Shown in pieces: positions 1 to 64,000 of a stretch of DNA of 64,000 nt (position 1 is the first letter of the stretch; every line of letters starts with the position of its first letter). Under the pieces are notes generated by a model. The model was not told the origin of the DNA, searched no databases, and worked only from the letters and a program-made list of their open reading frames with translations. The stretch covers positions 2,812,001-2,876,000 of the forward strand of contig JNLK01000001.1 in assembly GCA_000703065.1 (NCBI GenBank), read 5' to 3'. Source of the stretch: Lachnospiraceae bacterium AC2029 (GTDB taxonomy: Bacteria > Bacillota > Clostridia > Lachnospirales > Lachnospiraceae). A program made the translations under genes and the position numbers.

Positions 1-579
1 GCCTATATGACGGAAAAAGGCAGGGAGAAAGCGAGAGAACTTCTGCACAGAATGAATATTGAAGATGACAGCATTTATGAGAAGTATGAGTTCCGTAGTA
101 TAAGGCCGGAGGAGGCAGATGAAGCTGCGGAAATTGAGAGGATATGCTTTCCGCCGAATGAGGCTTGTACGAAAGAACATATGCTGGAAAGGATAAGTGC
201 TGCATCGGCGCATTTCTTTGTTGCTATAGAAAAAGAGACCGGCAAGATGGCTGGGTTTCTAAATGGTATCTGTACGGATGAAATGGCGTTTCGTGACGAG
301 TTTTTCACGGATGCATCTTTGCATAATCCGAAAGGGAAAAATGTCATGTTGCTGGGGCTGGATGTGCTGCCGGATTATAGAAAGCAGGGACTTGCAAGAG
401 AGCTTGTGTGGAACTATTGCCGCAGAGAGGAAGAAGCAGGAAGAAGACGACTGGTGCTTACCTGTAAGGCGACCAAAGTGAAAATGTATCGTAAGTTAGG
501 ATTTCGTGATCTGGGAGAGTCTGCATCAGAATGGGGCGGCGAGAAATGGCATGAGATGGTTATTTTACTTAGCTTATAA
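1..579 (+). CDS. GNAT-family N-acetyltransferase, probably 5' partial
   Basis: The product would transfer an acetyl group from acetyl-CoA to an amine; the substrate is unknown. From about residue 28 of the frame starting at 7, the sequence fits the GNAT fold. It has a strand with LLGLDVLP, then the acetyl-CoA loop RKQGLA, and a C-terminal KMYRKLGF motif typical of the last helix and strand. The frame is open to the first base of the window, and the ATG at 7 has no visible ribosome site. The preceding residues TEKGREKARELL look like the end of a winged-helix domain, so the gene may be a regulator-acetyltransferase fusion whose start lies upstream. The next gene begins 13 bases downstream, which suggests cotranscription. 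Confidence 0.75.
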   Translation, partial: AYMTEKGREKARELLHRMNIEDDSIYEKYEFRSIRPEEADEAAEIERICFPPNEACTKEHMLERISAASAHFFVAIEKETGKMAGFLNGICTDEMAFRDEFFTDASLHNPKGKNVMLLGLDVLPDYRKQGLARELVWNYCRREEEAGRRRLVLTCKATKVKMYRKLGFRDLGESASEWGGEKWHEMVILLSL

Positions 580-592
580 CTAAGGTGAAGTT

Positions 593-1669
593 ATGGACAT
601 CGAAGAGGTATCACTGCGGTTTCGTCAAAGCCAGCTTAAAGCTTCCGTCAAAGCAAATGATATTATGCTTCGCTTTTATTGGGGGTTAGGTCGGGATATA
701 TCCAAATGGAGCAAGCAGGCTGTATATGGATCCGGTTTTTATGAAACGGTCAGCAAAGATCTGCAGGATATATTCCCGACAGTCAAATCCTTTTCAACTA
801 CAAACCTTAAATATATGCGTTATTTTTATGAGATGTATCCAAATGCCGGAATTCATCCACAGCTTGTGGACGAATTGTCTGCGTCTGAAAATCGTCCACA
901 GTCTGTGGACGATTTGGAGTCGATCTTTTACATTCCGTGGGGACATAACAGGTGCATATTGGATAAATGTAAAAAAAATCCGGATAAGGCTCTGTTTTAT
1001 GTGCATAAAACACTTGAAAACAACTGGTCCAGAGCGGTACTCTTGAATTTCCTGGATACGGATTTGTACGAAAGACAGGGAAAAGCGGTATCCAATTTTG
1101 ACCTTACACTTCCGGAAATACAGAGTGATCTTGCTCAGGCAATTACAAAAGATCCTTATAACTTTGATTTTCTTACGATCAGCGAGAGGTACAACGAGAA
1201 AGATCTGAAGGATGCATTGATGGATAATATTGGTAAGTTTTTGCTCGAACTTGGGAATGGATTTGCGTTTGTTGGCAGGGAGGTAAGACTACAGATAGGT
1301 GATACCGAGGAATTTGTCGATATGCTATTTTACAACATAAAGCTACATTGCTATGTGGTAATAGAAGTAAAGGTTGAAGAATTCGATGCTCGAGACATGG
1401 GGCAGCTTGGCACATATATGGTGACTGTAAATCACCATTTAAAAGGTGAGAATGATGGACCGACACTGGGACTGATTATCTGCAAGTCCAAAGATAATGT
1501 AAAGGCACAGTATGCCCTAGAAGCAAGTAGCCAACCCATGGGTATTTCAGCGTATGATATCAGTACTTTCTTGCCGGAAGAATACAAATCATCACTTCCT
1601 TCTATCGAAGAAATCGAGGCAGAGCTGATGGATGAGCTCGCCGATGCGGAAGGCGGGCAGACCGAATGA
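593..1669 (+). CDS. YhcG-type DUF1016 PD-(D/E)XK nuclease family protein
   Basis: A 358-residue protein with the two-part YhcG/DUF1016 architecture. The N-terminal helical domain (about 1-170) includes the IPWGHN motif. The C-terminal nuclease-like domain (about 190-340) shows Asp243, then Glu258-Val-Lys260, the D...ExK core of PD-(D/E)XK enzymes. Such proteins occur near restriction and mobile-element genes; their cellular role is poorly defined. Just before IPWGHN there is a 13-codon duplicated insert encoded by two palindromes, reported separately. The stop codon TGA overlaps an ATG at 1666 that opens the following broken gene, so the two were probably translationally coupled. Confidence 0.85.
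   Translation: MDIEEVSLRFRQSQLKASVKANDIMLRFYWGLGRDISKWSKQAVYGSGFYETVSKDLQDIFPTVKSFSTTNLKYMRYFYEMYPNAGIHPQLVDELSASENRPQSVDDLESIFYIPWGHNRCILDKCKKNPDKALFYVHKTLENNWSRAVLLNFLDTDLYERQGKAVSNFDLTLPEIQSDLAQAITKDPYNFDFLTISERYNEKDLKDALMDNIGKFLLELGNGFAFVGREVRLQIGDTEEFVDMLFYNIKLHCYVVIEVKVEEFDARDMGQLGTYMVTVNHHLKGENDGPTLGLIICKSKDNVKAQYALEASSQPMGISAYDISTFLPEEYKSSLPSIEEIEAELMDELADAEGGQTE
850..915. repeat. Two 27-bp palindromes, 39-bp period, inside the YhcG gene
   Basis: The palindrome at 889-915 is perfect: 13-base arms, AAATCGTCCACAG and its complement, around a single T. The palindrome at 850-876 is the same length with one mismatch and one wobble. They start 39 bases apart (13 codons), so the reading frame is kept, and they encode two related PQxVDxL peptides. 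This looks like a small palindromic element that expanded in frame in a permissive loop of the protein. Confidence 0.85.
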
Positions 1670-2414
1670 GCAGGCAGGATGAACTGATCACTAAAGTGTA
1701 TAGTTTATGGGAAAAGAGGTGGCTGATTTGTTGTTTAGTAAAGAGGATTTGGATTTGGTGAATTAGCAGATTGATATTGAATGCCGCAAAACGGCGAATC
1801 ATTTGCTTTTTGCTCTGGAAACTGACAGGAGATGTTACTGCAGGGTTCAGTGCGTAAATCGAATACTCCAGGTTGAATGTTTGACCTGGTTTCAAAATTC
1901 TGTTACCAAAGAAGATCATGGGTGGAGACTTCCTCTGAACATTAAGGATGCCGAGACGCTTTCAGACATCACCCGAAAAGTAGCCGAACTGATCGTTTAT
2001 TATACAGAGGATAAATTTATGATCGGTGTAGTGGCATTGGGCATATATCAGCTAAAGATCTCGAGCGCAGGGATGGAGACCATTCACGAGAACATCATTG
2101 ACAGAGCCCAGGTATGGAAACAGCGGTTTTCTCAAAATGTGGATGTGAATGACTGGTGCACGAACAGAATATTTGTCAACGGACGCCCACCGAAGATCGT
2201 TATTCGGCTGAATGGGATCATTGTGGAAAAACCGGTGGTCATATTTGATCAGGAAGACTATGATGACCTGCAGACTAAAGAGGAAATATATGGGATGGCG
2301 CTTTATATCGCGGAATGGGGAGAAGGAAAATACCGGCTGACATTGTCTGAAGACGAGCACGGGTTGTTCGTCGAGATGGATTATTTTGAACCGAAGAAGC
2401 GAAAAGCGTGGTGA
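1666..2414 (+). pseudogene. Frameshifted and interrupted gene of unknown function
   Basis: The ATG at 1666 overlaps the YhcG stop and opens MSRQDELITKVYSLWEK. Close to 1715 the sensible frame shifts by one, continuing as EVADLLFSKEDLDLVN. That frame meets a TAG at 1764, then stays open to 2414, about 215 more codons. No ATG with a ribosome site follows the TAG; the longest downstream frame would have to start at a TTG (1803). I read this as one ancestral gene of about 245 codons carrying a frameshift and a stop. The C-terminal part (for example VIFDQEDYDDL and EWGEGKYRLTL) has no family I recognise. Sequencing error could explain one lesion but less easily both. Confidence 0.6.
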
Positions 2415-2438
2415 AAGATTGGAAATAAAACAATAATA

Positions 2439-2493
2439 GGCTCTTCAGGGGTGAAGGTGGGTGCTTTTCACCCGCCTTCACCCCTGAAGAGCC
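2439..2493. repeat. 55-bp hairpin with 25-bp arms
   Basis: Arms 2439-2463 and 2469-2493 pair over 25 bases with a single G-T wobble around a 5-base loop (CTTTT). It is followed by AAAAAA, not a T run, so it is not an ordinary rho-independent terminator for either neighbour. It lies between the broken gene and the macro-domain gene and may be a small palindromic mobile or repeat element. The stretch after it (2494-2563) keeps a short open frame ending DLENFE-stop, possibly the tail of a lost gene. Confidence 0.75.
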
Positions 2494-2615
2494 GAAAAAA
2501 GTATCGTTTTAATGCTGATGGTAGCTTGTGGGTAAAGACAAGTGATTTAGAGAACTTTGAATGATTTTGTTCAGTAGTGACGAGTTGCTTTCAGGATTTA
2601 TGACAGGGAGTTTAT

Positions 2616-3548
2616 ATGAGTACAATTGAAATTAAGAAGATAGGTATCACAAAGCTTAATACGGATGCCGTTGTAAATGCAGCCAACGAAGGATTGTGTG
2701 AGGGCGGTGGTGTATGCGGTGCAATCTTCAAGGAAGCGGGATCGGCAGAGATGACGAAGGCCTGTAATGCTATCGGGGGATGCAAGACAGGTAATGCAGT
2801 TATTACTCCAGGATTTAAGCTTCCGGCGAAGTATGTGATCCATGCCGTGGGTCCTCGTTGGATGGACGGAAATCATAATGAGCCGAAACTCCTCTATAGC
2901 GCATATATGCAGTCGTTGATTCTGGCAAAAGAGAACGGATTACATTCCGTTGGATTTCCGCTGATCTCTGCAGGGGTCTTCGGATACCCGTTATACGGAG
3001 CATGGAGAAAAGCTATCCAGGCATGCAATGACTTTATTCAGATTAATTCAGATTACGAGATAAAGATTATCTTTTCGGTACTGGATGATAAAATCCTTGC
3101 TGCCGGAGAGAATACACTTAAGGATATCCTTGAAGATGACAAGATTGAGGAGAGTGTTATCTATTGGTGCAGAAAGTATTCGATTCTTTTTCATGTGATA
3201 TATGAAGATGAAGAACTGAGCTGCTTCTTTCGGGAATACAGCATTTATAATACTATGGAAGAGCATCAGGGAATAATCAATATTCTGGATCAGTGCTACT
3301 ATGAGGCTTATAAAAGTAAAGTGGTGATTTCGGAATACGGTCAGATTGTTATAGACGGAAAGTTTTCGGATAAAGATTTATCCAGACCTGCAAAAAAATG
3401 GGTGAATACACTTACTGCTAAACAAATCTTAGCGGTAATCTCTTGGCATTTTAGAAGGGATCACTTCAGTGAGGGTAGCTGGATTGCGAAATCAGTGGCA
3501 AATGGGCATATGATGGTTTTGGTGGACGGGTTGTTGGACAGAATCTGA
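2616..3548 (+). CDS. Macro-domain protein with C-terminal DUF6508-like domain
   Basis: Residues about 1-165 are a macro domain, the fold that binds or hydrolyses ADP-ribose derivatives. Visible motifs are DAVVNAANEGL near the start, the glycine-rich GGGVCGAI loop, YVIHAVGPRW, and the second phosphate loop LISAGVFGYP. The C-terminal half (about 180-310) ends with ILAVISWHFRRDHFSEGSW, which I associate with DUF6508; that label is from memory. GGGAG ahead of the ATG at 2616 supports the start. The gene stands in accessory DNA next to nuclease and transposon genes, so a role in ADP-ribosylation-linked defence or nucleotide turnover is possible but not shown. Confidence 0.85.
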   Translation: MSTIEIKKIGITKLNTDAVVNAANEGLCEGGGVCGAIFKEAGSAEMTKACNAIGGCKTGNAVITPGFKLPAKYVIHAVGPRWMDGNHNEPKLLYSAYMQSLILAKENGLHSVGFPLISAGVFGYPLYGAWRKAIQACNDFIQINSDYEIKIIFSVLDDKILAAGENTLKDILEDDKIEESVIYWCRKYSILFHVIYEDEELSCFFREYSIYNTMEEHQGIINILDQCYYEAYKSKVVISEYGQIVIDGKFSDKDLSRPAKKWVNTLTAKQILAVISWHFRRDHFSEGSWIAKSVANGHMMVLVDGLLDRI

Positions 3549-3555
3549 TGCAAAC

Positions 3556-3669
3556 ATGAAGATAAATGTCATCAGCTTTTGGATAGAATGTTCGGAAGTT
3601 GAAAATGAGGATTACCAGAGGCTATATTCGTCTTATCGAATGGAGGGACATTTGAATGGGAAAGAGTAA
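3556..3669 (+). CDS. Small open frame, 37 codons, unknown
   Basis: ATG at 3556 opens a 37-residue frame beginning MKINVISFWIECSEVENEDY and ending at TAA 3667-3669. It overlaps the next small frame (ATG 3656) in another register and has no strong ribosome site. It may be the tail of a decayed gene or chance. Confidence 0.2.
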   Translation: MKINVISFWIECSEVENEDYQRLYSSYRMEGHLNGKE

Positions 3670-3721
3670 AGACTTTGATACGATAATGAGAGAGATAACT
3701 GGAGGAATTTTAACCCTATAA
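3656..3721 (+). pseudogene. 5' fragment of a gene cut by the TnpB element
   Basis: ATG at 3656 begins MGKSKDFDTIMREITGGI and then runs into a stop (TAG, 3719-3721) at the left end of the IS200/IS605-type element. The opening residues resemble the N-terminus of small proteins common in Clostridia defence-like or toxin-immunity neighbourhoods (from memory). The fragment at 5102-5563 beyond the element may be its other half: both read in the same register mod 3, but the join cannot be proved here. Confidence 0.45.
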
Positions 3722-3781
3722 GCAAGAAGTCCCCCGCCTCTAACTCCCTCTAAGGCGGTGGGATGAATTGCCAATCAGCAC

Positions 3782-3810
3782 TTGAAAGACGAACATATGT
3801 TTGGTATAAT
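3782..3810 (+). promoter_or_regulatory. tnpB promoter giving a probably leaderless mRNA
   Basis: TTGAAA (3782-3787), a 17-base spacer, and a consensus TATAAT (3805-3810). A normal start point 6-7 bases downstream falls on or next to the tnpB ATG at 3817, so the mRNA would have almost no leader. Confidence 0.7.
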
Positions 3811-3816
3811 AAATGT

Positions 3817-4959
3817 ATGAATAAAGCACTCAAATACAGATTATACCCAACAAAAACACAGATGCAGATGTTTACCAAGACCTTCGGCTGTTGCCGTAAG
3901 GTTTGGAATCTTATGCTGTCAGAAAAGGTAGAAGCCTATAAGAATACCGGTAAGTTTGTCGTTGTAACTCCTGCTAAGTATAAGTCGGATTATCCATATT
4001 TGAAGGAAGTAGACAGCTTGGCATTGGCCAATACGCAACTGAATCTGCAAAAGGCATTTTGCAACTGCTTCAGCAAAACGCGGAAGAAGTGTAATGCTTT
4101 TCCAAAGTATAAGTCAGCAAAACACAGTCGTAAGTCATACACCACGAATAATCAGAAAGGGACTGTTGCTATCCTTGAAAACTCTATACGATTACCGAAG
4201 GTTGGTGTTGTAAGTGCGGTGATCCATCGTATGCCGGATCCGCATTGGAGACTGAAGTCCGCAACTATATCACAGGATTGTGACGGTAAGTATTTCGCTT
4301 CTGTGTTGTTTGAGTATGAATCTACATCGGTGGAACCAGTACTATGCACTGAAAATGCTATAGGGTTGGATTATTCATCAAAATCTCTATATGTGGATAG
4401 TGATGGAAATCATGGCAGCCACCATAAGTATTATCAGGAAAGTCAAAAGCGTCTTGCAAAAGAACAACGCAGACTATCTCGTAGGATTGGTTCGAGAAAA
4501 GGTGAATCCAAATCATCCAATTATCTGAAACAGTTGCATAAAATAAACAAAATACACAAACATATATCCAACCAGCGGAAAGATCAGCTGCACAAACTGT
4601 CAACAGGGATAGCCAACCGGTATGACATCGTCTGTGTCGAATCATTGAACATGAAGTCTCTGGCCAATAAGAGCTTTGGCAACGGCAGAGCTACGTTGGA
4701 TAACGGTTATGGAATGTTTCTCGGTATGTTGGAATACAAACTGTCCGACCGCGGGAAATGTCTGGTTCGGGTAGACAAATGGTTTCCAAGTAGTCAGCTT
4801 TGCCATTGTTGTGGGACCATAAATCCGTTGACCAAAAAGCTTGATGTTCGGAAATGGACATGTCCTGCTTGTGGTGAAACGCATGATCGCGATATCAATG
4901 CAGCCAAAAACATCCTAACGGAAGGCCTGCGAATCTATAAACAACAGTTTGTCGCCTAA
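3817..4959 (+). CDS. tnpB: TnpB RNA-guided endonuclease (IS605 family)
   Basis: A 380-residue TnpB starting MNKALKYRLYPT, the usual N-terminus of the family. An upstream in-frame ATG at 3763 would add 18 residues that precede the promoter -10 and do not match the family. The RuvC catalytic triad is intact: Asp185 (GLDYSS), Glu275 (VCVESLNM) and Asp359 (DRDINAAKNI). The four-cysteine zinc motif (CHCCG and CPACG) lies between the last two. TnpB proteins are guided by an RNA from the element's right end and cut DNA next to a short motif, which favours element retention. All key residues are present, so the protein is probably active. Confidence 0.92.
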   Translation: MNKALKYRLYPTKTQMQMFTKTFGCCRKVWNLMLSEKVEAYKNTGKFVVVTPAKYKSDYPYLKEVDSLALANTQLNLQKAFCNCFSKTRKKCNAFPKYKSAKHSRKSYTTNNQKGTVAILENSIRLPKVGVVSAVIHRMPDPHWRLKSATISQDCDGKYFASVLFEYESTSVEPVLCTENAIGLDYSSKSLYVDSDGNHGSHHKYYQESQKRLAKEQRRLSRRIGSRKGESKSSNYLKQLHKINKIHKHISNQRKDQLHKLSTGIANRYDIVCVESLNMKSLANKSFGNGRATLDNGYGMFLGMLEYKLSDRGKCLVRVDKWFPSSQLCHCCGTINPLTKKLDVRKWTCPACGETHDRDINAAKNILTEGLRIYKQQFVA

Positions 4960-5120
4960 TGCGATAAATGAACGGTAGGGATGGAATAGCCCGAACTTAC
5001 GCCTGTGGACATCGTGTAAGACTTCTATAACGAATATCGTTGACGAAGCTGTGGTGGTTGAAACAGGAAGCTCCGACCTCTATAGGTCGGGGTAGTTCAC
5101 GGACATTGAGAATCAGCTGG
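4940..5120 (+). ncRNA. Predicted omega (reRNA) guide RNA of TnpB
   Basis: In this family the guide RNA comes from the 3' end of tnpB and the right end, with the guide taken from flanking DNA. Here the right-end hairpin at 5073-5090 and GGTAGTTCAC (5091-5100) would be the scaffold 3' end. The guide would be roughly 5101-5120, beginning GGACATTGAG. The 5' limit is a guess. Confidence 0.5.
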
Positions 5121-5563
5121 AGGAACGGGTAAGGATCAATCGTTATCTGATTCAGGAGATCACCTTCCCCAAGGGGACGGTGCGTGACTATTTCGCCATT
5201 CCGGCCTGCAAGGAGCATTATGAAATGTTTCACGCTGCCTTTGCAGATATGAAGAACAGCAAATGGGGACAACTTGGAGTATGTCGGTTATTTCCGGAAT
5301 GGGCTGACATGATTCAAACGGATTACAGGACATATGAAGAACGCATTTTCATAGAAGTTGAGAGCGAAAGCTTTGCTGAAGGCTGTTCTTTTGAGGAGTA
5401 CAAGCAGAATATCATACGTTACCTGATGGTGTGCAGCTATGAGTATTCGGAAGAGGACGCAATATCATTGGTAGACCATTGTCTGCTTGATGTCAGGATG
5501 TCATACTGGGGTAAGGAACCGGTGGCAAATGTGGCGCTGAATATTGGTTATGCGTGTGGGTGA
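5102..5563 (+). pseudogene. 3' fragment of an unknown gene, truncated by the TnpB element
   Basis: The frame is open from the right end of the element (DIENQLEERVRINRYL) through a 127-codon stretch from GTG 5180 to the stop at 5563. It has no start or ribosome site of its own at the upstream end; the preceding in-frame stop (5093-5095) lies inside the element. The protein is acidic and aromatic-rich with no family I recognise. It could be the remainder of the gene whose start is at 3656. Translation from the internal GTG at 5180 is possible but unsupported. Confidence 0.5.
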
Positions 5564-5571
5564 GATGAACG

Positions 5572-6111
5572 ATGACGGGGACGGCAACAGATGACTTTGT
5601 GAAAATTAAATATTCGACAGAAGATGAAACCGCTGGGTGTAGGATTTATTATATCACGGCGGCAATCGTAGTCCTTCCAATCCTGATCGTTTGCATTTTC
5701 GCCGGAATAGTTCTATCGAAATCTGTGGTCTTTATTCATGGAATACTGATCAGCCTTATACTGGGTGGAATCCTGATCGCTGTGGGCCGTAGACAGAGAG
5801 TGGACTGCAGCCTGTACATCAATGCCCATAATCGCATCGTGGAGCAAGGGACCATGTATATCGGACAGGTGATCGAGCTGAAGGCGCATTACGATAAGGT
5901 CCTAACACGACATGGGAATCGCGAGATCATCAGCTATTCTTATCTGGTTCGTTATGAGGATGATTTGCATACCGAAAAAACCACGGATACATATATCGTC
6001 TCGAAGGTTGACAGGAATGCCGTGGGCAAGAAATGCACCGTTTATGAAGCCGACGGGAAGGTCATTGTGGACGCTATTGAGAAGAGTTGGACAAGGGAGA
6101 CACAACTATGA
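5572..6111 (+). CDS. Membrane protein of unknown function
   Basis: A 179-residue protein with two adjacent hydrophobic helices at about residues 26-48 and 53-70, then a soluble domain of about 110 residues. The domain has a strand-rich pattern (SYSYLVRYEDD, KKCTVYEADGKVIV) reminiscent of DUF3592-type extracytosolic domains, though I would not assign it. It starts 8 bases after the preceding truncated frame and overlaps the start of the dehydrogenase gene by 4 bases, suggesting one transcript. Confidence 0.6.
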   Translation: MTGTATDDFVKIKYSTEDETAGCRIYYITAAIVVLPILIVCIFAGIVLSKSVVFIHGILISLILGGILIAVGRRQRVDCSLYINAHNRIVEQGTMYIGQVIELKAHYDKVLTRHGNREIISYSYLVRYEDDLHTEKTTDTYIVSKVDRNAVGKKCTVYEADGKVIVDAIEKSWTRETQL

Positions 6112-7061
6112 AGATATTTGCATATGCGTTACGGGATTTTGACGAGAAGGATCTGTTCATCGCCGCCTGTGAAGAGGCGGGGGTGGAGTATGGCTATACC
6201 GCTGAATATCCTTCTATCGAAAATGCGTATCTGGCGGAGGGTTATCAGGGGATCAGTATCATTACGAATCCTGTGGGGCCGGAGCTGGCGCAGAGGTTCT
6301 ATGATCTGGGAGTGCGACACATTTCCACAAGAAGCATAGGCATGGATCATATCGACCAGGAATACTGTCGGAAGATCGGTATGAAGGTGTCGAATATCAG
6401 CTACACGCCGGATACGGTGGCGGATTATACCGTCATGATGATGCTGATGGCGCTTCGGAAGATGCCGCTTCTGATGAAGAAGGCGGAGCTGCAGGACTTC
6501 TCTCTGGAGGGAAAGATCGGGCGGGAGCTCAGGACCTGCACCGTGGGAGTGATCGGCACGGGACGGATCGGCAGGTCGGTGATCCGGGATCTCTCCGGAT
6601 TCGGATGCCGGGTGCTCTGCTATGACGTGAATCCTGCGCCGGATGCGGTGGGACAGGCGGAGTATGTACCGCTGGATACGCTTCTGACGGAGTCGGATAT
6701 CATAACCCTGTATGCCCCGGGGCTTCCGGAAACTTATCACATGCTGGGTGCGGAGGAGATCCGCCGCATGAAGCCCGGAGTGATCCTGGTGAACTGTGCC
6801 AGAGGATCCCTCATAGATACGGACGCCATGATCGCGGCTCTGATCAGCGGACACATCGGATATGCTGCGCTGGATACCATAGAGCATGAGGAAAATCTGT
6901 ACTATTGCAATCTCTGTGGTGTGGCCCTGGACCGGCCGCAGCGGGCACAGCTTCTCAGTCTGCCGAATGTGCTGCTGTCATCCCACATGGCCTTCTACAC
7001 CGAGCAGGCCGTGGGAGACATGGTGCGGAATTCCGTGGGGGCACTTTGCGAGGACCTGTAG
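6108..7061 (+). CDS. D-lactate dehydrogenase-like 2-hydroxyacid dehydrogenase
   Basis: A 317-residue NAD-dependent D-2-hydroxyacid dehydrogenase, expected to interconvert pyruvate and D-lactate or a similar 2-oxoacid. The Rossmann motif GTGRIG lies near residue 150. The catalytic Arg is in NCARGSLID, Glu in the EHEE segment, and His in SSHMAFYT. The IGMDHID and YTPDTVADYTV segments are characteristic of the D-LDH/VanH branch. The ATG at 6108 fits the family N-terminus (MKIFAYALRDFD) and follows GGGAGA; an earlier in-frame start at 6087 would add seven unusual residues. No vanA- or vanX-like gene is next to it, so a VanH role is unlikely. The Wadjet operon begins 12 bases downstream. Confidence 0.88.
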   Translation: MKIFAYALRDFDEKDLFIAACEEAGVEYGYTAEYPSIENAYLAEGYQGISIITNPVGPELAQRFYDLGVRHISTRSIGMDHIDQEYCRKIGMKVSNISYTPDTVADYTVMMMLMALRKMPLLMKKAELQDFSLEGKIGRELRTCTVGVIGTGRIGRSVIRDLSGFGCRVLCYDVNPAPDAVGQAEYVPLDTLLTESDIITLYAPGLPETYHMLGAEEIRRMKPGVILVNCARGSLIDTDAMIAALISGHIGYAALDTIEHEENLYYCNLCGVALDRPQRAQLLSLPNVLLSSHMAFYTEQAVGDMVRNSVGALCEDL

Positions 7062-7073
7062 GGGGTAGAGAAG

Positions 7074-8483
7074 ATGAATCTTTTTGAAGAGATAGGCGAA
7101 GATTTGTTTCGTCCGCTCACAGGGATCAATAAAAGAAAATATGTGGATATTCTTGCTCTTGTATGGGATAAGTGTAAGCGAATGCCAATGTATGCCATTG
7201 AAAAGAGTACTGTTTTTGATATGGCGGAAGAGTATTTTTTAGGACTGGATGAACAGATTGAGCTTGAAGATGACGAGAGAGTGGAATTGGATAACGGTTC
7301 TTCAGATGCTCGTATAATCGCAGGTGGTTTTATCCGACGATTAAAAGATACAGGCTGGTTCATTGAAAAAGAGGGTGAATATGAGGACGAGTCAAAGATT
7401 GCGGTGAATTACAAGGTTGTTCCTATCATCAAGTCTTTTCAGGAAATAGTCAGCCCCACGATTGTCACATATAAGGGAAAGCTTTTTAAGATTTATTCGA
7501 TGTTTGAACACATTTCCGAACTGGGAAGTCCTTATGAAGGTGTGCTGAAAGAGGCGTCGGAAGATTTTGATAATCTTAATCAGGCGCTTCGTATACTGGC
7601 AGCATCGATAGAGGATCATATCGACACCCTGACATCCGGCAAGAAACCGGAAGAGGTGCTGGAATTCTTTGAAAAGTATGAGGAGAAGATCGTTGTAGGA
7701 GCGTATCATCGTTTTAAAACAAATGACAATCTCTTTTATTACAGGGCTAGTCTGTATGAAAGTCTTGATAAGTGTGAAGATACTCTGATGGACGCACTGG
7801 TGGAGGATTATATCGAAACGGAACGTGTTGATAAGGAGGAAGCAACCCGTCAGATAAAGGACTTGATCCAAAAAATACGCATGGATATTGAAGAGATGGA
7901 AGCCATCATGCGAACCATCGATGACAGACATATTTTATATCGGACACGGGCTGTGCAGAAAGCTCAGTTCATGCTGCTTTCCGATGGTAGTGTAAAGAGT
8001 AAGATAAATCATCTTCTCAGGTGTTATGCAAGTGAAATAAAGTCAAAGGATGATCTTTATGAGGAGGATACCACCTGTATCTATGATGTATTCCAGATAT
8101 ACGGCCAGAATTACCTGGACAGCGCGTCCCTCGCGACTCCGGTAAAGAAGAGAAGACCTACACCGATTGATATGATGCTGATGGGGGAGGAACTTGATCT
8201 TGATCTGGTCAATGAAAAGAACAGGGAAATGATGGAGTATATCCGGAATGCTCTGACTTCCGAGAATGTAAATACATTTGCGAGAAATGTACTGAATGGC
8301 AAAACGGCAGTCTCGGCTGGACATGTGTTTGAAGAACATCCGGATGATCTGGTGAAGATCATCGGCCTTTTCACCTATCAGAATTCACCGGAAAGAGAGT
8401 TCGATATTAAGATGAAGGATAATTATGTGGAAAGCTATGGCGTAAGGTTTAGAGAATTTATTGTAGAAGGACGGAAGGCATAG
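7074..8483 (+). CDS. jetA: Wadjet system protein JetA (kleisin-like)
   Basis: A 469-residue protein at the head of a four-gene block with the order and sizes of Wadjet. I recognise the N-terminus (LFEEIGEDLFRPLTG) as the DUF5716/JetA type. In Wadjet, JetA is the kleisin that bridges the SMC-like JetC subunits; the complex extrudes plasmid DNA loops and cleaves small circles. The middle (about 170-330) is predicted helical and charged, as expected of a kleisin linker. It ends two bases before jetB begins. The Wadjet subtype cannot be settled by eye. Confidence 0.85.
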   Translation: MNLFEEIGEDLFRPLTGINKRKYVDILALVWDKCKRMPMYAIEKSTVFDMAEEYFLGLDEQIELEDDERVELDNGSSDARIIAGGFIRRLKDTGWFIEKEGEYEDESKIAVNYKVVPIIKSFQEIVSPTIVTYKGKLFKIYSMFEHISELGSPYEGVLKEASEDFDNLNQALRILAASIEDHIDTLTSGKKPEEVLEFFEKYEEKIVVGAYHRFKTNDNLFYYRASLYESLDKCEDTLMDALVEDYIETERVDKEEATRQIKDLIQKIRMDIEEMEAIMRTIDDRHILYRTRAVQKAQFMLLSDGSVKSKINHLLRCYASEIKSKDDLYEEDTTCIYDVFQIYGQNYLDSASLATPVKKRRPTPIDMMLMGEELDLDLVNEKNREMMEYIRNALTSENVNTFARNVLNGKTAVSAGHVFEEHPDDLVKIIGLFTYQNSPEREFDIKMKDNYVESYGVRFREFIVEGRKA

Positions 8484-8485
8484 GT

Positions 8486-9067
8486 ATGGCTGTAGATATC
8501 AAAGAAGAAATTGCAAATTACCTGCTGAATAATTGTTTCCTCATTGGAAATGTTGACTCTACCAGAGAGAAATACTATTACGTGATCAATCACGAAGAGG
8601 CCTTTCGAAGTATATTTCAGCCCATAGGTTATACGTTGGTTGTTCATAGAAACCTAAGAGTGGTACAGCTTGTAAACCAGCATGGAACAGGAAGATTATC
8701 TTTAAGGAAGTATGAAAGTGTCATGCTTTTGATCTTCCGCCTTTTGTATGTTGAAAAGAGAGAGCGTCTGTCCACAAATGTCGACGAGGTTGTTGCCACC
8801 GTGGAGGAAATAAAGAACGAGTATGAGAAGCTTGGCCTGCCGAAGAAGTTTGATCGTGTTCTTCTGGAGGATTCTCTAAGAAATATTAAGCGATATAACA
8901 TAGTACGGCCGTTGGACAGGCTCCTGGATATGAATTCAAAGATCCAGATATATCCTTCGGTTATGCTGGCAATGCCTGATACCAATATCAAAAAGGCATA
9001 TGAACAGACAAGTGCGCTCCTACAGCAATATGTTAATTCAGACGAGGAGGACGAAGCAGATGATTAA
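8486..9067 (+). CDS. jetB: Wadjet system protein JetB (DUF4194, kite subunit)
   Basis: A 193-residue protein of the DUF4194 type. It has an N-terminal segment IANYLLNNCFLIGN, a winged-helix-like middle with LRKYESVMLLIFRLLY, and an acidic C-terminal tail. It would be the MukE/kite-like partner of JetA and JetC. The gene follows jetA by two bases and overlaps jetC by eight, indicating translational coupling and fixed stoichiometry. Confidence 0.87.
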   Translation: MAVDIKEEIANYLLNNCFLIGNVDSTREKYYYVINHEEAFRSIFQPIGYTLVVHRNLRVVQLVNQHGTGRLSLRKYESVMLLIFRLLYVEKRERLSTNVDEVVATVEEIKNEYEKLGLPKKFDRVLLEDSLRNIKRYNIVRPLDRLLDMNSKIQIYPSVMLAMPDTNIKKAYEQTSALLQQYVNSDEEDEADD

Positions 9068-12000
9068 AATGACAAGACTCCGTCTGATAAACTGGCATAA
9101 TTTTCAGGATGATACGATCGATTTTAAGAATATTACATATCTCCTGGGAGTAAATGCTGTAGGTAAGACAACCATTATGGATGCGATCAGGTATTGTCTT
9201 ACCACCAATAAAGACTTCAATACTGCCGGAAATAAGAAGAGTGGAAGAACGCTTCTTGGATCCGTCCATCAGAAACAGAGAGCGGAGGACAGTTATCTTC
9301 GCTCCGGTCACACGGTTTCATATATTGGTGTTGAATTTAAGGATGAAGGGATTGATAAGACCTTTGTGATCATAGTGCGCGTAGAATCTGAAACGCCGAA
9401 ACAGGATCTGAAAAGGGTGGCACAGGATTGGTATATAACGAAGCCGGGATATAGCCTGGAGGACCTTCCCTTTTTTACAATGGTAAAGAACGGAAGGAGG
9501 CCCACATCCAGAGAAGCATTTAAGCTTGATAATAAGGGGATGGACAGGGCTTCGAATCAGACGGATGCAAGAAGACGTATCTGCAGGGTCCTTGGAATAG
9601 GTGATTCGGAATCGCCGATCGGAAAGAAGTTCAATGAAGTGTTCCATATGGGAACAAGCCTTGAGGATATTAAAGATATCCGCGAGTTCATTTATACATA
9701 TATACTTCCGGAACCGGAGGTTAATATTGAATTCCTGCAAAAGGACATGCAGGAATTGGAGCGTCTGCAGGAGATATTGCAGGAGGCACAGGAACGTGAA
9801 AATCTTCTTGAGCAGATCAATGAGCGGATCATTGAGGCAAAAGAGAAGTTTGCGAAAGTAAAAGTAAATGAGCTGCTTGTTGCATATGCTGAATATCAGG
9901 ACAATGTTGAAGAGCAGCAGGAGAATAAAAAGCTGATCGGGCAATATGAGTCCAGTGTCGAAGTGCTCACGCGAAAATTAGAAGAATTATCCGAGAGAGA
10001 AAAAGAAGCGTCAGACCTTTTATACCGGGCAAGAAAGGCGGCCGAGGAAGATGAAGATAATAAGGAACTGAATGCTTTAAGTAAAGAGAATGAAACCAAA
10101 AAAAGCGTCTATGACAGGTATTGCGCACAGGCGGAGATCTATGAGGGATTATTATCAGAGCTGAAAGCTCTGCGGAAGAAGCTGGATCGATCCGACATTG
10201 TATGTGAATGGGATGAAAGCGTTCTTGAAGATATCGATGCTTCCGAGGAAGAGCATTTATCTGCGATCAGAGCTGTTAGAGGAGCCCTGAATGAAGTCCG
10301 GGAGATTATAAAAGATCAGGATGCGGCATTTAGAACGCAAATTAAGGCTCTGGAAACAACCATAGCAGAGCTTGAAATACTGGTCACGCAGTTATCGTCA
10401 GGAAAGATGGATTACCCGAAGGAAGCGATTCTTGTCAGAGACCGGATCAATGAAGCGCTTATATCAGAGAACAGGTCTGAAGATGCCAAGCTGCTGTGTG
10501 AGTGGTTATATATGCTTGATGAAAGCTGGCAGGATGCGGTTGAGAGTTACCTGAACACACAAAGGTTCAACATCATAGTTTCGCCTGAGAATTACTTGTT
10601 GGCAAAGAAGGTGTTCATTTCTTTAGGAGATAGCGTAAAGGGAATCGGCCTTGTTGATACGCGAAAGCAGGGCGCTTTCGCTAAAAAGAATGAAGACTGC
10701 AGATATCTTAGCGACACAGTGGAGTCAGAAAACCCATATGCCAAGTGGTATGTTGACTTTATCATGCGCGGACTGATCTGCTGTGACAGCTCAGATGATC
10801 TTGAGAACCATAAGAGGAGTGTGACCCGGGATCGATTAAGATTTCAGAATTTCACTTTGCAGAGAATGGCAAAGCAGGATCACTATATCGGTGTTGATGC
10901 GATCGAGAAGAAGCTTGAAAAGACCAAAAGGGAGTTATCCGCCAGGCAGCGGGAGTTGAATCTGACCAGGGAGAAGAAGGAGGGGTTTGATGTCGTTTCC
11001 TCCACATATGACAGGTTTAGTTCGGGCAATAAACTTGATCTGATGGAGGAGTATTCGGAATCGAAAAAGAAGGCGGTTGAATTCAAATGCGAGATTGAGA
11101 AAACCGAAAAACGCATAGAAGAATTAACCAGGAATCCCATTCTTCTGGCTATGTTTGATCATGTCAGCGAGTGTGAATCAAATTATCGAAAGATAAATGA
11201 TGAGATCACATCTGAAAAGGCGAAGAAGCAGAACCTTGAGGATGCGATACAGCAGCTTGTTAAGAAGAATGAGGAACTTGTAGCCCTGAGTGATACTGTT
11301 AAAATCCAATATGAAAAAGAACTCTCTGACTTCCGGGAGTATTCCGGCGAAGTGACCAGAAAGTATAATGATGAGAGGAAGAATAAAAAGGCCTCCGCTA
11401 TTGCATACAACTATAGAAACAGTGTGTCGCATGACAAAAATCAACTGAACAACTATATGTATCAGTATCTGATTCCATTACAGAATAAGTATACTGCTAC
11501 TTATACCTGTGATTTTCCGGAGGGTATCGAAGGAGCCTCAAGATATCAGCAGGAGTATATTTCTCTTAAAAACATTGAGCTGGAGCGCCATAAGGCAGAA
11601 CTGTCTCAGGCACAGACCCGCTGTAAGGAAAGATTCCGTAAAGAGGTTCTGTTCCGGATGAAGGATGATATTTTACATGCAAGACAGCAGTTTAAGCAGA
11701 TAAACCGCGTTATGGAGAAACTCAGATACGGTGAGGAAAGCTATCGCTTTGGGATCGATCGAAGCAAGGACAAAGAACTCGGCATGTTCTATGACATAAT
11801 CATGGATAAGGACAACCAGCAGATCGATCAGGATAATGAGATCATGATGTATCTTGCGGAGGTCAATAAATCCGAGGTATTTGAGAGTCAGATCGAGGAC
11901 TTCATGAGTCGGATCATGATCGACGTGGAAGAACATGCAAAAGAGAACCTTTCCGGCAATAAAACCGGAGCCAGGAGTGTGGGAATGTATGTCGATTACA

Positions 12001-12395
12001 GGACCTATCTCGATTATGACATTATCGTTAAAAACAGTGTTACCGGAATGGAGGTTCCTCTGTCAAAGGTAAGTGGTGAAGGAAGTGGAGGAGAAAATCA
12101 GGCACCGTTCTACGTCGCTATATGTGCGTCGCTGCTTCAGATTTATGAGAAGAATCCGGATGACTGCATCAGACTTGTCCTTCTGGATGAAGCCTTTAAT
12201 AATATGACCAGTGATCGCATCGAGCCGATGATGAATATGTTTAAATCCCTGAATCTTCAGCTTGTTCTTATTGCTACCGCTGAGAAAGCAACATCGATAT
12301 TTCCTTATTGCGATATTACATATTCGATTGTTAAGTCCGGCAATAGGAATGCTATAGGCGTATTCGAAAGGACGGATGCAAATGGACTACCGTAA
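9060..12395 (+). CDS. jetC: Wadjet system protein JetC (SMC-like ATPase)
   Basis: An 1111-residue SMC-like ATPase. The Walker A GVNAVGKTT lies at residues 30-38. Two long coiled-coil arms flank a hinge-like segment around residues 480-560 (WQDAVESYLNTQRF). The C-terminal lobe has the signature-like SGEGSGGENQ, then Walker B LVLLDEAFNNM. No CxxC zinc hook is present, so it is SMC/MukB-like, not Rad50/SbcC-like. The start at 9060 (MIKMTRLRLINWHNFQ) matches how these ATPases begin and overlaps jetB; an upstream in-frame ATG at 9000 lies within jetB. It is the motor of plasmid recognition and loop extrusion. Confidence 0.9.
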   Translation: MIKMTRLRLINWHNFQDDTIDFKNITYLLGVNAVGKTTIMDAIRYCLTTNKDFNTAGNKKSGRTLLGSVHQKQRAEDSYLRSGHTVSYIGVEFKDEGIDKTFVIIVRVESETPKQDLKRVAQDWYITKPGYSLEDLPFFTMVKNGRRPTSREAFKLDNKGMDRASNQTDARRRICRVLGIGDSESPIGKKFNEVFHMGTSLEDIKDIREFIYTYILPEPEVNIEFLQKDMQELERLQEILQEAQERENLLEQINERIIEAKEKFAKVKVNELLVAYAEYQDNVEEQQENKKLIGQYESSVEVLTRKLEELSEREKEASDLLYRARKAAEEDEDNKELNALSKENETKKSVYDRYCAQAEIYEGLLSELKALRKKLDRSDIVCEWDESVLEDIDASEEEHLSAIRAVRGALNEVREIIKDQDAAFRTQIKALETTIAELEILVTQLSSGKMDYPKEAILVRDRINEALISENRSEDAKLLCEWLYMLDESWQDAVESYLNTQRFNIIVSPENYLLAKKVFISLGDSVKGIGLVDTRKQGAFAKKNEDCRYLSDTVESENPYAKWYVDFIMRGLICCDSSDDLENHKRSVTRDRLRFQNFTLQRMAKQDHYIGVDAIEKKLEKTKRELSARQRELNLTREKKEGFDVVSSTYDRFSSGNKLDLMEEYSESKKKAVEFKCEIEKTEKRIEELTRNPILLAMFDHVSECESNYRKINDEITSEKAKKQNLEDAIQQLVKKNEELVALSDTVKIQYEKELSDFREYSGEVTRKYNDERKNKKASAIAYNYRNSVSHDKNQLNNYMYQYLIPLQNKYTATYTCDFPEGIEGASRYQQEYISLKNIELERHKAELSQAQTRCKERFRKEVLFRMKDDILHARQQFKQINRVMEKLRYGEESYRFGIDRSKDKELGMFYDIIMDKDNQQIDQDNEIMMYLAEVNKSEVFESQIEDFMSRIMIDVEEHAKENLSGNKTGARSVGMYVDYRTYLDYDIIVKNSVTGMEVPLSKVSGEGSGGENQAPFYVAICASLLQIYEKNPDDCIRLVLLDEAFNNMTSDRIEPMMNMFKSLNLQLVLIATAEKATSIFPYCDITYSIVKSGNRNAIGVFERTDANGLP

Positions 12396-13605
12396 GGATA
12401 TTATCAGCCGATTACTGGATGTATATGAACGAAGAAACGGTTATGCCAGGCAGCCGGAAGAATTAAGGACGATCCAATTGGATGTTACGAAAGAATATCC
12501 GGCATATACTGACAGGTATAATCATGAGAGGTATATGGAAATCAATGCTGCGATAGAGAAAGATATTGCGGAAGGATATATTATCGCTGAAAAGGATCAG
12601 GCGGGCCGTTATTCCAAGATCAAGCTTAACATTTTGAAGGTTGATGCATGCTACGCGCTTTTGAAAAGAAGCAGTATCCCTGAGCAATGTCAGAAGGTGC
12701 TCAAGGTTTTGGAAAAGACAGATTGTGCAGGATCAGATCTGATCAACAGAATAGTAAATGATTTCCGTAGTCAGGTCAAAGATTATAAAAAACTTCCGTA
12801 TGATCTGGGATATGATGCCCGCCGTGTCGCAGAAGTGCTTCACATACTTGCGGCTGTGACGAAGCTTTCGACGGAAACATATATCCGTAATTTTTCCACA
12901 GCGTTATTTAAGGATTCAAAACGATTTCAAAGAGAGTTCAGACCTACGATAGAGAGTATTCTGTTTGATTATACGGATGATGTTGTAGAAAAGGATGATA
13001 TCCTGGGGTATTACAACCTGTACGAGAACCCTACCTATGTGCTTATAAAGGGAAATGCACAGGTTGTATTTGACAGATCAGAAATAGAGCTGGCTGAAAT
13101 GCCGGGAGGCATAGCTTTATCTAACGGTTCCCTTGCAGGGATCAGAAAAATCACGGTTAAATCATCTAAGATAGTTACAGTCGAGAATCTTACGACGTAT
13201 CATGATTGTGATGAGTCGGAAGCAGTATATATTTATCTTGGGGGGTATCACAACACATCCAAACAAAAACTCCTTGAATTGATATATACAAATAACAAGG
13301 ACAAAGAATACTATCATGAAGGAGATCTGGATGTTTATGGGTTCCTGATCCTGGATAATCTTAAGAAGAAGACCGGGATACCGTTTAAGCCCTTAATGAT
13401 GGATCTGGGGACCATAGACAGGTTCTTCCATGCCGGACTCTATAAAAAGCTGACCGCCGGGGACAGGAAAACCATCGCCGAAAAAATGGACGGGCAACTG
13501 TCGGAGTATAAAGATGTTTTGAACTATATGCTTGAGAACGATTGTAAGGTGGAACAGGAATCAATCAAGGCGGTTGAAATGATCGAGAACAGAACTGAGG
13601 GCTAA
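12382..13605 (+). CDS. jetD: Wadjet system protein JetD (Toprim nuclease)
   Basis: About 407 residues. A variable N-terminal half contains winged-helix-like segments. The C-terminal DUF2220 Toprim-type domain has VENLTTYH (conserved Glu) and EGDLDVYGFLIL (Asp-x-Asp metal site). In Wadjet, JetD is the topoisomerase-VI-like nuclease that cleaves the extruded plasmid. The gene overlaps the end of jetC. ATG 12382 has better spacing from AAGGACGG than ATG 12376, two codons upstream. All catalytic-looking residues are present, so the system appears complete. Confidence 0.87.
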   Translation: MDYRKDIISRLLDVYERRNGYARQPEELRTIQLDVTKEYPAYTDRYNHERYMEINAAIEKDIAEGYIIAEKDQAGRYSKIKLNILKVDACYALLKRSSIPEQCQKVLKVLEKTDCAGSDLINRIVNDFRSQVKDYKKLPYDLGYDARRVAEVLHILAAVTKLSTETYIRNFSTALFKDSKRFQREFRPTIESILFDYTDDVVEKDDILGYYNLYENPTYVLIKGNAQVVFDRSEIELAEMPGGIALSNGSLAGIRKITVKSSKIVTVENLTTYHDCDESEAVYIYLGGYHNTSKQKLLELIYTNNKDKEYYHEGDLDVYGFLILDNLKKKTGIPFKPLMMDLGTIDRFFHAGLYKKLTAGDRKTIAEKMDGQLSEYKDVLNYMLENDCKVEQESIKAVEMIENRTEG

Positions 13606-13630
13606 GTTATTATAGACGCCATCGGAAAGA

Positions 13631-13696
13631 AATGAAGGATCGGCCGCTGATCCGCATGGGTATCGAAATGCTGGAGATCGTGAATGATCGTAAATG
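13631..13696 (+). pseudogene. Possible C-terminal gene remnant, 21 codons
   Basis: A short frame (MKDRPLIRMGIEMLEIV...) between jetD and the permease. It resembles the tail of a helical protein and has no ribosome site, so a remnant is more likely than a peptide gene. Confidence 0.2.
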
Positions 13697-13715
13697 ACAA
13701 GACGGAGTAGTTTTG

Positions 13716-14690
13716 ATGGATGAACATTTAAACGGGAGAGAAAGGACCATATGGAGCCGGCTTCCGGTGACTTTTCTTACGGCGCTTTTCTGCTGTGTGC
13801 TATGGGGAAGCGCATCTCCCGCGATCAAAATAGCATATGAGATTTTTGAGATTCCGCCGGATGATACGGCGTCAAGGATCATGCTGGCAGGTGCCAGGTT
13901 CTTCCTGGCGGGAGTGATGACGATCCTCTTCGGGTCCATCGTATCACGCCGTTTCCTGCGACCGCGAAGCAGATCATGGAAATATGTCGGGATCCTTTCC
14001 CTGCTGCAGACGGTGGGGCAGTATTTCTTCTTTTTCATGTCGCTGGCCTATATCAGCGGCGTGAGAGGATCGATCATAAATGCGTCCGGGAATTTCCTGG
14101 CCATTGTGATCGCGGCCTGCATTTTCCGTATGGAGAAGCTGACGGTAAGAAAGATCCTCGGATGTGTAGTGGGATTTACAGGGATCATATTCATCCTTGG
14201 TGGATTTCAGGGAATGGCCGAAGGCGGAGCGATCACATTTCAGGGTGAAGGCGCCATGCTGATGGCCGCACTTTTCTATGCATTTTCTTCATGCTGCATC
14301 AAGAAATATTCCCGGCACGAGAATCCTGTCACCCTGAGCGGATACCAGTTTCTGCTGGGCGGCATCGTGCTTTATGTGGCGGGCTGGATCATGGGAGGAG
14401 AACTGGTCTTCCGGAGCGCATCCTGTGTGTACAACCTCCTCTACATGGGATTCATCTCCGCCGGGGCCTACACTTTGTGGGGAGTGCTTCTGAAGTATAA
14501 CCCGGTCAGCAGAGTGGCCATCTTCGGATTCATGAATCCGGTGATGGGAGTCCTTCTTTCCGCCTGGTTGCTGGGCGAGAACAATGAAGCCTTCTCGATC
14601 ACAGGAGTCGTGTCCCTGCTGCTTGTCGCGGCCGGTATCCTGATCGTAAATATTGCTCCGAAGAAAGCGGATAACGCGGGAGAGGAATGA
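13716..14690 (+). CDS. DMT-superfamily (EamA) transporter
   Basis: A 324-residue membrane protein with about ten hydrophobic helices in two EamA repeats. The first repeat contains FCCVLWGSASPAIKIAYE, the usual EamA opening; the second starts around GEGAMLMAALFYAFSS. These permeases export or import amino acids, nucleotides or small metabolites; the substrate here is unknown. ATG 13716 is preferred over the adjacent TTG at 13713. Its stop overlaps the start of the radical SAM gene (ATGA), so the two are coupled. The pairing suggests, without proof, that the permease moves a substrate or product of that enzyme. Confidence 0.88.
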   Translation: MDEHLNGRERTIWSRLPVTFLTALFCCVLWGSASPAIKIAYEIFEIPPDDTASRIMLAGARFFLAGVMTILFGSIVSRRFLRPRSRSWKYVGILSLLQTVGQYFFFFMSLAYISGVRGSIINASGNFLAIVIAACIFRMEKLTVRKILGCVVGFTGIIFILGGFQGMAEGGAITFQGEGAMLMAALFYAFSSCCIKKYSRHENPVTLSGYQFLLGGIVLYVAGWIMGGELVFRSASCVYNLLYMGFISAGAYTLWGVLLKYNPVSRVAIFGFMNPVMGVLLSAWLLGENNEAFSITGVVSLLLVAAGILIVNIAPKKADNAGEE

Positions 14691-15826
14691 AAATGTATCA
14701 TCCGATCAAGGAAAAGAATATGCAGGAGCTCGCCGGGTATCAGATCCGGCTGAGAAGTCATCCCCGGCTTCGGTATCTTTTTTTCGAACTGACGGATAAA
14801 TGCAATCTGAACTGCCGGCATTGCGGGAGCGCCTGTACCGGGAACAATGATACATATTTGGATGTTGCCATCGTGTCAAAGGTGATGAAGGAAGTGAAGG
14901 AGAAGTACGGGACGTCGGATCTGATGATCTGCCTCACCGGCGGGGAACCGCTTCTTCATCCGGATGCCGTGAAGGTGATAGCCGAGGCGCGTGCGCTGGG
15001 ATTTCCTGTTGGAATGACCACCAACGGGACCCTGATCGACAGCAATACTGCGAAGAAGCTTGTATTGTCCGGGCTGGATACCATCGCTGTCAGTCTTGAC
15101 GGGCTGGGCCGGACACATGATGAATTTCGCGTGGCGACGGGAAGCTTCGACAAAGCGGTTCAGGGGATCCGTTTTTTGAAAGAATATGGGTTGGAGCCGG
15201 AGGTGCTTACGGTCGTTCATAAGGGGAACTACGGTCAGTTGGAGGAGATGTATCATTTCCTGAGAAGTGAGGACATTTATTCCTGGAGACTTGTAAATGT
15301 GGAGCCCATCGGGAGAGCCCTCGGCAACCCTGAATTGCTTCTATCCCCGGGCGAAATGAAGGGCCTTTTGGACTTTATCCGGGAGAAACGTTTTGACAAC
15401 GAGAATGATATGGAAGTCACTTACGGCTGCTCCCATTTTACTTCCTACGAATATGAAAATGAGATCAGAGACTATTATTTCCAATGCGGCGCCGGGACAT
15501 TTGTCGCAGGCATTATGGCTGACGGAAGCATCGGTGCGTGCCTGGACATCGAGCGACGGAAGGATCTTGTCCAGGGGAATGTGTATCAGGATAGCTTTAC
15601 GGAGGTGTGGGAGAATCGGTTTGAAGTCTTCAGAAGGGACAGGTCCACGGACAGCAGCACATGCCGGTCCTGCGGATACAGAGGCGTATGCCTTGGGGAT
15701 TCCGCCCATACCTGGGATTATGATGAGAACGAGCCCAGGTATTGCCTGATGAAGGGGCTGATAGAGGGAAATGACAGGTACTGTCCGCGATGTGGCGAAG
15801 ACAGTATCAATGAGATTGAAAACTGA
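14687..15826 (+). CDS. Radical SAM/SPASM-domain protein
   Basis: A 379-residue radical SAM enzyme. The [4Fe-4S] cluster motif CNLNCRHC uses Cys39, Cys43 and Cys46, and GGEPLLHPD follows at about residue 86. A C-terminal SPASM region has cysteines in FQCGAG, GACLD, CRSCGYRGVC and CLMKG, enough for auxiliary Fe-S clusters. The last residues carry a CPRCG half zinc ribbon. SPASM enzymes modify peptides or sulfatases or take part in heme-like pathways. No short precursor-peptide gene is evident in the 92 bases downstream, so the substrate stays open. Confidence 0.88.
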   Translation: MKMYHPIKEKNMQELAGYQIRLRSHPRLRYLFFELTDKCNLNCRHCGSACTGNNDTYLDVAIVSKVMKEVKEKYGTSDLMICLTGGEPLLHPDAVKVIAEARALGFPVGMTTNGTLIDSNTAKKLVLSGLDTIAVSLDGLGRTHDEFRVATGSFDKAVQGIRFLKEYGLEPEVLTVVHKGNYGQLEEMYHFLRSEDIYSWRLVNVEPIGRALGNPELLLSPGEMKGLLDFIREKRFDNENDMEVTYGCSHFTSYEYENEIRDYYFQCGAGTFVAGIMADGSIGACLDIERRKDLVQGNVYQDSFTEVWENRFEVFRRDRSTDSSTCRSCGYRGVCLGDSAHTWDYDENEPRYCLMKGLIEGNDRYCPRCGEDSINEIEN

Positions 15827-15918
15827 TATGATTTTGCAAAGTCTGACGATACCGGAACAGGGGGAGCCTGAGTTCTCCGGGGGAGTCTTATGATATCAAA
15901 TAAGTTGGAGGTTTAATT

Positions 15919-16656
15919 ATGGGCATTAAGTTTCCGAATACGGACAAGGAGTACATCGTTGTAGTAGGCAGACCGGAATTACTTGAGAGAGCGATCGAAC
16001 TGGGATATCAGGATGTTGTGCTGAAGCCTGACGGCGCATTTTCCAAGGAAGAGAAAGACTGGATCGTGCAGAACGGAAAAACGGTCGTGTATATTACTTT
16101 CACCGAGGGGAAGAAGTATGGCGGATACTCAACTGAAACCTTGAAGAATGAGGCTATAGCTTCAAAATTACAACAGGCAGCCCAAAAGGCAGGGCGCAAA
16201 GGGATCTTCTCAGATATTGACGAGCTGTGGGATAATTTACACCGGTATATCGTATTCTATGAATTGGCCGGCAGGATGAAAGGTGATGGATCATTTGTCG
16301 AGACGATAGAGGATGCGAAAAAAGCATTTCCTGAAGAGAAGGAAATTGAAGCATTCCTGATATTTGATGGGATGATCCACGTGACAGATTATACCGACAA
16401 ATGTGGGAACTGTCACGAGGGTCTCGAATCAGAAGATAAGTATTGTCGGTATTGCGGGACAAAACGAGGTGAAGGAAAGTTTCTGCCCTATAGAAACAGA
16501 TCTTATGTTCTTTACGGCCCGCCGATAACTACTAAGAACAAATGTAGGGCCTGTGGATATTCGTGGGAGGTTTCCGGATTAGGAGGGGATAGGTCAGAGT
16601 ATTGTCCGCGATGTGGGAAGAGACGTCTTGATAAAGAGGAAGAGCGTGCGTTTTAA
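15919..16656 (+). CDS. Protein of unknown function with two zinc ribbons
   Basis: A 245-residue protein beginning MGIKFPNTDKEYIVVV, with AAGTTGGAGG before the ATG. The N-terminal about 150 residues have alternating strands and helices and no family I recognise. Two zinc ribbons follow: CGNC with CRYCG (about residues 160-180) and CRACG with CPRCG (about 205-235). The second ends close to the wording seen at the tail of the radical SAM protein upstream. A protein- or nucleic-acid-binding adaptor role is plausible but unproved. Confidence 0.6.
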   Translation: MGIKFPNTDKEYIVVVGRPELLERAIELGYQDVVLKPDGAFSKEEKDWIVQNGKTVVYITFTEGKKYGGYSTETLKNEAIASKLQQAAQKAGRKGIFSDIDELWDNLHRYIVFYELAGRMKGDGSFVETIEDAKKAFPEEKEIEAFLIFDGMIHVTDYTDKCGNCHEGLESEDKYCRYCGTKRGEGKFLPYRNRSYVLYGPPITTKNKCRACGYSWEVSGLGGDRSEYCPRCGKRRLDKEEERAF

Positions 16657-16701
16657 TCATATAGAGGAAAAATGAATACACAACAAGGAGGATGAGTTGA
16701 A

Positions 16702-16971
16702 ATGATGATCAGTCCGGAATGCTTTGTTAGGAGATTAAAGGATAATACGTTTGAGGAACTGATTGCCGAAAGGGATTTGTTGGTTTTCGAATTGAAGGAG
16801 TTGGAAAAGATAGTATTCAAGGATGATAGAATGGATCCCAGATGGAGCGTTCGTCCCGGACCGAATGTACAGTACCAGATGAATCTGGAATATCTTGCGG
16901 CACTGTGCAAACATATTGCGGAAAGGTACAATCGGGAGATTGTACATGGGGATGATGAGGAAGAAGAGTAA
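16702..16971 (+). CDS. Small acidic protein of unknown function
   Basis: An 89-residue frame with AAGGAGG ahead of its start and six bases before the endonuclease gene. It is rich in Glu and Leu, probably helical, and ends in an acidic DDEEEE tail. I do not recognise a family. An acidic protein encoded immediately upstream of a nuclease could be an inhibitor, but nothing in the sequence shows this. Confidence 0.55.
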   Translation: MMISPECFVRRLKDNTFEELIAERDLLVFELKELEKIVFKDDRMDPRWSVRPGPNVQYQMNLEYLAALCKHIAERYNREIVHGDDEEEE

Positions 16972-16977
16972 GGCGAT

Positions 16978-17721
16978 ATGTCATATGTTACGAGACAACA
17001 ACGAAAGGAACAGAGAAAGAACACCCGTAAGAAAGTGATCATTATTCTTGTGGTGGTTTTGCTCCTGTGTGCTGCCGCAGCAGTCGTCTGGCTCATTTTC
17101 AGGAACAGGTCGGAACGAACGGCCGAAAATGCCGGGATGGATGTACTGGACTATGCCGACTCGTCATACGTTGAGGTCAATGGAAATGTGCCGTATTTCA
17201 CCGATGAGGACAAGGCAAGATCCACCTTTGAGTCATATAGTGAGTTGGATTCTCTTGGAAGATGCGGCGTCGCATATGCCTGTGTCAGCAGAGAACTGAT
17301 GCCGACGGAGGAAAGAGGGCAGATAGGAAATATCAGGCCCACCGGCTGGGTGCAGGCCAAGTATGAGGGCGTTGTGGATTCATCGCCGCCGTATTTATAT
17401 AACCGGTGTCATCTGATAGCCTACTGTCTGACGGCGGAGAACGCGAATGAGAAGAACCTCATCACCGGCACCCGCTACATGAATGTCAAAGGGATGCTGC
17501 CGTTCGAGGAAAAGGTGGCAAAGTACCTGGATCAGAACGATAATCATGTACTGTACCGGGTGACGCCGGATTTTCGTGGGAAAAACCTGCTTGCAAATGG
17601 CGTGCTGATAGAGGCATATTCGATAGAGGATCATGGAGAAGGCATATGCTTCTGCGTGTACTGCTACAATGTACAGCCGGGGGTGTCGATAGATTATAAG
17701 ACTGGTGAGAATAAACTATAG
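16978..17721 (+). CDS. Membrane-anchored or secreted DNA/RNA non-specific endonuclease
   Basis: A 247-residue protein with a basic N-terminus, one hydrophobic helix at about residues 20-40, and an extracytosolic domain of the EndA/NucA type. The nuclease core shows YNRCHLIAY (His is the expected general base, as in the DRGH variant), then NLITGTRYMNVKGM with the metal-binding Asn region. Such enzymes degrade DNA outside the cell for nutrition, DNA uptake or competition. No signal-peptidase site is obvious, so it may stay anchored. Confidence 0.82.
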   Translation: MSYVTRQQRKEQRKNTRKKVIIILVVVLLLCAAAAVVWLIFRNRSERTAENAGMDVLDYADSSYVEVNGNVPYFTDEDKARSTFESYSELDSLGRCGVAYACVSRELMPTEERGQIGNIRPTGWVQAKYEGVVDSSPPYLYNRCHLIAYCLTAENANEKNLITGTRYMNVKGMLPFEEKVAKYLDQNDNHVLYRVTPDFRGKNLLANGVLIEAYSIEDHGEGICFCVYCYNVQPGVSIDYKTGENKL

Positions 17722-17853
17722 ATCCAGAGAAGGTGGATTAACTGAGGGCGTTTTTCCGTAGATACAGTAAATGTATGGTAGAGTATTTGTTCAGTGGAAA
17801 CTGAAATGCTCAGTGATGAAGAATATTATCCAGTAAAAGGAGGGCTATGATTA

Positions 17854-18796
17854 ATGAAAAAAACGTGCGTTTGTTTTGGCTTTATTGTTATGCGTATTTA
17901 TAAGTGTGGTTCCTTCCGGCGATCTGAATGCTCAGTCATTAAGTGGAAAATGGAAGAAAAACAATAAAGGGTGGTGGTATGAGTTTTCAGATGGGTCATA
18001 TGCTAAAAATGAATTTATAGAGTATAAAGGTAATTCGTATTACTTTAATACATATGGATATATGGTTACGGGATGGAGAGAAATAAAATCAAAGGAAAAC
18101 AATCAACGGGGAGGAAAAGAAGTCCATTGGTATTTTTTTAAATCTGATGGGTCCATGGCAAAAAATGAATTCATAAAATATAAAGGTGATTCGTTTTATT
18201 TTAATGCATATGGATATATGGTTACGGGGTGGAGACAAATAAAGGAATATTCCCAATGGACTGGAGAGAAGGCTTATTGGTATTATTTTAAGCCTGATGG
18301 GTCCATGGCGAAAAGTGAATATATCAAAGGATATTATTTTGATAGTAACGGAATCTGTTATGACGACAGACAGTTTAAATGGAAAAAAGAATATGATAGT
18401 AGAGGGACGTATTATTGGGTTTATGTGGATGCAGATAATGAGTATAATTCAGTTGGATGGACTAAAATAGATAATGTATACTACTATTTCGATTATATTT
18501 TCCCTATGGGGAATCATCCTCCGTTGCTTACGGATAGGTATATTGGAAATGATAAAGACGGATATTATTATGTCGATAAAAATGGTGCTTGGACATATAA
18601 GGGAAAGCTATATAAAGTCGAAGAAAACTATTTGTTACAGTATCATTGGTATGGTCATTACAAAGATACAAAAGGTTGGGTTCCCCGGAACTGTATTATA
18701 AATATTGAAGGACACAGGGTAAAATTTGACTCGAGCGGAAAAGTAGTATCATATTGGTGGTATCCAGATGAAGAAATAGTAGTCAAGTACCCCTGA
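17854..18796 (+). CDS. Secreted wall-repeat protein, start out of frame at an A7 tract
   Basis: The long frame from about 17864 to 18796 encodes a signal peptide core (RAFVLALLLCVFISVV), then several aromatic-glycine repeats such as YYFNTYGYMVTGWR. These are of the choline-binding/cell-wall-binding type and take up most of the roughly 310 residues. The best ATG (17854), placed after AAGGAGGG, is one base out of frame because of seven A residues at 17857-17863. With six A residues the protein would begin MKKRAFVLALLL, an ideal signal peptide. The gene is therefore either frameshifted, corrected by slippage, or switched by tract length. A TTG start at 17876 is an alternative but would lose the basic n-region. 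Confidence 0.7.
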
Positions 18797-18833
18797 TAAG
18801 ACCCCAAAATATAATTGATTAAGGATAATAACT

Positions 18834-19379
18834 ATGGAATTATTTATCGGACGCCCTGCGTCCAATGACGGTCGTCTCCCGAGGGAGATCAGGACCTACG
18901 ACTTTTTGGATAACCTGGGCATTGAGTACCAACGGACAGATCATGAATTTGCGGACAACATGGAGGCCTGCATGGAGATCGACAAGGTGCTGGATGTGGT
19001 GATCTGCAAGAACCTCTTTCTGTGCAACCGGCAGAAGACCAACTTCTACCTGCTGATGATGCCGGGAGACAAGAAGTTCAAGACCAAGGAACTGTCCAGC
19101 CAGATCAATTCCGCAAGACTGTCATTTGCGGATGCGGAGGATATGCTGAAATATCTGGACATCGAGCCGGGAGCAGTGAGCATCATGGGTCTCATGAATG
19201 ATCATGACCACGAGGTGCAGCTGCTGATCGACGAAGATGTACTGAAGGATGAGTATGTGGGGTGCCACCCCTGCGTATGCACCTCCAGCCTGAAGCTTCG
19301 GACGCAGGATGTCATGGAACGATTCCTGCCGGCCACCGGACATACGGCGAAGGTGGTACATCTGGTGGGGGAAGACTAA
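18834..19379 (+). CDS. YbaK/PrdX-type aminoacyl-tRNA deacylase
   Basis: A 181-residue protein of the YbaK/ProX editing-domain family, which hydrolyses mischarged tRNA (for PrdX, Ala-tRNA-Pro). Visible motifs are an N-terminal helix with a VDHE-like segment (RTDHEFADNMEA), the conserved Lys in VICKNLFL, and GLMNDHDHEVQLLID followed by the HPC segment. The length is that of the free-standing PrdX group. AAGGA precedes the ATG. Confidence 0.83.
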   Translation: MELFIGRPASNDGRLPREIRTYDFLDNLGIEYQRTDHEFADNMEACMEIDKVLDVVICKNLFLCNRQKTNFYLLMMPGDKKFKTKELSSQINSARLSFADAEDMLKYLDIEPGAVSIMGLMNDHDHEVQLLIDEDVLKDEYVGCHPCVCTSSLKLRTQDVMERFLPATGHTAKVVHLVGED

Positions 19380-19394
19380 GATGAGGTAGTGCTT

Positions 19395-20051
19395 ATGGTA
19401 TGTGGGTATTGTGGAAATATGGTCCCTGACGGAGCAGGGTATTGTCCGGTCTGCGGTGAGACGGTATATGGGCAGCAGCCTGCGCAGAATCCCGGTGGGG
19501 AGAATGCACAGACGCAGGTGTCGGGATATGTTGTGCCTGCCGGTTATATGAATATCGGAAATCCTGTGAAGAAGCCGAAGGTATCTGCCTATTCACAGTT
19601 GCCTCAGGGAAATGGGATGCTTCCCTTCCGCAGTCTCTTTCACGTGGGAAACCGGGATGAAATGATCCTTGGTTCAGACTACGCATACTACTGGATATCC
19701 GGAAAGAAGGTATATGCCATGACGGAGGATCGCGTGATGGCGCGTGTTCTTTCTGCTGAGGAGAGACAATACATCGGGAACCCTGTGTCCAAGGATGAGA
19801 ACCGATATACTTTGAAAAATCTGATTGCGGATGAGATACGGATCGGAGCGGAGATCGATTATCCTGACGAACGAAAGCCGCCGGAGTCGGACGGGAGATG
19901 CACGGAGATCTACGAATATCAGCACATCAAGAAAATGAAGCCCCTCCCAGCAGAAAGCTCCATAAAACTAAAGGGGATATACGGCGGAACGTTTCCCGTG
20001 CCAACGAAGCATTTCAATTTTGTTGTGGCGTTTGTTTCGGCGAGAATATAA
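19395..20051 (+). CDS. Zinc-ribbon protein of unknown function
   Basis: A 218-residue protein that opens with a zinc ribbon (CGYCG and CPVCG within the first 25 residues). A Pro/Gln-rich linker follows, then a domain of about 140 residues with no family I recognise. ATG 19395 follows GATGAGG at a suitable distance; a GTG two codons upstream is less likely. A bidirectional terminator lies just past the stop codon. Confidence 0.6.
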   Translation: MVCGYCGNMVPDGAGYCPVCGETVYGQQPAQNPGGENAQTQVSGYVVPAGYMNIGNPVKKPKVSAYSQLPQGNGMLPFRSLFHVGNRDEMILGSDYAYYWISGKKVYAMTEDRVMARVLSAEERQYIGNPVSKDENRYTLKNLIADEIRIGAEIDYPDERKPPESDGRCTEIYEYQHIKKMKPLPAESSIKLKGIYGGTFPVPTKHFNFVVAFVSARI

Positions 20052-20083
20052 TATCAGGGATTAAGTAATATCTGGGCATAATA

Positions 20084-20122
20084 AAACTGCAGCGACCATT
20101 GCGGGTGGCTGCAGTTATTTTT
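20084..20122. terminator. Bidirectional-type terminator between convergent genes
   Basis: AACTGCAGC (20085-20093) pairs with GCTGCAGTT (20108-20116) and is followed by ATTTTT. A-rich sequence before the left arm could also serve the minus-strand hicB-like gene. Confidence 0.8.
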
Positions 20123-20133
20123 ATGAGCTGTGA

Positions 20134-20553
20134 TTATGCTCGGATTTTTGCGAGAAGCGCTTCCTGTAGAGTCTGAGAAAAGTTGATGTTTCTCTCCTGA
20201 GCTGTGACATTAAGCCATGCCGGAATTGTTAGCGTCTTGCGAACGGATTTTTCGAAATGCTCATGGGCGTATTCATCGACATCTACAGAAACCATATTTA
20301 TGAATGCACCATTCATATCGGCATCGAGTTCCTTGGCAACTGATTCCAATGAGACATCACCCATTGTTGAAGCCTGTGGGGCCTGTATATCATCAATTTT
20401 AAGCGAATAGAGATAACCGGCCAGGCAGTCTACAGCCATATTCATGGCTTCAATTTCAGTGCTGCCATTAGTTGCCAGCCAATCTAAATCCGGGAATACA
20501 ACAGAGTATCCGGTTTCATCTTTAAAAAAACAAGCGGGGTATATCGATAACAT
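20134..20553 (-). CDS. HicB-like antitoxin/regulator, no HicA partner
   Basis: A 139-residue HicB-type protein. The N-terminal partial RNase H-like fold is seen in YPACFFKDETGYSVVFPDLD and the following helix. The C-terminal segment LTIPAWLNVTAQERNINFSQ is typical of the DNA-binding part. The start MLSIYP is chosen because AAGGGAG lies just upstream; an in-frame ATG six codons earlier (20571) would overlap that site. No HicA-sized gene lies on either side, so it is an orphan regulator or antitoxin. Its promoter carries a perfect dyad, consistent with autoregulation. Confidence 0.8.
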   Translation of the reverse strand: MLSIYPACFFKDETGYSVVFPDLDWLATNGSTEIEAMNMAVDCLAGYLYSLKIDDIQAPQASTMGDVSLESVAKELDADMNGAFINMVSVDVDEYAHEHFEKSVRKTLTIPAWLNVTAQERNINFSQTLQEALLAKIRA

Positions 20554-20606
20554 ATGAAAATCTCCCTTCATGGTCGTTTAGGCATCGTAGGATTCCTTCC
20601 GATTAC

Positions 20607-20635
20607 ATTATACGTTCGGACACGTATAATATCAA
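20607..20635 (-). promoter_or_regulatory. Promoter with perfect operator dyad for the hicB-like gene
   Basis: On the minus strand: TTGATA (plus-strand 20630-20635), 17-base spacer, TATAAT (20607-20612). The inverted repeat ATTATACGT and ACGTATAAT (20607-20615, 20622-20630) covers the -10, the spacer and the edge of the -35. A bound protein would block RNA polymerase, as in HicB autoregulation. Confidence 0.7.
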
Positions 20636-20705
20636 TGCGTATCATACAAATGCGTATATTTCCTGAATCTCATTTTAGGCTGACCATTTTTTCACAATAT
20701 ATTCA

Positions 20706-20734
20706 TTGAAGTGCAGCTGTATATGTAGTACAAT
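20706..20734 (+). promoter_or_regulatory. Promoter of the riboswitch-controlled surface protease
   Basis: TTGAAG (20706-20711), a 17-base spacer, and TACAAT (20729-20734), about 35 bases ahead of the riboswitch core. Confidence 0.65.
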
Positions 20735-20769
20735 GAAATTGGATTTGTCAGACAATTTGAAAATAGAAT

Positions 20770-20852
20770 ATTTAGCACAATCATGGAAACGTGATGCCGC
20801 AAAGCTTAGGGCCTAAAGGTTACATCCTATGGCAGCCAGTTGCAATTGTTAT
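20770..20852 (+). ncRNA. c-di-GMP-I (GEMM-I) riboswitch
   Basis: The hairpin ATCATG-GAAA-CGTGAT (20780-20795) has the conserved GNRA tetraloop at 20786-20789. It is followed by GCCGCAAAGC (20796-20805), GGGCCTAA with the tetraloop-receptor wording, and the 3' element ATGGCAGCC before the closing strand. The order and spacing match the GEMM-I consensus. It sits between a promoter and a terminator, about 80 bases ahead of a giant surface protein, a usual target class for c-di-GMP control in Clostridia. Whether ligand turns the gene on or off cannot be read by eye. Confidence 0.88.
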
Positions 20853-20863
20853 TAAGAGTTTAG

Positions 20864-20893
20864 AAGACGTCTTCCGTGAGAAGGCGTCTTTTT
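20864..20893 (+). terminator. Riboswitch expression-platform terminator
   Basis: AAGACGTCTT (20864-20873) pairs with AAGGCGTCTT (20881-20890) with one wobble, and a T run ends at 20893. It lies between the aptamer and the start codon, so it probably acts as the switchable terminator. Confidence 0.82.
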
Positions 20894-20933
20894 GCATTAC
20901 ATGTAGGCTTACATTAAGGAGAGGGGTTGAAAT

Positions 20934-23900
20934 ATGAGGAAAATGAGATTTCGAAATATAGTAGCAGTTGCTATGAGCGCACTTCTGATGCTCCCGTCAT
21001 TTGGCGTTTATGCCGGCGAGCTTGATTCAAAGCAGGTCGTGTATGATGAGACATCGGTCGCTGAAGAGCAAAATGAAGATCAGGGCAAGGATCAGACCAT
21101 TGATCTCGGAAATGAATCCTACGGCTATGATTCCATAGTCGAGGATGCAGAGCAGGAGCAGGAATACCGCGACTCCACGGACTATGTGGAGAATACGGTT
21201 GTCTTTTCGGTGCTGGATTATCGAAAGGATGGTGCAAAGGCGGTTTACCTGAATTCCTCAAATGCCGTATGCAAGAATCATAAGCTGAAGGATGTTACCT
21301 TCGTTCTTGAAACGAAGAAATCCGATGCAGAGCAGAAGGATGGCTACACGGCATATCAGGTATTCTACACCGCAACGGTGAAGACGGATGATATCTGGCA
21401 GGTTGTGGATGCGCTTGACGCTGAGGACTCGATCCTCACTGCAGAGCCGGATTTCATCTGGAGTAAAATGGATGAGCCGGATATGACAGAAGCAACAGCA
21501 CTCGAGTCGGAAGTGACGGCTGCAGGCTGGAGTTATACCGACCTTGGGATTACGAATGTCTGGAATAATCTGACTCAGGGAACCGCACCCGGTGAGGGTG
21601 TGGTGGTTGCCGTAATTGATACAGGCGTAGATTATAATCACATCGACCTAAAAGCAAATATGTGGATGAATTCCGAGGAGATTGCCGGAAATGGAGTAGA
21701 TGACGACGGGAATGGATATATCGATGATATCCACGGAATCAACCTGATCGATTCAGCCAAGCAGGGTGACCCAATGGATGATCATGGTCATGGAACACAT
21801 GTTGCTGGTATTATCGCTATGACTCCAGGAAATGGTGGAGGAGTCGGTATTGCCTATGGAGCAAAGATCATGGCTGTCAAGGCAGGACAGGCAAGTGGTT
21901 ACTTTGCTTCGACGGATATCGCAAAAGCAATTCAGTATGCTGCAGCAAATGGCGCGGATGTAATCAATATGTCTTTTGGCGGCACAGGAAAATCCAACCT
22001 GGTTGAAACGGCTCTTGCAGATGCCTTTGGAAGCTGTGTTCTTGTTGCAGCAGCCGGGAATGAAAGCCAACCCACAGCTGATGCACCAAAGGCATTGTAT
22101 CCTCAGAGAATGACTTTTTATCCTGCAGGTTATGAATATGTATTGGGAGTAATGGCATGCAGCGGTGAATCATTGTCTTCTTTTTCAAACTGGGATTATA
22201 TACAGTATAATTATTGTGAGTATGAATTATGTGCTCCGGGTGAACATATTTACAGTACACTACCAAATAACAGATATGCCTATTGGAGTGGTACATCTAT
22301 GGCATCGCCGGTTGTTGCGGCAGGAGCTGCAATTTTAAGAAGAGAGTTTTCCAACAAATCAAAATACACGTCTAGATTTTTGATGGGTCAGTTGACGAGT
22401 GCAACAAAAGACAGCATAAAATACGTTGATAAAGAGGGTGAAGTTCACTTCTATCCAAAGTTAAATATACGTGCTAGTTTGAACAATATGCCCGAACCCA
22501 ATGTTAGATTCGGTGAGATTATCATTTTTGATGATGAAACAATATCTCCGCAAAATAACGGTGATGGTGTTATTCAGGCAGGGGAAACGATTGACGTAGG
22601 CATAGAAGTAAAGAATAATTGGGGATTAGCTACAAATATCAACGTTTATGTGAAAACAAAGCAAAATGGTGTAGACATTCCATACATAGATGTACTAAAC
22701 AATAATATCGAATTGCCAAGTGTCGGAACTTTTTCTACGGTTAATAATGGTTATACTTATTACGATGGTAAACTAGTTGGGGTAAGCAATCCGATTAGAA
22801 TTAAGGTACATGATGAAGCGCCAAATAATTTGTTTCTTAATTTAGAATTTGTGGTTAAAGCTGAAAATGGTTTAGATAGTGGAGATAATAAAATGTACTC
22901 TGCAGATGGATATTACCATCTTGTTGTACAGAATGGTTGTTATCTTCGAGGAACGATAACCGAGGACACTACACTGACGTCAGATAAACTCTGGATTATT
23001 GATAGGTCAGTATTAATCCCTGATGGTGTTACGGTGAACGTTGAAGCCGATACTGATATACAGTTTTACAGTAAAATCAATGATCCGTATGCTTCTGTAT
23101 ATCCGGTTTTTGTTAAAGTACTCGGAAGATTGGTGTTTAACGGAACTCAGGAAAAACCAGTTAATCTTTACCCGTCATCATATTATGAAAACTTCGAGAT
23201 AAACGTACGTAAGGAGGATGAAGGGTATGTTGAAATGAATTATGTAAATATTATCAATCCATATCTTTCTATCTCAAAGGCAAATCATATTTCAACAATT
23301 TCAACAAGTGAGTATCATTCGTGTTATTCGGATGAAGATAGTCCTGGGATAGTTAATCGATTAAAGCGGCAGCCCCGCATTTGTGCTGATTTAATTGAGT
23401 ATTCTAAGCTGACGGATCATTATCTGTGGCAGTTTTCGGGGAACCTTAACTGTGTATTATTAACTAAATCATACTGTTATCTTCCATATTCGCCCCAAGT
23501 GACAATGGATAATACTACATTTTTATTAACGGCCTATAACTATGCTAGGTCATCAGTGATTTCAACGTATGGAATGCATAATAATGCAGTTCTAAACAAT
23601 TTGCGTCGGAGAACCGGAGTTTCCTTTAAAGCCGCAAGCATTGAAGGACAATCAGAACCGGTAGATATGAATGGGAACTTCTGGGGAACTCAAAATTGTG
23701 ATTTGATTTCAAACATGATAATCGATAATGATGATAATGTAAACAATCCCAAATCCGTCTATGCTGAGTGTCTAACCTTGGAGGATGATTTGTCTTCCAT
23801 ATACCCATTCGTTACAGAAGCATATGTTACGGATTCTACAGGGGAACATCGTATATCTGAGGTTGTTAATTGCCAGACGGTCCAAATCCATGTAAAGTTT

Positions 23901-26900
23901 AATCGAGATATGGCACAGGAAACAGAATATAAACCAATGGTGTCATTTGGACCGGATGTACCATACACCGATTGTATAGTAGGTGGTGATTGGGTTTCTT
24001 CCCGTGAGTGGGTGGGTACTGTGAGGATTGACCCGTTTATTAATCAGGGAACGAATTATATACGTATTAAGGATGCCGTGGCAGCAGATGATCATTGGCT
24101 GACCACAGGTGTTGATGAGGAAAGATTCTGTTTTGATATTACAAAAACATCTGCTGAGGCACTTACACTCCAGGGGGTTGGCGGTAGTGCAGAGAATGAT
24201 CTGAACTGGGTTCAGGACGATTATGAAACACTTGCGGGTTACAATATCTATCGCTCAACCACTTATGATAAGAACATAGATGCGGATGAACAGAATTTCA
24301 CCAAGATAAATACATCTATCATCGCGAATGACATATATGAGTATGTCGACGAGGACGTTGAACAGGGGCAGGATTATTACTACTACTTCACGGTTTTGGA
24401 TACAGCATTCCATGAATCCAAGCCCTCAAATGTCGTTAAGTGTACACCGTTGGATGAGGAATCTCCGGTGATTACAACGAAAGCTATACCTACGAAAACA
24501 GTGAATACAGCGGTGCCTGTATCAGCTGAAATAGTTGATAATGTGGAAGTAAAAGGCGCAACACTGTATTATAAGATGGAGGGTGATTCTGAGTGGAAGC
24601 AACTCACCATGAGAAATACGACGAATGACACCTATCAGGCCGTCATTCCTGCGTATGATGTTCTGGAAGGGACACTCCAGTATTACATAACAGCAACGGA
24701 TGGAACTAATACAACCTATGCCGGAACAGAGGATATACCGAATGTGATTAGTGTGATCGGATTTGTGGATGTTGAATCTATTTCCCTTAACGAGACATCC
24801 GTTTCGCTAAAAACGGGAGAAACAAGGACTCTTGAGGCTGAAGTGTATCCGGATAATGCAACAGATAAATCGGTGACATGGACATCGGCGGATCCGGAGA
24901 TTGCAATAGTAGGTGAGGATGGGGTTGTTACTGCGGTAGCGGTTGGTAATACTACCGTGACGGCACAGTCCGCTGATGGACAGGTTTCGGCAATCTGTAA
25001 TGTGACTGTAGAACCGCTTCTTGTCAGTGATTTGACTATCGATACTGAGGAGAAAACTGTATATACGGGAGATACGTTTACTATTACAACAACAACAACT
25101 CCTTCTAATGCCACGGATCCCTCGGTTACATATAAGTCGTCAGATGAAGCGGTTGTTTCTGTAGATGCGAGTGGAAAAGTCACAGCAGTTGGAGTTGGAG
25201 AAGCAGATATCATTGTATCGACAAATGATGCTGGTAATCTGAGTCAGATCTGTAAAGTGACCGTCAATCCGATCGTGGTTAAAACGGTTTCGCTTAGTGA
25301 ATCATCCAAGACTCTTGATGCGGGTGATGAGTTTACTCTGACTGCAAGAGTATATCCTGAGAATGCGACGAATCAAACTGTGACGTGGACGTCAAGTGAT
25401 CCGTCGGTTGCCACGGTTGATAATGGTAAGGTTACTGTAGTCAAGGGTGGCAAAACAACGATTACTGTTGAAACAGAAGACGGTGGATATAAAGCAATTT
25501 GTAACGTGACCGTTAACAGCGTTTTGGTTGAAGATATAACGCTCAGCAAGGACGAGGTTGTTCTGAATGTGGGTGAAACGGAGACGCTGACGGTATCTAT
25601 GGATCCGGAGAGTGCTTCCAATACGACAGTTTTCTGGACAACTGACAATAAGAATGTAGCAACCGTCAGTGGTGGAAAGATTACAGCTGTAGCTCCAGGA
25701 AAGACTTATGTGAAATGTTCTACAACGGATGGAACAGATATCACGAAGATTTGTTCCGTAGAGGTATACGGTAAATTTGAGACGCCGGATAAGCCAATCG
25801 TTCAGTCGAAGTCACTCACATCTGTCACGCTAAAGTCTGTGGCAGGTGCGCAATATAGCATGGACGGTACGACCTGGACCGAGAGCAATACATTTACCGG
25901 ACTTACAGAGAATACGGAGTATTCGTTCTACATTAGGATGAAGGCGGATGGTTATTATCGTGAAAGTGATTCAAGTGAGGCAAGCGTTGTCAAAACGGAT
26001 GAGAGCTTTATAACAATCACCGGTATCGAGTTGAATAAGAGCGAGCTCGAGATGATGGTAGATGACAGCAAAGCGTTGACCGCTACACTTGAGCCGGCAG
26101 ATCCTTCGAATGCTGAATTGAAGTGGAGTAGTACAAATCCGTCGGTTGCCACTGTAGATCAAATCGGTAAGGTAACTGCAAAGAGTATCGGCCTCACATA
26201 TATCATGTGCAAAACGATGGATGGAAGTGAGAAGACGGCTGTATGTGCAGTAAAGGTATATGATCAGTTTGAGGCTCCGGATAGTTTTGAAACAAGTGAT
26301 GTTACAGAAAAGTCCATTTCCATTCTTCCGATAGAAGGTTGTGAATACAAGATCGGTAATGGCGTATGGTCGGATGATGCGACATTTGACCGGTTAGGCA
26401 TTAATACAGAATATGTAATCTCCGTGAGAAGAGCTGCATCCGGATATCATAAGGCGAGCGAACCCCTGACACGAACGATTAAGACACTTGATCATACTCC
26501 GGGAGATTGGATAGTACAGAATAGTGCGTCTTGTCTGGCGGATGGATTAAAGATTAAGCAGTGTACAGAGTGTGGAACAACTGTTGATATGGAAGTGATT
26601 CCGGCAACGAACCATTTGGAAGTTGTTGATCCGGCAGTAGAGCCGACCTGTACAAAGACCGGCTTGACACAGGGAAGCCATTGCTCAATATGTAACACAG
26701 TAATCATTAAGCAGAATGTGGTTCCGGCAAAGGGACATAAAGAAGCAGTTGATCCGGCAGTTGAGGCAACATGTATGAAATCCGGATTGAGTGAAGGAAT
26801 CCACTGTTCGGTATGCGATGAAGTAATCGTGGCACAGGAGACAATTCCTGCTAAGGGCCATATGGCTGTAATCGATCCGGCTGTAGCTGCAACATGCACA

Positions 26901-29075
26901 GATACAGGATTAACAGCAGGTTGTCACTGCTCCGTATGTGATACTATTCTGGTTCCGCAGACGGAGGTAGAGGCCAAAGGACATACAGAAGTGATAGACC
27001 CGGCGGTAGAACCGACTTGCTCGAAGAGTGGCCTGACGCAGGGAAGCCACTGCTCAGTATGTAATGCGATTCTGGTAGAACAGGAAGAAGTTACAGTAAA
27101 GGATCATACAGAAGTGATAGATCCGGCAGTAGAACCGACCTGCACGAAGGCTGGCCTGACGCAGGGAAGTCATTGTTCAGTATGTAAAACAGTTATCATT
27201 AAGCAGAATGTAGTTCCAGCAAAGGGGCATACAGAAGTTGTTGATCCTGCGGTTGAGGCAACATGTACGAAATCCGGATTAAGTGAAGGAATCCACTGTT
27301 CTGTATGCAACGAAATAATCGTGGCACAGGAGACGGTTCCTGCTAAGGGCCATATAGCAACAATCGATCCGGCTGTAGCTGCAACATGCACAGATACAGG
27401 CTTAACAGCGGGTTGTCACTGCTCGGTATGTGATACCGTTCTGGTTCCGCAGATGGAAGTAGAGGCCAAAGGACATACAGAAGTGATAGATCCGGCAGTA
27501 GAACCTACGTGCGCGAAGAGTGGTCTGACGCAGGGAAGCCACTGCTCAGTATGTAATGCGATTCTGGTAGAACAGGAAGAAATTGCAGCAAAGGATCATA
27601 CAGTGGTTGTTGATCCGGCAGTAGAACCGACATGTACGAAGCCTGGCCTGACGATGGGAAGTCACTGCTCAGTATGTAATGCAATTCTGGTAGAACAGGA
27701 AGAGGTTGCAGTGAAGGATCATACAGAAGTTATCGATCCGGCAGTCGAGCCGACCTGCACATCCACCGGTTTGACGGAAGGAAAGCATTGTGCTGAATGC
27801 GGAGCAGTCATTAAGAAGCAGGAAATCCTGCCGCAGGCAGACCATAACTGGGGAGAACAGAATGTGATCCTTGAGCCATCCTGTGTTCGAAGTGGAATCG
27901 CAAGCTATGAATGTACCGATTGCGGAGAGAATAAGATATTTATCATTGAAGCAAAAGGACATTCCGTTGTTGTTGATAAGGCGGTTAAAGCCACATGCAC
28001 AGAACCTGGTTTGACGGAAGGCAAACACTGTGAAACCTGCGGTGAGGTCTTTGTGATCCAGAATGAGATTCCGGCATCGGGACATTCCTTCGGTGAATGG
28101 ACCCCATGTGAGGATGATGAGGAAATGAATGAACGGGTATGCGAGGTTTGCGGCGAGAAGGAGAAGAGCGCACACCGCTGGGATGATGGTGTGGTTGAAA
28201 CCAAAGCAACCTGTGTTCAGGACGGCAAGATGATCTTCACGTGTGAGGATTGTAAAAAAACAAAGAGTACAGTAATCCCTGCAACAGGACATGAATGGGA
28301 TGGAGGAAAGGAAACGAAGGCTCCCACATGCGAGGGCATCGGAGAGAGAACCTTCACCTGTACAGAATGTGGAGAAACAAGAAAGGAAGACATACCTGCA
28401 CTTGGACATCATATCGTGATCGATCCTGCCGTGCCTGAGACAGAAGATGCATGCGGAAACACCGAAGGATCACATTGCGATGTCTGTGGTATGATTCAGG
28501 TTGAGCCGAAAGTTGTTGGATGGATCCAAGAGAATAAGGTATGGTATCACACAGATGTGAATGGTGAGAAACAAACCGGTTTCGTTACGATATTTGACAA
28601 GCGTTACTACTTTGATGCTGAAGGCAGGATGCTGACAGGTGTCCAGAAGATTGAAGGAAAGACCTACTGCTTCACTTCAAAGGGAGTGATGCGGACCGGA
28701 TGGCTCTCCAAGGGCGATAAGTGGTACTACTTGAATCCGACCACCGGAGCAATGGTGACAGGCGCCAAGACCATCAAGGGCAAGACCTATTACTTCAATT
28801 CCAAGGGAGTCATGCAGGTTGGCTGGCTGACGCTGAAGGGAAAGAAATACTACATGAATGAAGATGGGACCATGCATACTGGTTGGAAGAAGCTGGACGG
28901 AAAATGGTACCGGTTCAATGCCAAGGGTGTGATGATCACCGGCTGGACCAGGTACAAAAACAACTGGTATTATCTGGATGAGAACGGCGTGATGGTGCTG
29001 AACTGTGAACTGGAAATCGAAGGAACGGTATATGTATTTAACAGCAAGGGCATCTGCACAAATCCGGAAGGTTGA
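20934..29075 (+). CDS. Giant secreted S8 (subtilisin-like) protease with Ig-like, Cys-rich and wall-binding repeats
   Basis: A 2713-residue surface protein. The signal peptide ends near residue 27 (GVYA-GE). A propeptide-like region spans about 85-185. The S8 catalytic domain spans about 195-490 with Asp229 (VIDTGVDYNH), His286 (HGHGTHVAG) and Ser455 (SGTSMASP), all intact. A less recognisable region (500-1060) includes a CARDB-like segment. An Fn3-like segment lies near 1080, and about five Big_2-like domains lie between 1278 and 1780, interspersed with Fn3-like segments. Ten 41-residue cysteine-containing repeats occupy 1894-2303, with diverged copies to about 2520. Choline-binding-like wall repeats run from about 2526 to the end. 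There is no LPxTG motif, so attachment is probably by the C-terminal repeats. AGGAGAGG precedes the ATG. Expression is probably set by the c-di-GMP riboswitch. Confidence 0.9.
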   Translation: MRKMRFRNIVAVAMSALLMLPSFGVYAGELDSKQVVYDETSVAEEQNEDQGKDQTIDLGNESYGYDSIVEDAEQEQEYRDSTDYVENTVVFSVLDYRKDGAKAVYLNSSNAVCKNHKLKDVTFVLETKKSDAEQKDGYTAYQVFYTATVKTDDIWQVVDALDAEDSILTAEPDFIWSKMDEPDMTEATALESEVTAAGWSYTDLGITNVWNNLTQGTAPGEGVVVAVIDTGVDYNHIDLKANMWMNSEEIAGNGVDDDGNGYIDDIHGINLIDSAKQGDPMDDHGHGTHVAGIIAMTPGNGGGVGIAYGAKIMAVKAGQASGYFASTDIAKAIQYAAANGADVINMSFGGTGKSNLVETALADAFGSCVLVAAAGNESQPTADAPKALYPQRMTFYPAGYEYVLGVMACSGESLSSFSNWDYIQYNYCEYELCAPGEHIYSTLPNNRYAYWSGTSMASPVVAAGAAILRREFSNKSKYTSRFLMGQLTSATKDSIKYVDKEGEVHFYPKLNIRASLNNMPEPNVRFGEIIIFDDETISPQNNGDGVIQAGETIDVGIEVKNNWGLATNINVYVKTKQNGVDIPYIDVLNNNIELPSVGTFSTVNNGYTYYDGKLVGVSNPIRIKVHDEAPNNLFLNLEFVVKAENGLDSGDNKMYSADGYYHLVVQNGCYLRGTITEDTTLTSDKLWIIDRSVLIPDGVTVNVEADTDIQFYSKINDPYASVYPVFVKVLGRLVFNGTQEKPVNLYPSSYYENFEINVRKEDEGYVEMNYVNIINPYLSISKANHISTISTSEYHSCYSDEDSPGIVNRLKRQPRICADLIEYSKLTDHYLWQFSGNLNCVLLTKSYCYLPYSPQVTMDNTTFLLTAYNYARSSVISTYGMHNNAVLNNLRRRTGVSFKAASIEGQSEPVDMNGNFWGTQNCDLISNMIIDNDDNVNNPKSVYAECLTLEDDLSSIYPFVTEAYVTDSTGEHRISEVVNCQTVQIHVKFNRDMAQETEYKPMVSFGPDVPYTDCIVGGDWVSSREWVGTVRIDPFINQGTNYIRIKDAVAADDHWLTTGVDEERFCFDITKTSAEALTLQGVGGSAENDLNWVQDDYETLAGYNIYRSTTYDKNIDADEQNFTKINTSIIANDIYEYVDEDVEQGQDYYYYFTVLDTAFHESKPSNVVKCTPLDEESPVITTKAIPTKTVNTAVPVSAEIVDNVEVKGATLYYKMEGDSEWKQLTMRNTTNDTYQAVIPAYDVLEGTLQYYITATDGTNTTYAGTEDIPNVISVIGFVDVESISLNETSVSLKTGETRTLEAEVYPDNATDKSVTWTSADPEIAIVGEDGVVTAVAVGNTTVTAQSADGQVSAICNVTVEPLLVSDLTIDTEEKTVYTGDTFTITTTTTPSNATDPSVTYKSSDEAVVSVDASGKVTAVGVGEADIIVSTNDAGNLSQICKVTVNPIVVKTVSLSESSKTLDAGDEFTLTARVYPENATNQTVTWTSSDPSVATVDNGKVTVVKGGKTTITVETEDGGYKAICNVTVNSVLVEDITLSKDEVVLNVGETETLTVSMDPESASNTTVFWTTDNKNVATVSGGKITAVAPGKTYVKCSTTDGTDITKICSVEVYGKFETPDKPIVQSKSLTSVTLKSVAGAQYSMDGTTWTESNTFTGLTENTEYSFYIRMKADGYYRESDSSEASVVKTDESFITITGIELNKSELEMMVDDSKALTATLEPADPSNAELKWSSTNPSVATVDQIGKVTAKSIGLTYIMCKTMDGSEKTAVCAVKVYDQFEAPDSFETSDVTEKSISILPIEGCEYKIGNGVWSDDATFDRLGINTEYVISVRRAASGYHKASEPLTRTIKTLDHTPGDWIVQNSASCLADGLKIKQCTECGTTVDMEVIPATNHLEVVDPAVEPTCTKTGLTQGSHCSICNTVIIKQNVVPAKGHKEAVDPAVEATCMKSGLSEGIHCSVCDEVIVAQETIPAKGHMAVIDPAVAATCTDTGLTAGCHCSVCDTILVPQTEVEAKGHTEVIDPAVEPTCSKSGLTQGSHCSVCNAILVEQEEVTVKDHTEVIDPAVEPTCTKAGLTQGSHCSVCKTVIIKQNVVPAKGHTEVVDPAVEATCTKSGLSEGIHCSVCNEIIVAQETVPAKGHIATIDPAVAATCTDTGLTAGCHCSVCDTVLVPQMEVEAKGHTEVIDPAVEPTCAKSGLTQGSHCSVCNAILVEQEEIAAKDHTVVVDPAVEPTCTKPGLTMGSHCSVCNAILVEQEEVAVKDHTEVIDPAVEPTCTSTGLTEGKHCAECGAVIKKQEILPQADHNWGEQNVILEPSCVRSGIASYECTDCGENKIFIIEAKGHSVVVDKAVKATCTEPGLTEGKHCETCGEVFVIQNEIPASGHSFGEWTPCEDDEEMNERVCEVCGEKEKSAHRWDDGVVETKATCVQDGKMIFTCEDCKKTKSTVIPATGHEWDGGKETKAPTCEGIGERTFTCTECGETRKEDIPALGHHIVIDPAVPETEDACGNTEGSHCDVCGMIQVEPKVVGWIQENKVWYHTDVNGEKQTGFVTIFDKRYYFDAEGRMLTGVQKIEGKTYCFTSKGVMRTGWLSKGDKWYYLNPTTGAMVTGAKTIKGKTYYFNSKGVMQVGWLTLKGKKYYMNEDGTMHTGWKKLDGKWYRFNAKGVMITGWTRYKNNWYYLDENGVMVLNCELEIEGTVYVFNSKGICTNPEG
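26613..27842 (+). repeat. Ten tandem 123-bp units containing a 492-bp block duplication
   Basis: Each unit encodes 41 residues of the pattern H-EVIDPAVEPTC-GL-G-HCSVC. Units 1-4 (26613-27104) and units 5-8 (27105-27596) match each other in order, so a four-unit block was duplicated once. Units 9 and 10 (27597-27842) follow, then diverged copies. Each unit keeps three cysteines, C...HCxxC, which may bind a metal or form disulfides. Confidence 0.92.
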
Positions 29076-29159
29076 AGACATGTAAATCCCATTTGATGGT
29101 GTTGCAGAAAGTAACAATTCATAGGCGTAGTTCTAAGTAATATGAAATAGCGCCCGGTA

Positions 29160-29195
29160 AACCGGCAGTCGGAAGTGTTCCGAACTGCCGGTTTT
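29160..29195 (+). terminator. Terminator of the surface protease gene
   Basis: The stem ACCGGCAGT...CGG with CCG...ACTGCCGGTT (29160-29172 with 29180-29194) has a 7-base loop and ends in TTTT. It is 85 bases past the stop. Confidence 0.8.
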
Positions 29196-29202
29196 CGCGT
29201 AT

Positions 29203-29247
29203 ATAATTGGGGAAAGTCGACGAAAACGAGCGAATTTCCCCAATTAT
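29203..29247. repeat. Inverted repeat, 13-bp arms
   Basis: ATAATTGGGGAAA (29203-29215) and its exact complement (29235-29247) are separated by 19 bases. There is no T run. It lies between the terminator and the next promoter and could be an operator or an RNA hairpin; its function is unknown. Confidence 0.6.
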
Positions 29248-29320
29248 ACGAATGCTTATTTTTGATTGTGGGATCGTAAAGAATAATTGTCCAATCATTT
29301 TTCGTATCTGGCTAAATCTC

Positions 29321-29373
29321 TTGACAGGTTAGCAATGACTAACTATAATACGATTGGGTTAGTGGATACTAAC
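29321..29373 (+). promoter_or_regulatory. Consensus promoter with two TTAG-N6-CTAA dyads
   Basis: TTGACA (29321-29326), a 17-base spacer and TATAAT (29344-29349) form a perfect sigma-A promoter. One dyad, GTTAG-N6-CTAAC, fills the spacer (29328-29343). A second, GTTAGT-N4-ACTAAC, lies just downstream of the -10 (29358-29373). Their centres are 30 bp apart, near three helical turns. Such a strong promoter with two overlapping operators should be tightly repressed. The TTAG/CTAA half-sites recall DtxR-family metal regulators; this is inference. Confidence 0.75.
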
Positions 29374-29433
29374 TATATCATTTCAAAGATGAAATCGTAG
29401 GGTTTCATGAGAAAGTTGAAGGAGGACGGAAGT

Positions 29434-29754
29434 ATGAGTTGGTCAAAGGTTGGTCTATTTGCACTGGGTACATTGTTTGGAACTGCGGGAATCAAGGTGC
29501 TTTCCTCGAGAGATGCTAAGAAGGTGTATACGCACTGTACGGCAGCGGCTCTGCGTGCGAAGGATTCCGTGATGGATCAGGTTACCACATTGCAGGAGAA
29601 CTGCTCGGACATTTATGCAGATGCAAAGGCGATCAATGAGGAGCGTAAGGCTCAGGATGAGGCGGCGGTGATCGAGGATGAAGCGGCTGCAGAGGAAGCA
29701 GCAGAGGATGCGTCTGCTGAGGCTGCTGCAGAAGAGAACGCAGTTACAGTGTAA
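29434..29754 (+). CDS. Small membrane-associated protein (DUF6110-like) of a metal operon
   Basis: A 106-residue protein: a short hydrophobic N-terminal helix (VGLFALGTLFGTAGIKVL), then a helical, increasingly Ala/Glu-rich acidic tail. I associate the N-terminal pattern with DUF6110 proteins found beside P1B ATPases; this is from memory. The ATG at 29434 follows GAAGGAGG at good spacing; an earlier in-frame ATG at 29407 would include the ribosome site in the coding sequence. It is the first gene of the operon whose second gene is the ATPase, 22 bases on. Confidence 0.7.
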   Translation: MSWSKVGLFALGTLFGTAGIKVLSSRDAKKVYTHCTAAALRAKDSVMDQVTTLQENCSDIYADAKAINEERKAQDEAAVIEDEAAAEEAAEDASAEAAAEENAVTV

Positions 29755-29776
29755 ATGACGGAATATCGAGGCTGTT

Positions 29777-31882
29777 ATGAAATATCGTATATTGCATGAA
29801 TCAAAAGGACGGATCCGGGTGCATCTGCCAATGCAAAGAATGACCTTCCGGCAGGCGGATACCCTGGATTATTACCTGGAAGGCTTTCCGGAGATACGGG
29901 ACCGGAAGGTGTATGAACGTACGGCGGATGCGGTGCTTGTCTACACCTGTACCCGGAATCGGATGATCGAGATCCTGAGGGGCTTTTCGTTTGATAGAGT
30001 ACAGGTTCCGGAAAGTGTCTATGAATCCTCCGGACGTGAGGTGGCAGCGAAATATCGGGACAAGATCGCCATGACAACCATCCTGCATTACGGCAGAAGG
30101 CTGCTGGTTCCCTTCCCGATCCGCAGGATCTGGGATATAGCAAGGGCGCTGCGCTTTGTCTGGCGCGGTCTGAAGACCATTCCCAGCGGACATCTGAAGG
30201 TGGAGCTTCTGGATGCAGCCGCGATCACTGCGGCGATTCTGACAAAGGATTATAAGACCGCATCCGGTGTCATGTACCTTCTGAAGATCGGGGATACTCT
30301 GGAGGAGTGGACCCACAAAAGATCCGTGGATGATCTGGCGCGGAGGATGTCCCTGAACATCGATAAGGTATGGCTGCTCACGGAGCAGGGAGAGGTTCTG
30401 ACGGATGCGACGAAGGTTTCGCTGAATGACCGGGTTGTTGTCCGTATGGGGAATCTCATTCCCTTTGACGGAGAAGTGGACAGCGGAGAAGGTATGGTCA
30501 ATCAGGCTTCCATGACGGGAGAAGCGATCCCAGTCAGCAAGGGGCCCGGTTCGGCTATCTTTGCAGGAACGGTTGTGGAAGAGGGAGAGCTGGTCATCCG
30601 TGTTACGAAGACCAGTGGCTGTGGACGCTTTGATAAGATCGTGAAAATGATCGAAGAGTCCGAGAAACTGAAATCCACGCTGGAAAGCAAGGCGGAACGG
30701 ATGGCGGACCGTCTGGTCCCCTATACCCTTCTGGCATCAGGACTCACCGGTCTTATCAGCAGAAATATCACCAAGGCGGTTTCCGTCCTGATGGTGGATT
30801 ATTCCTGTGCGCTGAAGATGGCCATGCCCATTTCCGTTCTCTCTGCGATACGGGAGGCGGCGGACTATGACATCACGGTGAAGGGCGGCCGGTTCCTGGA
30901 GGCAGTGGCAGAAGCGGATACCATCGTATTTGACAAAACGGGAACCCTTACGAAGGCCAGTCCGAAGCTGGTGAAGGTCGTATCATTTAACGGAGAATCC
31001 GAGGATGAACTGCTGAGACAGGCTGCATGCCTTGAGGAACATTTTCCTCATTCTGTGGCACGGGCAGTGGTGGTTGCCGCAGAAGAAAAGGGACTGACCC
31101 ATGAGGAAATGCATTCCAAGGCAGAGTATATCGTGGCTCACGGCATCGCGTCGGAGATTGACGGCGAGAAGGCAGTGATCGGAAGCTATCACTTTGTCTT
31201 CGAGGATGAAGGAGTGACCCTTCCGGAAGGGGCGGAGGAACAGTTCCGGGATCTTCCGGTGATGTATTCCCATTTGTATTTTGCAAAGGGCGGGAAGCTG
31301 GCTGCCTGTCTTCTGATCGAGGATCCCATGCGGGAAGAAGCGGGAGATGTGGTCAGCAGTCTGAGAGACCTGGGCTTCCGGCATATTGTGATGATGACCG
31401 GGGACAGCGAACGGACGGCAGCGGCCATAGCCGCGGCAGCCGGGATCGAAGAGTACTATTCGGAGGTGCTGCCGGAGGATAAGGCGGGCTTCGTAGAGCG
31501 GGCGAAAGCGGAAGGACGGCATGTCATCATGGTGGGTGACGGGATCAATGATTCACCGGCGCTTTCCGCGGCGGATGCAGGCATCGCCATCAGCGAAGGT
31601 GCGGAGATCGCACGTCAGATCGCGGATATCACCGTGAACTCGTCTCATTTGGAAAGCATCGTAACACTTCGGAAGATCAGCACAAAGCTGATGAAGCGGA
31701 TCCGGTTCAATTACCGGACCATCGTGGGCTTCAATACGGCGCTGATCATGCTGGGGATCGCAGGCGTTCTCCCGCCGGCAACGTCAGCACTTCTGCATAA
31801 CGGGTCTACCATCGCACTGGGACTGAAGAGTATGACACCATTACTGAAGGATGGAAAGGAGAGTAAGGATGAAGAAGCATAA
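29777..31882 (+). CDS. P1B-type metal ATPase with Ser-Cys-Ala transmembrane motif (FezB-like)
   Basis: A 701-residue heavy-metal P-type ATPase. It has an N-terminal domain of about 110 residues without CxxC and an actuator motif TGEAIPVSKG at about 252. The metal-site helix carries DYSCALKMAMP at about 340 instead of the usual CPC. The phosphorylation site DKTGTLT is near 386 and the hinge GDGINDSP near 587. Two C-terminal helices end with STIALGLKSM. The SCA motif points, from memory, to the P1B-6 group that includes FezB of ferrosomes, making iron the likely metal. The acidic small gene upstream and the overlapping 26-codon gene downstream make a compact operon. Confidence 0.85.
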   Translation: MKYRILHESKGRIRVHLPMQRMTFRQADTLDYYLEGFPEIRDRKVYERTADAVLVYTCTRNRMIEILRGFSFDRVQVPESVYESSGREVAAKYRDKIAMTTILHYGRRLLVPFPIRRIWDIARALRFVWRGLKTIPSGHLKVELLDAAAITAAILTKDYKTASGVMYLLKIGDTLEEWTHKRSVDDLARRMSLNIDKVWLLTEQGEVLTDATKVSLNDRVVVRMGNLIPFDGEVDSGEGMVNQASMTGEAIPVSKGPGSAIFAGTVVEEGELVIRVTKTSGCGRFDKIVKMIEESEKLKSTLESKAERMADRLVPYTLLASGLTGLISRNITKAVSVLMVDYSCALKMAMPISVLSAIREAADYDITVKGGRFLEAVAEADTIVFDKTGTLTKASPKLVKVVSFNGESEDELLRQAACLEEHFPHSVARAVVVAAEEKGLTHEEMHSKAEYIVAHGIASEIDGEKAVIGSYHFVFEDEGVTLPEGAEEQFRDLPVMYSHLYFAKGGKLAACLLIEDPMREEAGDVVSSLRDLGFRHIVMMTGDSERTAAAIAAAAGIEEYYSEVLPEDKAGFVERAKAEGRHVIMVGDGINDSPALSAADAGIAISEGAEIARQIADITVNSSHLESIVTLRKISTKLMKRIRFNYRTIVGFNTALIMLGIAGVLPPATSALLHNGSTIALGLKSMTPLLKDGKESKDEEA

Positions 31883-31949
31883 ATTCTTTGCATGGGCAAT
31901 GATCTTCTGTCTTTTGATGACAGTGATCACCGGTTATAAGAAAAAATAG
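31869..31949 (+). CDS. 26-residue membrane peptide overlapping the ATPase gene
   Basis: ATG 31869 lies inside the last codons of the ATPase gene, 8 bases after AAGGAG. It encodes a basic start (MKKHK), a single hydrophobic helix (FFAWAMIFCLLMTVITG) and a basic YKKK end. The good ribosome site, the 14-base overlap and the terminator just after it argue that it is translated. Peptides with this MKKHKFxAW...TGYKxK layout recur, as I remember, after related ATPases. It may be a subunit or regulator of the ATPase or of a membrane compartment. Confidence 0.65.
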   Translation: MKKHKFFAWAMIFCLLMTVITGYKKK

Positions 31950-31974
31950 GTGTGACACAATGTCATTTCATTCT

Positions 31975-32013
31975 ACGGGCTGGCTGCGTAATGCGGCTGG
32001 CTCGTATTTTTTT
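31975..32013 (+). terminator. Terminator of the metal operon
   Basis: A near-continuous stem, ACGGGCTGG... with ...CTGGCTCGT, in which every mismatch is a G-U wobble, followed by seven T residues. It closes the 29434-31949 operon. Confidence 0.75.
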
Positions 32014-32039
32014 GCGCGATTTCTGAAATTGAGCTTTAA

Positions 32040-32480
32040 AACAATATCATCATAGGACGTCCCGAAGCAACGAGAGAGGAAGTAGAAGAAGCGGCAAAAA
32101 AAGCCAGGTGTTATGACTTTATCATGCAAGTGCCGAATGGCTTTGATACCGTGATCGGAGAGGGAGGAGCGTCGCTGTCCGAAGGAGAAAAACAGAGGAT
32201 ATCCATCGCAAGATGTATCCTGAAAGATGCTCCCATAGTAATACTCGATGAAGCAACGGCCAGCGTGGATGCTGATAATGAACGGGCAATACAGGAGGCA
32301 ATATCGGAGCTTTGCAGAGACAAGACACTGCTTGTCATAGCACACAGGCTTAAAACCATTAAGGACGCAGACCAGATAATCGTTATTTCGGATGGTGAGA
32401 TCATAGAGCAGGGAGATCATTCTTCATTGATGGATATGAAAGGAACATATGCCCGTATGGTTTCATTACAGGCAGGTTAG
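32040..32480 (+). pseudogene. C-terminal fragment of an ABC exporter ATPase
   Basis: The frame opens directly after a stop (32037-32039) and reads NNIIIGRPEATREEVEEAA, then the signature LSEGEKQRISIARCIL, Walker B IVILDEATASVD and the H-loop IAHRL. It ends normally at 32480. The membrane domain and Walker A of the roughly 580-residue parent are gone. With no start or ribosome site it is a remnant; an internal ATG at 32124 would yield only half a nucleotide-binding domain. Confidence 0.85.
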
Positions 32481-32516
32481 ATTGAACCCGTTCCCGTGTC
32501 ATGCTTTAGAATTACA

Positions 32517-32545
32517 TTGCAATTAAGCACCGGTTAGTGTATAAT
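32517..32545 (+). promoter_or_regulatory. ychF promoter
   Basis: TTGCAA (32517-32522), a 17-base spacer and TATAAT (32540-32545), 64 bases ahead of the ychF start. Confidence 0.7.
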
Positions 32546-32609
32546 ATCCCGTGCTAATTTGGGGCTTTTTTGTTTGGAAATACAAGGAAATAAAGGAGAT
32601 ATAGATAAT

Positions 32610-33707
32610 ATGAAGCTCGGAATCGTCGGTCTCCCGAATGTCGGGAAAAGTACACTGTTCAATTCTTTAACAAAGGCAGGTGCGGAATCTGCAAACTATC
32701 CGTTCTGTACCATCGATCCGAATGTGGGTATCGTTGCAGTTCCGGATGAGAGACTGGATGTGCTGACGAAGATGTATGATTCGGCGAAGACCACGCCGGC
32801 AGTGATCGAGTTCGTGGATATTGCGGGCCTGGTGAAGGGCGCGTCCAAGGGCGAGGGCCTGGGCAACCAGTTCCTGGCAAATATCCGTGAGACGGATGCC
32901 ATCGTGCATGTGGTTCGCTGCTTTGAGGATGATGATGTGATCCATGTGGAGGGATCAGTGGATCCGATCCGGGATATCGATACCATCAACGTGGAGCTGA
33001 TCTTCGCGGATATCGAGGTGCTGGAGCGCCGCCTGTCGAAGCAGATCCGTGTGGCGCGGAACGATAAGACCGCAGCCAAGGAAGTGGATATGCTGAACCG
33101 CCTGAAGGAGCATCTGGAGTCCGGCAAGCTGGCCATCAGCTTCGAGACCCAGGACGAGGATGAAGAGGCTTACTTCAAGGAGTACAATCTGCTTACCGCA
33201 AAGCCGGTGATCTTTGCGGCAAATGTGGCAGAGGACGATATGGCGGATGACGGAGCTTCGAATGATTATGTAAACCGCGTGCGCGAGTTCGCAAAGGAGA
33301 ATCACAGCGAGGTATTTACAATTTCCGCGAAGATGGAAGAGGAGATCGCCGAGCTGGATGATGAAGAGAAGATGGAATTCCTTCAGGATCTCGGTCTTTC
33401 CGAGTCCGGTCTGGACAAGCTGATCCGTGCAAGCTACAACCTACTGGGACTCATCAGTTATCTGACGGCAGGCCCCACAGAGTCCAGAGCATGGACCATC
33501 ACGAAGGGAACCAAGGCTCCCCAGGCAGCCGGTAAGATCCACTCCGACTTCGAACGTGGCTTCATTAAGGCTGAGGTGATCGCATACGACGATCTGATCA
33601 GCTCCGGCAGCATGGCTGCAGCCAAGGAGAAGGGACTTGTCCGTCAGGAGGGCAAGGAGTACGTGATGAAGGACGGCGATGTAGTACTCTTCAAGTTCAA
33701 CGTATAG
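32610..33707 (+). CDS. ychF: Redox-regulated ATPase YchF (OLA1 family)
   Basis: A 365-residue Obg-related P-loop NTPase that binds ribosomes and prefers ATP. The N-terminus [19 protein letters not shown] holds the G1 motif, then [11 protein letters not shown] and [17 protein letters not shown] (G3). The NxxD-type base-recognition position is the family's altered NVAE. The C-terminal TGS domain contains [18 protein letters not shown] and ends at FKFNV as in the family. The ATG at 32610 is the family start, after AAAGGAG. Confidence 0.95.
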
Positions 33708-33816
33708 TTGTCAGCCCGGATAAGCAGCGCATCACTTACGTAGTGTGAGTGCTTTGGATCATCAGCCGAAGGAAACCTTTTGGTCCCGGCATTATAGCAT
33801 AGGAGACAAGCAATAA

Positions 33817-34971
33817 ATGGACGGCATTTATTTCCCGGGGATGGGGATATCCCTTCCGAATGTACCGGATGGTATTTCCATTTTCGGATTCAATATCAAA
33901 TTCTACGGACTGATCATTGCCATCGGGTTTGTTCTGGCCCTGATCATTGCTACCCGTGAGGGACGGCATACCGGCATGGGTGAGGATGATTACCTGGATT
34001 ACTGGCTGTGGATGATCATTCCCACGATCCTCGGTGCGCGGATCTATTATATCCTATTTAATCTGAAGGAATATGTGGGAGAAGGGATCAGCTTCGGAGA
34101 GTCCCTGCGCAGGATGATCGACATCCGGAACGGAGGCCTCGGCATCTACGGCGGGATCATAGCCGGAGTGATCGTTTCATATATATATACGAAAAAGAAG
34201 AAGATCTACCTTCCGCAGTTTGCGGACAATATCACCTATGGGATCCTGATCGGACAGATTCTCGGACGCTGGGGCAACTTCTTCAACAGAGAGGTCTTCG
34301 GTGAGTATACCTCCGGCTTCCTCAGGATGGGACTGCCTCTGGATTATTTCAAATCCCATGGTACCCTGGGCCATTATCAGAGTTCCGGGATCATCACGGA
34401 TACCATGCTTCAGAATACCGAGATGATCAACGGACAGGAATGCATCACGGTCATGCCGTCCTTCCTGCTGGAGGGACTTTGGAACCTGGCGCTCCTGATC
34501 TTCATCTTCCTGTATCGGAAGAGAAAGAAGTTTGACGGTGAGCTTTCCATGATCTATATCATGGGCTACGGGATCGGACGCTTCATTATAGAAGGAAACC
34601 GTACAGATTCCCTGATGATCGGTCCGCTGAAGGTAAGCCAGGTGGTTGCGATCATGTGTATCGTGACCGGACTTGCGGTCCTGATCCGGAATTATGTGCG
34701 GCTGCACAAAGGGATCGCGGTTACGCTGCATCCCTGGAAGAAGGAGCTGCCGTACTACGATAATCCTTCTGATGAGGATACCGAGGATGACGGAGAGGAC
34801 GCTGCGGATGACGGAGAAGAGAACCCGGATCCGGACACCGAAACCCAGGATGAAACGGACGGAACATCAGAGCCCGATGCCGGAATTCCGGCGGAAACCA
34901 CTGAGGATTCCGATGTGGGGGATGATGTGGAGGAAAGTGGAGGAAAATCTGACCAAATAGACGGGAACTAA
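33817..34971 (+). CDS. lgt: Prolipoprotein diacylglyceryl transferase with acidic tail
   Basis: Transfers diacylglycerol from phosphatidylglycerol to the lipobox Cys of prolipoproteins at the membrane. Visible signature parts are NIKFYGLIIAIGF, RNGGLGIYGGIIAGV, GQILGRWGNFFNREVFGEYT and YGIGRFIIEGNRTD. About seven membrane helices end near residue 300. The last roughly 75 residues are an Asp/Glu-rich tail not usual in the enzyme. The 3' end of this tail is encoded by GTGGAGGAAAGTGGAGG-type sequence matching the MraZ-like boxes downstream. Confidence 0.93.
   Translation: MDGIYFPGMGISLPNVPDGISIFGFNIKFYGLIIAIGFVLALIIATREGRHTGMGEDDYLDYWLWMIIPTILGARIYYILFNLKEYVGEGISFGESLRRMIDIRNGGLGIYGGIIAGVIVSYIYTKKKKIYLPQFADNITYGILIGQILGRWGNFFNREVFGEYTSGFLRMGLPLDYFKSHGTLGHYQSSGIITDTMLQNTEMINGQECITVMPSFLLEGLWNLALLIFIFLYRKRKKFDGELSMIYIMGYGIGRFIIEGNRTDSLMIGPLKVSQVVAIMCIVTGLAVLIRNYVRLHKGIAVTLHPWKKELPYYDNPSDEDTEDDGEDAADDGEENPDPDTETQDETDGTSEPDAGIPAETTEDSDVGDDVEESGGKSDQIDGN
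34927..34948 (+). promoter_or_regulatory. MraZ-box-like repeat inside the 3' end of lgt
   Basis: GTGGAGGAAAGTGGAGGAAA (starts 34927) closely matches 35143-35165 in the mraZ leader. It could be chance from the Glu/Gly/Ser codons or an upstream MraZ site. Confidence 0.35.
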
Positions 34972-34980
34972 ATATAGATT

Positions 34981-35000
34981 TGTGGTATGCAAGTACCACA
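34981..35000. repeat. Dyad TGTGGTA / TACCACA
   Basis: Perfect 7-base arms around 6 bases, between lgt and its terminator. Possibly an operator; nothing more can be said. Confidence 0.45.
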
Positions 35001-35009
35001 AGATATAGA

Positions 35010-35038
35010 AGAGCTGCCAAAATGGCGGCTCTTTTTTT
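35010..35038 (+). terminator. lgt terminator
   Basis: AGAGCTGCC (35010-35018) pairs with GGCGGCTCT (35024-35032) with one wobble, followed by seven T residues. Confidence 0.9.
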
Positions 35039-35104
35039 GTGCAATCCGACAAGATAATCTGCGAAATTTTGGTACATTTGCATGGGTTTTTAAAAAATTC
35101 TTCC

Positions 35105-35133
35105 TTGCAAATTGGGTTTTGATGGGGTATCAT
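35105..35133 (+). promoter_or_regulatory. mraZ (division cluster) promoter
   Basis: TTGCAA (35105-35110), a 17-base spacer and TATCAT (35128-35133). The same two hexamers with the same spacing occur ahead of ftsZ. Confidence 0.65.
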
Positions 35134-35142
35134 AGACACATA

Positions 35143-35194
35143 GTGGTGGAAAGTGGAGGGAAAATGCATCCAAATACCACGAAGTGGAGAGTTT
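35143..35194 (+). promoter_or_regulatory. Probable MraZ operator boxes
   Basis: GTGGTGG, AAGTGGAGG and AAGTGGAGA repeats lie just downstream of the -10 and ahead of mraZ. MraZ is known to repress its own operon by binding short G-rich direct repeats at this position. Confidence 0.6.
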
Positions 35195-35230
35195 TGAATC
35201 CAGTAGCCCTAAGGAAGGATATCAGCCAAC

Positions 35231-35677
35231 GTGTCGAAGAATTTAAGAGGAAAATTTTATCACAGCGTTGACGCCAAGGGCCGGCTGATCGTTCCTGCAA
35301 AGTTAAGGGACGGACTCGGAACAGATTTCGTTATGACACGTGGTATTGATAACTGCATCTGGCTCTTCTCCGAGGAAGAGTGGGAGAACTTCACGGAACG
35401 CCTGGGAAGCCTTGGGAATTCCAAGACCAAGAACCGGATGGTGAAGCGTTACTTCCAGTCCAATGCAGCGGACTGCAGTATCGATTCTCAGGGAAGAACG
35501 ATCATTCCCGCCGACCTCCGCGAGTATGTCGGAATTGACAAGGATGTCGTGATCATCGGTAACGGTGAGAAGGCTGAGGTTTGGAGTGCTGCCGCATGGC
35601 AGGAGACAGAGATGGATTCCGAGCAGACCCGCGAGGAGATCAAGTCTCTGCTGGAGGACTCCGATCTGGATTTCTAA
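35231..35677 (+). CDS. mraZ: Transcriptional regulator MraZ
   Basis: A 148-residue protein with two SpoVT/AbrB-like swapped-hairpin modules. The first has FYHSVDAKGRLIVPAKLRD and the second CSIDSQGRTIIPADLRE. It represses the division and cell-wall cluster it heads. The start is a GTG at 35231, about 11 bases after AAGGAAGGAT; no ATG fits the family N-terminus. rsmH follows after 12 bases. Confidence 0.93.
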   Translation: MSKNLRGKFYHSVDAKGRLIVPAKLRDGLGTDFVMTRGIDNCIWLFSEEEWENFTERLGSLGNSKTKNRMVKRYFQSNAADCSIDSQGRTIIPADLREYVGIDKDVVIIGNGEKAEVWSAAAWQETEMDSEQTREEIKSLLEDSDLDF

Positions 35678-35689
35678 AAGGAGAGGCGT

Positions 35690-36625
35690 ATGGAATTCCA
35701 TCATGTTCCGATCCTGCTGGAACGGATCCTGGAGCTGATGCAGATCCGACCGGATGGAACCTATCTGGACGGAACCGTCGGTGGTGCAGGACATTCCTCT
35801 GAAATATTGAAAAGACTTTCTCCGCAGGGAAGGCTGATCTGTCTGGATCAGGACAGTACCGCGGTGGAAACGGCCACGAAAAGGCTGGCGGACATTTCCG
35901 ACCGGGCCACGGTGGTGAAAAGCAATTTTGTGAATTTCGAATCCGTGCTTGACGGTCTGGGGATCGGAAAGGTGGACGGAATCTTACTTGATCTGGGGGT
36001 CTCCTCCTATCAGCTGGATAACGGCGAACGGGGATTCTCTTACAGGACGGACGCGCCGCTGGACATGCGGATGGATCAGTCCAACCCGGAAACAGCCCGG
36101 GATATCGTGAACAACTACAGTGAAGCTGATCTCACCCGGATCCTTCGGGAATACGGGGAAGAGCCTTTTGCAAGACAGATCGCGGCAAGCATCTGCAGGG
36201 CAAGGCAGAAGGCGGAGATCACTACAACTTTCGAACTAAATGAGCTTATCAGGTCCTCCATTCCCGCCCGCGCCAGGCGGAATGGAGGGCACCCCTCCAA
36301 ACAAACCTATCAGGCGATCCGGATCGCACTCAACCGGGAGCTTCAGGTGTTGGAGGATTCGATGGACCGGATGATCGACAGACTTTCTTCGGGAGGAAGG
36401 CTCTGCATCATCACCTTCCACTCTTTGGAGGACAGGATCGTAAAGCAGTCCATGAAAAGGGCGGAACACCCTTGTATCTGCCCGCCGGATTTTCCCGTAT
36501 GTGTATGCGGAAGAGAATCACAGGGCAAGGTGATCTCCAGAAAACCCATCCTTCCGGATGAGAAGGAGATGGAAGAAAATCCGAGATCCAAGAGTGCAAA
36601 ATTACGAGTGTTTGAGAAAAAGTAG
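35690..36625 (+). CDS. rsmH: 16S rRNA (cytosine1402-N4)-methyltransferase
   Basis: A 311-residue RsmH/MraW. It has the N-terminal FHHVPILL, the SAM-binding segment DGTVGGAGHSSEIL, and DGILLDLGVSSYQLDNGERGF. It ends with RSAKLRVFEK, all family hallmarks. It methylates C1402 in the ribosomal P site. The gene is preceded by AAAGGAGAGG and sits in the usual place between mraZ and ftsL. Confidence 0.96.
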   Translation: MEFHHVPILLERILELMQIRPDGTYLDGTVGGAGHSSEILKRLSPQGRLICLDQDSTAVETATKRLADISDRATVVKSNFVNFESVLDGLGIGKVDGILLDLGVSSYQLDNGERGFSYRTDAPLDMRMDQSNPETARDIVNNYSEADLTRILREYGEEPFARQIAASICRARQKAEITTTFELNELIRSSIPARARRNGGHPSKQTYQAIRIALNRELQVLEDSMDRMIDRLSSGGRLCIITFHSLEDRIVKQSMKRAEHPCICPPDFPVCVCGRESQGKVISRKPILPDEKEMEENPRSKSAKLRVFEKK

Positions 36626-36640
36626 AAGGGGACGGCTTTA

Positions 36641-37138
36641 GTGGAGAGAGATAACAAGATCCGGGAATTGTATTATGTGGATGGCAGTACGGTCCGGAAA
36701 CGCCAGGCATCAGCAGCGCCGGCACCGAGACGGAGACCTGAAACGGAGCGCCCGGCCAGAAGACCGGCGACAAAAACATATCGAAGCGCAGCGATCCGGG
36801 CAGAGAAATCCCTCTACTTCAGTAAGGGCTACGCCCTGGTGATGATCCTGGCAGTTCTCATAATGATCGGAAGCTGCTCCTTCATGCTGATGATCCAGAA
36901 CAAGGTCAGCGAGCAGGAGCGGAACATTTCCAGCATGCAGCTGCAGATCCAGGATATGGAAGCAAATAACGCAGCCTATGAGGATTCGCTGGAAAGCAAG
37001 TATTCTCTGGATAAGATTTATGAGGTTGCTACGAAGGATCTGGGAATGGTATACTCGCAAAAAGGACAGATCGTATACTACCAGAGTGCAAATGAAGACT
37101 ATGTAAAACAGTTGAAGGATGTTCCTGAGGCAAAATAA
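36641..37138 (+). CDS. ftsL: FtsL-like division protein
   Basis: A 165-residue bitopic protein. The basic, Arg/Pro-rich cytoplasmic part spans about 1-65, one membrane helix about 66-88 (YALVMILAVLIMIGSCSF), then a leucine-zipper-like coiled coil. It ends with the DLGM segment typical of FtsL. It starts at GTG 36641 after AAGGGGA. In the divisome FtsL pairs with DivIB/FtsQ and DivIC/FtsB to control the septal synthase. Identity rests on position and architecture. Confidence 0.8.
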   Translation: MERDNKIRELYYVDGSTVRKRQASAAPAPRRRPETERPARRPATKTYRSAAIRAEKSLYFSKGYALVMILAVLIMIGSCSFMLMIQNKVSEQERNISSMQLQIQDMEANNAAYEDSLESKYSLDKIYEVATKDLGMVYSQKGQIVYYQSANEDYVKQLKDVPEAK

Positions 37139-37176
37139 TTGTCTCAGGACTTCGCTTTGTGTTAAGGCATTAAAAT

Positions 37177-39306
37177 ATGAAGAAGAAAAAGAGAAAAGTA
37201 TTCCTTCGCAGGATGCGCCGCAAGCTTCTCCTTATGATGATCGTGCTTTCCGCTCTCTTTGCGGTACTGATCGGAACGCTGGTCTACATTAACACGAGCA
37301 AGGGCGCAAGATATGAGAAAGAGGTTCTGAGCCAGAAGAACTACGAAAGCATCACCGTTCCGTACCGGAGGGGTGATATTTTGGACTGTAACGGCACAGT
37401 TCTGGCTACCAGCAATAAGATCTACAGTCTCATCATCGAGCCGAAGAACATCCTCCGGGATGAGAAGATGCGGGTGGCAACCACGGATGCGCTGAACAAG
37501 TATTTCGGCGTAACGAAGGATCAGGTGGATGAATACCTGAAGGATTCGAAATCCCTCTACAAGGTCGTAAAGAAGAACCTCAGCTACGAAGAGGTCAAGG
37601 CTTTTAACGAGTTCAGAGATTCCGATGACGGAGAGGACGTAACGGGTGTCTGGTTCGAGGAAGGCTACACCAGAGTCTATCCCTACAAGGAGCTGGGATG
37701 CCACATGCTGGGCTTCGTGGTCAGCGGAAATGAGGGCATCGGCGGACTGGAGGGAAGCTACAACGATGAGCTGAACGGTACCAACGGCCGGACCTATGCA
37801 TTCCTGAACGACAGCTACAATCTGGAGCGGACCACCGAGCCCGCCACCAACGGATATACGCTGGTAACCTCCATTGACACGGAGATCCAGAAGATCGTAC
37901 AGAAGAACTGTGAAGAACTGCAGAAGAAGATGAATCCGAAGAACATTTCCGTCCTCGTGATGCGTCCGAAGAGCTGCGAGGTTCTGGCCATGTACAACCT
38001 GCATCAGTATGATCCGAATGACGCATACAACCTGGACACGACCCGGTATCAGTTCCCGGATATGACGGACGAGGAGTTCAAGGCATACGAGGACAAGATG
38101 ACTGATGATCAGCGTCTGGATGCGCTGAATGAGGTCTGGAGAAACTTTGTTCTCAGCGATACCTTCGAGCCGGGCTCCACCTACAAGAGCTTCGTGCTTG
38201 CGGGTGCGCTGGAGGAAGGTGTCCTTCAGGGAGATGAGACCTTCTACTGCGACGGACATCAGCAGGTGGCGGATTACGATATCTACTGCTCCGAGCATTC
38301 AGGACATGGAACACTGGACCTGTCCGGAGCACTGGCATATTCCTGCAACGACTGCTTCATGCAGATCGGTGCATTGATGGGAAGAACCGTATTTGCCAAG
38401 ACACAGAGCAATTTCGGATTCGGTATGCGGACCGGGATCGACATTTACGGTGAGATGGGAAATGAGTCCCTGGCGACTCTGATCTACGATGAGGACCGCC
38501 TGAATGAGGTTGAGCTTGCCTGCTCGGCTTTCGGACAGGGTGTTTCCGTAACGATGATGCAGCTGGGTGCGGCCTTCTGTTCGGTCATCAACGGCGGCTA
38601 CTATTATCAGCCGAATCTGGTTCGCCGGATCCTGGATGAGAACGGAAATCTGATCAAGAATTACGATAAGATCCTGGTGCGCCGGACCATTTCCGAGGAA
38701 ACCTCAGCCAAGATGCGGGAGATGCTGCAGGGCGTGGTTGAGAACGGTACCGGATGGCGTACGGCCATCGAGGGATATACCATTGGCGGAAAGACCGGAA
38801 CGGCCGAGAAGATCCCGAGAAATCAGGGGAATTTCATTCTTTCCTTTATCGGGTTTGCCCCGGTGGAGGATCCGGAGGTCGTGATCTACTGCGTGGTGGA
38901 CGAACCGGATGTGCCGGAGCAGGATATGAGTGGTGCGGGAACCATGCTGTTCCAGATGATCGCTTCCGATCTCTTCCCGTACATGAACATTTACAAGACA
39001 AATGATATCGATCCGGAGACCATCAAGCAGGTGGATGATCCGGTGAGCCCGGTCTTCGTAGAGGGCAGTCCGACGGACGATGATACCGCTCCTGCCGGCG
39101 AGCAGGAGGATGAAGAGTCCGACGAAGAGGAGAAGGAAGGAGAGGACGCCGAATCGCCGGAGGACGGAGAGGAGCAGGATGAAGGCTCCGATGATTCCGG
39201 GGGAGACGATGACTCCGGAGGCGATGAATCGGATGATTCCGGAGGTGATGAGTCGGATGACTCCGGAGGAGGCGGGTCGAAGAATTCCGACGAAGACACA
39301 GGATAG
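37177..39306 (+). CDS. Class B penicillin-binding protein (FtsI/SpoVD type)
   Basis: A 709-residue septal peptidoglycan transpeptidase. An N-terminal anchor (about 12-38) is followed by the PBP dimer domain with VPYRRGDILDCNG. The transpeptidase domain has Ser333 in STYK, SCND near 390 and KTGTAEK near 539. No PASTA domain is visible. After about residue 610 there is a tail of roughly 95 residues, highly acidic with repeated DDSGGDES units, unusual for this enzyme. No SpoVD/FtsI distinction can be made by eye. Confidence 0.92.
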   Translation: MKKKKRKVFLRRMRRKLLLMMIVLSALFAVLIGTLVYINTSKGARYEKEVLSQKNYESITVPYRRGDILDCNGTVLATSNKIYSLIIEPKNILRDEKMRVATTDALNKYFGVTKDQVDEYLKDSKSLYKVVKKNLSYEEVKAFNEFRDSDDGEDVTGVWFEEGYTRVYPYKELGCHMLGFVVSGNEGIGGLEGSYNDELNGTNGRTYAFLNDSYNLERTTEPATNGYTLVTSIDTEIQKIVQKNCEELQKKMNPKNISVLVMRPKSCEVLAMYNLHQYDPNDAYNLDTTRYQFPDMTDEEFKAYEDKMTDDQRLDALNEVWRNFVLSDTFEPGSTYKSFVLAGALEEGVLQGDETFYCDGHQQVADYDIYCSEHSGHGTLDLSGALAYSCNDCFMQIGALMGRTVFAKTQSNFGFGMRTGIDIYGEMGNESLATLIYDEDRLNEVELACSAFGQGVSVTMMQLGAAFCSVINGGYYYQPNLVRRILDENGNLIKNYDKILVRRTISEETSAKMREMLQGVVENGTGWRTAIEGYTIGGKTGTAEKIPRNQGNFILSFIGFAPVEDPEVVIYCVVDEPDVPEQDMSGAGTMLFQMIASDLFPYMNIYKTNDIDPETIKQVDDPVSPVFVEGSPTDDDTAPAGEQEDEESDEEEKEGEDAESPEDGEEQDEGSDDSGGDDDSGGDESDDSGGDESDDSGGGGSKNSDEDTG

Positions 39307-39490
39307 TTTATAACGGGATTCCGACAGCACACCATGCTGCATCTGCTGGAGAGAAGGGGCAGGCAAAGGCCCCGGAGAAATGTGGGGACATTTTTTCAAC
39401 TTTACGATCGGATGCAGCGGTGCTGATCCCCTTATATACGGGTGTCGGTTATGCCGGCACCCAAATCTGAGGAGAAGACAGGAGAGTGAC
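39307..39490. other. Gap where mraY is often found; no gene seen
   Basis: This 184-base stretch between the PBP and murD holds no convincing gene. A hairpin at about 39439-39462 (GGGTGTCGG with CCGGCACCC) has no T run. In many Firmicutes murF and mraY lie here. Confidence 0.6.
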
Positions 39491-40849
39491 ATGAAAGGTA
39501 AGAAGGTAATCGTAGCAGGCGCCGGAAAGAGCGGAGTGAGTTCTGTGGGACTCCTGCTCAGAAACGGAGCGGATGTGATCCTCTTTGATCAGAATGAGGC
39601 GCTGGACAAGGAAGCGCTGTTCAGTAACTTCGGGAATCCGGATCGTGTGGAGCTGGTGCTGGGAAGTATGACTCCGGAGAAGATCAGGGAAGCAAGCCTG
39701 ATGGTGATCAGTCCCGGGATCGCGCTGGATGCACCCTTTGTAAACCGCGTGCGGGATGCGGGAGTGACCATCTGGGGAGAGATCGAGCTGGCAGCACATT
39801 TTAATCGCGGACGGATCGCGGCGATCACCGGAACCAACGGAAAGACCACGACCACCACACTGGTGGGTGAAATCTTCAAGGCGTTCAGGAAGGACAGTCT
39901 GGTGGTAGGAAATATCGGAACACCCTTCACGCAGTTTGCCGATTCTACACAGCCGAATCAGCTGGTGGCAGCCGAGATCAGTTCCTTCCAGCTGGAGACC
40001 ATTCAGGACTTTCATCCCGAGGTATCTGCAGTTCTGAACCTGACGCCGGATCACCTGAACCGGCATCATACCTTTGAAAACTATGCGGATGCCAAGATGA
40101 GGATCGCTGAGAATCAGACTCAGGACAATTTCTGCGTCATGAACTACGACGACCCCGAGGTTCGGAAGAGAGCAGAGGCACTTACGAATGTTCAGGTGGT
40201 TTACTTCAGCCGCCTCTCCGAGCTGAAGACCGGCGTGTATATCCGGGATGACAATATCGTGATCCGCGAGCCGGAGCATGAGACCACCGTCCTTCCGGTA
40301 TCCGATATCCGGATCCTCGGAACACATAATGTGGAAAATGTACTGGCGGCCGTTGCCATCGCATACAAGATGGGCATTCCGCTTTCGGTGATCCGTGATA
40401 CGGTGGAGGCATTCCAGGGCGTGGAGCACCGCATTGAGTTCGTACGCAAGGTGGGCGGTGTAGAGTATTACAACGATTCCAAGGGAACCAATCCGGATGC
40501 GGCCATCAAGGCGATCCAGGCCATGAAGGCACCTACACTGCTGATCGGCGGCGGATACAATAAGAATTCGACTTATGATGAATGGATCGAGGCCTTTGAA
40601 GGCAAGGTCCGTTATCTGGTCCTGATGGGAGAAACCGCTCAGGCCATCTCCGACTGTGCGAAGCGGCACGGGTTCAATCAGGTGGTATTTGTAGACAGCC
40701 TGGAAGAGGCTGTGAAGTTCTGTGCGGAGCATGCACGCCCCGGCGACGCAGTCCTTCTTTCCCCTGCATGCGCAAGCTGGGATATGTTCAAGAGCTACGA
40801 GGAACGGGGAACCAAATTCAAGGAATATGTAAAGCAGCTGGAGGATTAG
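39491..40849 (+). CDS. murD: UDP-N-acetylmuramoylalanine-D-glutamate ligase
   Basis: A 452-residue MurD. It has the N-terminal GAGKSGVSSVGLL Rossmann-like motif, the ATP loop GTNGKTTTTTL at about 116, the HHTFENY central-domain motif and DSKGTNPDAAI in the C-terminal part. It adds D-Glu to UDP-MurNAc-L-Ala in the cytoplasm. ATG 39491 follows AGGAGA and gives the family N-terminus; the frame is open upstream to 39380 but those residues are unlike MurD. It is the only Mur ligase in the cluster. Confidence 0.95.
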   Translation: MKGKKVIVAGAGKSGVSSVGLLLRNGADVILFDQNEALDKEALFSNFGNPDRVELVLGSMTPEKIREASLMVISPGIALDAPFVNRVRDAGVTIWGEIELAAHFNRGRIAAITGTNGKTTTTTLVGEIFKAFRKDSLVVGNIGTPFTQFADSTQPNQLVAAEISSFQLETIQDFHPEVSAVLNLTPDHLNRHHTFENYADAKMRIAENQTQDNFCVMNYDDPEVRKRAEALTNVQVVYFSRLSELKTGVYIRDDNIVIREPEHETTVLPVSDIRILGTHNVENVLAAVAIAYKMGIPLSVIRDTVEAFQGVEHRIEFVRKVGGVEYYNDSKGTNPDAAIKAIQAMKAPTLLIGGGYNKNSTYDEWIEAFEGKVRYLVLMGETAQAISDCAKRHGFNQVVFVDSLEEAVKFCAEHARPGDAVLLSPACASWDMFKSYEERGTKFKEYVKQLED

Positions 40850-40853
40850 AGAT

Positions 40854-41990
40854 TTGGCAGCCAGAAAGAAAAAACGTATCTTTATACGCGGGACGTACTT
40901 TGATTATCCGTCTCTCTTTCTGATTATCTTTCTGCTCCTGTTCGGACTGATGATGGTCTACAGCATCAGCTCCTACAAGGCCAGTGTCAGCCTGGATGAC
41001 AGCGCCTACTATCTGAAGAGACAGCTCATGTTCGGAGCCGGAGGCTTCGCGGTCATGCTGATCATGTCCAAGCTCCGTTACCAGATACTGAAGAAATGGA
41101 GCGTGGTGATCATCATCGGTACGATCCTGCTGCTTCTTTCGGTCTTCGTGATCGGTAAGGCAAGTAACGGTTCCACGAGATGGATCAATATCGGATTCAT
41201 TTCCTTCCAGCCTTCCGAGATCGCAAAGCTGTCCCTGATCATTTATACCGCTTATATCTGTACGGAGAAGAGCGGATATCTGAAGACTCTCCTGGGAACG
41301 ATCATCATTATGATCATCCCGGTGGTCTGTGTGATCATCATCGCTGTTGAGAACCTGAGTACGGCAGTCATCTGTGCGGTTATCGTGATCGCCATCTGGT
41401 TTGTGTCGACGCCGAAACCCATATACCTCCTATTTGTGGTATTGGCGGGAGCGTTGTTCCTATACCTGTTCATTACGCTGTTCAGTTACCGGAGTGACCG
41501 TCTGGATGCCTGGAAGGATCCGGAGCACGCCGCTAACGGATACCAGACCATGCAGGCTCTGTATGCCATCGGATCCGGAGGCCTCTTCGGCCGGGGACTG
41601 GGGCAGAGTGTTCAGAAGCTGGGATACATTCCCGAGGCGCATAACGACATGATCTTCTCGGTGGTCTGTGAAGAGCTGGGGATCATCGGCGGTGCGGCGC
41701 TGATCATTGTATTTGTCATGCTGCTCTGGAGATTCCGGTTTATCGCCGAAGGGGCGCCGGACCGGTTCGGTGCGCTGCTGGTAGTCGGGGTGATCGCCCA
41801 TCTGGGCTTCCAGATCATACTGAATATCAGCGTTGTAACGAATCTTCTGCCAAATACCGGTGTGACCCTACCATTTATCAGTTACGGAGGTTCCTCCCTA
41901 AGCTTCCTGTTGGTTGAGCTTGGGGTTGTACTGGCCGTGTCACGTCAGATCGTTCCCATCGGGAACACGAAGGAGGTGGCACAGCAGTGA
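40854..41990 (+). CDS. FtsW/SpoVE-type SEDS peptidoglycan polymerase
   Basis: A 378-residue protein with about ten membrane helices. SEDS hallmarks are FLIIFLLLFGLMMVYS near the start, QPSEIAKLSLI, the catalytic-Asp loop region, EAHNDMIFSVVCEELG and PFISYGGSSL. It makes glycan strands with the class B PBP upstream. The start is probably TTG at 40854, nine bases after GGAGG; no nearer ATG fits. Its stop overlaps the divIB start. Confidence 0.93.
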   Translation: MAARKKKRIFIRGTYFDYPSLFLIIFLLLFGLMMVYSISSYKASVSLDDSAYYLKRQLMFGAGGFAVMLIMSKLRYQILKKWSVVIIIGTILLLLSVFVIGKASNGSTRWINIGFISFQPSEIAKLSLIIYTAYICTEKSGYLKTLLGTIIIMIIPVVCVIIIAVENLSTAVICAVIVIAIWFVSTPKPIYLLFVVLAGALFLYLFITLFSYRSDRLDAWKDPEHAANGYQTMQALYAIGSGGLFGRGLGQSVQKLGYIPEAHNDMIFSVVCEELGIIGGAALIIVFVMLLWRFRFIAEGAPDRFGALLVVGVIAHLGFQIILNISVVTNLLPNTGVTLPFISYGGSSLSFLLVELGVVLAVSRQIVPIGNTKEVAQQ

Positions 41991-42691
41991 AGAAACGGCT
42001 GATCATACTGTCCGTCATTTTAGTCCTGCTTGGTGGCGGAGCATTTTACGTCAGTACCTTCAAGCTGGAGAAAATCCAGGTGGGAGGATGCATCCTCTCC
42101 TCGGAGGAAAAGGTCCGGGAGACGGTGGAGGAGGAAGCTCCTCTGGGAAATATCCTGCTGCTCTGGCTCAAGAACAAGTTGAGTCCGATCCGGGATATCC
42201 CGTTTGTGGCAAAGCTGGACATTGAATTTGTGGACAAAAACACGCTGGCGGTGACCGTTTACGAGAAGTCCGTGGCCGGATGCATCGAATATATGGACAA
42301 TTACGTGTATTTCGACCGGGACGGGATCGTCCTCGAGACCACGCCTGAGCAGAAGAGCGGAGTACCGACCATTGACGGCCTGTCCGTGGATACATGGAAG
42401 TTAAATGAGGCGCTTCCGGTACAGGACAAGGACCGGTTCAGCATGATTCTGACCATCACACAGCTGGTGGAGAAGTACGGGCTTGATATCGACCGGATCA
42501 TGTTTACCCGGGAGGGAGAGATCATCCTCCGTCATAAAAACATCGATATCGAACTGGGAGACGGAAGCTATCTGACCAATCAGATGATGAATCTCGGGAG
42601 CATCCTGATGGGGTTGGAAGGCAAACGCGGAACGCTGTATATGAAGGATTTTCAATCCGATACATCCACGGCGAGCTTCAAGGAAAAATAG
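41987..42691 (+). CDS. FtsQ/DivIB division protein
   Basis: A 234-residue bitopic protein: membrane helix at about 5-25, then a POTRA-like domain with STFKLEKIQVGGC, and a beta domain with CIEYMDNYVYFDRDGIVLE, as in FtsQ/DivIB. It starts at GTG 41987 overlapping the ftsW stop (GTGA). A partner of FtsL in divisome control. Confidence 0.87.
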   Translation: MKKRLIILSVILVLLGGGAFYVSTFKLEKIQVGGCILSSEEKVRETVEEEAPLGNILLLWLKNKLSPIRDIPFVAKLDIEFVDKNTLAVTVYEKSVAGCIEYMDNYVYFDRDGIVLETTPEQKSGVPTIDGLSVDTWKLNEALPVQDKDRFSMILTITQLVEKYGLDIDRIMFTREGEIILRHKNIDIELGDGSYLTNQMMNLGSILMGLEGKRGTLYMKDFQSDTSTASFKEK

Positions 42692-42722
42692 TCAGGAAAT
42701 AGTCAAAAAATACAATTAACTG

Positions 42723-42751
42723 TTGCAAGAACACAAAAAAAACATTATCAT
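42723..42751 (+). promoter_or_regulatory. ftsZ promoter
   Basis: TTGCAA (42723-42728), a 17-base spacer and TATCAT (42746-42751). The hexamers and spacing are the same as at mraZ. Confidence 0.6.
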
Positions 42752-42814
42752 ATATACAGTATGACTAAAAACAGATGAATACAGGTTAGTATTTAATATA
42801 AGGAGGAAGAAACC

Positions 42815-44110
42815 TTGCTTGAGATTAAGTCCAATGATGAAAAGACACCCGCTCGTATTCTTGTGATCGGAGTCGGTGGTGCTGGAAACAATGCAGTAAA
42901 CCGGATGATCGATGAGAATGTTGAGGGCGTAGAGCTGATCGCTATCAATACAGATAAGCAGGCGCTGTCACTCAGCCGTGCAACCACCAAGATCCAGATC
43001 GGTGAGAAGCTGACCAAGGGACTCGGTGCAGGAGCAAAGCCTGAGATCGGTGCAAGTGCCGTTGAAGAGAATAGAGAAGAGATCAATGATATCATTAAGG
43101 ATTCCGATATGGTATTCGTAACCTGCGGTATGGGCGGTGGTACCGGAACCGGTGCGGCTCCCGTTGTTGCAGAGATCGCACGGAACCTTGGTATCCTGAC
43201 AGTCGGCGTTGTTACAAAGCCCTTCTCCTTCGAAGGAAAGCCGCGTATGAACAATGCCATGAACGGTATCGCAAAGCTTCGTGAGAATGTAGATACCCTG
43301 ATCGTGATCCCGAACGACAAGCTGCTTCAGATCTGCGACAAGCGTACAAGCATTCCCGATGCTCTGAAGAAGGCGGATGAGGTTCTTCAGCAGGGTGTTC
43401 AGGGCGTAACAGACCTGATCAACAAGCCGGGGCTTATCAACCTTGACTTCGCAGATATCCAGACCGTAATGCGCGATAAGGGCGTGGCTCATATCGGTAT
43501 CGGCCAGGCATCCGGCGACAACAAGGCCGTTGATGCGATCAAGCAGGCTATGGATTCTCCGCTGCTGGAGACAACGGTGAACGGTGCATCCGACATCATC
43601 GTAAACTTCTCCGGAAATGTAGGAATCGTAGAGGCATACGACGCTATCACCTATCTGACAGAGCAGGCAGGCGATGAGGCAAATATCATCTTCGGTACGG
43701 TTGACAATGATGTGGCAGGTGAGGATGTAAGCATCACCATTATCGCAACCGGACTTGAGGAGAGCGGCAGAGGCGGAAGAGTTACTCTTCCGAAGAAGAG
43801 TTCCTCTCAGACACTGAAGGCTCCCGGATCTTCCGAGCCCATCGTTAAGAACCCGATCTTCGGCGCAAGTAAGCCGAAGACAGGCGCACAGCCGATCCCG
43901 CTTTCCATTAATCTGAATCAGCCGCAGGCAACTGCTCCAGCTCCGAAGGCTGCAGTAGCACCGGTTAAGCCGGCACAGGCAGCACCTGCAGCTCCCGCCG
44001 CAAAGCAGGAAGCACCCGCAGCACCCGCTGCAAAGCCGGCAGCAACAGCTGCACCGCAGAAGGCCGGCGGACAGAGCATCAAGATTCCGGATTTCCTGAA
44101 GAGAGGATAA
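42815..44110 (+). CDS. ftsZ: Cell division GTPase FtsZ
   Basis: A 431-residue tubulin homologue that forms the division ring. It shows [13 protein letters not shown], the tubulin signature [10 protein letters not shown], and the T7-loop region [11 protein letters not shown]. An Ala/Pro/Lys-rich linker (about 345-420) ends in the conserved tail IKIPDFLKR that binds membrane anchors. The start is TTG at 42815 behind a strong AAGGAGG, which fits the family N-terminus. No ftsA is adjacent. An intrinsic terminator follows. Confidence 0.97.
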
Positions 44111-44122
44111 TCGAAATGTTAC

Positions 44123-44158
44123 AGAGCACGGTCGTTAATTTATGACCGTGCTCTTTTA
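44123..44158 (+). terminator. ftsZ terminator
   Basis: AGAGCACGGTC (44123-44133) pairs exactly with GACCGTGCTCT (44144-44154), followed by TTT-A-TT. Confidence 0.9.
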
Positions 44159-44241
44159 TTTTGCCCGAGAATGTTGTAAAATAGGTTTCGTGCATGCCCG
44201 GCATTTGCACACCAGAATATAAGAAAAGGACGGACGAAGGT

Positions 44242-45111
44242 ATGGAGAAAGACCACGCCGTAACGATCATAGAAGAGATGCGCAGCCGAGTAGTGGAAGG
44301 GCAGAGCTTCCCTCTGCAGCCTGCAAAGGTGGTGCTTCCCCGGGAAGAGCTGATCGAGCTTCTGGATCAACTGGAGGGGACCGTGAAGGAGGAGCTGAAG
44401 GCTTACCGTGATGTGACGGACAAGCGGGCAAAGATCCTTTCGGATGCCAAGAAAGAAGCGGAGAAGATCATATTTGAAGCGGAAAAGAGCGCCAGCCGGA
44501 TCCGCGTGACCAAGAGAAGAGAGGGTGAGCCGCTGAATTTCTCTCCTGCGGAAATGGATGCGGAGGAGAAGAAGGCTCTCAGAACGGCGGGAGATATCTA
44601 CGCCGCTTCCCTCATTTACACGGATGAAATGCTGACGGAGGTGGATCATCTTCTGGCGGACGCCTTTGATCAGCTGGATCAGGAGTATAAGGTGATGCAG
44701 GGAATGCTGCAGAGCAAGAAGGAGGCCATCGCGGAGAATAAGGCGGAGCTGCTTCGCTCATTGAATTCTCTGACGAAGGAGGACAGGTATGCCCAGATCA
44801 TGGAGCTGAGCCAGCTGCTTTCCGTGGAACTCTACCGTGAGAAGCAGAATCAGAAGGCGAAGGAACGTGAGAAGGCAAGCCAGCTGGAGATCCAGTTCGA
44901 TTCCGATGTGGTGGACCAGCAGACGCAGACCCCTGTGAATCCGGACCGTACGCCGGTGAAGGCGGACGGAACCCCTGTGAATCCGGAAAGAAATACTCCG
45001 GGAACGGATCGACCGGCCATAAACCCGGACCGTACTCCCGTCAGCCGGGAGAAGGCGCTGGCAGAGAAGGCGCTGGACAATACGCAGAGACCGGAAAGAT
45101 CAAAGAAGTGA
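44242..45111 (+). CDS. Coiled-coil protein downstream of ftsZ, unknown function
   Basis: A 289-residue soluble protein, mostly charged helix. The segment DAKKEAEKIIFEAEKSA resembles DivIVA/ATP-synthase-b-type coiled coils. The C-terminal roughly 65 residues are disordered and carry about four diverged repeats of TPVNPDRTPVKADG type. ATG 44242 follows GACGAAGG; an upstream in-frame ATG at 44194 lacks a site. Position after ftsZ and the coiled coil make a division or polarity role possible but unproved. Confidence 0.6.
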   Translation: MEKDHAVTIIEEMRSRVVEGQSFPLQPAKVVLPREELIELLDQLEGTVKEELKAYRDVTDKRAKILSDAKKEAEKIIFEAEKSASRIRVTKRREGEPLNFSPAEMDAEEKKALRTAGDIYAASLIYTDEMLTEVDHLLADAFDQLDQEYKVMQGMLQSKKEAIAENKAELLRSLNSLTKEDRYAQIMELSQLLSVELYREKQNQKAKEREKASQLEIQFDSDVVDQQTQTPVNPDRTPVKADGTPVNPERNTPGTDRPAINPDRTPVSREKALAEKALDNTQRPERSKK

Positions 45112-45148
45112 TCAAAGACAGAAGAGAAACTGAGGGAAGGTTCGTTTT

Positions 45149-45577
45149 ATGAAGACCTTAAAACCATATCGAAGAAAGATCAATTACTATGAGACAGACC
45201 AGATGCAGGTGGTGCATCATTCCAATTACGCCAGATATCTGGAGGAGGCGCGGCTGGACCTGATGGAACAGGCGGGGCTTCCCTATGACAGGCTGGAGGA
45301 GCTGGGGATCATCATCCCGGTGCTGGAGCTCCATGATTATTATACCTATGCGCTGCATTTCGGTGATACCATTGAGATCCACTCCCATATCACACGGCTT
45401 ACGCCGGTTCGGTTCAGCCTGAAGTATGAGATCAAGGATCTTGAGGGGAATCTGCTTCACAGAGCAGAGACCAGCCATGGTTTCGTGGACACGGATTTCC
45501 GTCCCATGAGCCTGAAGAAGAAATACCCTGAGATCTACGAGAATCTTCAGGAATATGTGGAGGATGAGGCTATATGA
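45149..45577 (+). CDS. Acyl-CoA thioesterase (YbgC/4HBT hotdog family)
   Basis: A 142-residue hotdog-fold protein. YYETDQMQVVHHSNYARYLEEAR contains the catalytic Asp motif of the 4-hydroxybenzoyl-CoA thioesterase group; HGFVDTDFRPMSL is the usual end. It hydrolyses an acyl-CoA; the substrate is unknown. The stop overlaps the metF start (ATGA). Confidence 0.88.
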   Translation: MKTLKPYRRKINYYETDQMQVVHHSNYARYLEEARLDLMEQAGLPYDRLEELGIIIPVLELHDYYTYALHFGDTIEIHSHITRLTPVRFSLKYEIKDLEGNLLHRAETSHGFVDTDFRPMSLKKKYPEIYENLQEYVEDEAI

Positions 45578-46431
45578 TCCGCAATAAGTTTACAGGAGAT
45601 GAGGTTGTATTCTCCTGCGAGGTGTTCCCGCCGAAAAGGGATGACGATATCTACGAGATCTTTCAGACCCTGGATGCCATCGAGGATCTGAAGCCTGATT
45701 ATATCAGTGTGACCTACGGCGCCGGAGGAAGCAACAGCAAGAAGACCGCAAAGATCTCCTCCTACATCCAGAATGTATGTGATGTTGAAGCGCTGGCGCA
45801 CATGACGGCGGTGGGAATGACCCATGACAGCCTGAAGGAACGGCTGGCGGAGCTGCGTAAGAAGGCGGTTCTCCGGATCCTGGCTCTTCGGGGGGACAAG
45901 CCCCGTACCATGACGGATGAGGAGTTCGAACAGCGGGAATTCCGTTACGCCTCGGATCTGATCCGTGAGATCAGGGAGTTCGGCGGTTTCCGGATCGCAG
46001 CGGCCTGCTATCCCGAGAAGCATCCGGAATCTCCGGATGTGGAGACGGACCTTAAGTTCCTGAAGGAGAAATGTGATCTCGGTGTGGAGGATCTGATCAC
46101 CCAGATGTTCTTCGACAATGAGAAGTTCTATCGTTTCCGCGAAAGACTGGATCAGATGGGGATCAGTGCTTCCCTGCATGCGGGGATCATGCCCATTACC
46201 AAGGTGAATCAGCTGGGGACCAGTGTGTCCCTGTCCGGATCTTCGGTACCCACAGAACTCTCCAACCTGATCGCAAAGTACGCGGAGGATCCTGCCGGCA
46301 TGCGTCAGGCGGGGATCGAATTCGCTGTACGTCAGGTGGAGGATCTGCTGAAGCACGGCATATCCGGGATTCATATCTACTCCATGAATAAGGCGGATGT
46401 GACGAACGAGATCTACAAAGCGATCCTGTAA
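45574..46431 (+). CDS. metF: Methylenetetrahydrofolate reductase
   Basis: A 285-residue TIM-barrel flavoenzyme that reduces 5,10-methylene-THF to 5-methyl-THF. Visible are SCEVFPPKRDD near the start (catalytic Glu), SVTYGAGGS, LALRGDKPRT and DLITQMFFDNEKFYRF. The length is that of the catalytic domain alone, as in bacteria. Translational coupling with the thioesterase is indicated by the overlapping ATGA. Confidence 0.94.
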   Translation: MIRNKFTGDEVVFSCEVFPPKRDDDIYEIFQTLDAIEDLKPDYISVTYGAGGSNSKKTAKISSYIQNVCDVEALAHMTAVGMTHDSLKERLAELRKKAVLRILALRGDKPRTMTDEEFEQREFRYASDLIREIREFGGFRIAAACYPEKHPESPDVETDLKFLKEKCDLGVEDLITQMFFDNEKFYRFRERLDQMGISASLHAGIMPITKVNQLGTSVSLSGSSVPTELSNLIAKYAEDPAGMRQAGIEFAVRQVEDLLKHGISGIHIYSMNKADVTNEIYKAIL

Positions 46432-46470
46432 CTGTCCGTTGTCTTCAATAGTAGGTTGACATAATATTAT

Positions 46471-46513
46471 AGAAAAACGGGGTGACTGTCATATCAGGTC
46501 ACCCCGTTTTTCT
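46471..46513. terminator. Bidirectional terminator between convergent genes
   Basis: AGAAAAACGGGGTGAC (46471-46486) pairs with GTCACCCCGTTTTTCT (46498-46513), loop about 11. The A/T ends give a U run on either strand, serving metF and the minus-strand cyclase gene. Confidence 0.9.
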
Positions 46514-46588
46514 GCGTCGAATGCCGTAATATCGATGATCGCGATACGATCGGAGACAGCGGCATGGCTCATTCATATAAGGAGGAGG

Positions 46589-48910
46589 TCAGGAGGATTC
46601 CTTCACTACGTTCTTCCTCTTCCTGCGCTTGTTGACATAAAGCTTCTCATCGGCCTTGATCATCAGCTCTTCAGCGTCCTGATCCAGGTCGCATTCGAAT
46701 TCGATGAGACCGATGCTGCACTCGATGTAGTAAGGCTTGTTGCAGCTTCGGTTCAGTTTGTTCTCGTTCTTGTTCAGAGTATCCTTCAGCTTCTTCGTCC
46801 CGGCTGGATCCATGTTGGGAACACAGATCGCGAACTCATCGCCGCCGATCCGGGCGACCACCGCATCCTCCGGCATGACGTTCTTCAGAATGTCGGCAAT
46901 GGTGCGAAGAGCAAAGTCACCTTCCTTGTGACCGAAGATGTCATTCACCTGCTTCAGGTTATCCATATCCACATAGCCGATGACTGACGGGCAGCCTCTG
47001 CAGGAGGGCGATGTGATCAGCTCCTGTGACGCTTCGAAGAAGCCACGGCGGTTCAGAAGGCCGGTGAGGGGATCCGTGATGGAGAGGTGATTCAGAAGGT
47101 CGTTCTTCTCCCGGATCTCATTCATGCTGGATTCCAGACGGTTCTGGATGGCGATCTGCTGACGCATCAGATCCATGAACTTCATGGAGGTGCCGAGCTG
47201 GAGCGTGGTGGAGTAGATCTGATTGAAATTCTGCAAAGGGGTCTCGCTGACAAAGAGCCCGTGCTGTACCTCATTGGTAAAGATCGGAGTGATCGTCATA
47301 GTGTGTCTGCGGGTGTTCGGAGTATGCTTGTTCTGGAAGATCATGGAAGAGGGAAGGATCCGGTCATCTCCTGAGAAAACCGTGTTCTTTCCGTCCAGCA
47401 TGCATGCCTGGAACAGTACGAAATCCGGGATCTGCCAGGTTCCGTCGGGAAGCTGCTGCGCCGGCTTATCGTACAGATATATATAAGCACTTTGGAATCC
47501 GTTGTTCTTGTATAGCTTGTCCATCATGAGTGAAAAGCAGAGCTTCTCATTTCCGCTGGAAAGCAATGTGTCACGAGTTATGTAAACTGAGCTCCAGATG
47601 CTGCTCTTGTGAGCATGTTCACTGGATACAAGCTGCCGGGACATGGTGAAGGTCAGTTCGGACTGAACGGCATTCAGCATGGAATTGATCCGGATCCTTT
47701 TGGCGGACGGGATGTTCAGGTTCGCCATGAATTCCGAGAGCACCCGGATGGTGCTTGTCAGCTTTACATATGAAAAATAGAAGTTGATGATCTCGTCCTC
47801 CAGGAGGGCATGGAACTCATCCAAAAGCTGGGTGATGGAAATGCTCTTTCGCTGGAAGATCGGCTGGATAAAATGCAGGATGAAGGGATCCAACACTTCG
47901 AACAGCCGCTCTGAATAGAAGCAGGAATAATAATGCTTCAGGAAAAGATCTTTGAATTCGGCAAGCAGTGTCTCAGGTGTGGCCGTCGGAAGGAAGCTGT
48001 TTACTTTCTCCAGGTATTCCGGATCGGCAGCGGGATCACATCCGCAGGAAATCCGTACGACCATGCTGGAGGGAAGAGAAGAGGTGCTGGTCTTCCCTGT
48101 CCGGACAAGCTCGATGGCCTGATAGACGGAACTGTATCCCAACTCCATGATCTTGTTGTCAACGGTGGTTAAAGCGGGTGAATGGGATGCCGCTATGGGA
48201 GCGTTATCAAAACCGGCAACCAGAATATCCTTGCCGATCTTCAGCCCGCGTTTCATGATGGCATTGTACCCGCCGATGGTCATTGTATCATTTGCGAAAA
48301 TGATGGCTTCCAGGTCAGGGTTGTTCTCAAGAAGACGGTCGACGATCTTTTCGCTGAACTCGGAAAAATCACCATATACGACACGCTTCGGATCGTACTC
48401 GATCCCATTTTCCTCCAGGACCTGCCGGTATACGGAGAGACGCTCCCGGGCGTCGTCATTTTCCTTGCGGCCGCTGACGAAGCCGATCTTTGTCTTTCCG
48501 TGGTGCCGGATCATATGCTCCACTTCTGCGCGCATACCGGGTTTGCCGTCGGTATACAGTGAAGGATAGCCTTCCACAGGGATTTCCAGTGTCAGGATCG
48601 GAACGTTGAACTGGCGAAGGAAGGAATGAATGTCATCCACGGAAAGGAAGCTTCCGATGGATCCGATGGATACGATCAGGGCATCCAGCGTCTTTTTGGA
48701 AGCGTAGTAGTATATGGAATTATACTGATAATCGTACTTTGCATTTACGGGATCGTTGTAAGATGCGTTCAGATACATGCCAGGGAAGATGATAAGATTC
48801 ACGTCTGCTTCACGAGCAGCGTATTCAACGCCCTTGCATATCTCAAAGGCGTAATCATTATCCAAGTGGCACGTGAAGAAACCGATATTGAGCCTGTGAT
48901 CAGATTTCAT
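46589..48910 (-). CDS. Diguanylate cyclase with LacI-type ligand-binding domain
   Basis: A 773-residue protein. The N-terminal about 290 residues are a periplasmic-binding-protein/LacI-like domain without a signal peptide or DNA-binding helix (RLNIGFFTCHLDND, GFVSGRKENDDARERL, LVAGFDNAPIAA). The middle has helical and GAF-like segments. The C-terminal GGDEF domain has SITDPLTGLLNRRGFF, the active-site RIGGDEF near 690 and YIECSIGLIEF. An RxxD inhibitory site is absent at the expected position (PEDA). It should make c-di-GMP in response to a small cytosolic ligand. MKSDHRL (48910) follows GGGGGTAGG; an in-frame ATG seven codons upstream is possible. Confidence 0.9.
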   Translation of the reverse strand: MKSDHRLNIGFFTCHLDNDYAFEICKGVEYAAREADVNLIIFPGMYLNASYNDPVNAKYDYQYNSIYYYASKKTLDALIVSIGSIGSFLSVDDIHSFLRQFNVPILTLEIPVEGYPSLYTDGKPGMRAEVEHMIRHHGKTKIGFVSGRKENDDARERLSVYRQVLEENGIEYDPKRVVYGDFSEFSEKIVDRLLENNPDLEAIIFANDTMTIGGYNAIMKRGLKIGKDILVAGFDNAPIAASHSPALTTVDNKIMELGYSSVYQAIELVRTGKTSTSSLPSSMVVRISCGCDPAADPEYLEKVNSFLPTATPETLLAEFKDLFLKHYYSCFYSERLFEVLDPFILHFIQPIFQRKSISITQLLDEFHALLEDEIINFYFSYVKLTSTIRVLSEFMANLNIPSAKRIRINSMLNAVQSELTFTMSRQLVSSEHAHKSSIWSSVYITRDTLLSSGNEKLCFSLMMDKLYKNNGFQSAYIYLYDKPAQQLPDGTWQIPDFVLFQACMLDGKNTVFSGDDRILPSSMIFQNKHTPNTRRHTMTITPIFTNEVQHGLFVSETPLQNFNQIYSTTLQLGTSMKFMDLMRQQIAIQNRLESSMNEIREKNDLLNHLSITDPLTGLLNRRGFFEASQELITSPSCRGCPSVIGYVDMDNLKQVNDIFGHKEGDFALRTIADILKNVMPEDAVVARIGGDEFAICVPNMDPAGTKKLKDTLNKNENKLNRSCNKPYYIECSIGLIEFECDLDQDAEELMIKADEKLYVNKRRKRKNVVKESS

Positions 48911-49008
48911 GCTGCCTACCCCCAAGAACATTCCGCAGAAAGACCCCCATCTTTCCGCATACCTTTGCCTTTGCGAACGATTTCAGCGACCGTTCACAAA
49001 CCAATACT

Positions 49009-49037
49009 ATTATATCATGATGAGGGGTTTGATTCAA
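49009..49037 (-). promoter_or_regulatory. Promoter of the diguanylate cyclase gene
   Basis: On the minus strand TTGAAT (plus 49032-49037), 17-base spacer, TATAAT (49009-49014). Confidence 0.7.
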
Positions 49038-49114
49038 CCGGACATCTGTAAAATGAGCCTGAAATGAACAGGGGAAAACGGCGCGAAAAACCTTGAGAAA
49101 ATGTTCGGTCGCGG

Positions 49115-49143
49115 TTTACAAAAGGGTCACCATCTACTATAAT
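49115..49143 (+). promoter_or_regulatory. purM promoter
   Basis: TTTACA (49115-49120), 17-base spacer, TATAAT (49138-49143). No purine riboswitch was seen in the short leader. Confidence 0.7.
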
Positions 49144-49187
49144 GGGAACGTACTTTTTGACCAATGACCCCAAAGGAGGATCAAAAC

Positions 49188-50213
49188 ATGGATTATAAGA
49201 ATTCCGGTGTTGACATTGAGGCTGGATATCGTTCCGTGGAGCTGATGAAAGAGCATATACGGAAGACACAGCGGGCAGAGGTGCTGGGAGGGATCGGCGG
49301 ATTCGCCGGCGCATTTGACCTTAGTGCCATCAAGAATATGGAGGAGCCCGTGCTGCTGTCCGGTACCGATGGCTGTGGAACGAAGGTTAAGCTGGCCTTT
49401 GTGATGGACAAGCATGATACTATCGGAATCGATGCTGTAGCCATGTGTGTAAATGATATAGCATGCTCCGGCGGAGAACCGCTGTTCTTCCTGGATTATA
49501 TCGCATGCGGCAAGAACATCCCCGAGAAGATCGCCACCATCGTCAGCGGTGTGGCTGAGGGATGCCGTCAGGCAGGTGCGGCACTGGTAGGCGGTGAGAC
49601 CGCAGAGCATCCGGGGCTTATGGAAGAGGATGAATACGATCTGGCAGGATTCGCAGTAGGTGTGGTTGAGAAGAAGGAGATGATCACCGGCGCATCCATC
49701 ACGGCAGGAGATACCCTGATCGGTATCGCCTCCAGCGGCGTACATTCCAACGGTTTCTCTCTGGTTCGGAAGATCTTCGATATGTCGGAGAAGTCCCTCA
49801 GCCGTTATGTGCCCGAGCTGGGCGGTACACTGGGTGAGACGCTGCTGACACCCACCCGTATCTATGTAAATGCGCTGAAGAAGGTGAAGGAGGCAGGCGT
49901 TACCGTGAAGGGAACCAGCCATATCACAGGCGGCGGTTTCTATGAAAATATCCCGCGGATGCTTCCGAAGGGAATCTCCGCACAGGTAAAGAAGGACAGC
50001 TATGAGGTTCCGGCAATCTTCCGCATGATGGCTCGTGAGGGCAAGGTGGAGGAGCAGATGATGTACAATACTTACAACATGGGTATCGGTATGGTTCTGG
50101 CAGTACGTCCCGAGGACGCGGACCGTACACTGGCTGCTCTGGCAGAGGCAGGCGACAGGGGTTATATCATCGGAGAGACCGTTGCTTCCGATGCAGGAGT
50201 GATCCTTGTATAG
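49188..50213 (+). CDS. purM: Phosphoribosylformylglycinamidine cyclo-ligase (AIR synthetase)
   Basis: A 341-residue PurM, making aminoimidazole ribonucleotide with ATP in purine synthesis. Family features are the N-terminal YKNSGVDIEAGYRSVELMK, LLSGTDGCGTKVKLA, GGETAEHPGLM and HITGGGFYENIPRML. The ATG at 49188 follows AAAGGAGG; an in-frame ATG at 49164 precedes that site. It heads a purM-purN-purD block, three non-consecutive steps clustered as is common. Confidence 0.96.
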   Translation: MDYKNSGVDIEAGYRSVELMKEHIRKTQRAEVLGGIGGFAGAFDLSAIKNMEEPVLLSGTDGCGTKVKLAFVMDKHDTIGIDAVAMCVNDIACSGGEPLFFLDYIACGKNIPEKIATIVSGVAEGCRQAGAALVGGETAEHPGLMEEDEYDLAGFAVGVVEKKEMITGASITAGDTLIGIASSGVHSNGFSLVRKIFDMSEKSLSRYVPELGGTLGETLLTPTRIYVNALKKVKEAGVTVKGTSHITGGGFYENIPRMLPKGISAQVKKDSYEVPAIFRMMAREGKVEEQMMYNTYNMGIGMVLAVRPEDADRTLAALAEAGDRGYIIGETVASDAGVILV

Positions 50214-50304
50214 GCGAAAACGTCATTCTGAGCCCGTAGGGCGAGGATTTCACGTGAGACATTCTGAACCCATAGATTGAAGAATCCTGAAAACGAGGAA
50301 GAAT
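50214..50304 (+). repeat. Two diverged CATTCTGA-type intergenic repeats
   Basis: CATTCTGAGCCCGTAGGG (about 50223) and CATTCTGAACCCATAGAT (about 50260) head two roughly 37-base units, each ending GAGGATTTCA- or AAGAATCCTGA-like. The wording resembles the widespread GTCATTCTGAGC...GAAGAATC intergenic repeat. Confidence 0.55.
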
Positions 50305-50901
50305 ATGCTTAGAGTTTTAGTTCTGGTATCCGGCGGAGGCACGAACCTGCAGGCCATCATCGATGCAGTGGCAGCCGGAACCGTTCAGAATACGGAGCTG
50401 GTGGGAGTCATCAGCAACAATCCCGGGGTATTTGCCCTGGAACGTGCAAAGAAGGCCGGCATTCCGGCAGAGGTGGTGAGCCCGAAGGAGTATCCGGACC
50501 GCGCCGCATTTCACAAGGCCTTTATGGATGCGGTGGATTCGTACCGGCCCGATCTGATCGTGCTGGCCGGTTTCCTGGTGGTGATACCGCCTGAGATGAT
50601 AGAGAAGTACGAACGGAGGATCATCAACATCCATCCGTCCCTGATCCCGTCCTTCTGCGGAACGGGCTATTACGGACTGAAGGTCCATGAGGCGGCTCTG
50701 GCCAGAGGCGTGAAGGTTTCCGGCGCAACCGTTCATTTCGTGGACAGCGGAACCGATACCGGTCCGATCCTGCTGCAGAAGGCAGTGGAGGTTCTTCCGG
50801 ATGATACGCCAGAGGTCCTGCAGAGAAGGATCATGGAGCAGGCGGAGTGGAAGCTGCTTCCCCAGGCGATCAATGACATCGCCACCGGAAAGATCAAATA
50901 A
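50305..50901 (+). CDS. purN: Phosphoribosylglycinamide formyltransferase
   Basis: A 198-residue PurN that formylates GAR with 10-formyl-THF. It has LVSGGGTNLQAIIDA at the start, LAGFLVVIPPEMI, the active-site NIHPSLIPSF and the Asp in VHFVDSGTDTGPIL. AACGAGGAAG precedes the ATG. Confidence 0.96.
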   Translation: MLRVLVLVSGGGTNLQAIIDAVAAGTVQNTELVGVISNNPGVFALERAKKAGIPAEVVSPKEYPDRAAFHKAFMDAVDSYRPDLIVLAGFLVVIPPEMIEKYERRIINIHPSLIPSFCGTGYYGLKVHEAALARGVKVSGATVHFVDSGTDTGPILLQKAVEVLPDDTPEVLQRRIMEQAEWKLLPQAINDIATGKIK

Positions 50902-50965
50902 GATCCGGGCCGTTTGTCCCGGTTATGATACCAATGAAAGTCAACAGGTATAAGGAGAACAGAAC

Positions 50966-52243
50966 ATGAAGGTTATGATCGTAGGCGGTGGCGGCCGTGA
51001 GCACGCCATCACATGGGCAATCGCGAAGAGCCCCCGGGTAGATAAGATCTACGCCGCTCCGGGCAATGCAGGCATCGGAGAACTGGCGGAATGTGTAAAT
51101 ATTTCCGTGATGGATGCGGATGCACTGGTTGCATTTGCAAAGGAGAAGGAAGTGGATTTCGTGGTGGTAGGACCGGATGATCCGCTGGCTGCGGGCGTGG
51201 CGGACGCTTTCCTGGATGCGGGCTTCCCCACCTTCGGACCCCGGAAGAATGCGGCCATCATCGAGGCTTCCAAGGCGTTCTCCAAGGAACTGATGAAGAA
51301 GTATGACATTCCTTCGGCAGCATACGAGGTATTTGACAATCCGGAGGATGCACTGGAATATCTGAAGACAGCGAAGATCCCCATCGTTCTGAAGGCAGAC
51401 GGCCTGGCTCTCGGCAAGGGCGTTCTGATCTGCATGACACGGGAAGAGGCCATGGAGGGTGTAAAGACCCTCATGGTGGATAAGCAGTTCGGAAGTGCCG
51501 GTGACAAGATCGTCATCGAGGAGTTCATGACGGGCCGCGAGGTATCCGTACTGTGCTTCTCCGACGGAAAGACCATCCGTCCCATGACCTCCGCGCAGGA
51601 TCATAAGCGTGCAGGAGACGGGGACACCGGTCTCAATACCGGCGGCATGGGCACATTTTCACCGAGCCCCTTCTATACCGAGGATGTGGACCGGTTCTGT
51701 AAGGAACATGTATATCAGAGGACCATCGACGCCATGGCGGCTGAGGGTCGTGAGTTTAAGGGCGTTCTGTTCTGCGGACTGATGCTGACCGAGGACGGAC
51801 CGAAGGTGCTGGAGTTCAACGCACGGTTCGGCGATCCGGAGGCACAGGTCGTGATCCCCAGAATGAAGAATGACATGCTGACCGTGATGGAGGCCTGTGT
51901 GAACGGGACTCTGGACCAGATCGAGCTGGAATTTGAAGATAATGCGGCAGTCTGCGTCATGCTGGCTTCCGACGGTTATCCGGTACATTATGAGAAGGGC
52001 TTCGAGATCAAGGGCCTGGATCGCTTCAAGACCAGAGACGGCTATTATGCGTTCCATTCCGGAAGTGCCATGAAGGACGGCAAGGTCGTTACCAACGGCG
52101 GACGTGTTCTGGGTGTGACCGCACTGGGCAGCACCCTTCCGGAGGCAAGAGCCAACGCTTACGCCGCAACGGAATGGGTGGAGTTTGACAACAAATACAT
52201 GCGCCATGACATAGGAAAGGCCATAGACGAAGCCAGCATCTGA
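50966..52243 (+). CDS. purD: Phosphoribosylamine-glycine ligase
   Basis: A 425-residue ATP-grasp enzyme forming GAR. It shows VGGGGREHAITWAI, KADGLALGKGVLIC, NTGGMGTFSPSPF and FNARFGDPEAQV, all characteristic. AAGGAGAACAG precedes the ATG. After its stop come a hairpin and the 77-bp tandem repeats. Confidence 0.97.
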   Translation: MKVMIVGGGGREHAITWAIAKSPRVDKIYAAPGNAGIGELAECVNISVMDADALVAFAKEKEVDFVVVGPDDPLAAGVADAFLDAGFPTFGPRKNAAIIEASKAFSKELMKKYDIPSAAYEVFDNPEDALEYLKTAKIPIVLKADGLALGKGVLICMTREEAMEGVKTLMVDKQFGSAGDKIVIEEFMTGREVSVLCFSDGKTIRPMTSAQDHKRAGDGDTGLNTGGMGTFSPSPFYTEDVDRFCKEHVYQRTIDAMAAEGREFKGVLFCGLMLTEDGPKVLEFNARFGDPEAQVVIPRMKNDMLTVMEACVNGTLDQIELEFEDNAAVCVMLASDGYPVHYEKGFEIKGLDRFKTRDGYYAFHSGSAMKDGKVVTNGGRVLGVTALGSTLPEARANAYAATEWVEFDNKYMRHDIGKAIDEASI

Positions 52244-52251
52244 GAACACCC

Positions 52252-52615
52252 ACGCTGCCTGCTTGCAGAGCAGCGTGAGGTTTCGCAAGATGCGCCCCGA
52301 TCCGAGAGCGTAGCGCGAAGCGCGGGAGCTCGAGGACCGGTAGAATTGCGGGAGCTGCGCAGCAGCGGAGCAATTCGTTGGCTTCGTCGTGCATAGCAAG
52401 ATGCGCTCGAGGACCGGTAGAATTGCGGGAGCTGCGAAGCAGCGGAGCAATTCGTGGGCTTCGTCGTGCATAGCAGGATGAGCTCGAGGACCGGTAGAAT
52501 TGCGGGAGCTGCGCAGCAGCGGAGCAATTCGTTGGCTTCGTCGTGCATAGCGAGATGAGCTCGAGGACCGGTAGAATTGCGGGAGCTGCGCAGCAGCGGA
52601 GCAATTCGTTGGCTT
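52252..52615 (+). repeat. Hairpin and four 77-bp tandem repeats ahead of clpC
   Basis: Units begin GCTCGAGGACCGGTAGAATT at 52328, 52405, 52482 and 52559; the last is partial. The period is exactly 77 bases and the copies differ at only a few positions. Each unit holds a nested palindrome: GAATTGC...GCAATTC around GCTGC-GCA-GCAGC. A separate hairpin (ACGCTGC...GCAGCGT) lies at 52252-52273. There are no unique spacers, so it is not CRISPR. No gene lies in this 395-base stretch. Confidence 0.93.
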
Positions 52616-52638
52616 CGTATATACAGCAGAGGATGATA

Positions 52639-55098
<2,460 letters not shown>

Positions 55099-55220
55099 AA
55101 AAGGGGAAAAACTTTAACGTTTCGGTGGAAAAAAAGAACCGGATAGGCTATAATGAAATTTGGGTCGGGCTCACGGCCCTAACAAGAAATACAAGGTACA
55201 TGACCAGGAGGAAAACGGGG

Positions 55221-55637
55221 ATGGCAGTAATTGAAGAACTGATCCGCGAGGAAGAGAGCGGAGCTCTCAGCTTCGGTAACTACGAGTTGACTGCGAAGAC
55301 GAAGAAGGACGGCTTCGAGTACATGGGTGACAGCTACAAGATCAAGACCTATAACGAGATCACAAAGCTGGAGAGAAACGGATCATTCGTATATGAGTCG
55401 GTGCCGGGCACCGCGGTACATGAATTCCGCGCAACGGGAGACAAGGTGGAGTTCGTAGTAGAGGGCGATAAGGATGCCCAGGTGACTCTGGAACTGCTGC
55501 CGGAGCAGGAATACAAGGTAAAAGTAAATGATGTTGATCGTGGGACGATTAAGACGAACCTCGGCGGGAAGCTGATCTTCTCGGCTTCGCTGGAGGAGGA
55601 AGATCAGGTTTCCATAGTGATCGAGAAGATCGACTAG
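55221..55637 (+). CDS. Small conserved protein of unknown function (Lachnospiraceae type)
   Basis: A 138-residue beta-rich protein starting MAVIEELIREEESGALSFGN at 55221, after AGGAGG. I remember near relatives in Lachnospiraceae annotated without clear basis as endosialidase. No enzyme motif is visible. A TATAAT at 55149-55154 suggests its own promoter. It is followed by a nested hairpin terminator. Confidence 0.7.
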   Translation: MAVIEELIREEESGALSFGNYELTAKTKKDGFEYMGDSYKIKTYNEITKLERNGSFVYESVPGTAVHEFRATGDKVEFVVEGDKDAQVTLELLPEQEYKVKVNDVDRGTIKTNLGGKLIFSASLEEEDQVSIVIEKID

Positions 55638-55657
55638 GGAAAACGTGCAGCTTATTG

Positions 55658-55709
55658 GGACGGTTCCTTTCTTGCTCCGGCATCGGAGTATTTGAGGAGC
55701 CGTCCTATT
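55658..55709 (+). terminator. Nested hairpin, probable terminator
   Basis: The outer stem GGACGGTTCCT with AGGAGCCGTCC (55658-55668, 55695-55705, one wobble) encloses an inner stem CTCCG-GCAT-CGGAG (55675-55688). TTTT follows at about 55713. The branched form is unusual for a simple terminator. Confidence 0.6.
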
Positions 55710-55772
55710 GCGTTTTGTGCGACGATCGGGCCTGGCGGGATGGCACCAACGCGATTTAGGACAGGAGTCGGA

Positions 55773-57125
55773 ATGAAGGAGAAGAAGGTTTATTTCTGTA
55801 AGGAATGCGGATATGAATCTGCCAAATGGATGGGACAGTGTCCGGGCTGTCGGCAGTGGAACACATTTGCGGAGGAGAAGATCACGGTCAGCAAAAGAAG
55901 CGCTGCCCGTCCGGCGGGAGAGAAGCCGGAGGCAGTCAGCATCACCCAGGTGACTTCGGCTCAGGAGAGCCGGATGTTCACAAATATCGGTGAGCTGGAC
56001 CGGGTGCTGGGCGGCGGTATCGTCCGGGGATCCCTGGTGCTGGTGGGCGGTGATCCGGGCATTGGAAAGTCCACGCTGCTGCTGGAGATGTGCAAGGCTC
56101 TGGTGGCGGATGACGAGAAGGTGCTTTATGTATCCGGTGAGGAGTCGCTGTCGCAGATCAAGATGCGGGGCGTGCGACTCGGGGCCTACGACGAGAAGAT
56201 CATGCTTCTGTCCGACGGAGACCTGGAGGCGGCAGAGCATGCCATGGAAAAATGTAACGCAGACGTGGTGGTGATCGACTCGATCCAGACCATGTTTGTC
56301 TCGGAGCTTGATAATGTTCCGGGAAGTGTGACCCAGGTGCGCGAGGTCACAAGTCGTCTGATGCAGATCGCAAAGCGGCTGAACGTTGCGATATTTATCG
56401 TAGGCCATGTGACGAAGGAGGGCACGGTGGCGGGCCCCCGGACCCTGGAGCACATGGTGGACTGTGTGCTGTATTTTGAGGGAGACGACAATTCCGGCTT
56501 CCGGATGCTCAGAGCGGTGAAGAACCGGTTCGGCTCCACGAATGAGATCGGCGTCTTCAATATGACGGAGACCGGACTGGAGGAGGTCTCGAATCCTTCG
56601 GAAATGTTCCTGACCGGACGTCCGGTGGAGGCCCCCGGCTCTGTGGTCATCAGCTCCATGGAGGGCACCCGTGCAGTGCTGCTGGAGCTGCAGGCACTGG
56701 TCTGTGATTCGAATTTCAACATGCCCCGGAGGACCTCCGTGGGTGTGGATTATAACCGTGTAAATCTTCTGATGGCTGTCCTGGAGAAGCGGGGCGGTAT
56801 CAGTATGTCCGGCTGTGACTGCTATGTCAGCATCGCAGGCGGACTCCGGGTGAATGACCCGGCGGCGGACCTGGGGATCATCTGTGCAATCAGCTCCAGC
56901 TACAGGAATCGTCCCGTAGGGGATGATACCGTGATCATCGGTGAGGTGGGACTGGCCGGAGAGATCCGCGGTGTCCAGAGTATCCAGCAGCGGGTGAAGG
57001 AAGCGGACAAGCTGGGCTATAAGCGGGTGATCCTGCCGAAGGCCTGCAAGGTGACCGGGATCCCGGAGCTTTCCGTGGAACTGATCTATGTTTCCACCAT
57101 ACAGGAGGCGCTGGAGAGGATCTAA
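55773..57125 (+). CDS. radA: DNA repair protein RadA (Sms)
   Basis: A 450-residue RecA-like branch-migration factor. The N-terminal zinc finger (CKECGYESAKWMGQCPGC) is followed by Walker A GDPGIGKSTLLLE, the KNRFGS motif specific to RadA, and a Lon-protease-like C-terminal domain. ATG 55773 after CAGGAG gives the family start; the frame is open upstream without a site. Confidence 0.95.
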   Translation: MKEKKVYFCKECGYESAKWMGQCPGCRQWNTFAEEKITVSKRSAARPAGEKPEAVSITQVTSAQESRMFTNIGELDRVLGGGIVRGSLVLVGGDPGIGKSTLLLEMCKALVADDEKVLYVSGEESLSQIKMRGVRLGAYDEKIMLLSDGDLEAAEHAMEKCNADVVVIDSIQTMFVSELDNVPGSVTQVREVTSRLMQIAKRLNVAIFIVGHVTKEGTVAGPRTLEHMVDCVLYFEGDDNSGFRMLRAVKNRFGSTNEIGVFNMTETGLEEVSNPSEMFLTGRPVEAPGSVVISSMEGTRAVLLELQALVCDSNFNMPRRTSVGVDYNRVNLLMAVLEKRGGISMSGCDCYVSIAGGLRVNDPAADLGIICAISSSYRNRPVGDDTVIIGEVGLAGEIRGVQSIQQRVKEADKLGYKRVILPKACKVTGIPELSVELIYVSTIQEALERI

Positions 57126-57232
57126 GCGGTATCCCGGGGCACAAAGCAGTGGGGAATCCCGGCGTTATCCCGGGGTGCGAAGGGGCGAAGACCCTTTGCC
57201 GGAAAGAGAATTCATAGAGATGAGGTAGTGAC

Positions 57233-59191
57233 ATGATACTGGCATGTCAGAACGTCTCGAAATCCTTCGGGGATGTCGAGGTGTTGAAGAGTATCAATTT
57301 TCATATCGAGGAGAAGGACAAGCTGGCTATTGTCGGCGTGAACGGGGCCGGAAAGACCACGCTTCTCCGGATCATTTTAGGGGAGGACCAGCCGGATACC
57401 GGGACCGTTGTAAAGGCCAGGGACATCCGGATCGGATATCTTTCTCAGCATCAGGACATCTCCTTTCAGAATACGGTCTATAAGGAGATGGAACAGGCCA
57501 AGGGGTATCTGATCCGCATGGAGCAGAGACTCAGGGAACTGGAAGAGGAAATGAAGCACCTGGAGGGAGATGAGCTCCAGAAGGTGCTGGAGACATACAA
57601 CCGCCTTTCCACACGGTATGACCGGGAGAACGGCTACGCCTACGAAAGCGAGATCACAGGCGTTCTGAAGGGCCTGGGCTTTGCAGAATCGGATTATGAC
57701 AGGGATATCCGTTCTCTGTCCGGAGGGCAGAAGATGCGGATCGCGCTGGGACAGCTGCTGTTGTCGCATCCGGATGTGATCCTGCTGGATGAGCCCACGA
57801 ACCATCTGGACATGCCGTCCATTTCCTGGCTGGAGGGATTTCTCTCGGGTTATCCCGGAGCCGTGATCGTGGTGAGCCATGACCGGTATTTCATCGACCG
57901 GGTATCGAACCAGATCCTGGAAATCGAACTGGGGAAATCCACACTTTACCGCGGAAACTACAGCTTCTACCGGGAGCAGAGCGAGAAGAAAAGGCAGGAT
58001 GAGTGGAAGGCTTACCTGAACCAGCAGGCGGAGATCCGGCACGAGGAGGATGTGATCCGAAAGCTGAAATCCTTCAACCGCGAAAAGTCCGTCAAGCGGG
58101 CGGAAAGCCGTGAGAAGCAGCTGGACAAGATCGACAGGATCGACAAACCCCAGGAGGTAAAGTCGGACATGCGGCTGACCCTGACGCCTGTGACGGAGTC
58201 GGGAGAGGATGTGCTCTATGCGGAGCACCTGAAGAAGGCCTTCGGAGAGAATAAGCTCTTTGAGGAACTGGGCGTGGATATCAAACGGGGAGAGCACGTG
58301 GCACTGATCGGCGGGAACGGAACCGGCAAGACCACACTGCTGAAGATCCTTGCCAGGAAAATGGCGAAGGATGCGGGGACCGTAACCCTGGGAGCCCGGG
58401 TTCGGCTGGGATATTTCGACCAGGAGAACCAGGATCTTTCCATGGATAAAACACTTTTTGAAGAAATGTCGGACGCATTTCCGGAGATGAATAATACGAG
58501 GATCCGGAATGTTCTGGCGGCCTTCCTCTTCACGGGGGATAAGGTCTTTCAGAAGATAGGGGATCTGTCCGGCGGCGAGAGGGGACGGGTGTCTCTGGCA
58601 AAGCTGATGCTGTCGCCTGCGAATCTGCTGCTTCTGGATGAGCCTACGAACCATCTGGACATTCCCTCCAAGGAGATCCTGGAGGATGCTATCCGGAATT
58701 ACACCGGGACCGTGCTCTATGTCAGTCATGACAGATATTTCATCAATCAGACGGCAACGCGGATCCTGGAGCTCCGGAATAAGGTGCTGACCAGCTATCC
58801 CGGCAATTATGACGAGTTCGAGGAGAACCGGGAGAAGCTGTATCAGCTGCAGAACAGTGACAATCCCTATGCGGATACGAATCAGTCCGTGACGAAGAAC
58901 GGCTTCTCCATCGTGTCCACGGAATCCTATGCGAAGGAGACCGGAGGAGGTTCCAAGGAGGAGTATCTGGCAAGGAAGGAAGCTTATGCGGCGGAACGGA
59001 AGAAAGCCAGTGATCTTCGGAAGCTGGAGAAGCAGATCGCGGCCGCAGAGGAGGAACTGGAGGAGATCGACCGGGAGATGAATCTGCCGGAGAACGGAAC
59101 AAATGTGGAACTGCTGACAAAGCTCACTACCAGGCAGCAGGAGCTGGAGGAACAGCTGCTGGCATGGTACGAACAGTTGGAGGAACTATAA
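57233..59191 (+). CDS. ABC-F family ATPase
   Basis: A 652-residue protein with two ATPase domains and no membrane segments. Domain 1 has GVNGAGKTTLL and LSGGQKMRIALGQLLL. Domain 2 has GGNGTGKTTLL and LSGGERGRVSLAKLML. The ABC-F linker lies between them, and a Glu/Lys-rich coiled coil forms the C-terminus (about 570-650). ABC-F proteins act on ribosomes, in translation or antibiotic protection. By layout it resembles the YdiF/Uup group. GAGGTAGTGAC precedes the ATG. Confidence 0.92.
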   Translation: MILACQNVSKSFGDVEVLKSINFHIEEKDKLAIVGVNGAGKTTLLRIILGEDQPDTGTVVKARDIRIGYLSQHQDISFQNTVYKEMEQAKGYLIRMEQRLRELEEEMKHLEGDELQKVLETYNRLSTRYDRENGYAYESEITGVLKGLGFAESDYDRDIRSLSGGQKMRIALGQLLLSHPDVILLDEPTNHLDMPSISWLEGFLSGYPGAVIVVSHDRYFIDRVSNQILEIELGKSTLYRGNYSFYREQSEKKRQDEWKAYLNQQAEIRHEEDVIRKLKSFNREKSVKRAESREKQLDKIDRIDKPQEVKSDMRLTLTPVTESGEDVLYAEHLKKAFGENKLFEELGVDIKRGEHVALIGGNGTGKTTLLKILARKMAKDAGTVTLGARVRLGYFDQENQDLSMDKTLFEEMSDAFPEMNNTRIRNVLAAFLFTGDKVFQKIGDLSGGERGRVSLAKLMLSPANLLLLDEPTNHLDIPSKEILEDAIRNYTGTVLYVSHDRYFINQTATRILELRNKVLTSYPGNYDEFEENREKLYQLQNSDNPYADTNQSVTKNGFSIVSTESYAKETGGGSKEEYLARKEAYAAERKKASDLRKLEKQIAAAEEELEEIDREMNLPENGTNVELLTKLTTRQQELEEQLLAWYEQLEEL

Positions 59192-59224
59192 GGAAGATCC
59201 AACCCAAATGGAGGAGGAGAGGTT

Positions 59225-59758
59225 ATGAACAGTAAGCTTTATGAAAAGGACTATCGCAGTATCAGGGAACCGGAGTTGCTTGGGGTGGCATACTCTTCGT
59301 CCGAGATACGCAAACTGGATCCGGAGAAGGACAGACTGCTTCTCTCGACCCTTGCCAGATACGGAAGCGGAACTGCCCGGAAGATGGCGCTGAACACCCA
59401 GGGGCTTTCCGACATTTCCGAGGTTACGGAAATACTGACGAACCTGACTTCGGATGACCGCAGCGATGAAATGTACTGGCTTTTCAGGGAGCAGGTGCAG
59501 CGGGTGGACGATCCGGAGATCCTGAAGGAGACAGCCCTGCAGGAAGCAGGGGTCAGCGGTACATTTGCCTTCTGCTATCTGACCGGCTACAGGTACCCGG
59601 CACCGGAGGATGATTCCCGGAGTCACAGAACCTTTGAGTGCGGAAAGGCGGAGAACATTTCGGATGAAGAGGTGCGTGCATTCTGTGACCGGATGATCGC
59701 GGAAGAGGGACCGTTCAGGCAGCAGGCAGAAGAAGTTCTGGAACTTATGAAAGGATAG
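59225..59758 (+). CDS. Protein of unknown function, 177 residues
   Basis: A soluble, mostly helical, acidic protein preceded by GGAGGAGAGG. No motif I recognise. It is five bases from the next gene and about 30 from the ABC-F gene, so it is likely cotranscribed with both. Confidence 0.6.
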   Translation: MNSKLYEKDYRSIREPELLGVAYSSSEIRKLDPEKDRLLLSTLARYGSGTARKMALNTQGLSDISEVTEILTNLTSDDRSDEMYWLFREQVQRVDDPEILKETALQEAGVSGTFAFCYLTGYRYPAPEDDSRSHRTFECGKAENISDEEVRAFCDRMIAEEGPFRQQAEEVLELMKG

Positions 59759-59763
59759 ATCAC

Positions 59764-60303
59764 ATGACGGATGATATGAGAAAAGAAGTCGGTAAGCTTT
59801 GGTTCGGAAAGATCAGGGAGATCGCGGATGCCCTTCGACAGAAGCTGTCGGAAATGTGTTCGCTGTCGCCTTCCGCGGCTGCCAGGACCGGGCTGGTGTT
59901 CCGGCAGTATGTGTATGACAGGGCAGTTCCCTGTATCCACGCTTCGGAGAAGGTGACCGCCGAAGAGGCGGAGATGATCGGAAGAGAGATCTACACGGGT
60001 CTCATGGAGGATATCATTGTGGAAGCCACCATGGGAACGGACGGAGCGGAGTGCATGATGGTGCTCCTCCGGTGTGAGAAGGGGATCCGGGATCGGGAGA
60101 CATTTTCGGGGCTGCTGACCGAGATCGTGGGAGCAGGTGCGATCACCGAAGCGCAGATCGGAGAGCTCGGGGACCTTGCGGACAAGCTGACGGAGAGCTG
60201 GATACAGAGCCGGAGAGGACGATTTGAATCCAAGGCGGATTCCGAGGAACCGTGGATGGATGAGTTTGAATATGTGGATCATCAGATCTCCGGAGAGGAT
60301 TGA
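59764..60303 (+). CDS. Protein of unknown function, 179 residues
   Basis: A soluble helical protein (KLWFGKIREIADALRQKL at the start), acidic at the C-terminus. No family recognised. It lies between another unknown gene and apbE with gaps of 5 and 10 bases, suggesting one transcript. Confidence 0.6.
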   Translation: MTDDMRKEVGKLWFGKIREIADALRQKLSEMCSLSPSAAARTGLVFRQYVYDRAVPCIHASEKVTAEEAEMIGREIYTGLMEDIIVEATMGTDGAECMMVLLRCEKGIRDRETFSGLLTEIVGAGAITEAQIGELGDLADKLTESWIQSRRGRFESKADSEEPWMDEFEYVDHQISGED

Positions 60304-60313
60304 GTACTGATAC

Positions 60314-61483
60314 ATGAGTTCATCGACAAGGAATCGAATCCTGGGTTTTTTCGGTATGCTTCTTGCGGCGGCCGGGATCATCCTCGTGTCGGTACTTCTC
60401 CGGAAGGATAAGGCAGAGTCAGGAGCGGGGGCTTCTGATACCGTCTACGGATTTGCCATGGGAAGCACGGTTTCCGTGCATCTGTACGGGGCGGATACGG
60501 ACGGGACTGCGGATGAAGTGATACGCGAGGTGGAAAGGCTGGATGAGAAGGTCATTTCCTGGCGTGCTGACTCCTCGGAGCTGGCGGAATGGAACCGGAA
60601 GGCGTCCGCCGGGGAGGAGATGCGTGTCAGCGGGGAACTGGGAACGGCTGTGGAGAAGAGCCTGGAACTGTCCAGGAAGTCCGGCGGATCCCTTGATGTG
60701 ACCCTGAGGCCGGTACTGGAGGTCTGGGGGATCGAAACCGCAAAGCCGGAGGAATTCCATGTTCCAACGGAGGAGGAGCTTCGGGCGGCGGCAGAGCATA
60801 CGGATCTTGCGGAAGGTGCAGAGAGGGGCCGTCAGGCAGGAACCGGGAAGAACCGTCAGGAATCGGACTCTTCGTCCGGTGAAGACGTGGCAGCGGAGGA
60901 AGTGATCGGATGTCGTTCCGAGGAAGGAGACACGTACGGTCTCAGTCGGACACGGGAGGATATCACGCTGGACCTGGGAGCTGTCGGAAAAGGATATGCT
61001 CTGGATGCGGTATATGCGCTGCTTCAGGAGAAGGAAGGAACGGCCGGAGGCGTGATCGCCGTGGGCGGAAGCATTCTGGTCTTCGGAGATAAGACGGAGG
61101 TCGGAGATTTTAAGATCGGGATCCGGGATCCGGAAGGACTGCCGGAGGATATCCTGGGGTATATCACATTTTCATCGGGAACGAAGAAGCAGTGTGTATC
61201 CACCTCGGGCGGTTATGAGAAATATATAGAGAAGGATGGAAGAAGATATCATCACATCATAGATCCTGCGACACTGTATCCGGCGGAGAGCGGCCTTCGG
61301 TCCGTGACCGTGGTCTGTGAGGACGGGTTACTCTCGGATGGACTTTCCACGGCCTGCTTTATCCTTGGGGAGGAGAAGGCGAAGGAGCTTCTGAAGGAAT
61401 ACGGTGCAGAGGGCGTGCTGATCCGTGAGGACGGAAGCATTTACTGTACGCCGGGGATCGAGAAACAGGTAGTATTCAGGTAA
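60314..61483 (+). CDS. FAD:protein FMN transferase (ApbE family)
   Basis: A 389-residue membrane-anchored enzyme that attaches FMN to a Thr or Ser of extracytosolic redox proteins. An anchor helix (about 9-28) is followed by FAMGSTVSVHLYG, SGGSLDVTLRPV, DLGAVGKGYALDA (the flavin-binding signature) and HHIIDPATLYP. There is a poorly ordered insert at about 170-200. No lipobox Cys is seen at the anchor. Its likely partners are the NusG-II protein and later genes beyond the window. Confidence 0.9.
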   Translation: MSSSTRNRILGFFGMLLAAAGIILVSVLLRKDKAESGAGASDTVYGFAMGSTVSVHLYGADTDGTADEVIREVERLDEKVISWRADSSELAEWNRKASAGEEMRVSGELGTAVEKSLELSRKSGGSLDVTLRPVLEVWGIETAKPEEFHVPTEEELRAAAEHTDLAEGAERGRQAGTGKNRQESDSSSGEDVAAEEVIGCRSEEGDTYGLSRTREDITLDLGAVGKGYALDAVYALLQEKEGTAGGVIAVGGSILVFGDKTEVGDFKIGIRDPEGLPEDILGYITFSSGTKKQCVSTSGGYEKYIEKDGRRYHHIIDPATLYPAESGLRSVTVVCEDGLLSDGLSTACFILGEEKAKELLKEYGAEGVLIREDGSIYCTPGIEKQVVFR

Positions 61484-61517
61484 ATGGGGACGTGAATTAT
61501 TACTAGGGGGTGACAGC

Positions 61518-63191
61518 ATGGGTAAAAAGACAGGAAGATCCGGATATCTCCGAAAAGCGTGGAAGGTTGTACTCCTTGTAACGCTCCTTTCCCTTATGTT
61601 GCAGTTTAATGTATTTGCGAAGGAGGATACCCTCGGTACAGCCGAAGAAGCCGTCGGTGAGGACGCGCCGGAGGGTGAAATGTCAGAGACAACCTACGCC
61701 GAAGGCGATGATACGGTGGATGACGAAGGTGAAGGCGGCCAGGGCGAAGGCGGTGAAGGCGGCCAGGGCGAAGGCGGCGAAGGCGACCGGGAAGAAGGCG
61801 GCGAAGGCGACCGGGAAGAAGGCGGTGAAGGCGGCCGGGAAGAAGGCGGCGAAGGCGACCGGGAAGAAGGCGGCGAAGAGGATCCGGAACCGGTGATGAC
61901 CGGTTTACATAAGATTGACGGCAAATGGTACTACTTCGACGAGAACGGAAAGAAACTGACCGGATGGCAGACCATTGACGGAAAGAAGTATTACTTCAGA
62001 AAAGCCGGTATGGCGGCAGTCGGCTGGCTTGAAAAGGAAGGACACTGGTACTTCTTCTCCAAGAAGGGCGTCATGCGCACCGGCTGGGTGGAAAACGCTT
62101 CGAACTGGTATTTCTTTGATAAGAAGGGCCGCATGTACAGTGGCTGGAAGAAAGAGGACGGTTACCGGTATTATCTGGCTCCGAACGGGATCATGCAGCT
62201 GGGCTGGAGAAAGATCGACGGCAAATGGTACTACTTCGGGACAACCGGAAGAATGGCAACCGGCTGGCGGATGATCGATAAGTACTGGTATTTCTTCGAT
62301 ACGACCGGGGTAATGAAGACCGGATGGCTGGAGTCAGGAAAAAGATGGTACTATTTCGACGTGAACGGAAAGATGAAGACCGGCTGGCAGAAGGTCGGGG
62401 CGAGCTGGTATTATCTTGACGCAGAAGGACGGATGAAGACCGGCTGGATGAATTCGGGACAGAACCGGTATTATCTCCGGTCCGACGGCCGGATGGCGAC
62501 CGGATGGTTCAAGCCGGACAACTACTGGTATTACTTCAATGAAGACGGAGAGCTGCAGAGAAACTGCAGGATCGACGGGTACTACCTGAATTCCGAGGGC
62601 CGGTGGGTCGATCAGCTTCCGGATGCGTTCCGCCTGGATGTGGATAATATCATGCAGAGACCGGAGCTTCCCATGGGATGCGAGGTGACTTCCCTGACCA
62701 TCGTGTTGAACTATCACGGGTATGATGTGAAGAAGGGCTATCTTTCAGATAATTTCCTGAAGAAGGGGGCAAGTTCGCCGGATGCAGGCTTCATCGGAAA
62801 TCCCAGAAGCTGGGGTGGCTGGTATTGCTACAGTAAGCCTATCGTGAACTGTGCCAATGATTATCTGAAGAGTGTGGGATCCGAGAGCAGGGCCAGGAAT
62901 CTGACAGGGACGAAGTTTGAAGATCTGTTCTATGAACTGGTAGTCGGAAGACCGGTTGTGATCTGGGGAACCCTTTCCATGGGAAGTCCAAGTACAAGAG
63001 GCCGGTGGAGTAACGGATACCCGCGTTATGTAAACCTTCACTGCCTGGTGCTGACAGGATACGATAAGACAAAGGATCTGGTATATATTGCGGATCCTCT
63101 TGCCGGAAACCGGACCTACCGGCTCAGCACGACGAAGCTAAGATATGAACAGCTCGGTTCGCAGGCAGTCGTGATCTGTGACCCGGAATAA
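61518..63191 (+). CDS. Secreted wall-bound C39-type cysteine peptidase-like protein
   Basis: A 557-residue protein: signal peptide (about 1-35, ending VFAKE), an acidic Gly/Glu repeat linker (about 75-122), about ten choline-binding-like repeats (125-370, for example GKWYYFDENGKKLTGWQ), and a C-terminal peptidase_C39_2-type domain. The catalytic candidates are Cys388 (PMGCEVTS), His508 (NLHCLVLTGYD) and Asp526 (YIADPLAG), all present. It may cleave peptides or wall-linked proteins at the surface. Its wall repeats match those at the end of the giant S8 protein and of the protein at 17854. Confidence 0.88.
   Translation: MGKKTGRSGYLRKAWKVVLLVTLLSLMLQFNVFAKEDTLGTAEEAVGEDAPEGEMSETTYAEGDDTVDDEGEGGQGEGGEGGQGEGGEGDREEGGEGDREEGGEGGREEGGEGDREEGGEEDPEPVMTGLHKIDGKWYYFDENGKKLTGWQTIDGKKYYFRKAGMAAVGWLEKEGHWYFFSKKGVMRTGWVENASNWYFFDKKGRMYSGWKKEDGYRYYLAPNGIMQLGWRKIDGKWYYFGTTGRMATGWRMIDKYWYFFDTTGVMKTGWLESGKRWYYFDVNGKMKTGWQKVGASWYYLDAEGRMKTGWMNSGQNRYYLRSDGRMATGWFKPDNYWYYFNEDGELQRNCRIDGYYLNSEGRWVDQLPDAFRLDVDNIMQRPELPMGCEVTSLTIVLNYHGYDVKKGYLSDNFLKKGASSPDAGFIGNPRSWGGWYCYSKPIVNCANDYLKSVGSESRARNLTGTKFEDLFYELVVGRPVVIWGTLSMGSPSTRGRWSNGYPRYVNLHCLVLTGYDKTKDLVYIADPLAGNRTYRLSTTKLRYEQLGSQAVVICDPE
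61740..61883 (+). repeat. Six 24-bp minisatellite units in the peptidase gene
   Basis: Six units encoding QGEGGEGG or REEGGEGD-like octapeptides in tandem, in frame. Likely to vary in copy number between strains by slippage. Confidence 0.88.
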
Positions 63192-63250
63192 GACGGACAG
63201 AAGCTGTATGGAGGCATACGGCATACCATACAGGATGCGATTGATCAGAT

Positions 63251-63649
63251 ATGTCAGAAACAAAAGACTTAACCGAAAAGATGGAACGAAACGGGGAGAA
63301 GAGCGGGAGAGTACGACCGGTCCGGGGGGATTTCCTCCTCCTGGCCGGAATCCTTCTCTTTTCCCTGCTTTTTTGGCTTGCGTTCCGCATTTTCAGTTCT
63401 GAGGGAAAAACGCTGGCGGTAATGGTGGACGGGGAGACCGTCATGACCCTTCCGCTGGATCAGGACACGGAACAGGTGATCCGGACGGAGGGCGGAAGAA
63501 ATACGGTCTGCATCCGGGACGGAAAGGCGTCCTGCACGGAGGCCGACTGTCCGGATAAGATCTGTGTGAAGCACAGCGAGATCGATACGGAGGGAGAGAC
63601 GATCATTTGTCTGCCCCACAAACTGGTGCTGGAAGTGGAAGGAAGGTGA
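63251..63649 (+). CDS. NusG domain II-containing protein
   Basis: A 132-residue protein: a basic N-terminus, one membrane helix (about 28-46), then a small extracytosolic NusG-II domain with VMVDGETVMTLPLDQD, CTEADCPDKICVKHSEI and a final CLPHKLVLEV. The four cysteines are typical of this group. Such genes often neighbour Gx-transporter and flavinylation genes. The next gene starts five bases on. Confidence 0.85.
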   Translation: MSETKDLTEKMERNGEKSGRVRPVRGDFLLLAGILLFSLLFWLAFRIFSSEGKTLAVMVDGETVMTLPLDQDTEQVIRTEGGRNTVCIRDGKASCTEADCPDKICVKHSEIDTEGETIICLPHKLVLEVEGR

Positions 63650-63653
63650 CGAC

Positions 63654-64000
63654 GTGAGCCGGAATCAGAAAATCGCATACAGAGGCTGTCTTCTGGCGCT
63701 GGCGCTGGTCCTTTCCTATCTGGAAAGCCTTGTTCCGGTATTCCTCGGGATTCCCGGGATCCGTCTCGGACTGGCAAATATCGTGACGGTGTATACCCTG
63801 TACCGCCTTTCGGCCTTGGATGCCTGCTTTGTGACGGCAGCAAGGATCCTTCTGGCTACGCTCCTCTTCGGAAATGTAACTACGATGATCTACAGCCTTG
63901 CGGGGGCGGCTTTCAGCCTTGGCGTGATGCTGTTGGCAAAGCGACTGCCCTTCCTCTCCGTCATGGGAGTCAGTATCCTGGGAGGAGCCTTTCATAATGT
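63654..64000 (+). CDS. Gx transporter family protein (Hpre_diP_synt_I), 3' partial
   Basis: GTG 63654, after GGAAGG, opens a frame that runs off the window (115 codons seen). The hydrophobic sequence, with GIRLGLANIVTVYTLY and GGAAFSLGVMLLAKR, matches the heptaprenyl-diphosphate-synthase component-I/Gx transporter family of ECF-like membrane proteins. Linked to quinone or flavin supply by neighbourhood in other Firmicutes (from memory). Confidence 0.82.
   Translation, partial: MSRNQKIAYRGCLLALALVLSYLESLVPVFLGIPGIRLGLANIVTVYTLYRLSALDACFVTAARILLATLLFGNVTTMIYSLAGAAFSLGVMLLAKRLPFLSVMGVSILGGAFHN

Follow-up and report, generated by a model that had tools for sequence, protein, structure and literature searches.

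What does a compact three-gene operon at positions 29321-32013 of the window, the 64,000-nucleotide stretch of Lachnospiraceae bacterium AC2029 DNA analysed here, do for the cell? A preliminary description had proposed, from motif and layout, that it encodes a ferrosome, a membrane-bound iron store. Our analyses make it very probable that this is an iron-repressed ferrosome (fez) operon working by the mechanism proposed below. The region is one transcription unit with promoter and operators, fezA, fezB, a 26-aa peptide gene and a terminator (Table 1), and every part that had been named is present.

Table 1. Features of the candidate fez operon (window coordinates)
Feature	Position	Strand	Basis and remarks
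Sigma-70 promoter TTGACA-17-TATAAT	29321..29349	+	Consensus score 12/12
Operator 1, GTTAGCAATGACTAAC	29328..29343	.	GTTAG-N6-CTAAC pattern scan, genome; occupies the -35/-10 spacer
Operator 2, GTTAGTGGATACTAAC	29358..29373	.	Pattern scan; 30 bp downstream of operator 1
fezA-like gene (DUF6110)	29434..29754	+	Pfam search, PF19605, E 3.2e-38; ORF extendable to 29407
fezB-like P1B-6 ATPase gene, 701 aa	29777..31882	+	TIGR01525, SCA/HN motifs, trees, AU tests
26-aa membrane micropeptide, MKKHKFFAWAMIFCLLMTVITGYKKK	31869..31949	+	Conserved family; third-position bias; first 14 bases overlap the fezB end
Intrinsic terminator	31974..32013	+	15-pair stem 31974-32006, then T7

The terminator is among the two called by a scan whose shuffle mean is 2.1 (a total no better than chance), and its region folds with z = -4.19. 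A second copy of the operon lies elsewhere in the genome, 84% identical from the promoter through the peptide stop, with an identical promoter arrangement and both operators at the same 30-bp spacing. This copy was absent from the preliminary description, and the peptide's conserved companionship with fez genes, described below, could not have been known from the letters alone.

The first gene encodes a DUF6110 protein, the small membrane-associated protein of the preliminary description; on inspection, its N-terminus holds a single hydrophobic stretch and its tail is charged. The ATG at 29434 is a likelier start than position 29407, to which the ORF can be extended, because it follows a Shine-Dalgarno AGGAGG and equals the start of the paralogue's ORF. 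A membrane protein of the FezA type is encoded next to a FezB-like pump.

The pump scores 481.8 bits against TIGR01525 (cut-off 346.25). It carries DYSCALKMAMP in TM4, confirming the Ser-Cys-Ala reported in place of CPC, and LLHNGST in TM6, and both pumps of this genome have the SCA and HN motifs of P1B-6/FezB ATPases. Among 61 pumps read, TM4 has SCA in 59 (58 from a script counter plus L093, added from its printed row) and CCA in two; HN is found in the first ORF of 59, the other two being frame-split with HN in the second ORF. The same ATPase also passes the NCBIfam cadmium-family model TIGR01512 (344.5 versus 313.5 bits), as an ordinary Mn, Zn or Cd exporter might. Such an exporter is nonetheless highly improbable, given SCA and HN in place of CPC, the lack of a CxxC within the first 150 residues and the phylogeny.

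The relatives' stretches and our own genome supplied 59 DUF6110-linked pumps that exceed 650 aa, from which the trees were drawn; the main tree held 18 of them with 19 other rows, and a second tree 13 with 14 other rows after five long-branched rows were dropped. The window ATPase nests in a DUF6110-linked clade (support 100/99) that contains the Clostridioides difficile pump adjoining DUF6110, a FezB whose link to ferrosomes is experimental, and shares 53% identity with that pump. Grouping with other metal exporters had been named in advance as the outcome that would count against the ferrosome assignment. AU tests rejected a clade with CtpC-like pumps (p 9.5e-5) and one with Zn/Cd pumps (p 2e-9), and the trees speak against the window ATPase being either a Zn/Cd pump or a CtpC-like platform pump.

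Two C. difficile genomes each hold exactly one DUF6110 match, and it adjoins the ATPase that scores highest there (796 and 785 bits versus 243 for the next best). Because this is the only DUF6110 match beside the best ATPase match, and because a passage in PMC11651100 describes the gene pair fezAB as CD630_05910-05920, we take the compared locus to be that pair. Table 1 of PMC6311696 gives log2 changes for CD630_05910 of 2.41 (RNA) and 6.77 (protein) in low versus high iron and of 2.80 (RNA) and 7.54 (protein) in a fur mutant, and the same source marks a Fur box at CD630_05920. Ferrosomes require both FezA and FezB, according to a statement in the review PMC12574912.

Is the window operon under iron control as well? 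A scan of the 3.86-Mb genome finds the pattern GTTAG-N6-CTAAC 13 times and its reversed string, the control, once; about 3.8 occurrences are expected from the base composition of the window. The feoAAB promoter holds the same operator in identical geometry, its promoter being arranged like those of the two fez copies but with TATACT. From these genomic operators, the one at feoAAB included, iron control of the fez operon is well supported as a prediction from sequence, and the earlier suggestion that the dyads fit such control gains substance. The repressor is probably a member of the DtxR family. In this genome the operator also lies in the intergenic region that precedes a gene for such a protein (L062:2495-2878); aligned to MntR, the protein has Cys at MntR's Glu position, which we take to be the DtxR-like state, and among known structures it matches MntR chains best.

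Of 60 stretches from relatives, 12 have the operator in the 600 bp that precede fezA (14 of 62 with our own two copies, against 0 of 62 for the reversed string, a valid control here), and the remaining 48 lack it in that interval. A DtxR- or Fur-family gene lies within 21 of the 62 stretches, a count with no measured background. We also considered a Fur box, for which a reversed control is uninformative since a palindrome is unchanged by reversal: no match of at least 12/15 is present at the window operon, whereas some other stretches do have such matches, and L071, a distant relative, has a perfect one.

These data bear on a second alternative, a plasma-membrane platform like PacL-CtpC, in which a scaffold clusters a pump that expels iron or another metal and no organelle forms. 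P1B pumps move metal out of the cytosol, as such a platform would, and DUF6110 is related to the DUF1490 PacL proteins (hhalign probability 81, E 1.2e-5); a divergent FezA-like ORF in a relative (L219) even matches DUF1490 itself, though weakly (23.1 bits, cut-off 28.4). A passage in PMC9374683 also states this kinship. The pump, however, neither has CPC in TM4 nor falls in the CtpC-like clade, and the FezA C-terminal tail is E/A-rich without the His cluster of the PacL-type metal motif. Because the operator is common to fez and feoAAB, the operon would be expected to be on at low iron, the wrong sense for detoxification, and its nearest characterised relative makes ferrosomes in the published accounts cited above. 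We therefore consider an efflux platform unlikely.

The third gene is the one whose tiny membrane peptide had been called from the window alone. The two copies in this genome differ at eight bases, seven of them at third codon positions (six synonymous codon differences and one non-synonymous), and profile searches find the family conserved in other genomes. Matches of at least 40 bits occur in 41 of 250 family genomes, all 41 of which are DUF6110-positive against a background of 105 of 250, and for 33 of the 42 matches DUF6110 is no more than 3 kb away. These counts are biased, since the profile derives from peptides encoded close to fez genes, and 17 of the 41 positive genomes contributed sequences to it; the 24 genomes outside it are nevertheless all DUF6110-positive (P 7.6e-12), with 15 of 24 matches, by subtraction, at most 3 kb from DUF6110. 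One of the 42 matches, in G438, may be due to chance, since the open frame around it runs to 316 aa. In a draw from the phylum, matches of at least 39 bits occur in 4 of 398 genomes, all four DUF6110-positive; three of these genomes had served for training. Open frames of 533 and 693 aa enclose two further, weaker matches (18-19 bits). The invariance of the first Met is partly imposed by the preparation of the profile, whose rows have M as first residue even for non-ATG starts (L077, L083, L099); rows L109 and L123 were trimmed.

A short ORF of this kind could instead be a leader peptide or a chance frame rather than a protein partner, and its position before fezA in 17 of 21 stretches is a leader's place. 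It follows the ATPase, however, in both of our own copies and in L109 and L123, and nine of the 42 matches lie beyond 3 kb of DUF6110, yet all in DUF6110-positive genomes. Such variable placement, at either end of the operon's genes and at times away from them, makes a leader acting in cis unlikely; the third-position bias and the existence of a full two-unit DUF6219 protein in L210 (144.7 bits) also argue against this reading, which we regard as improbable. We propose instead, from sequence comparisons, that the peptide is a trans-acting FezB/ferrosome micropeptide, perhaps a component of the system that has so far escaped notice. One of the 60 stretches (L069) encodes DUF6110 and the peptide without the ATPase.

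The peptide aligns to positions 29-50 of the 69-aa DUF6219 model (PF19727), at 21.0 and 21.4 bits, under the gathering cut-off of 27. Searching our genome with PF19727 gave nothing; a lone unit does not reach the cut-off of this model, and no control matched. A fuller reading, to which we give somewhat less than an even chance, is that Gram-positive ferrosomes have a dedicated membrane micropeptide, hitherto undescribed, and that this is it. It would be a small trans-acting FezB/FezA subunit with a regulatory part in iron loading or in the shaping of the membrane. It would also be the single-unit relative of the two-unit DUF6219 proteins, whose genes have peroxiredoxin, YaaA and PerR-like (Fur-family) neighbours, which would tie ferrosomes to peroxide defence.

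In the mechanism we propose for the fez operon, iron scarcity would cause the DtxR-family repressor to leave both operators, which overlap or follow the promoter, so that fezA, fezB and the micropeptide would be made alongside the Feo ferrous-iron importer. FezB, the P1B-6 ATPase, and FezA would be located in membrane that turns into vesicles, with FezA presumably serving as a membrane-anchored platform or scaffold. When iron returns, FezB would pump Fe(II) into the vesicles, creating a membrane-bound iron store, and the 26-aa peptide would act as a small trans-acting membrane subunit, most likely binding and tuning FezB by analogy with KdpF and sarcolipin.

Of 60 stretches centred on DUF6110 genes, 59 have this kind of P1B-6 ATPase gene after the DUF6110 gene. 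Together with the presence of DUF6110 in 105 of 250 family genomes, this suggests that iron-storage organelles, so far known from few organisms, may be common in this family, under the switch that also governs ferrous-iron uptake. The family draw included one further member of the genus (G557), and it had no DUF6110 match. The peptide probe also found a fez-like operon in L219, where the DUF6110 model had no match. Should the micropeptide prove to belong to the ferrosome, it would offer a small, easily removed handle on the tuning of the organelle's pump as well as a sequence probe.

A comparison with known systems places the operon among several partial likenesses. KdpF and sarcolipin are membrane micropeptides of P-type ATPases, and our peptide resembles them as a membrane peptide of about 30 aa tied to such a pump, with no sequence relation claimed. 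True DUF6219 proteins hold two units where ours holds one, and several two-unit forms adjoin peroxiredoxin and YaaA genes rather than fez. PacL1-CtpC (DUF1490 and a P1B6-like ATPase) likewise has a small anchored protein preceding a pump with HN in TM6, but this zinc efflux platform differs in its CPC in TM4, its metal, its role in detoxification and its separate clade.

Gram-negative fez clusters, set beside our operon by description, have a P1B-6 pump in published accounts of Desulfovibrio magneticus and Rhodopseudomonas palustris (RPA2333-2338 in a passage of PMC12016538). Multi-gene clusters in Azospirillum and Arcobacter plasmid records, with SCA/HN pumps sister to the DUF6110 clade, are putative fez clusters as well; both records have YtxH-labelled proteins, weakly similar to DUF6110 (probability 77), and the Azospirillum cluster carries an extra HMA2-labelled protein. 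The FezC cytochrome belongs to Gram-negative clusters according to a passage of PMC10979944, and reading the ORFs by eye revealed no FezC-like cytochrome in our operon or at the C. difficile locus.

The closest likeness is to C. difficile fezXAB (CD630_05920-05910, taken as fezA-fezB; fezX is named in one passage of the review PMC11533511), where a DUF6110 protein also precedes a P1B-6 ATPase of the same clade. Both systems read as iron-repressed, ours as predicted from its operators, but C. difficile fez is Fur-repressed in the sources cited above, whereas our operon has a DtxR-type operator. Searches of the C. difficile fez regions and of the two whole genomes (best 14.7 bits) did not find the micropeptide that our operon encodes, and our genome has two copies of the operon where each C. 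difficile genome has a single DUF6110 match.

The fez operon, read here as a ferrosome-type gene cluster, occupies window 29321-32013 as a single compact transcription unit, and its elements are listed with the flanking genes in the table below. We favour 29434 over 29407 as the start of the DUF6110 gene (fezA) because of an AGGAGG motif and the start in a paralogue. This paralogous fez operon lies elsewhere in the genome (G000:C1:3393856-3396478) and has the same promoter-operator layout. The two copies align from window 29320 to 31948, from the promoter through the end of the micropeptide gene, at 84% nucleotide identity; the micropeptide is therefore part of the conserved block. Their ATPases (fezB) are 93% identical, with 207 synonymous and 52 non-synonymous codon differences.

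Elements of the fez operon and adjoining genes in the window
Feature	Window position	Description
2713-aa ORF	20934-29075 (+)	Directly upstream of the operon; on inspection, it has a part resembling subtilisin proteases, Ig-like repeats, numerous repeats containing Cys, and repeats of choline-binding type at the C-terminus
Sigma-70 promoter	TTGACA at 29321; TATAAT at 29344-29349	12/12 consensus positions, 17-base spacer
Dyad 1, GTTAGCAATGACTAAC	29328-29343	Fills the promoter spacer
Dyad 2	29358-29373	
DUF6110 gene (fezA)	ORF from 29407, favoured start 29434	PF19605, E 3.2e-38
P1B ATPase gene (fezB)		701 aa; after the DUF6110 gene
Micropeptide ORF	31869-31949	26 aa; 14-base overlap with the ATPase gene end
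Terminator		Last element, after the micropeptide ORF
ABC exporter remnant	32040-32480 (+)	C-terminal ATPase part only, no membrane part; 54% identity over 141 aa with an ABC gene from the island next to the second fez operon

In 59 of 60 stretches sampled around DUF6110 in relatives, a P1B ATPase lies immediately downstream of it. Of 61 ATPases read (these 59 and our genome's two), 59 carry SCA in TM4 and 2 carry CCA; HN is present in TM6 of 59, the other two being split by a frame change with HN in the second piece. The one stretch of the 60 that departs from this order (L069, G069:C7) holds one of the two DUF6110 copies of its genome, with the micropeptide and no ATPase.

Profile comparison, in agreement with PMC9374683, links DUF6110 to DUF1490 (prob 81, E 1.2e-5), the family of the PacL zinc efflux platform, whose pump is CtpC. 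In a 37-row tree, built without FezB of D. magneticus and R. palustris, the window pump falls inside a DUF6110 clade that includes the C. difficile pumps (support 100/99), with CtpC-like, copper and Zn/Cd pumps outside both this clade and its sister. The sister, joined at 96/93, comprises four pumps encoded on plasmid records of Gram-negative bacteria (Azospirillum, Arcobacter, Vibrio and Cereibacter). A second tree with five long-branched rows dropped agrees. AU tests rejected a single clade of window-type pumps with CtpC-like pumps (p 9.5e-5) or with Zn/Cd pumps (p 2.0e-9). The phylogeny that the preliminary description had proposed as a check on its fez-like assignment thus bears that assignment out. 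Among the sister records, A. brasilense p3 (L163) and Arcobacter plasmid p133_DSM_115972 (L164) carry fez-like multi-gene clusters with SCA/HN pumps, the latter including a DUF2202 gene.

Two C. difficile genomes, picked via a 16S pattern, each hold exactly one DUF6110 match (2/2), and the ATPase encoded after it scores 796 and 785 bits against the window pump (53% and 52%); the next best C. difficile pump scores 243 bits. PMC11651100 gives fezAB as CD630_05910-05920, and Table 1 of PMC6311696 lists 05910 as an ATPase and 05920, marked with a Fur box, as a hypothetical protein. The table's values for low versus high iron are log2 changes of 2.41 (RNA) and 6.77 (protein) for 05910 and 2.04 and 5.21 for 05920; in a fur mutant they are 2.80 and 7.54, and 1.93 and 5.64, respectively. 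According to PMC12574912, ferrosomes require FezA and FezB, both Fur-repressed.

The suggestion that the dyads confer iron control is also supported, as the operator GTTAG-N6-CTAAC is common to the fez and feoA promoters. Genome-wide it is present 13 times, against 1 for the reversed control and about 3.8 expected given base composition. One site lies upstream of a DtxR-family gene (PF02742, PF01325) and one ahead of an 83-aa gene with an HMA domain; feoA-feoA-feoB is preceded by three, each fez operon has two, and the island that surrounds the second fez copy has another four. At feoA the promoter follows the fez design (TTGACA, one base, operator, TATACT). By structure, the DtxR-family protein matches MntR best and IdeR and DtxR next; MntR alignments place a Cys at the position of an MntR Glu, which we take to be the Fe-type state of DtxR (Cys102). 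Of 60 stretches from relatives, 12 carry the operator in the 600 bp upstream of fezA (14 of 62 with our own copies; reversed control 0/62). DtxR-family genes occur in 8 and Fur-family genes in 14 of the 62 stretches (21 distinct), counts that come without a background rate, and one distant relative (L071) has a perfect Fur box. DtxR-family genes adjoin fez genes in relatives L068, L114 and L096, with a rubrerythrin gene downstream in L068. From the operator sequences we infer that the operon would be expressed when iron is scarce and not when it is in excess, which would favour storage over a detoxifying exporter.

The HMA-domain gene (L064:4002-4253; G000:C1:2144301) lies between two closely similar genes of 538/539 aa, and a relative (L120) has a similar 85-aa HMA ORF 1.6 kb past fezB, behind a ZIP transporter gene; an iron chaperone of the fez system is a possible role. 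In the island of the second copy (L065, L066; G000:C1:3384552-3406000), operators precede an alpha/beta hydrolase gene, an ABC transporter pair and a gene run with an ATC-hydrolase/methyltransferase gene, and the island possibly encodes an iron-regulated small-molecule pathway.

With a five-seed profile, the micropeptide was found in 21 of the 62 stretches and each time on the same strand as fez: before fezA in 17 (two overlapping the extended fezA ORF) and after the ATPase in four (both own copies, L109 and L123). K2, H4, A8 and G22 are invariant across 19 aligned rows, as is M1, partly imposed by the script. Of 250 genomes sampled from the family, 105 carry DUF6110, as do 8 of 398 sampled from the phylum. 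Genome-wide, 42 micropeptide matches of at least 40 bits fall in 41 of the 250 family genomes, all 41 with DUF6110 (P 1.3e-18 against the overall rate), as have 24/24 positive genomes outside the profile's source set (P 7.6e-12); in the phylum, matches of at least 39 bits occur in four genomes, all among the eight with DUF6110. Within 3 kb of DUF6110 lie 33 of the 42, and five surroundings read among the nine other matches revealed no common partner. Among genomes without a DUF6110 match, the highest-scoring micropeptide match (38.3 bits; G418, L219) directly precedes a divergent FezA-like ORF (49.8 bits with our DUF6110 profile; Pfam gives nothing beyond a DUF1490 match below threshold) and a P1B ATPase that carries SCA and HN (627 bits against the window pump). 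The variable gene position, the unlinked copies and the bias of substitutions towards third codon positions point to a protein acting in trans, and by analogy with KdpF and sarcolipin we would guess that it binds FezB.

Many weaker profile matches are ORFs of about 60-84 aa that hold two units; L210, the single case tested, scores as a full DUF6219 (144.7 bits), a word not found in the literature searched. By reading (L210 and L209 confirmed by Pfam), a Bcp-type peroxiredoxin adjoins seven of these ORFs (L205, L209-L214, in DUF6110-positive genomes); six of the seven also adjoin a YaaA gene, and five a PerR-like (Fur-family) or rubrerythrin gene as well.

The preliminary description was right about gene family and regulation; the ferrosome organelle itself is our inference. 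The window operon adds a further member to the Gram-positive fez systems. No micropeptide homologue was found in the two C. difficile genomes (best score 14.7 bits); C. difficile fezX, known here by name, may be its counterpart. Whereas C. difficile fez is Fur-repressed (PMC12574912), the window fez has a DtxR-type operator, and this operator inside the promoter, together with the micropeptide, makes it a variant of Gram-positive fez.
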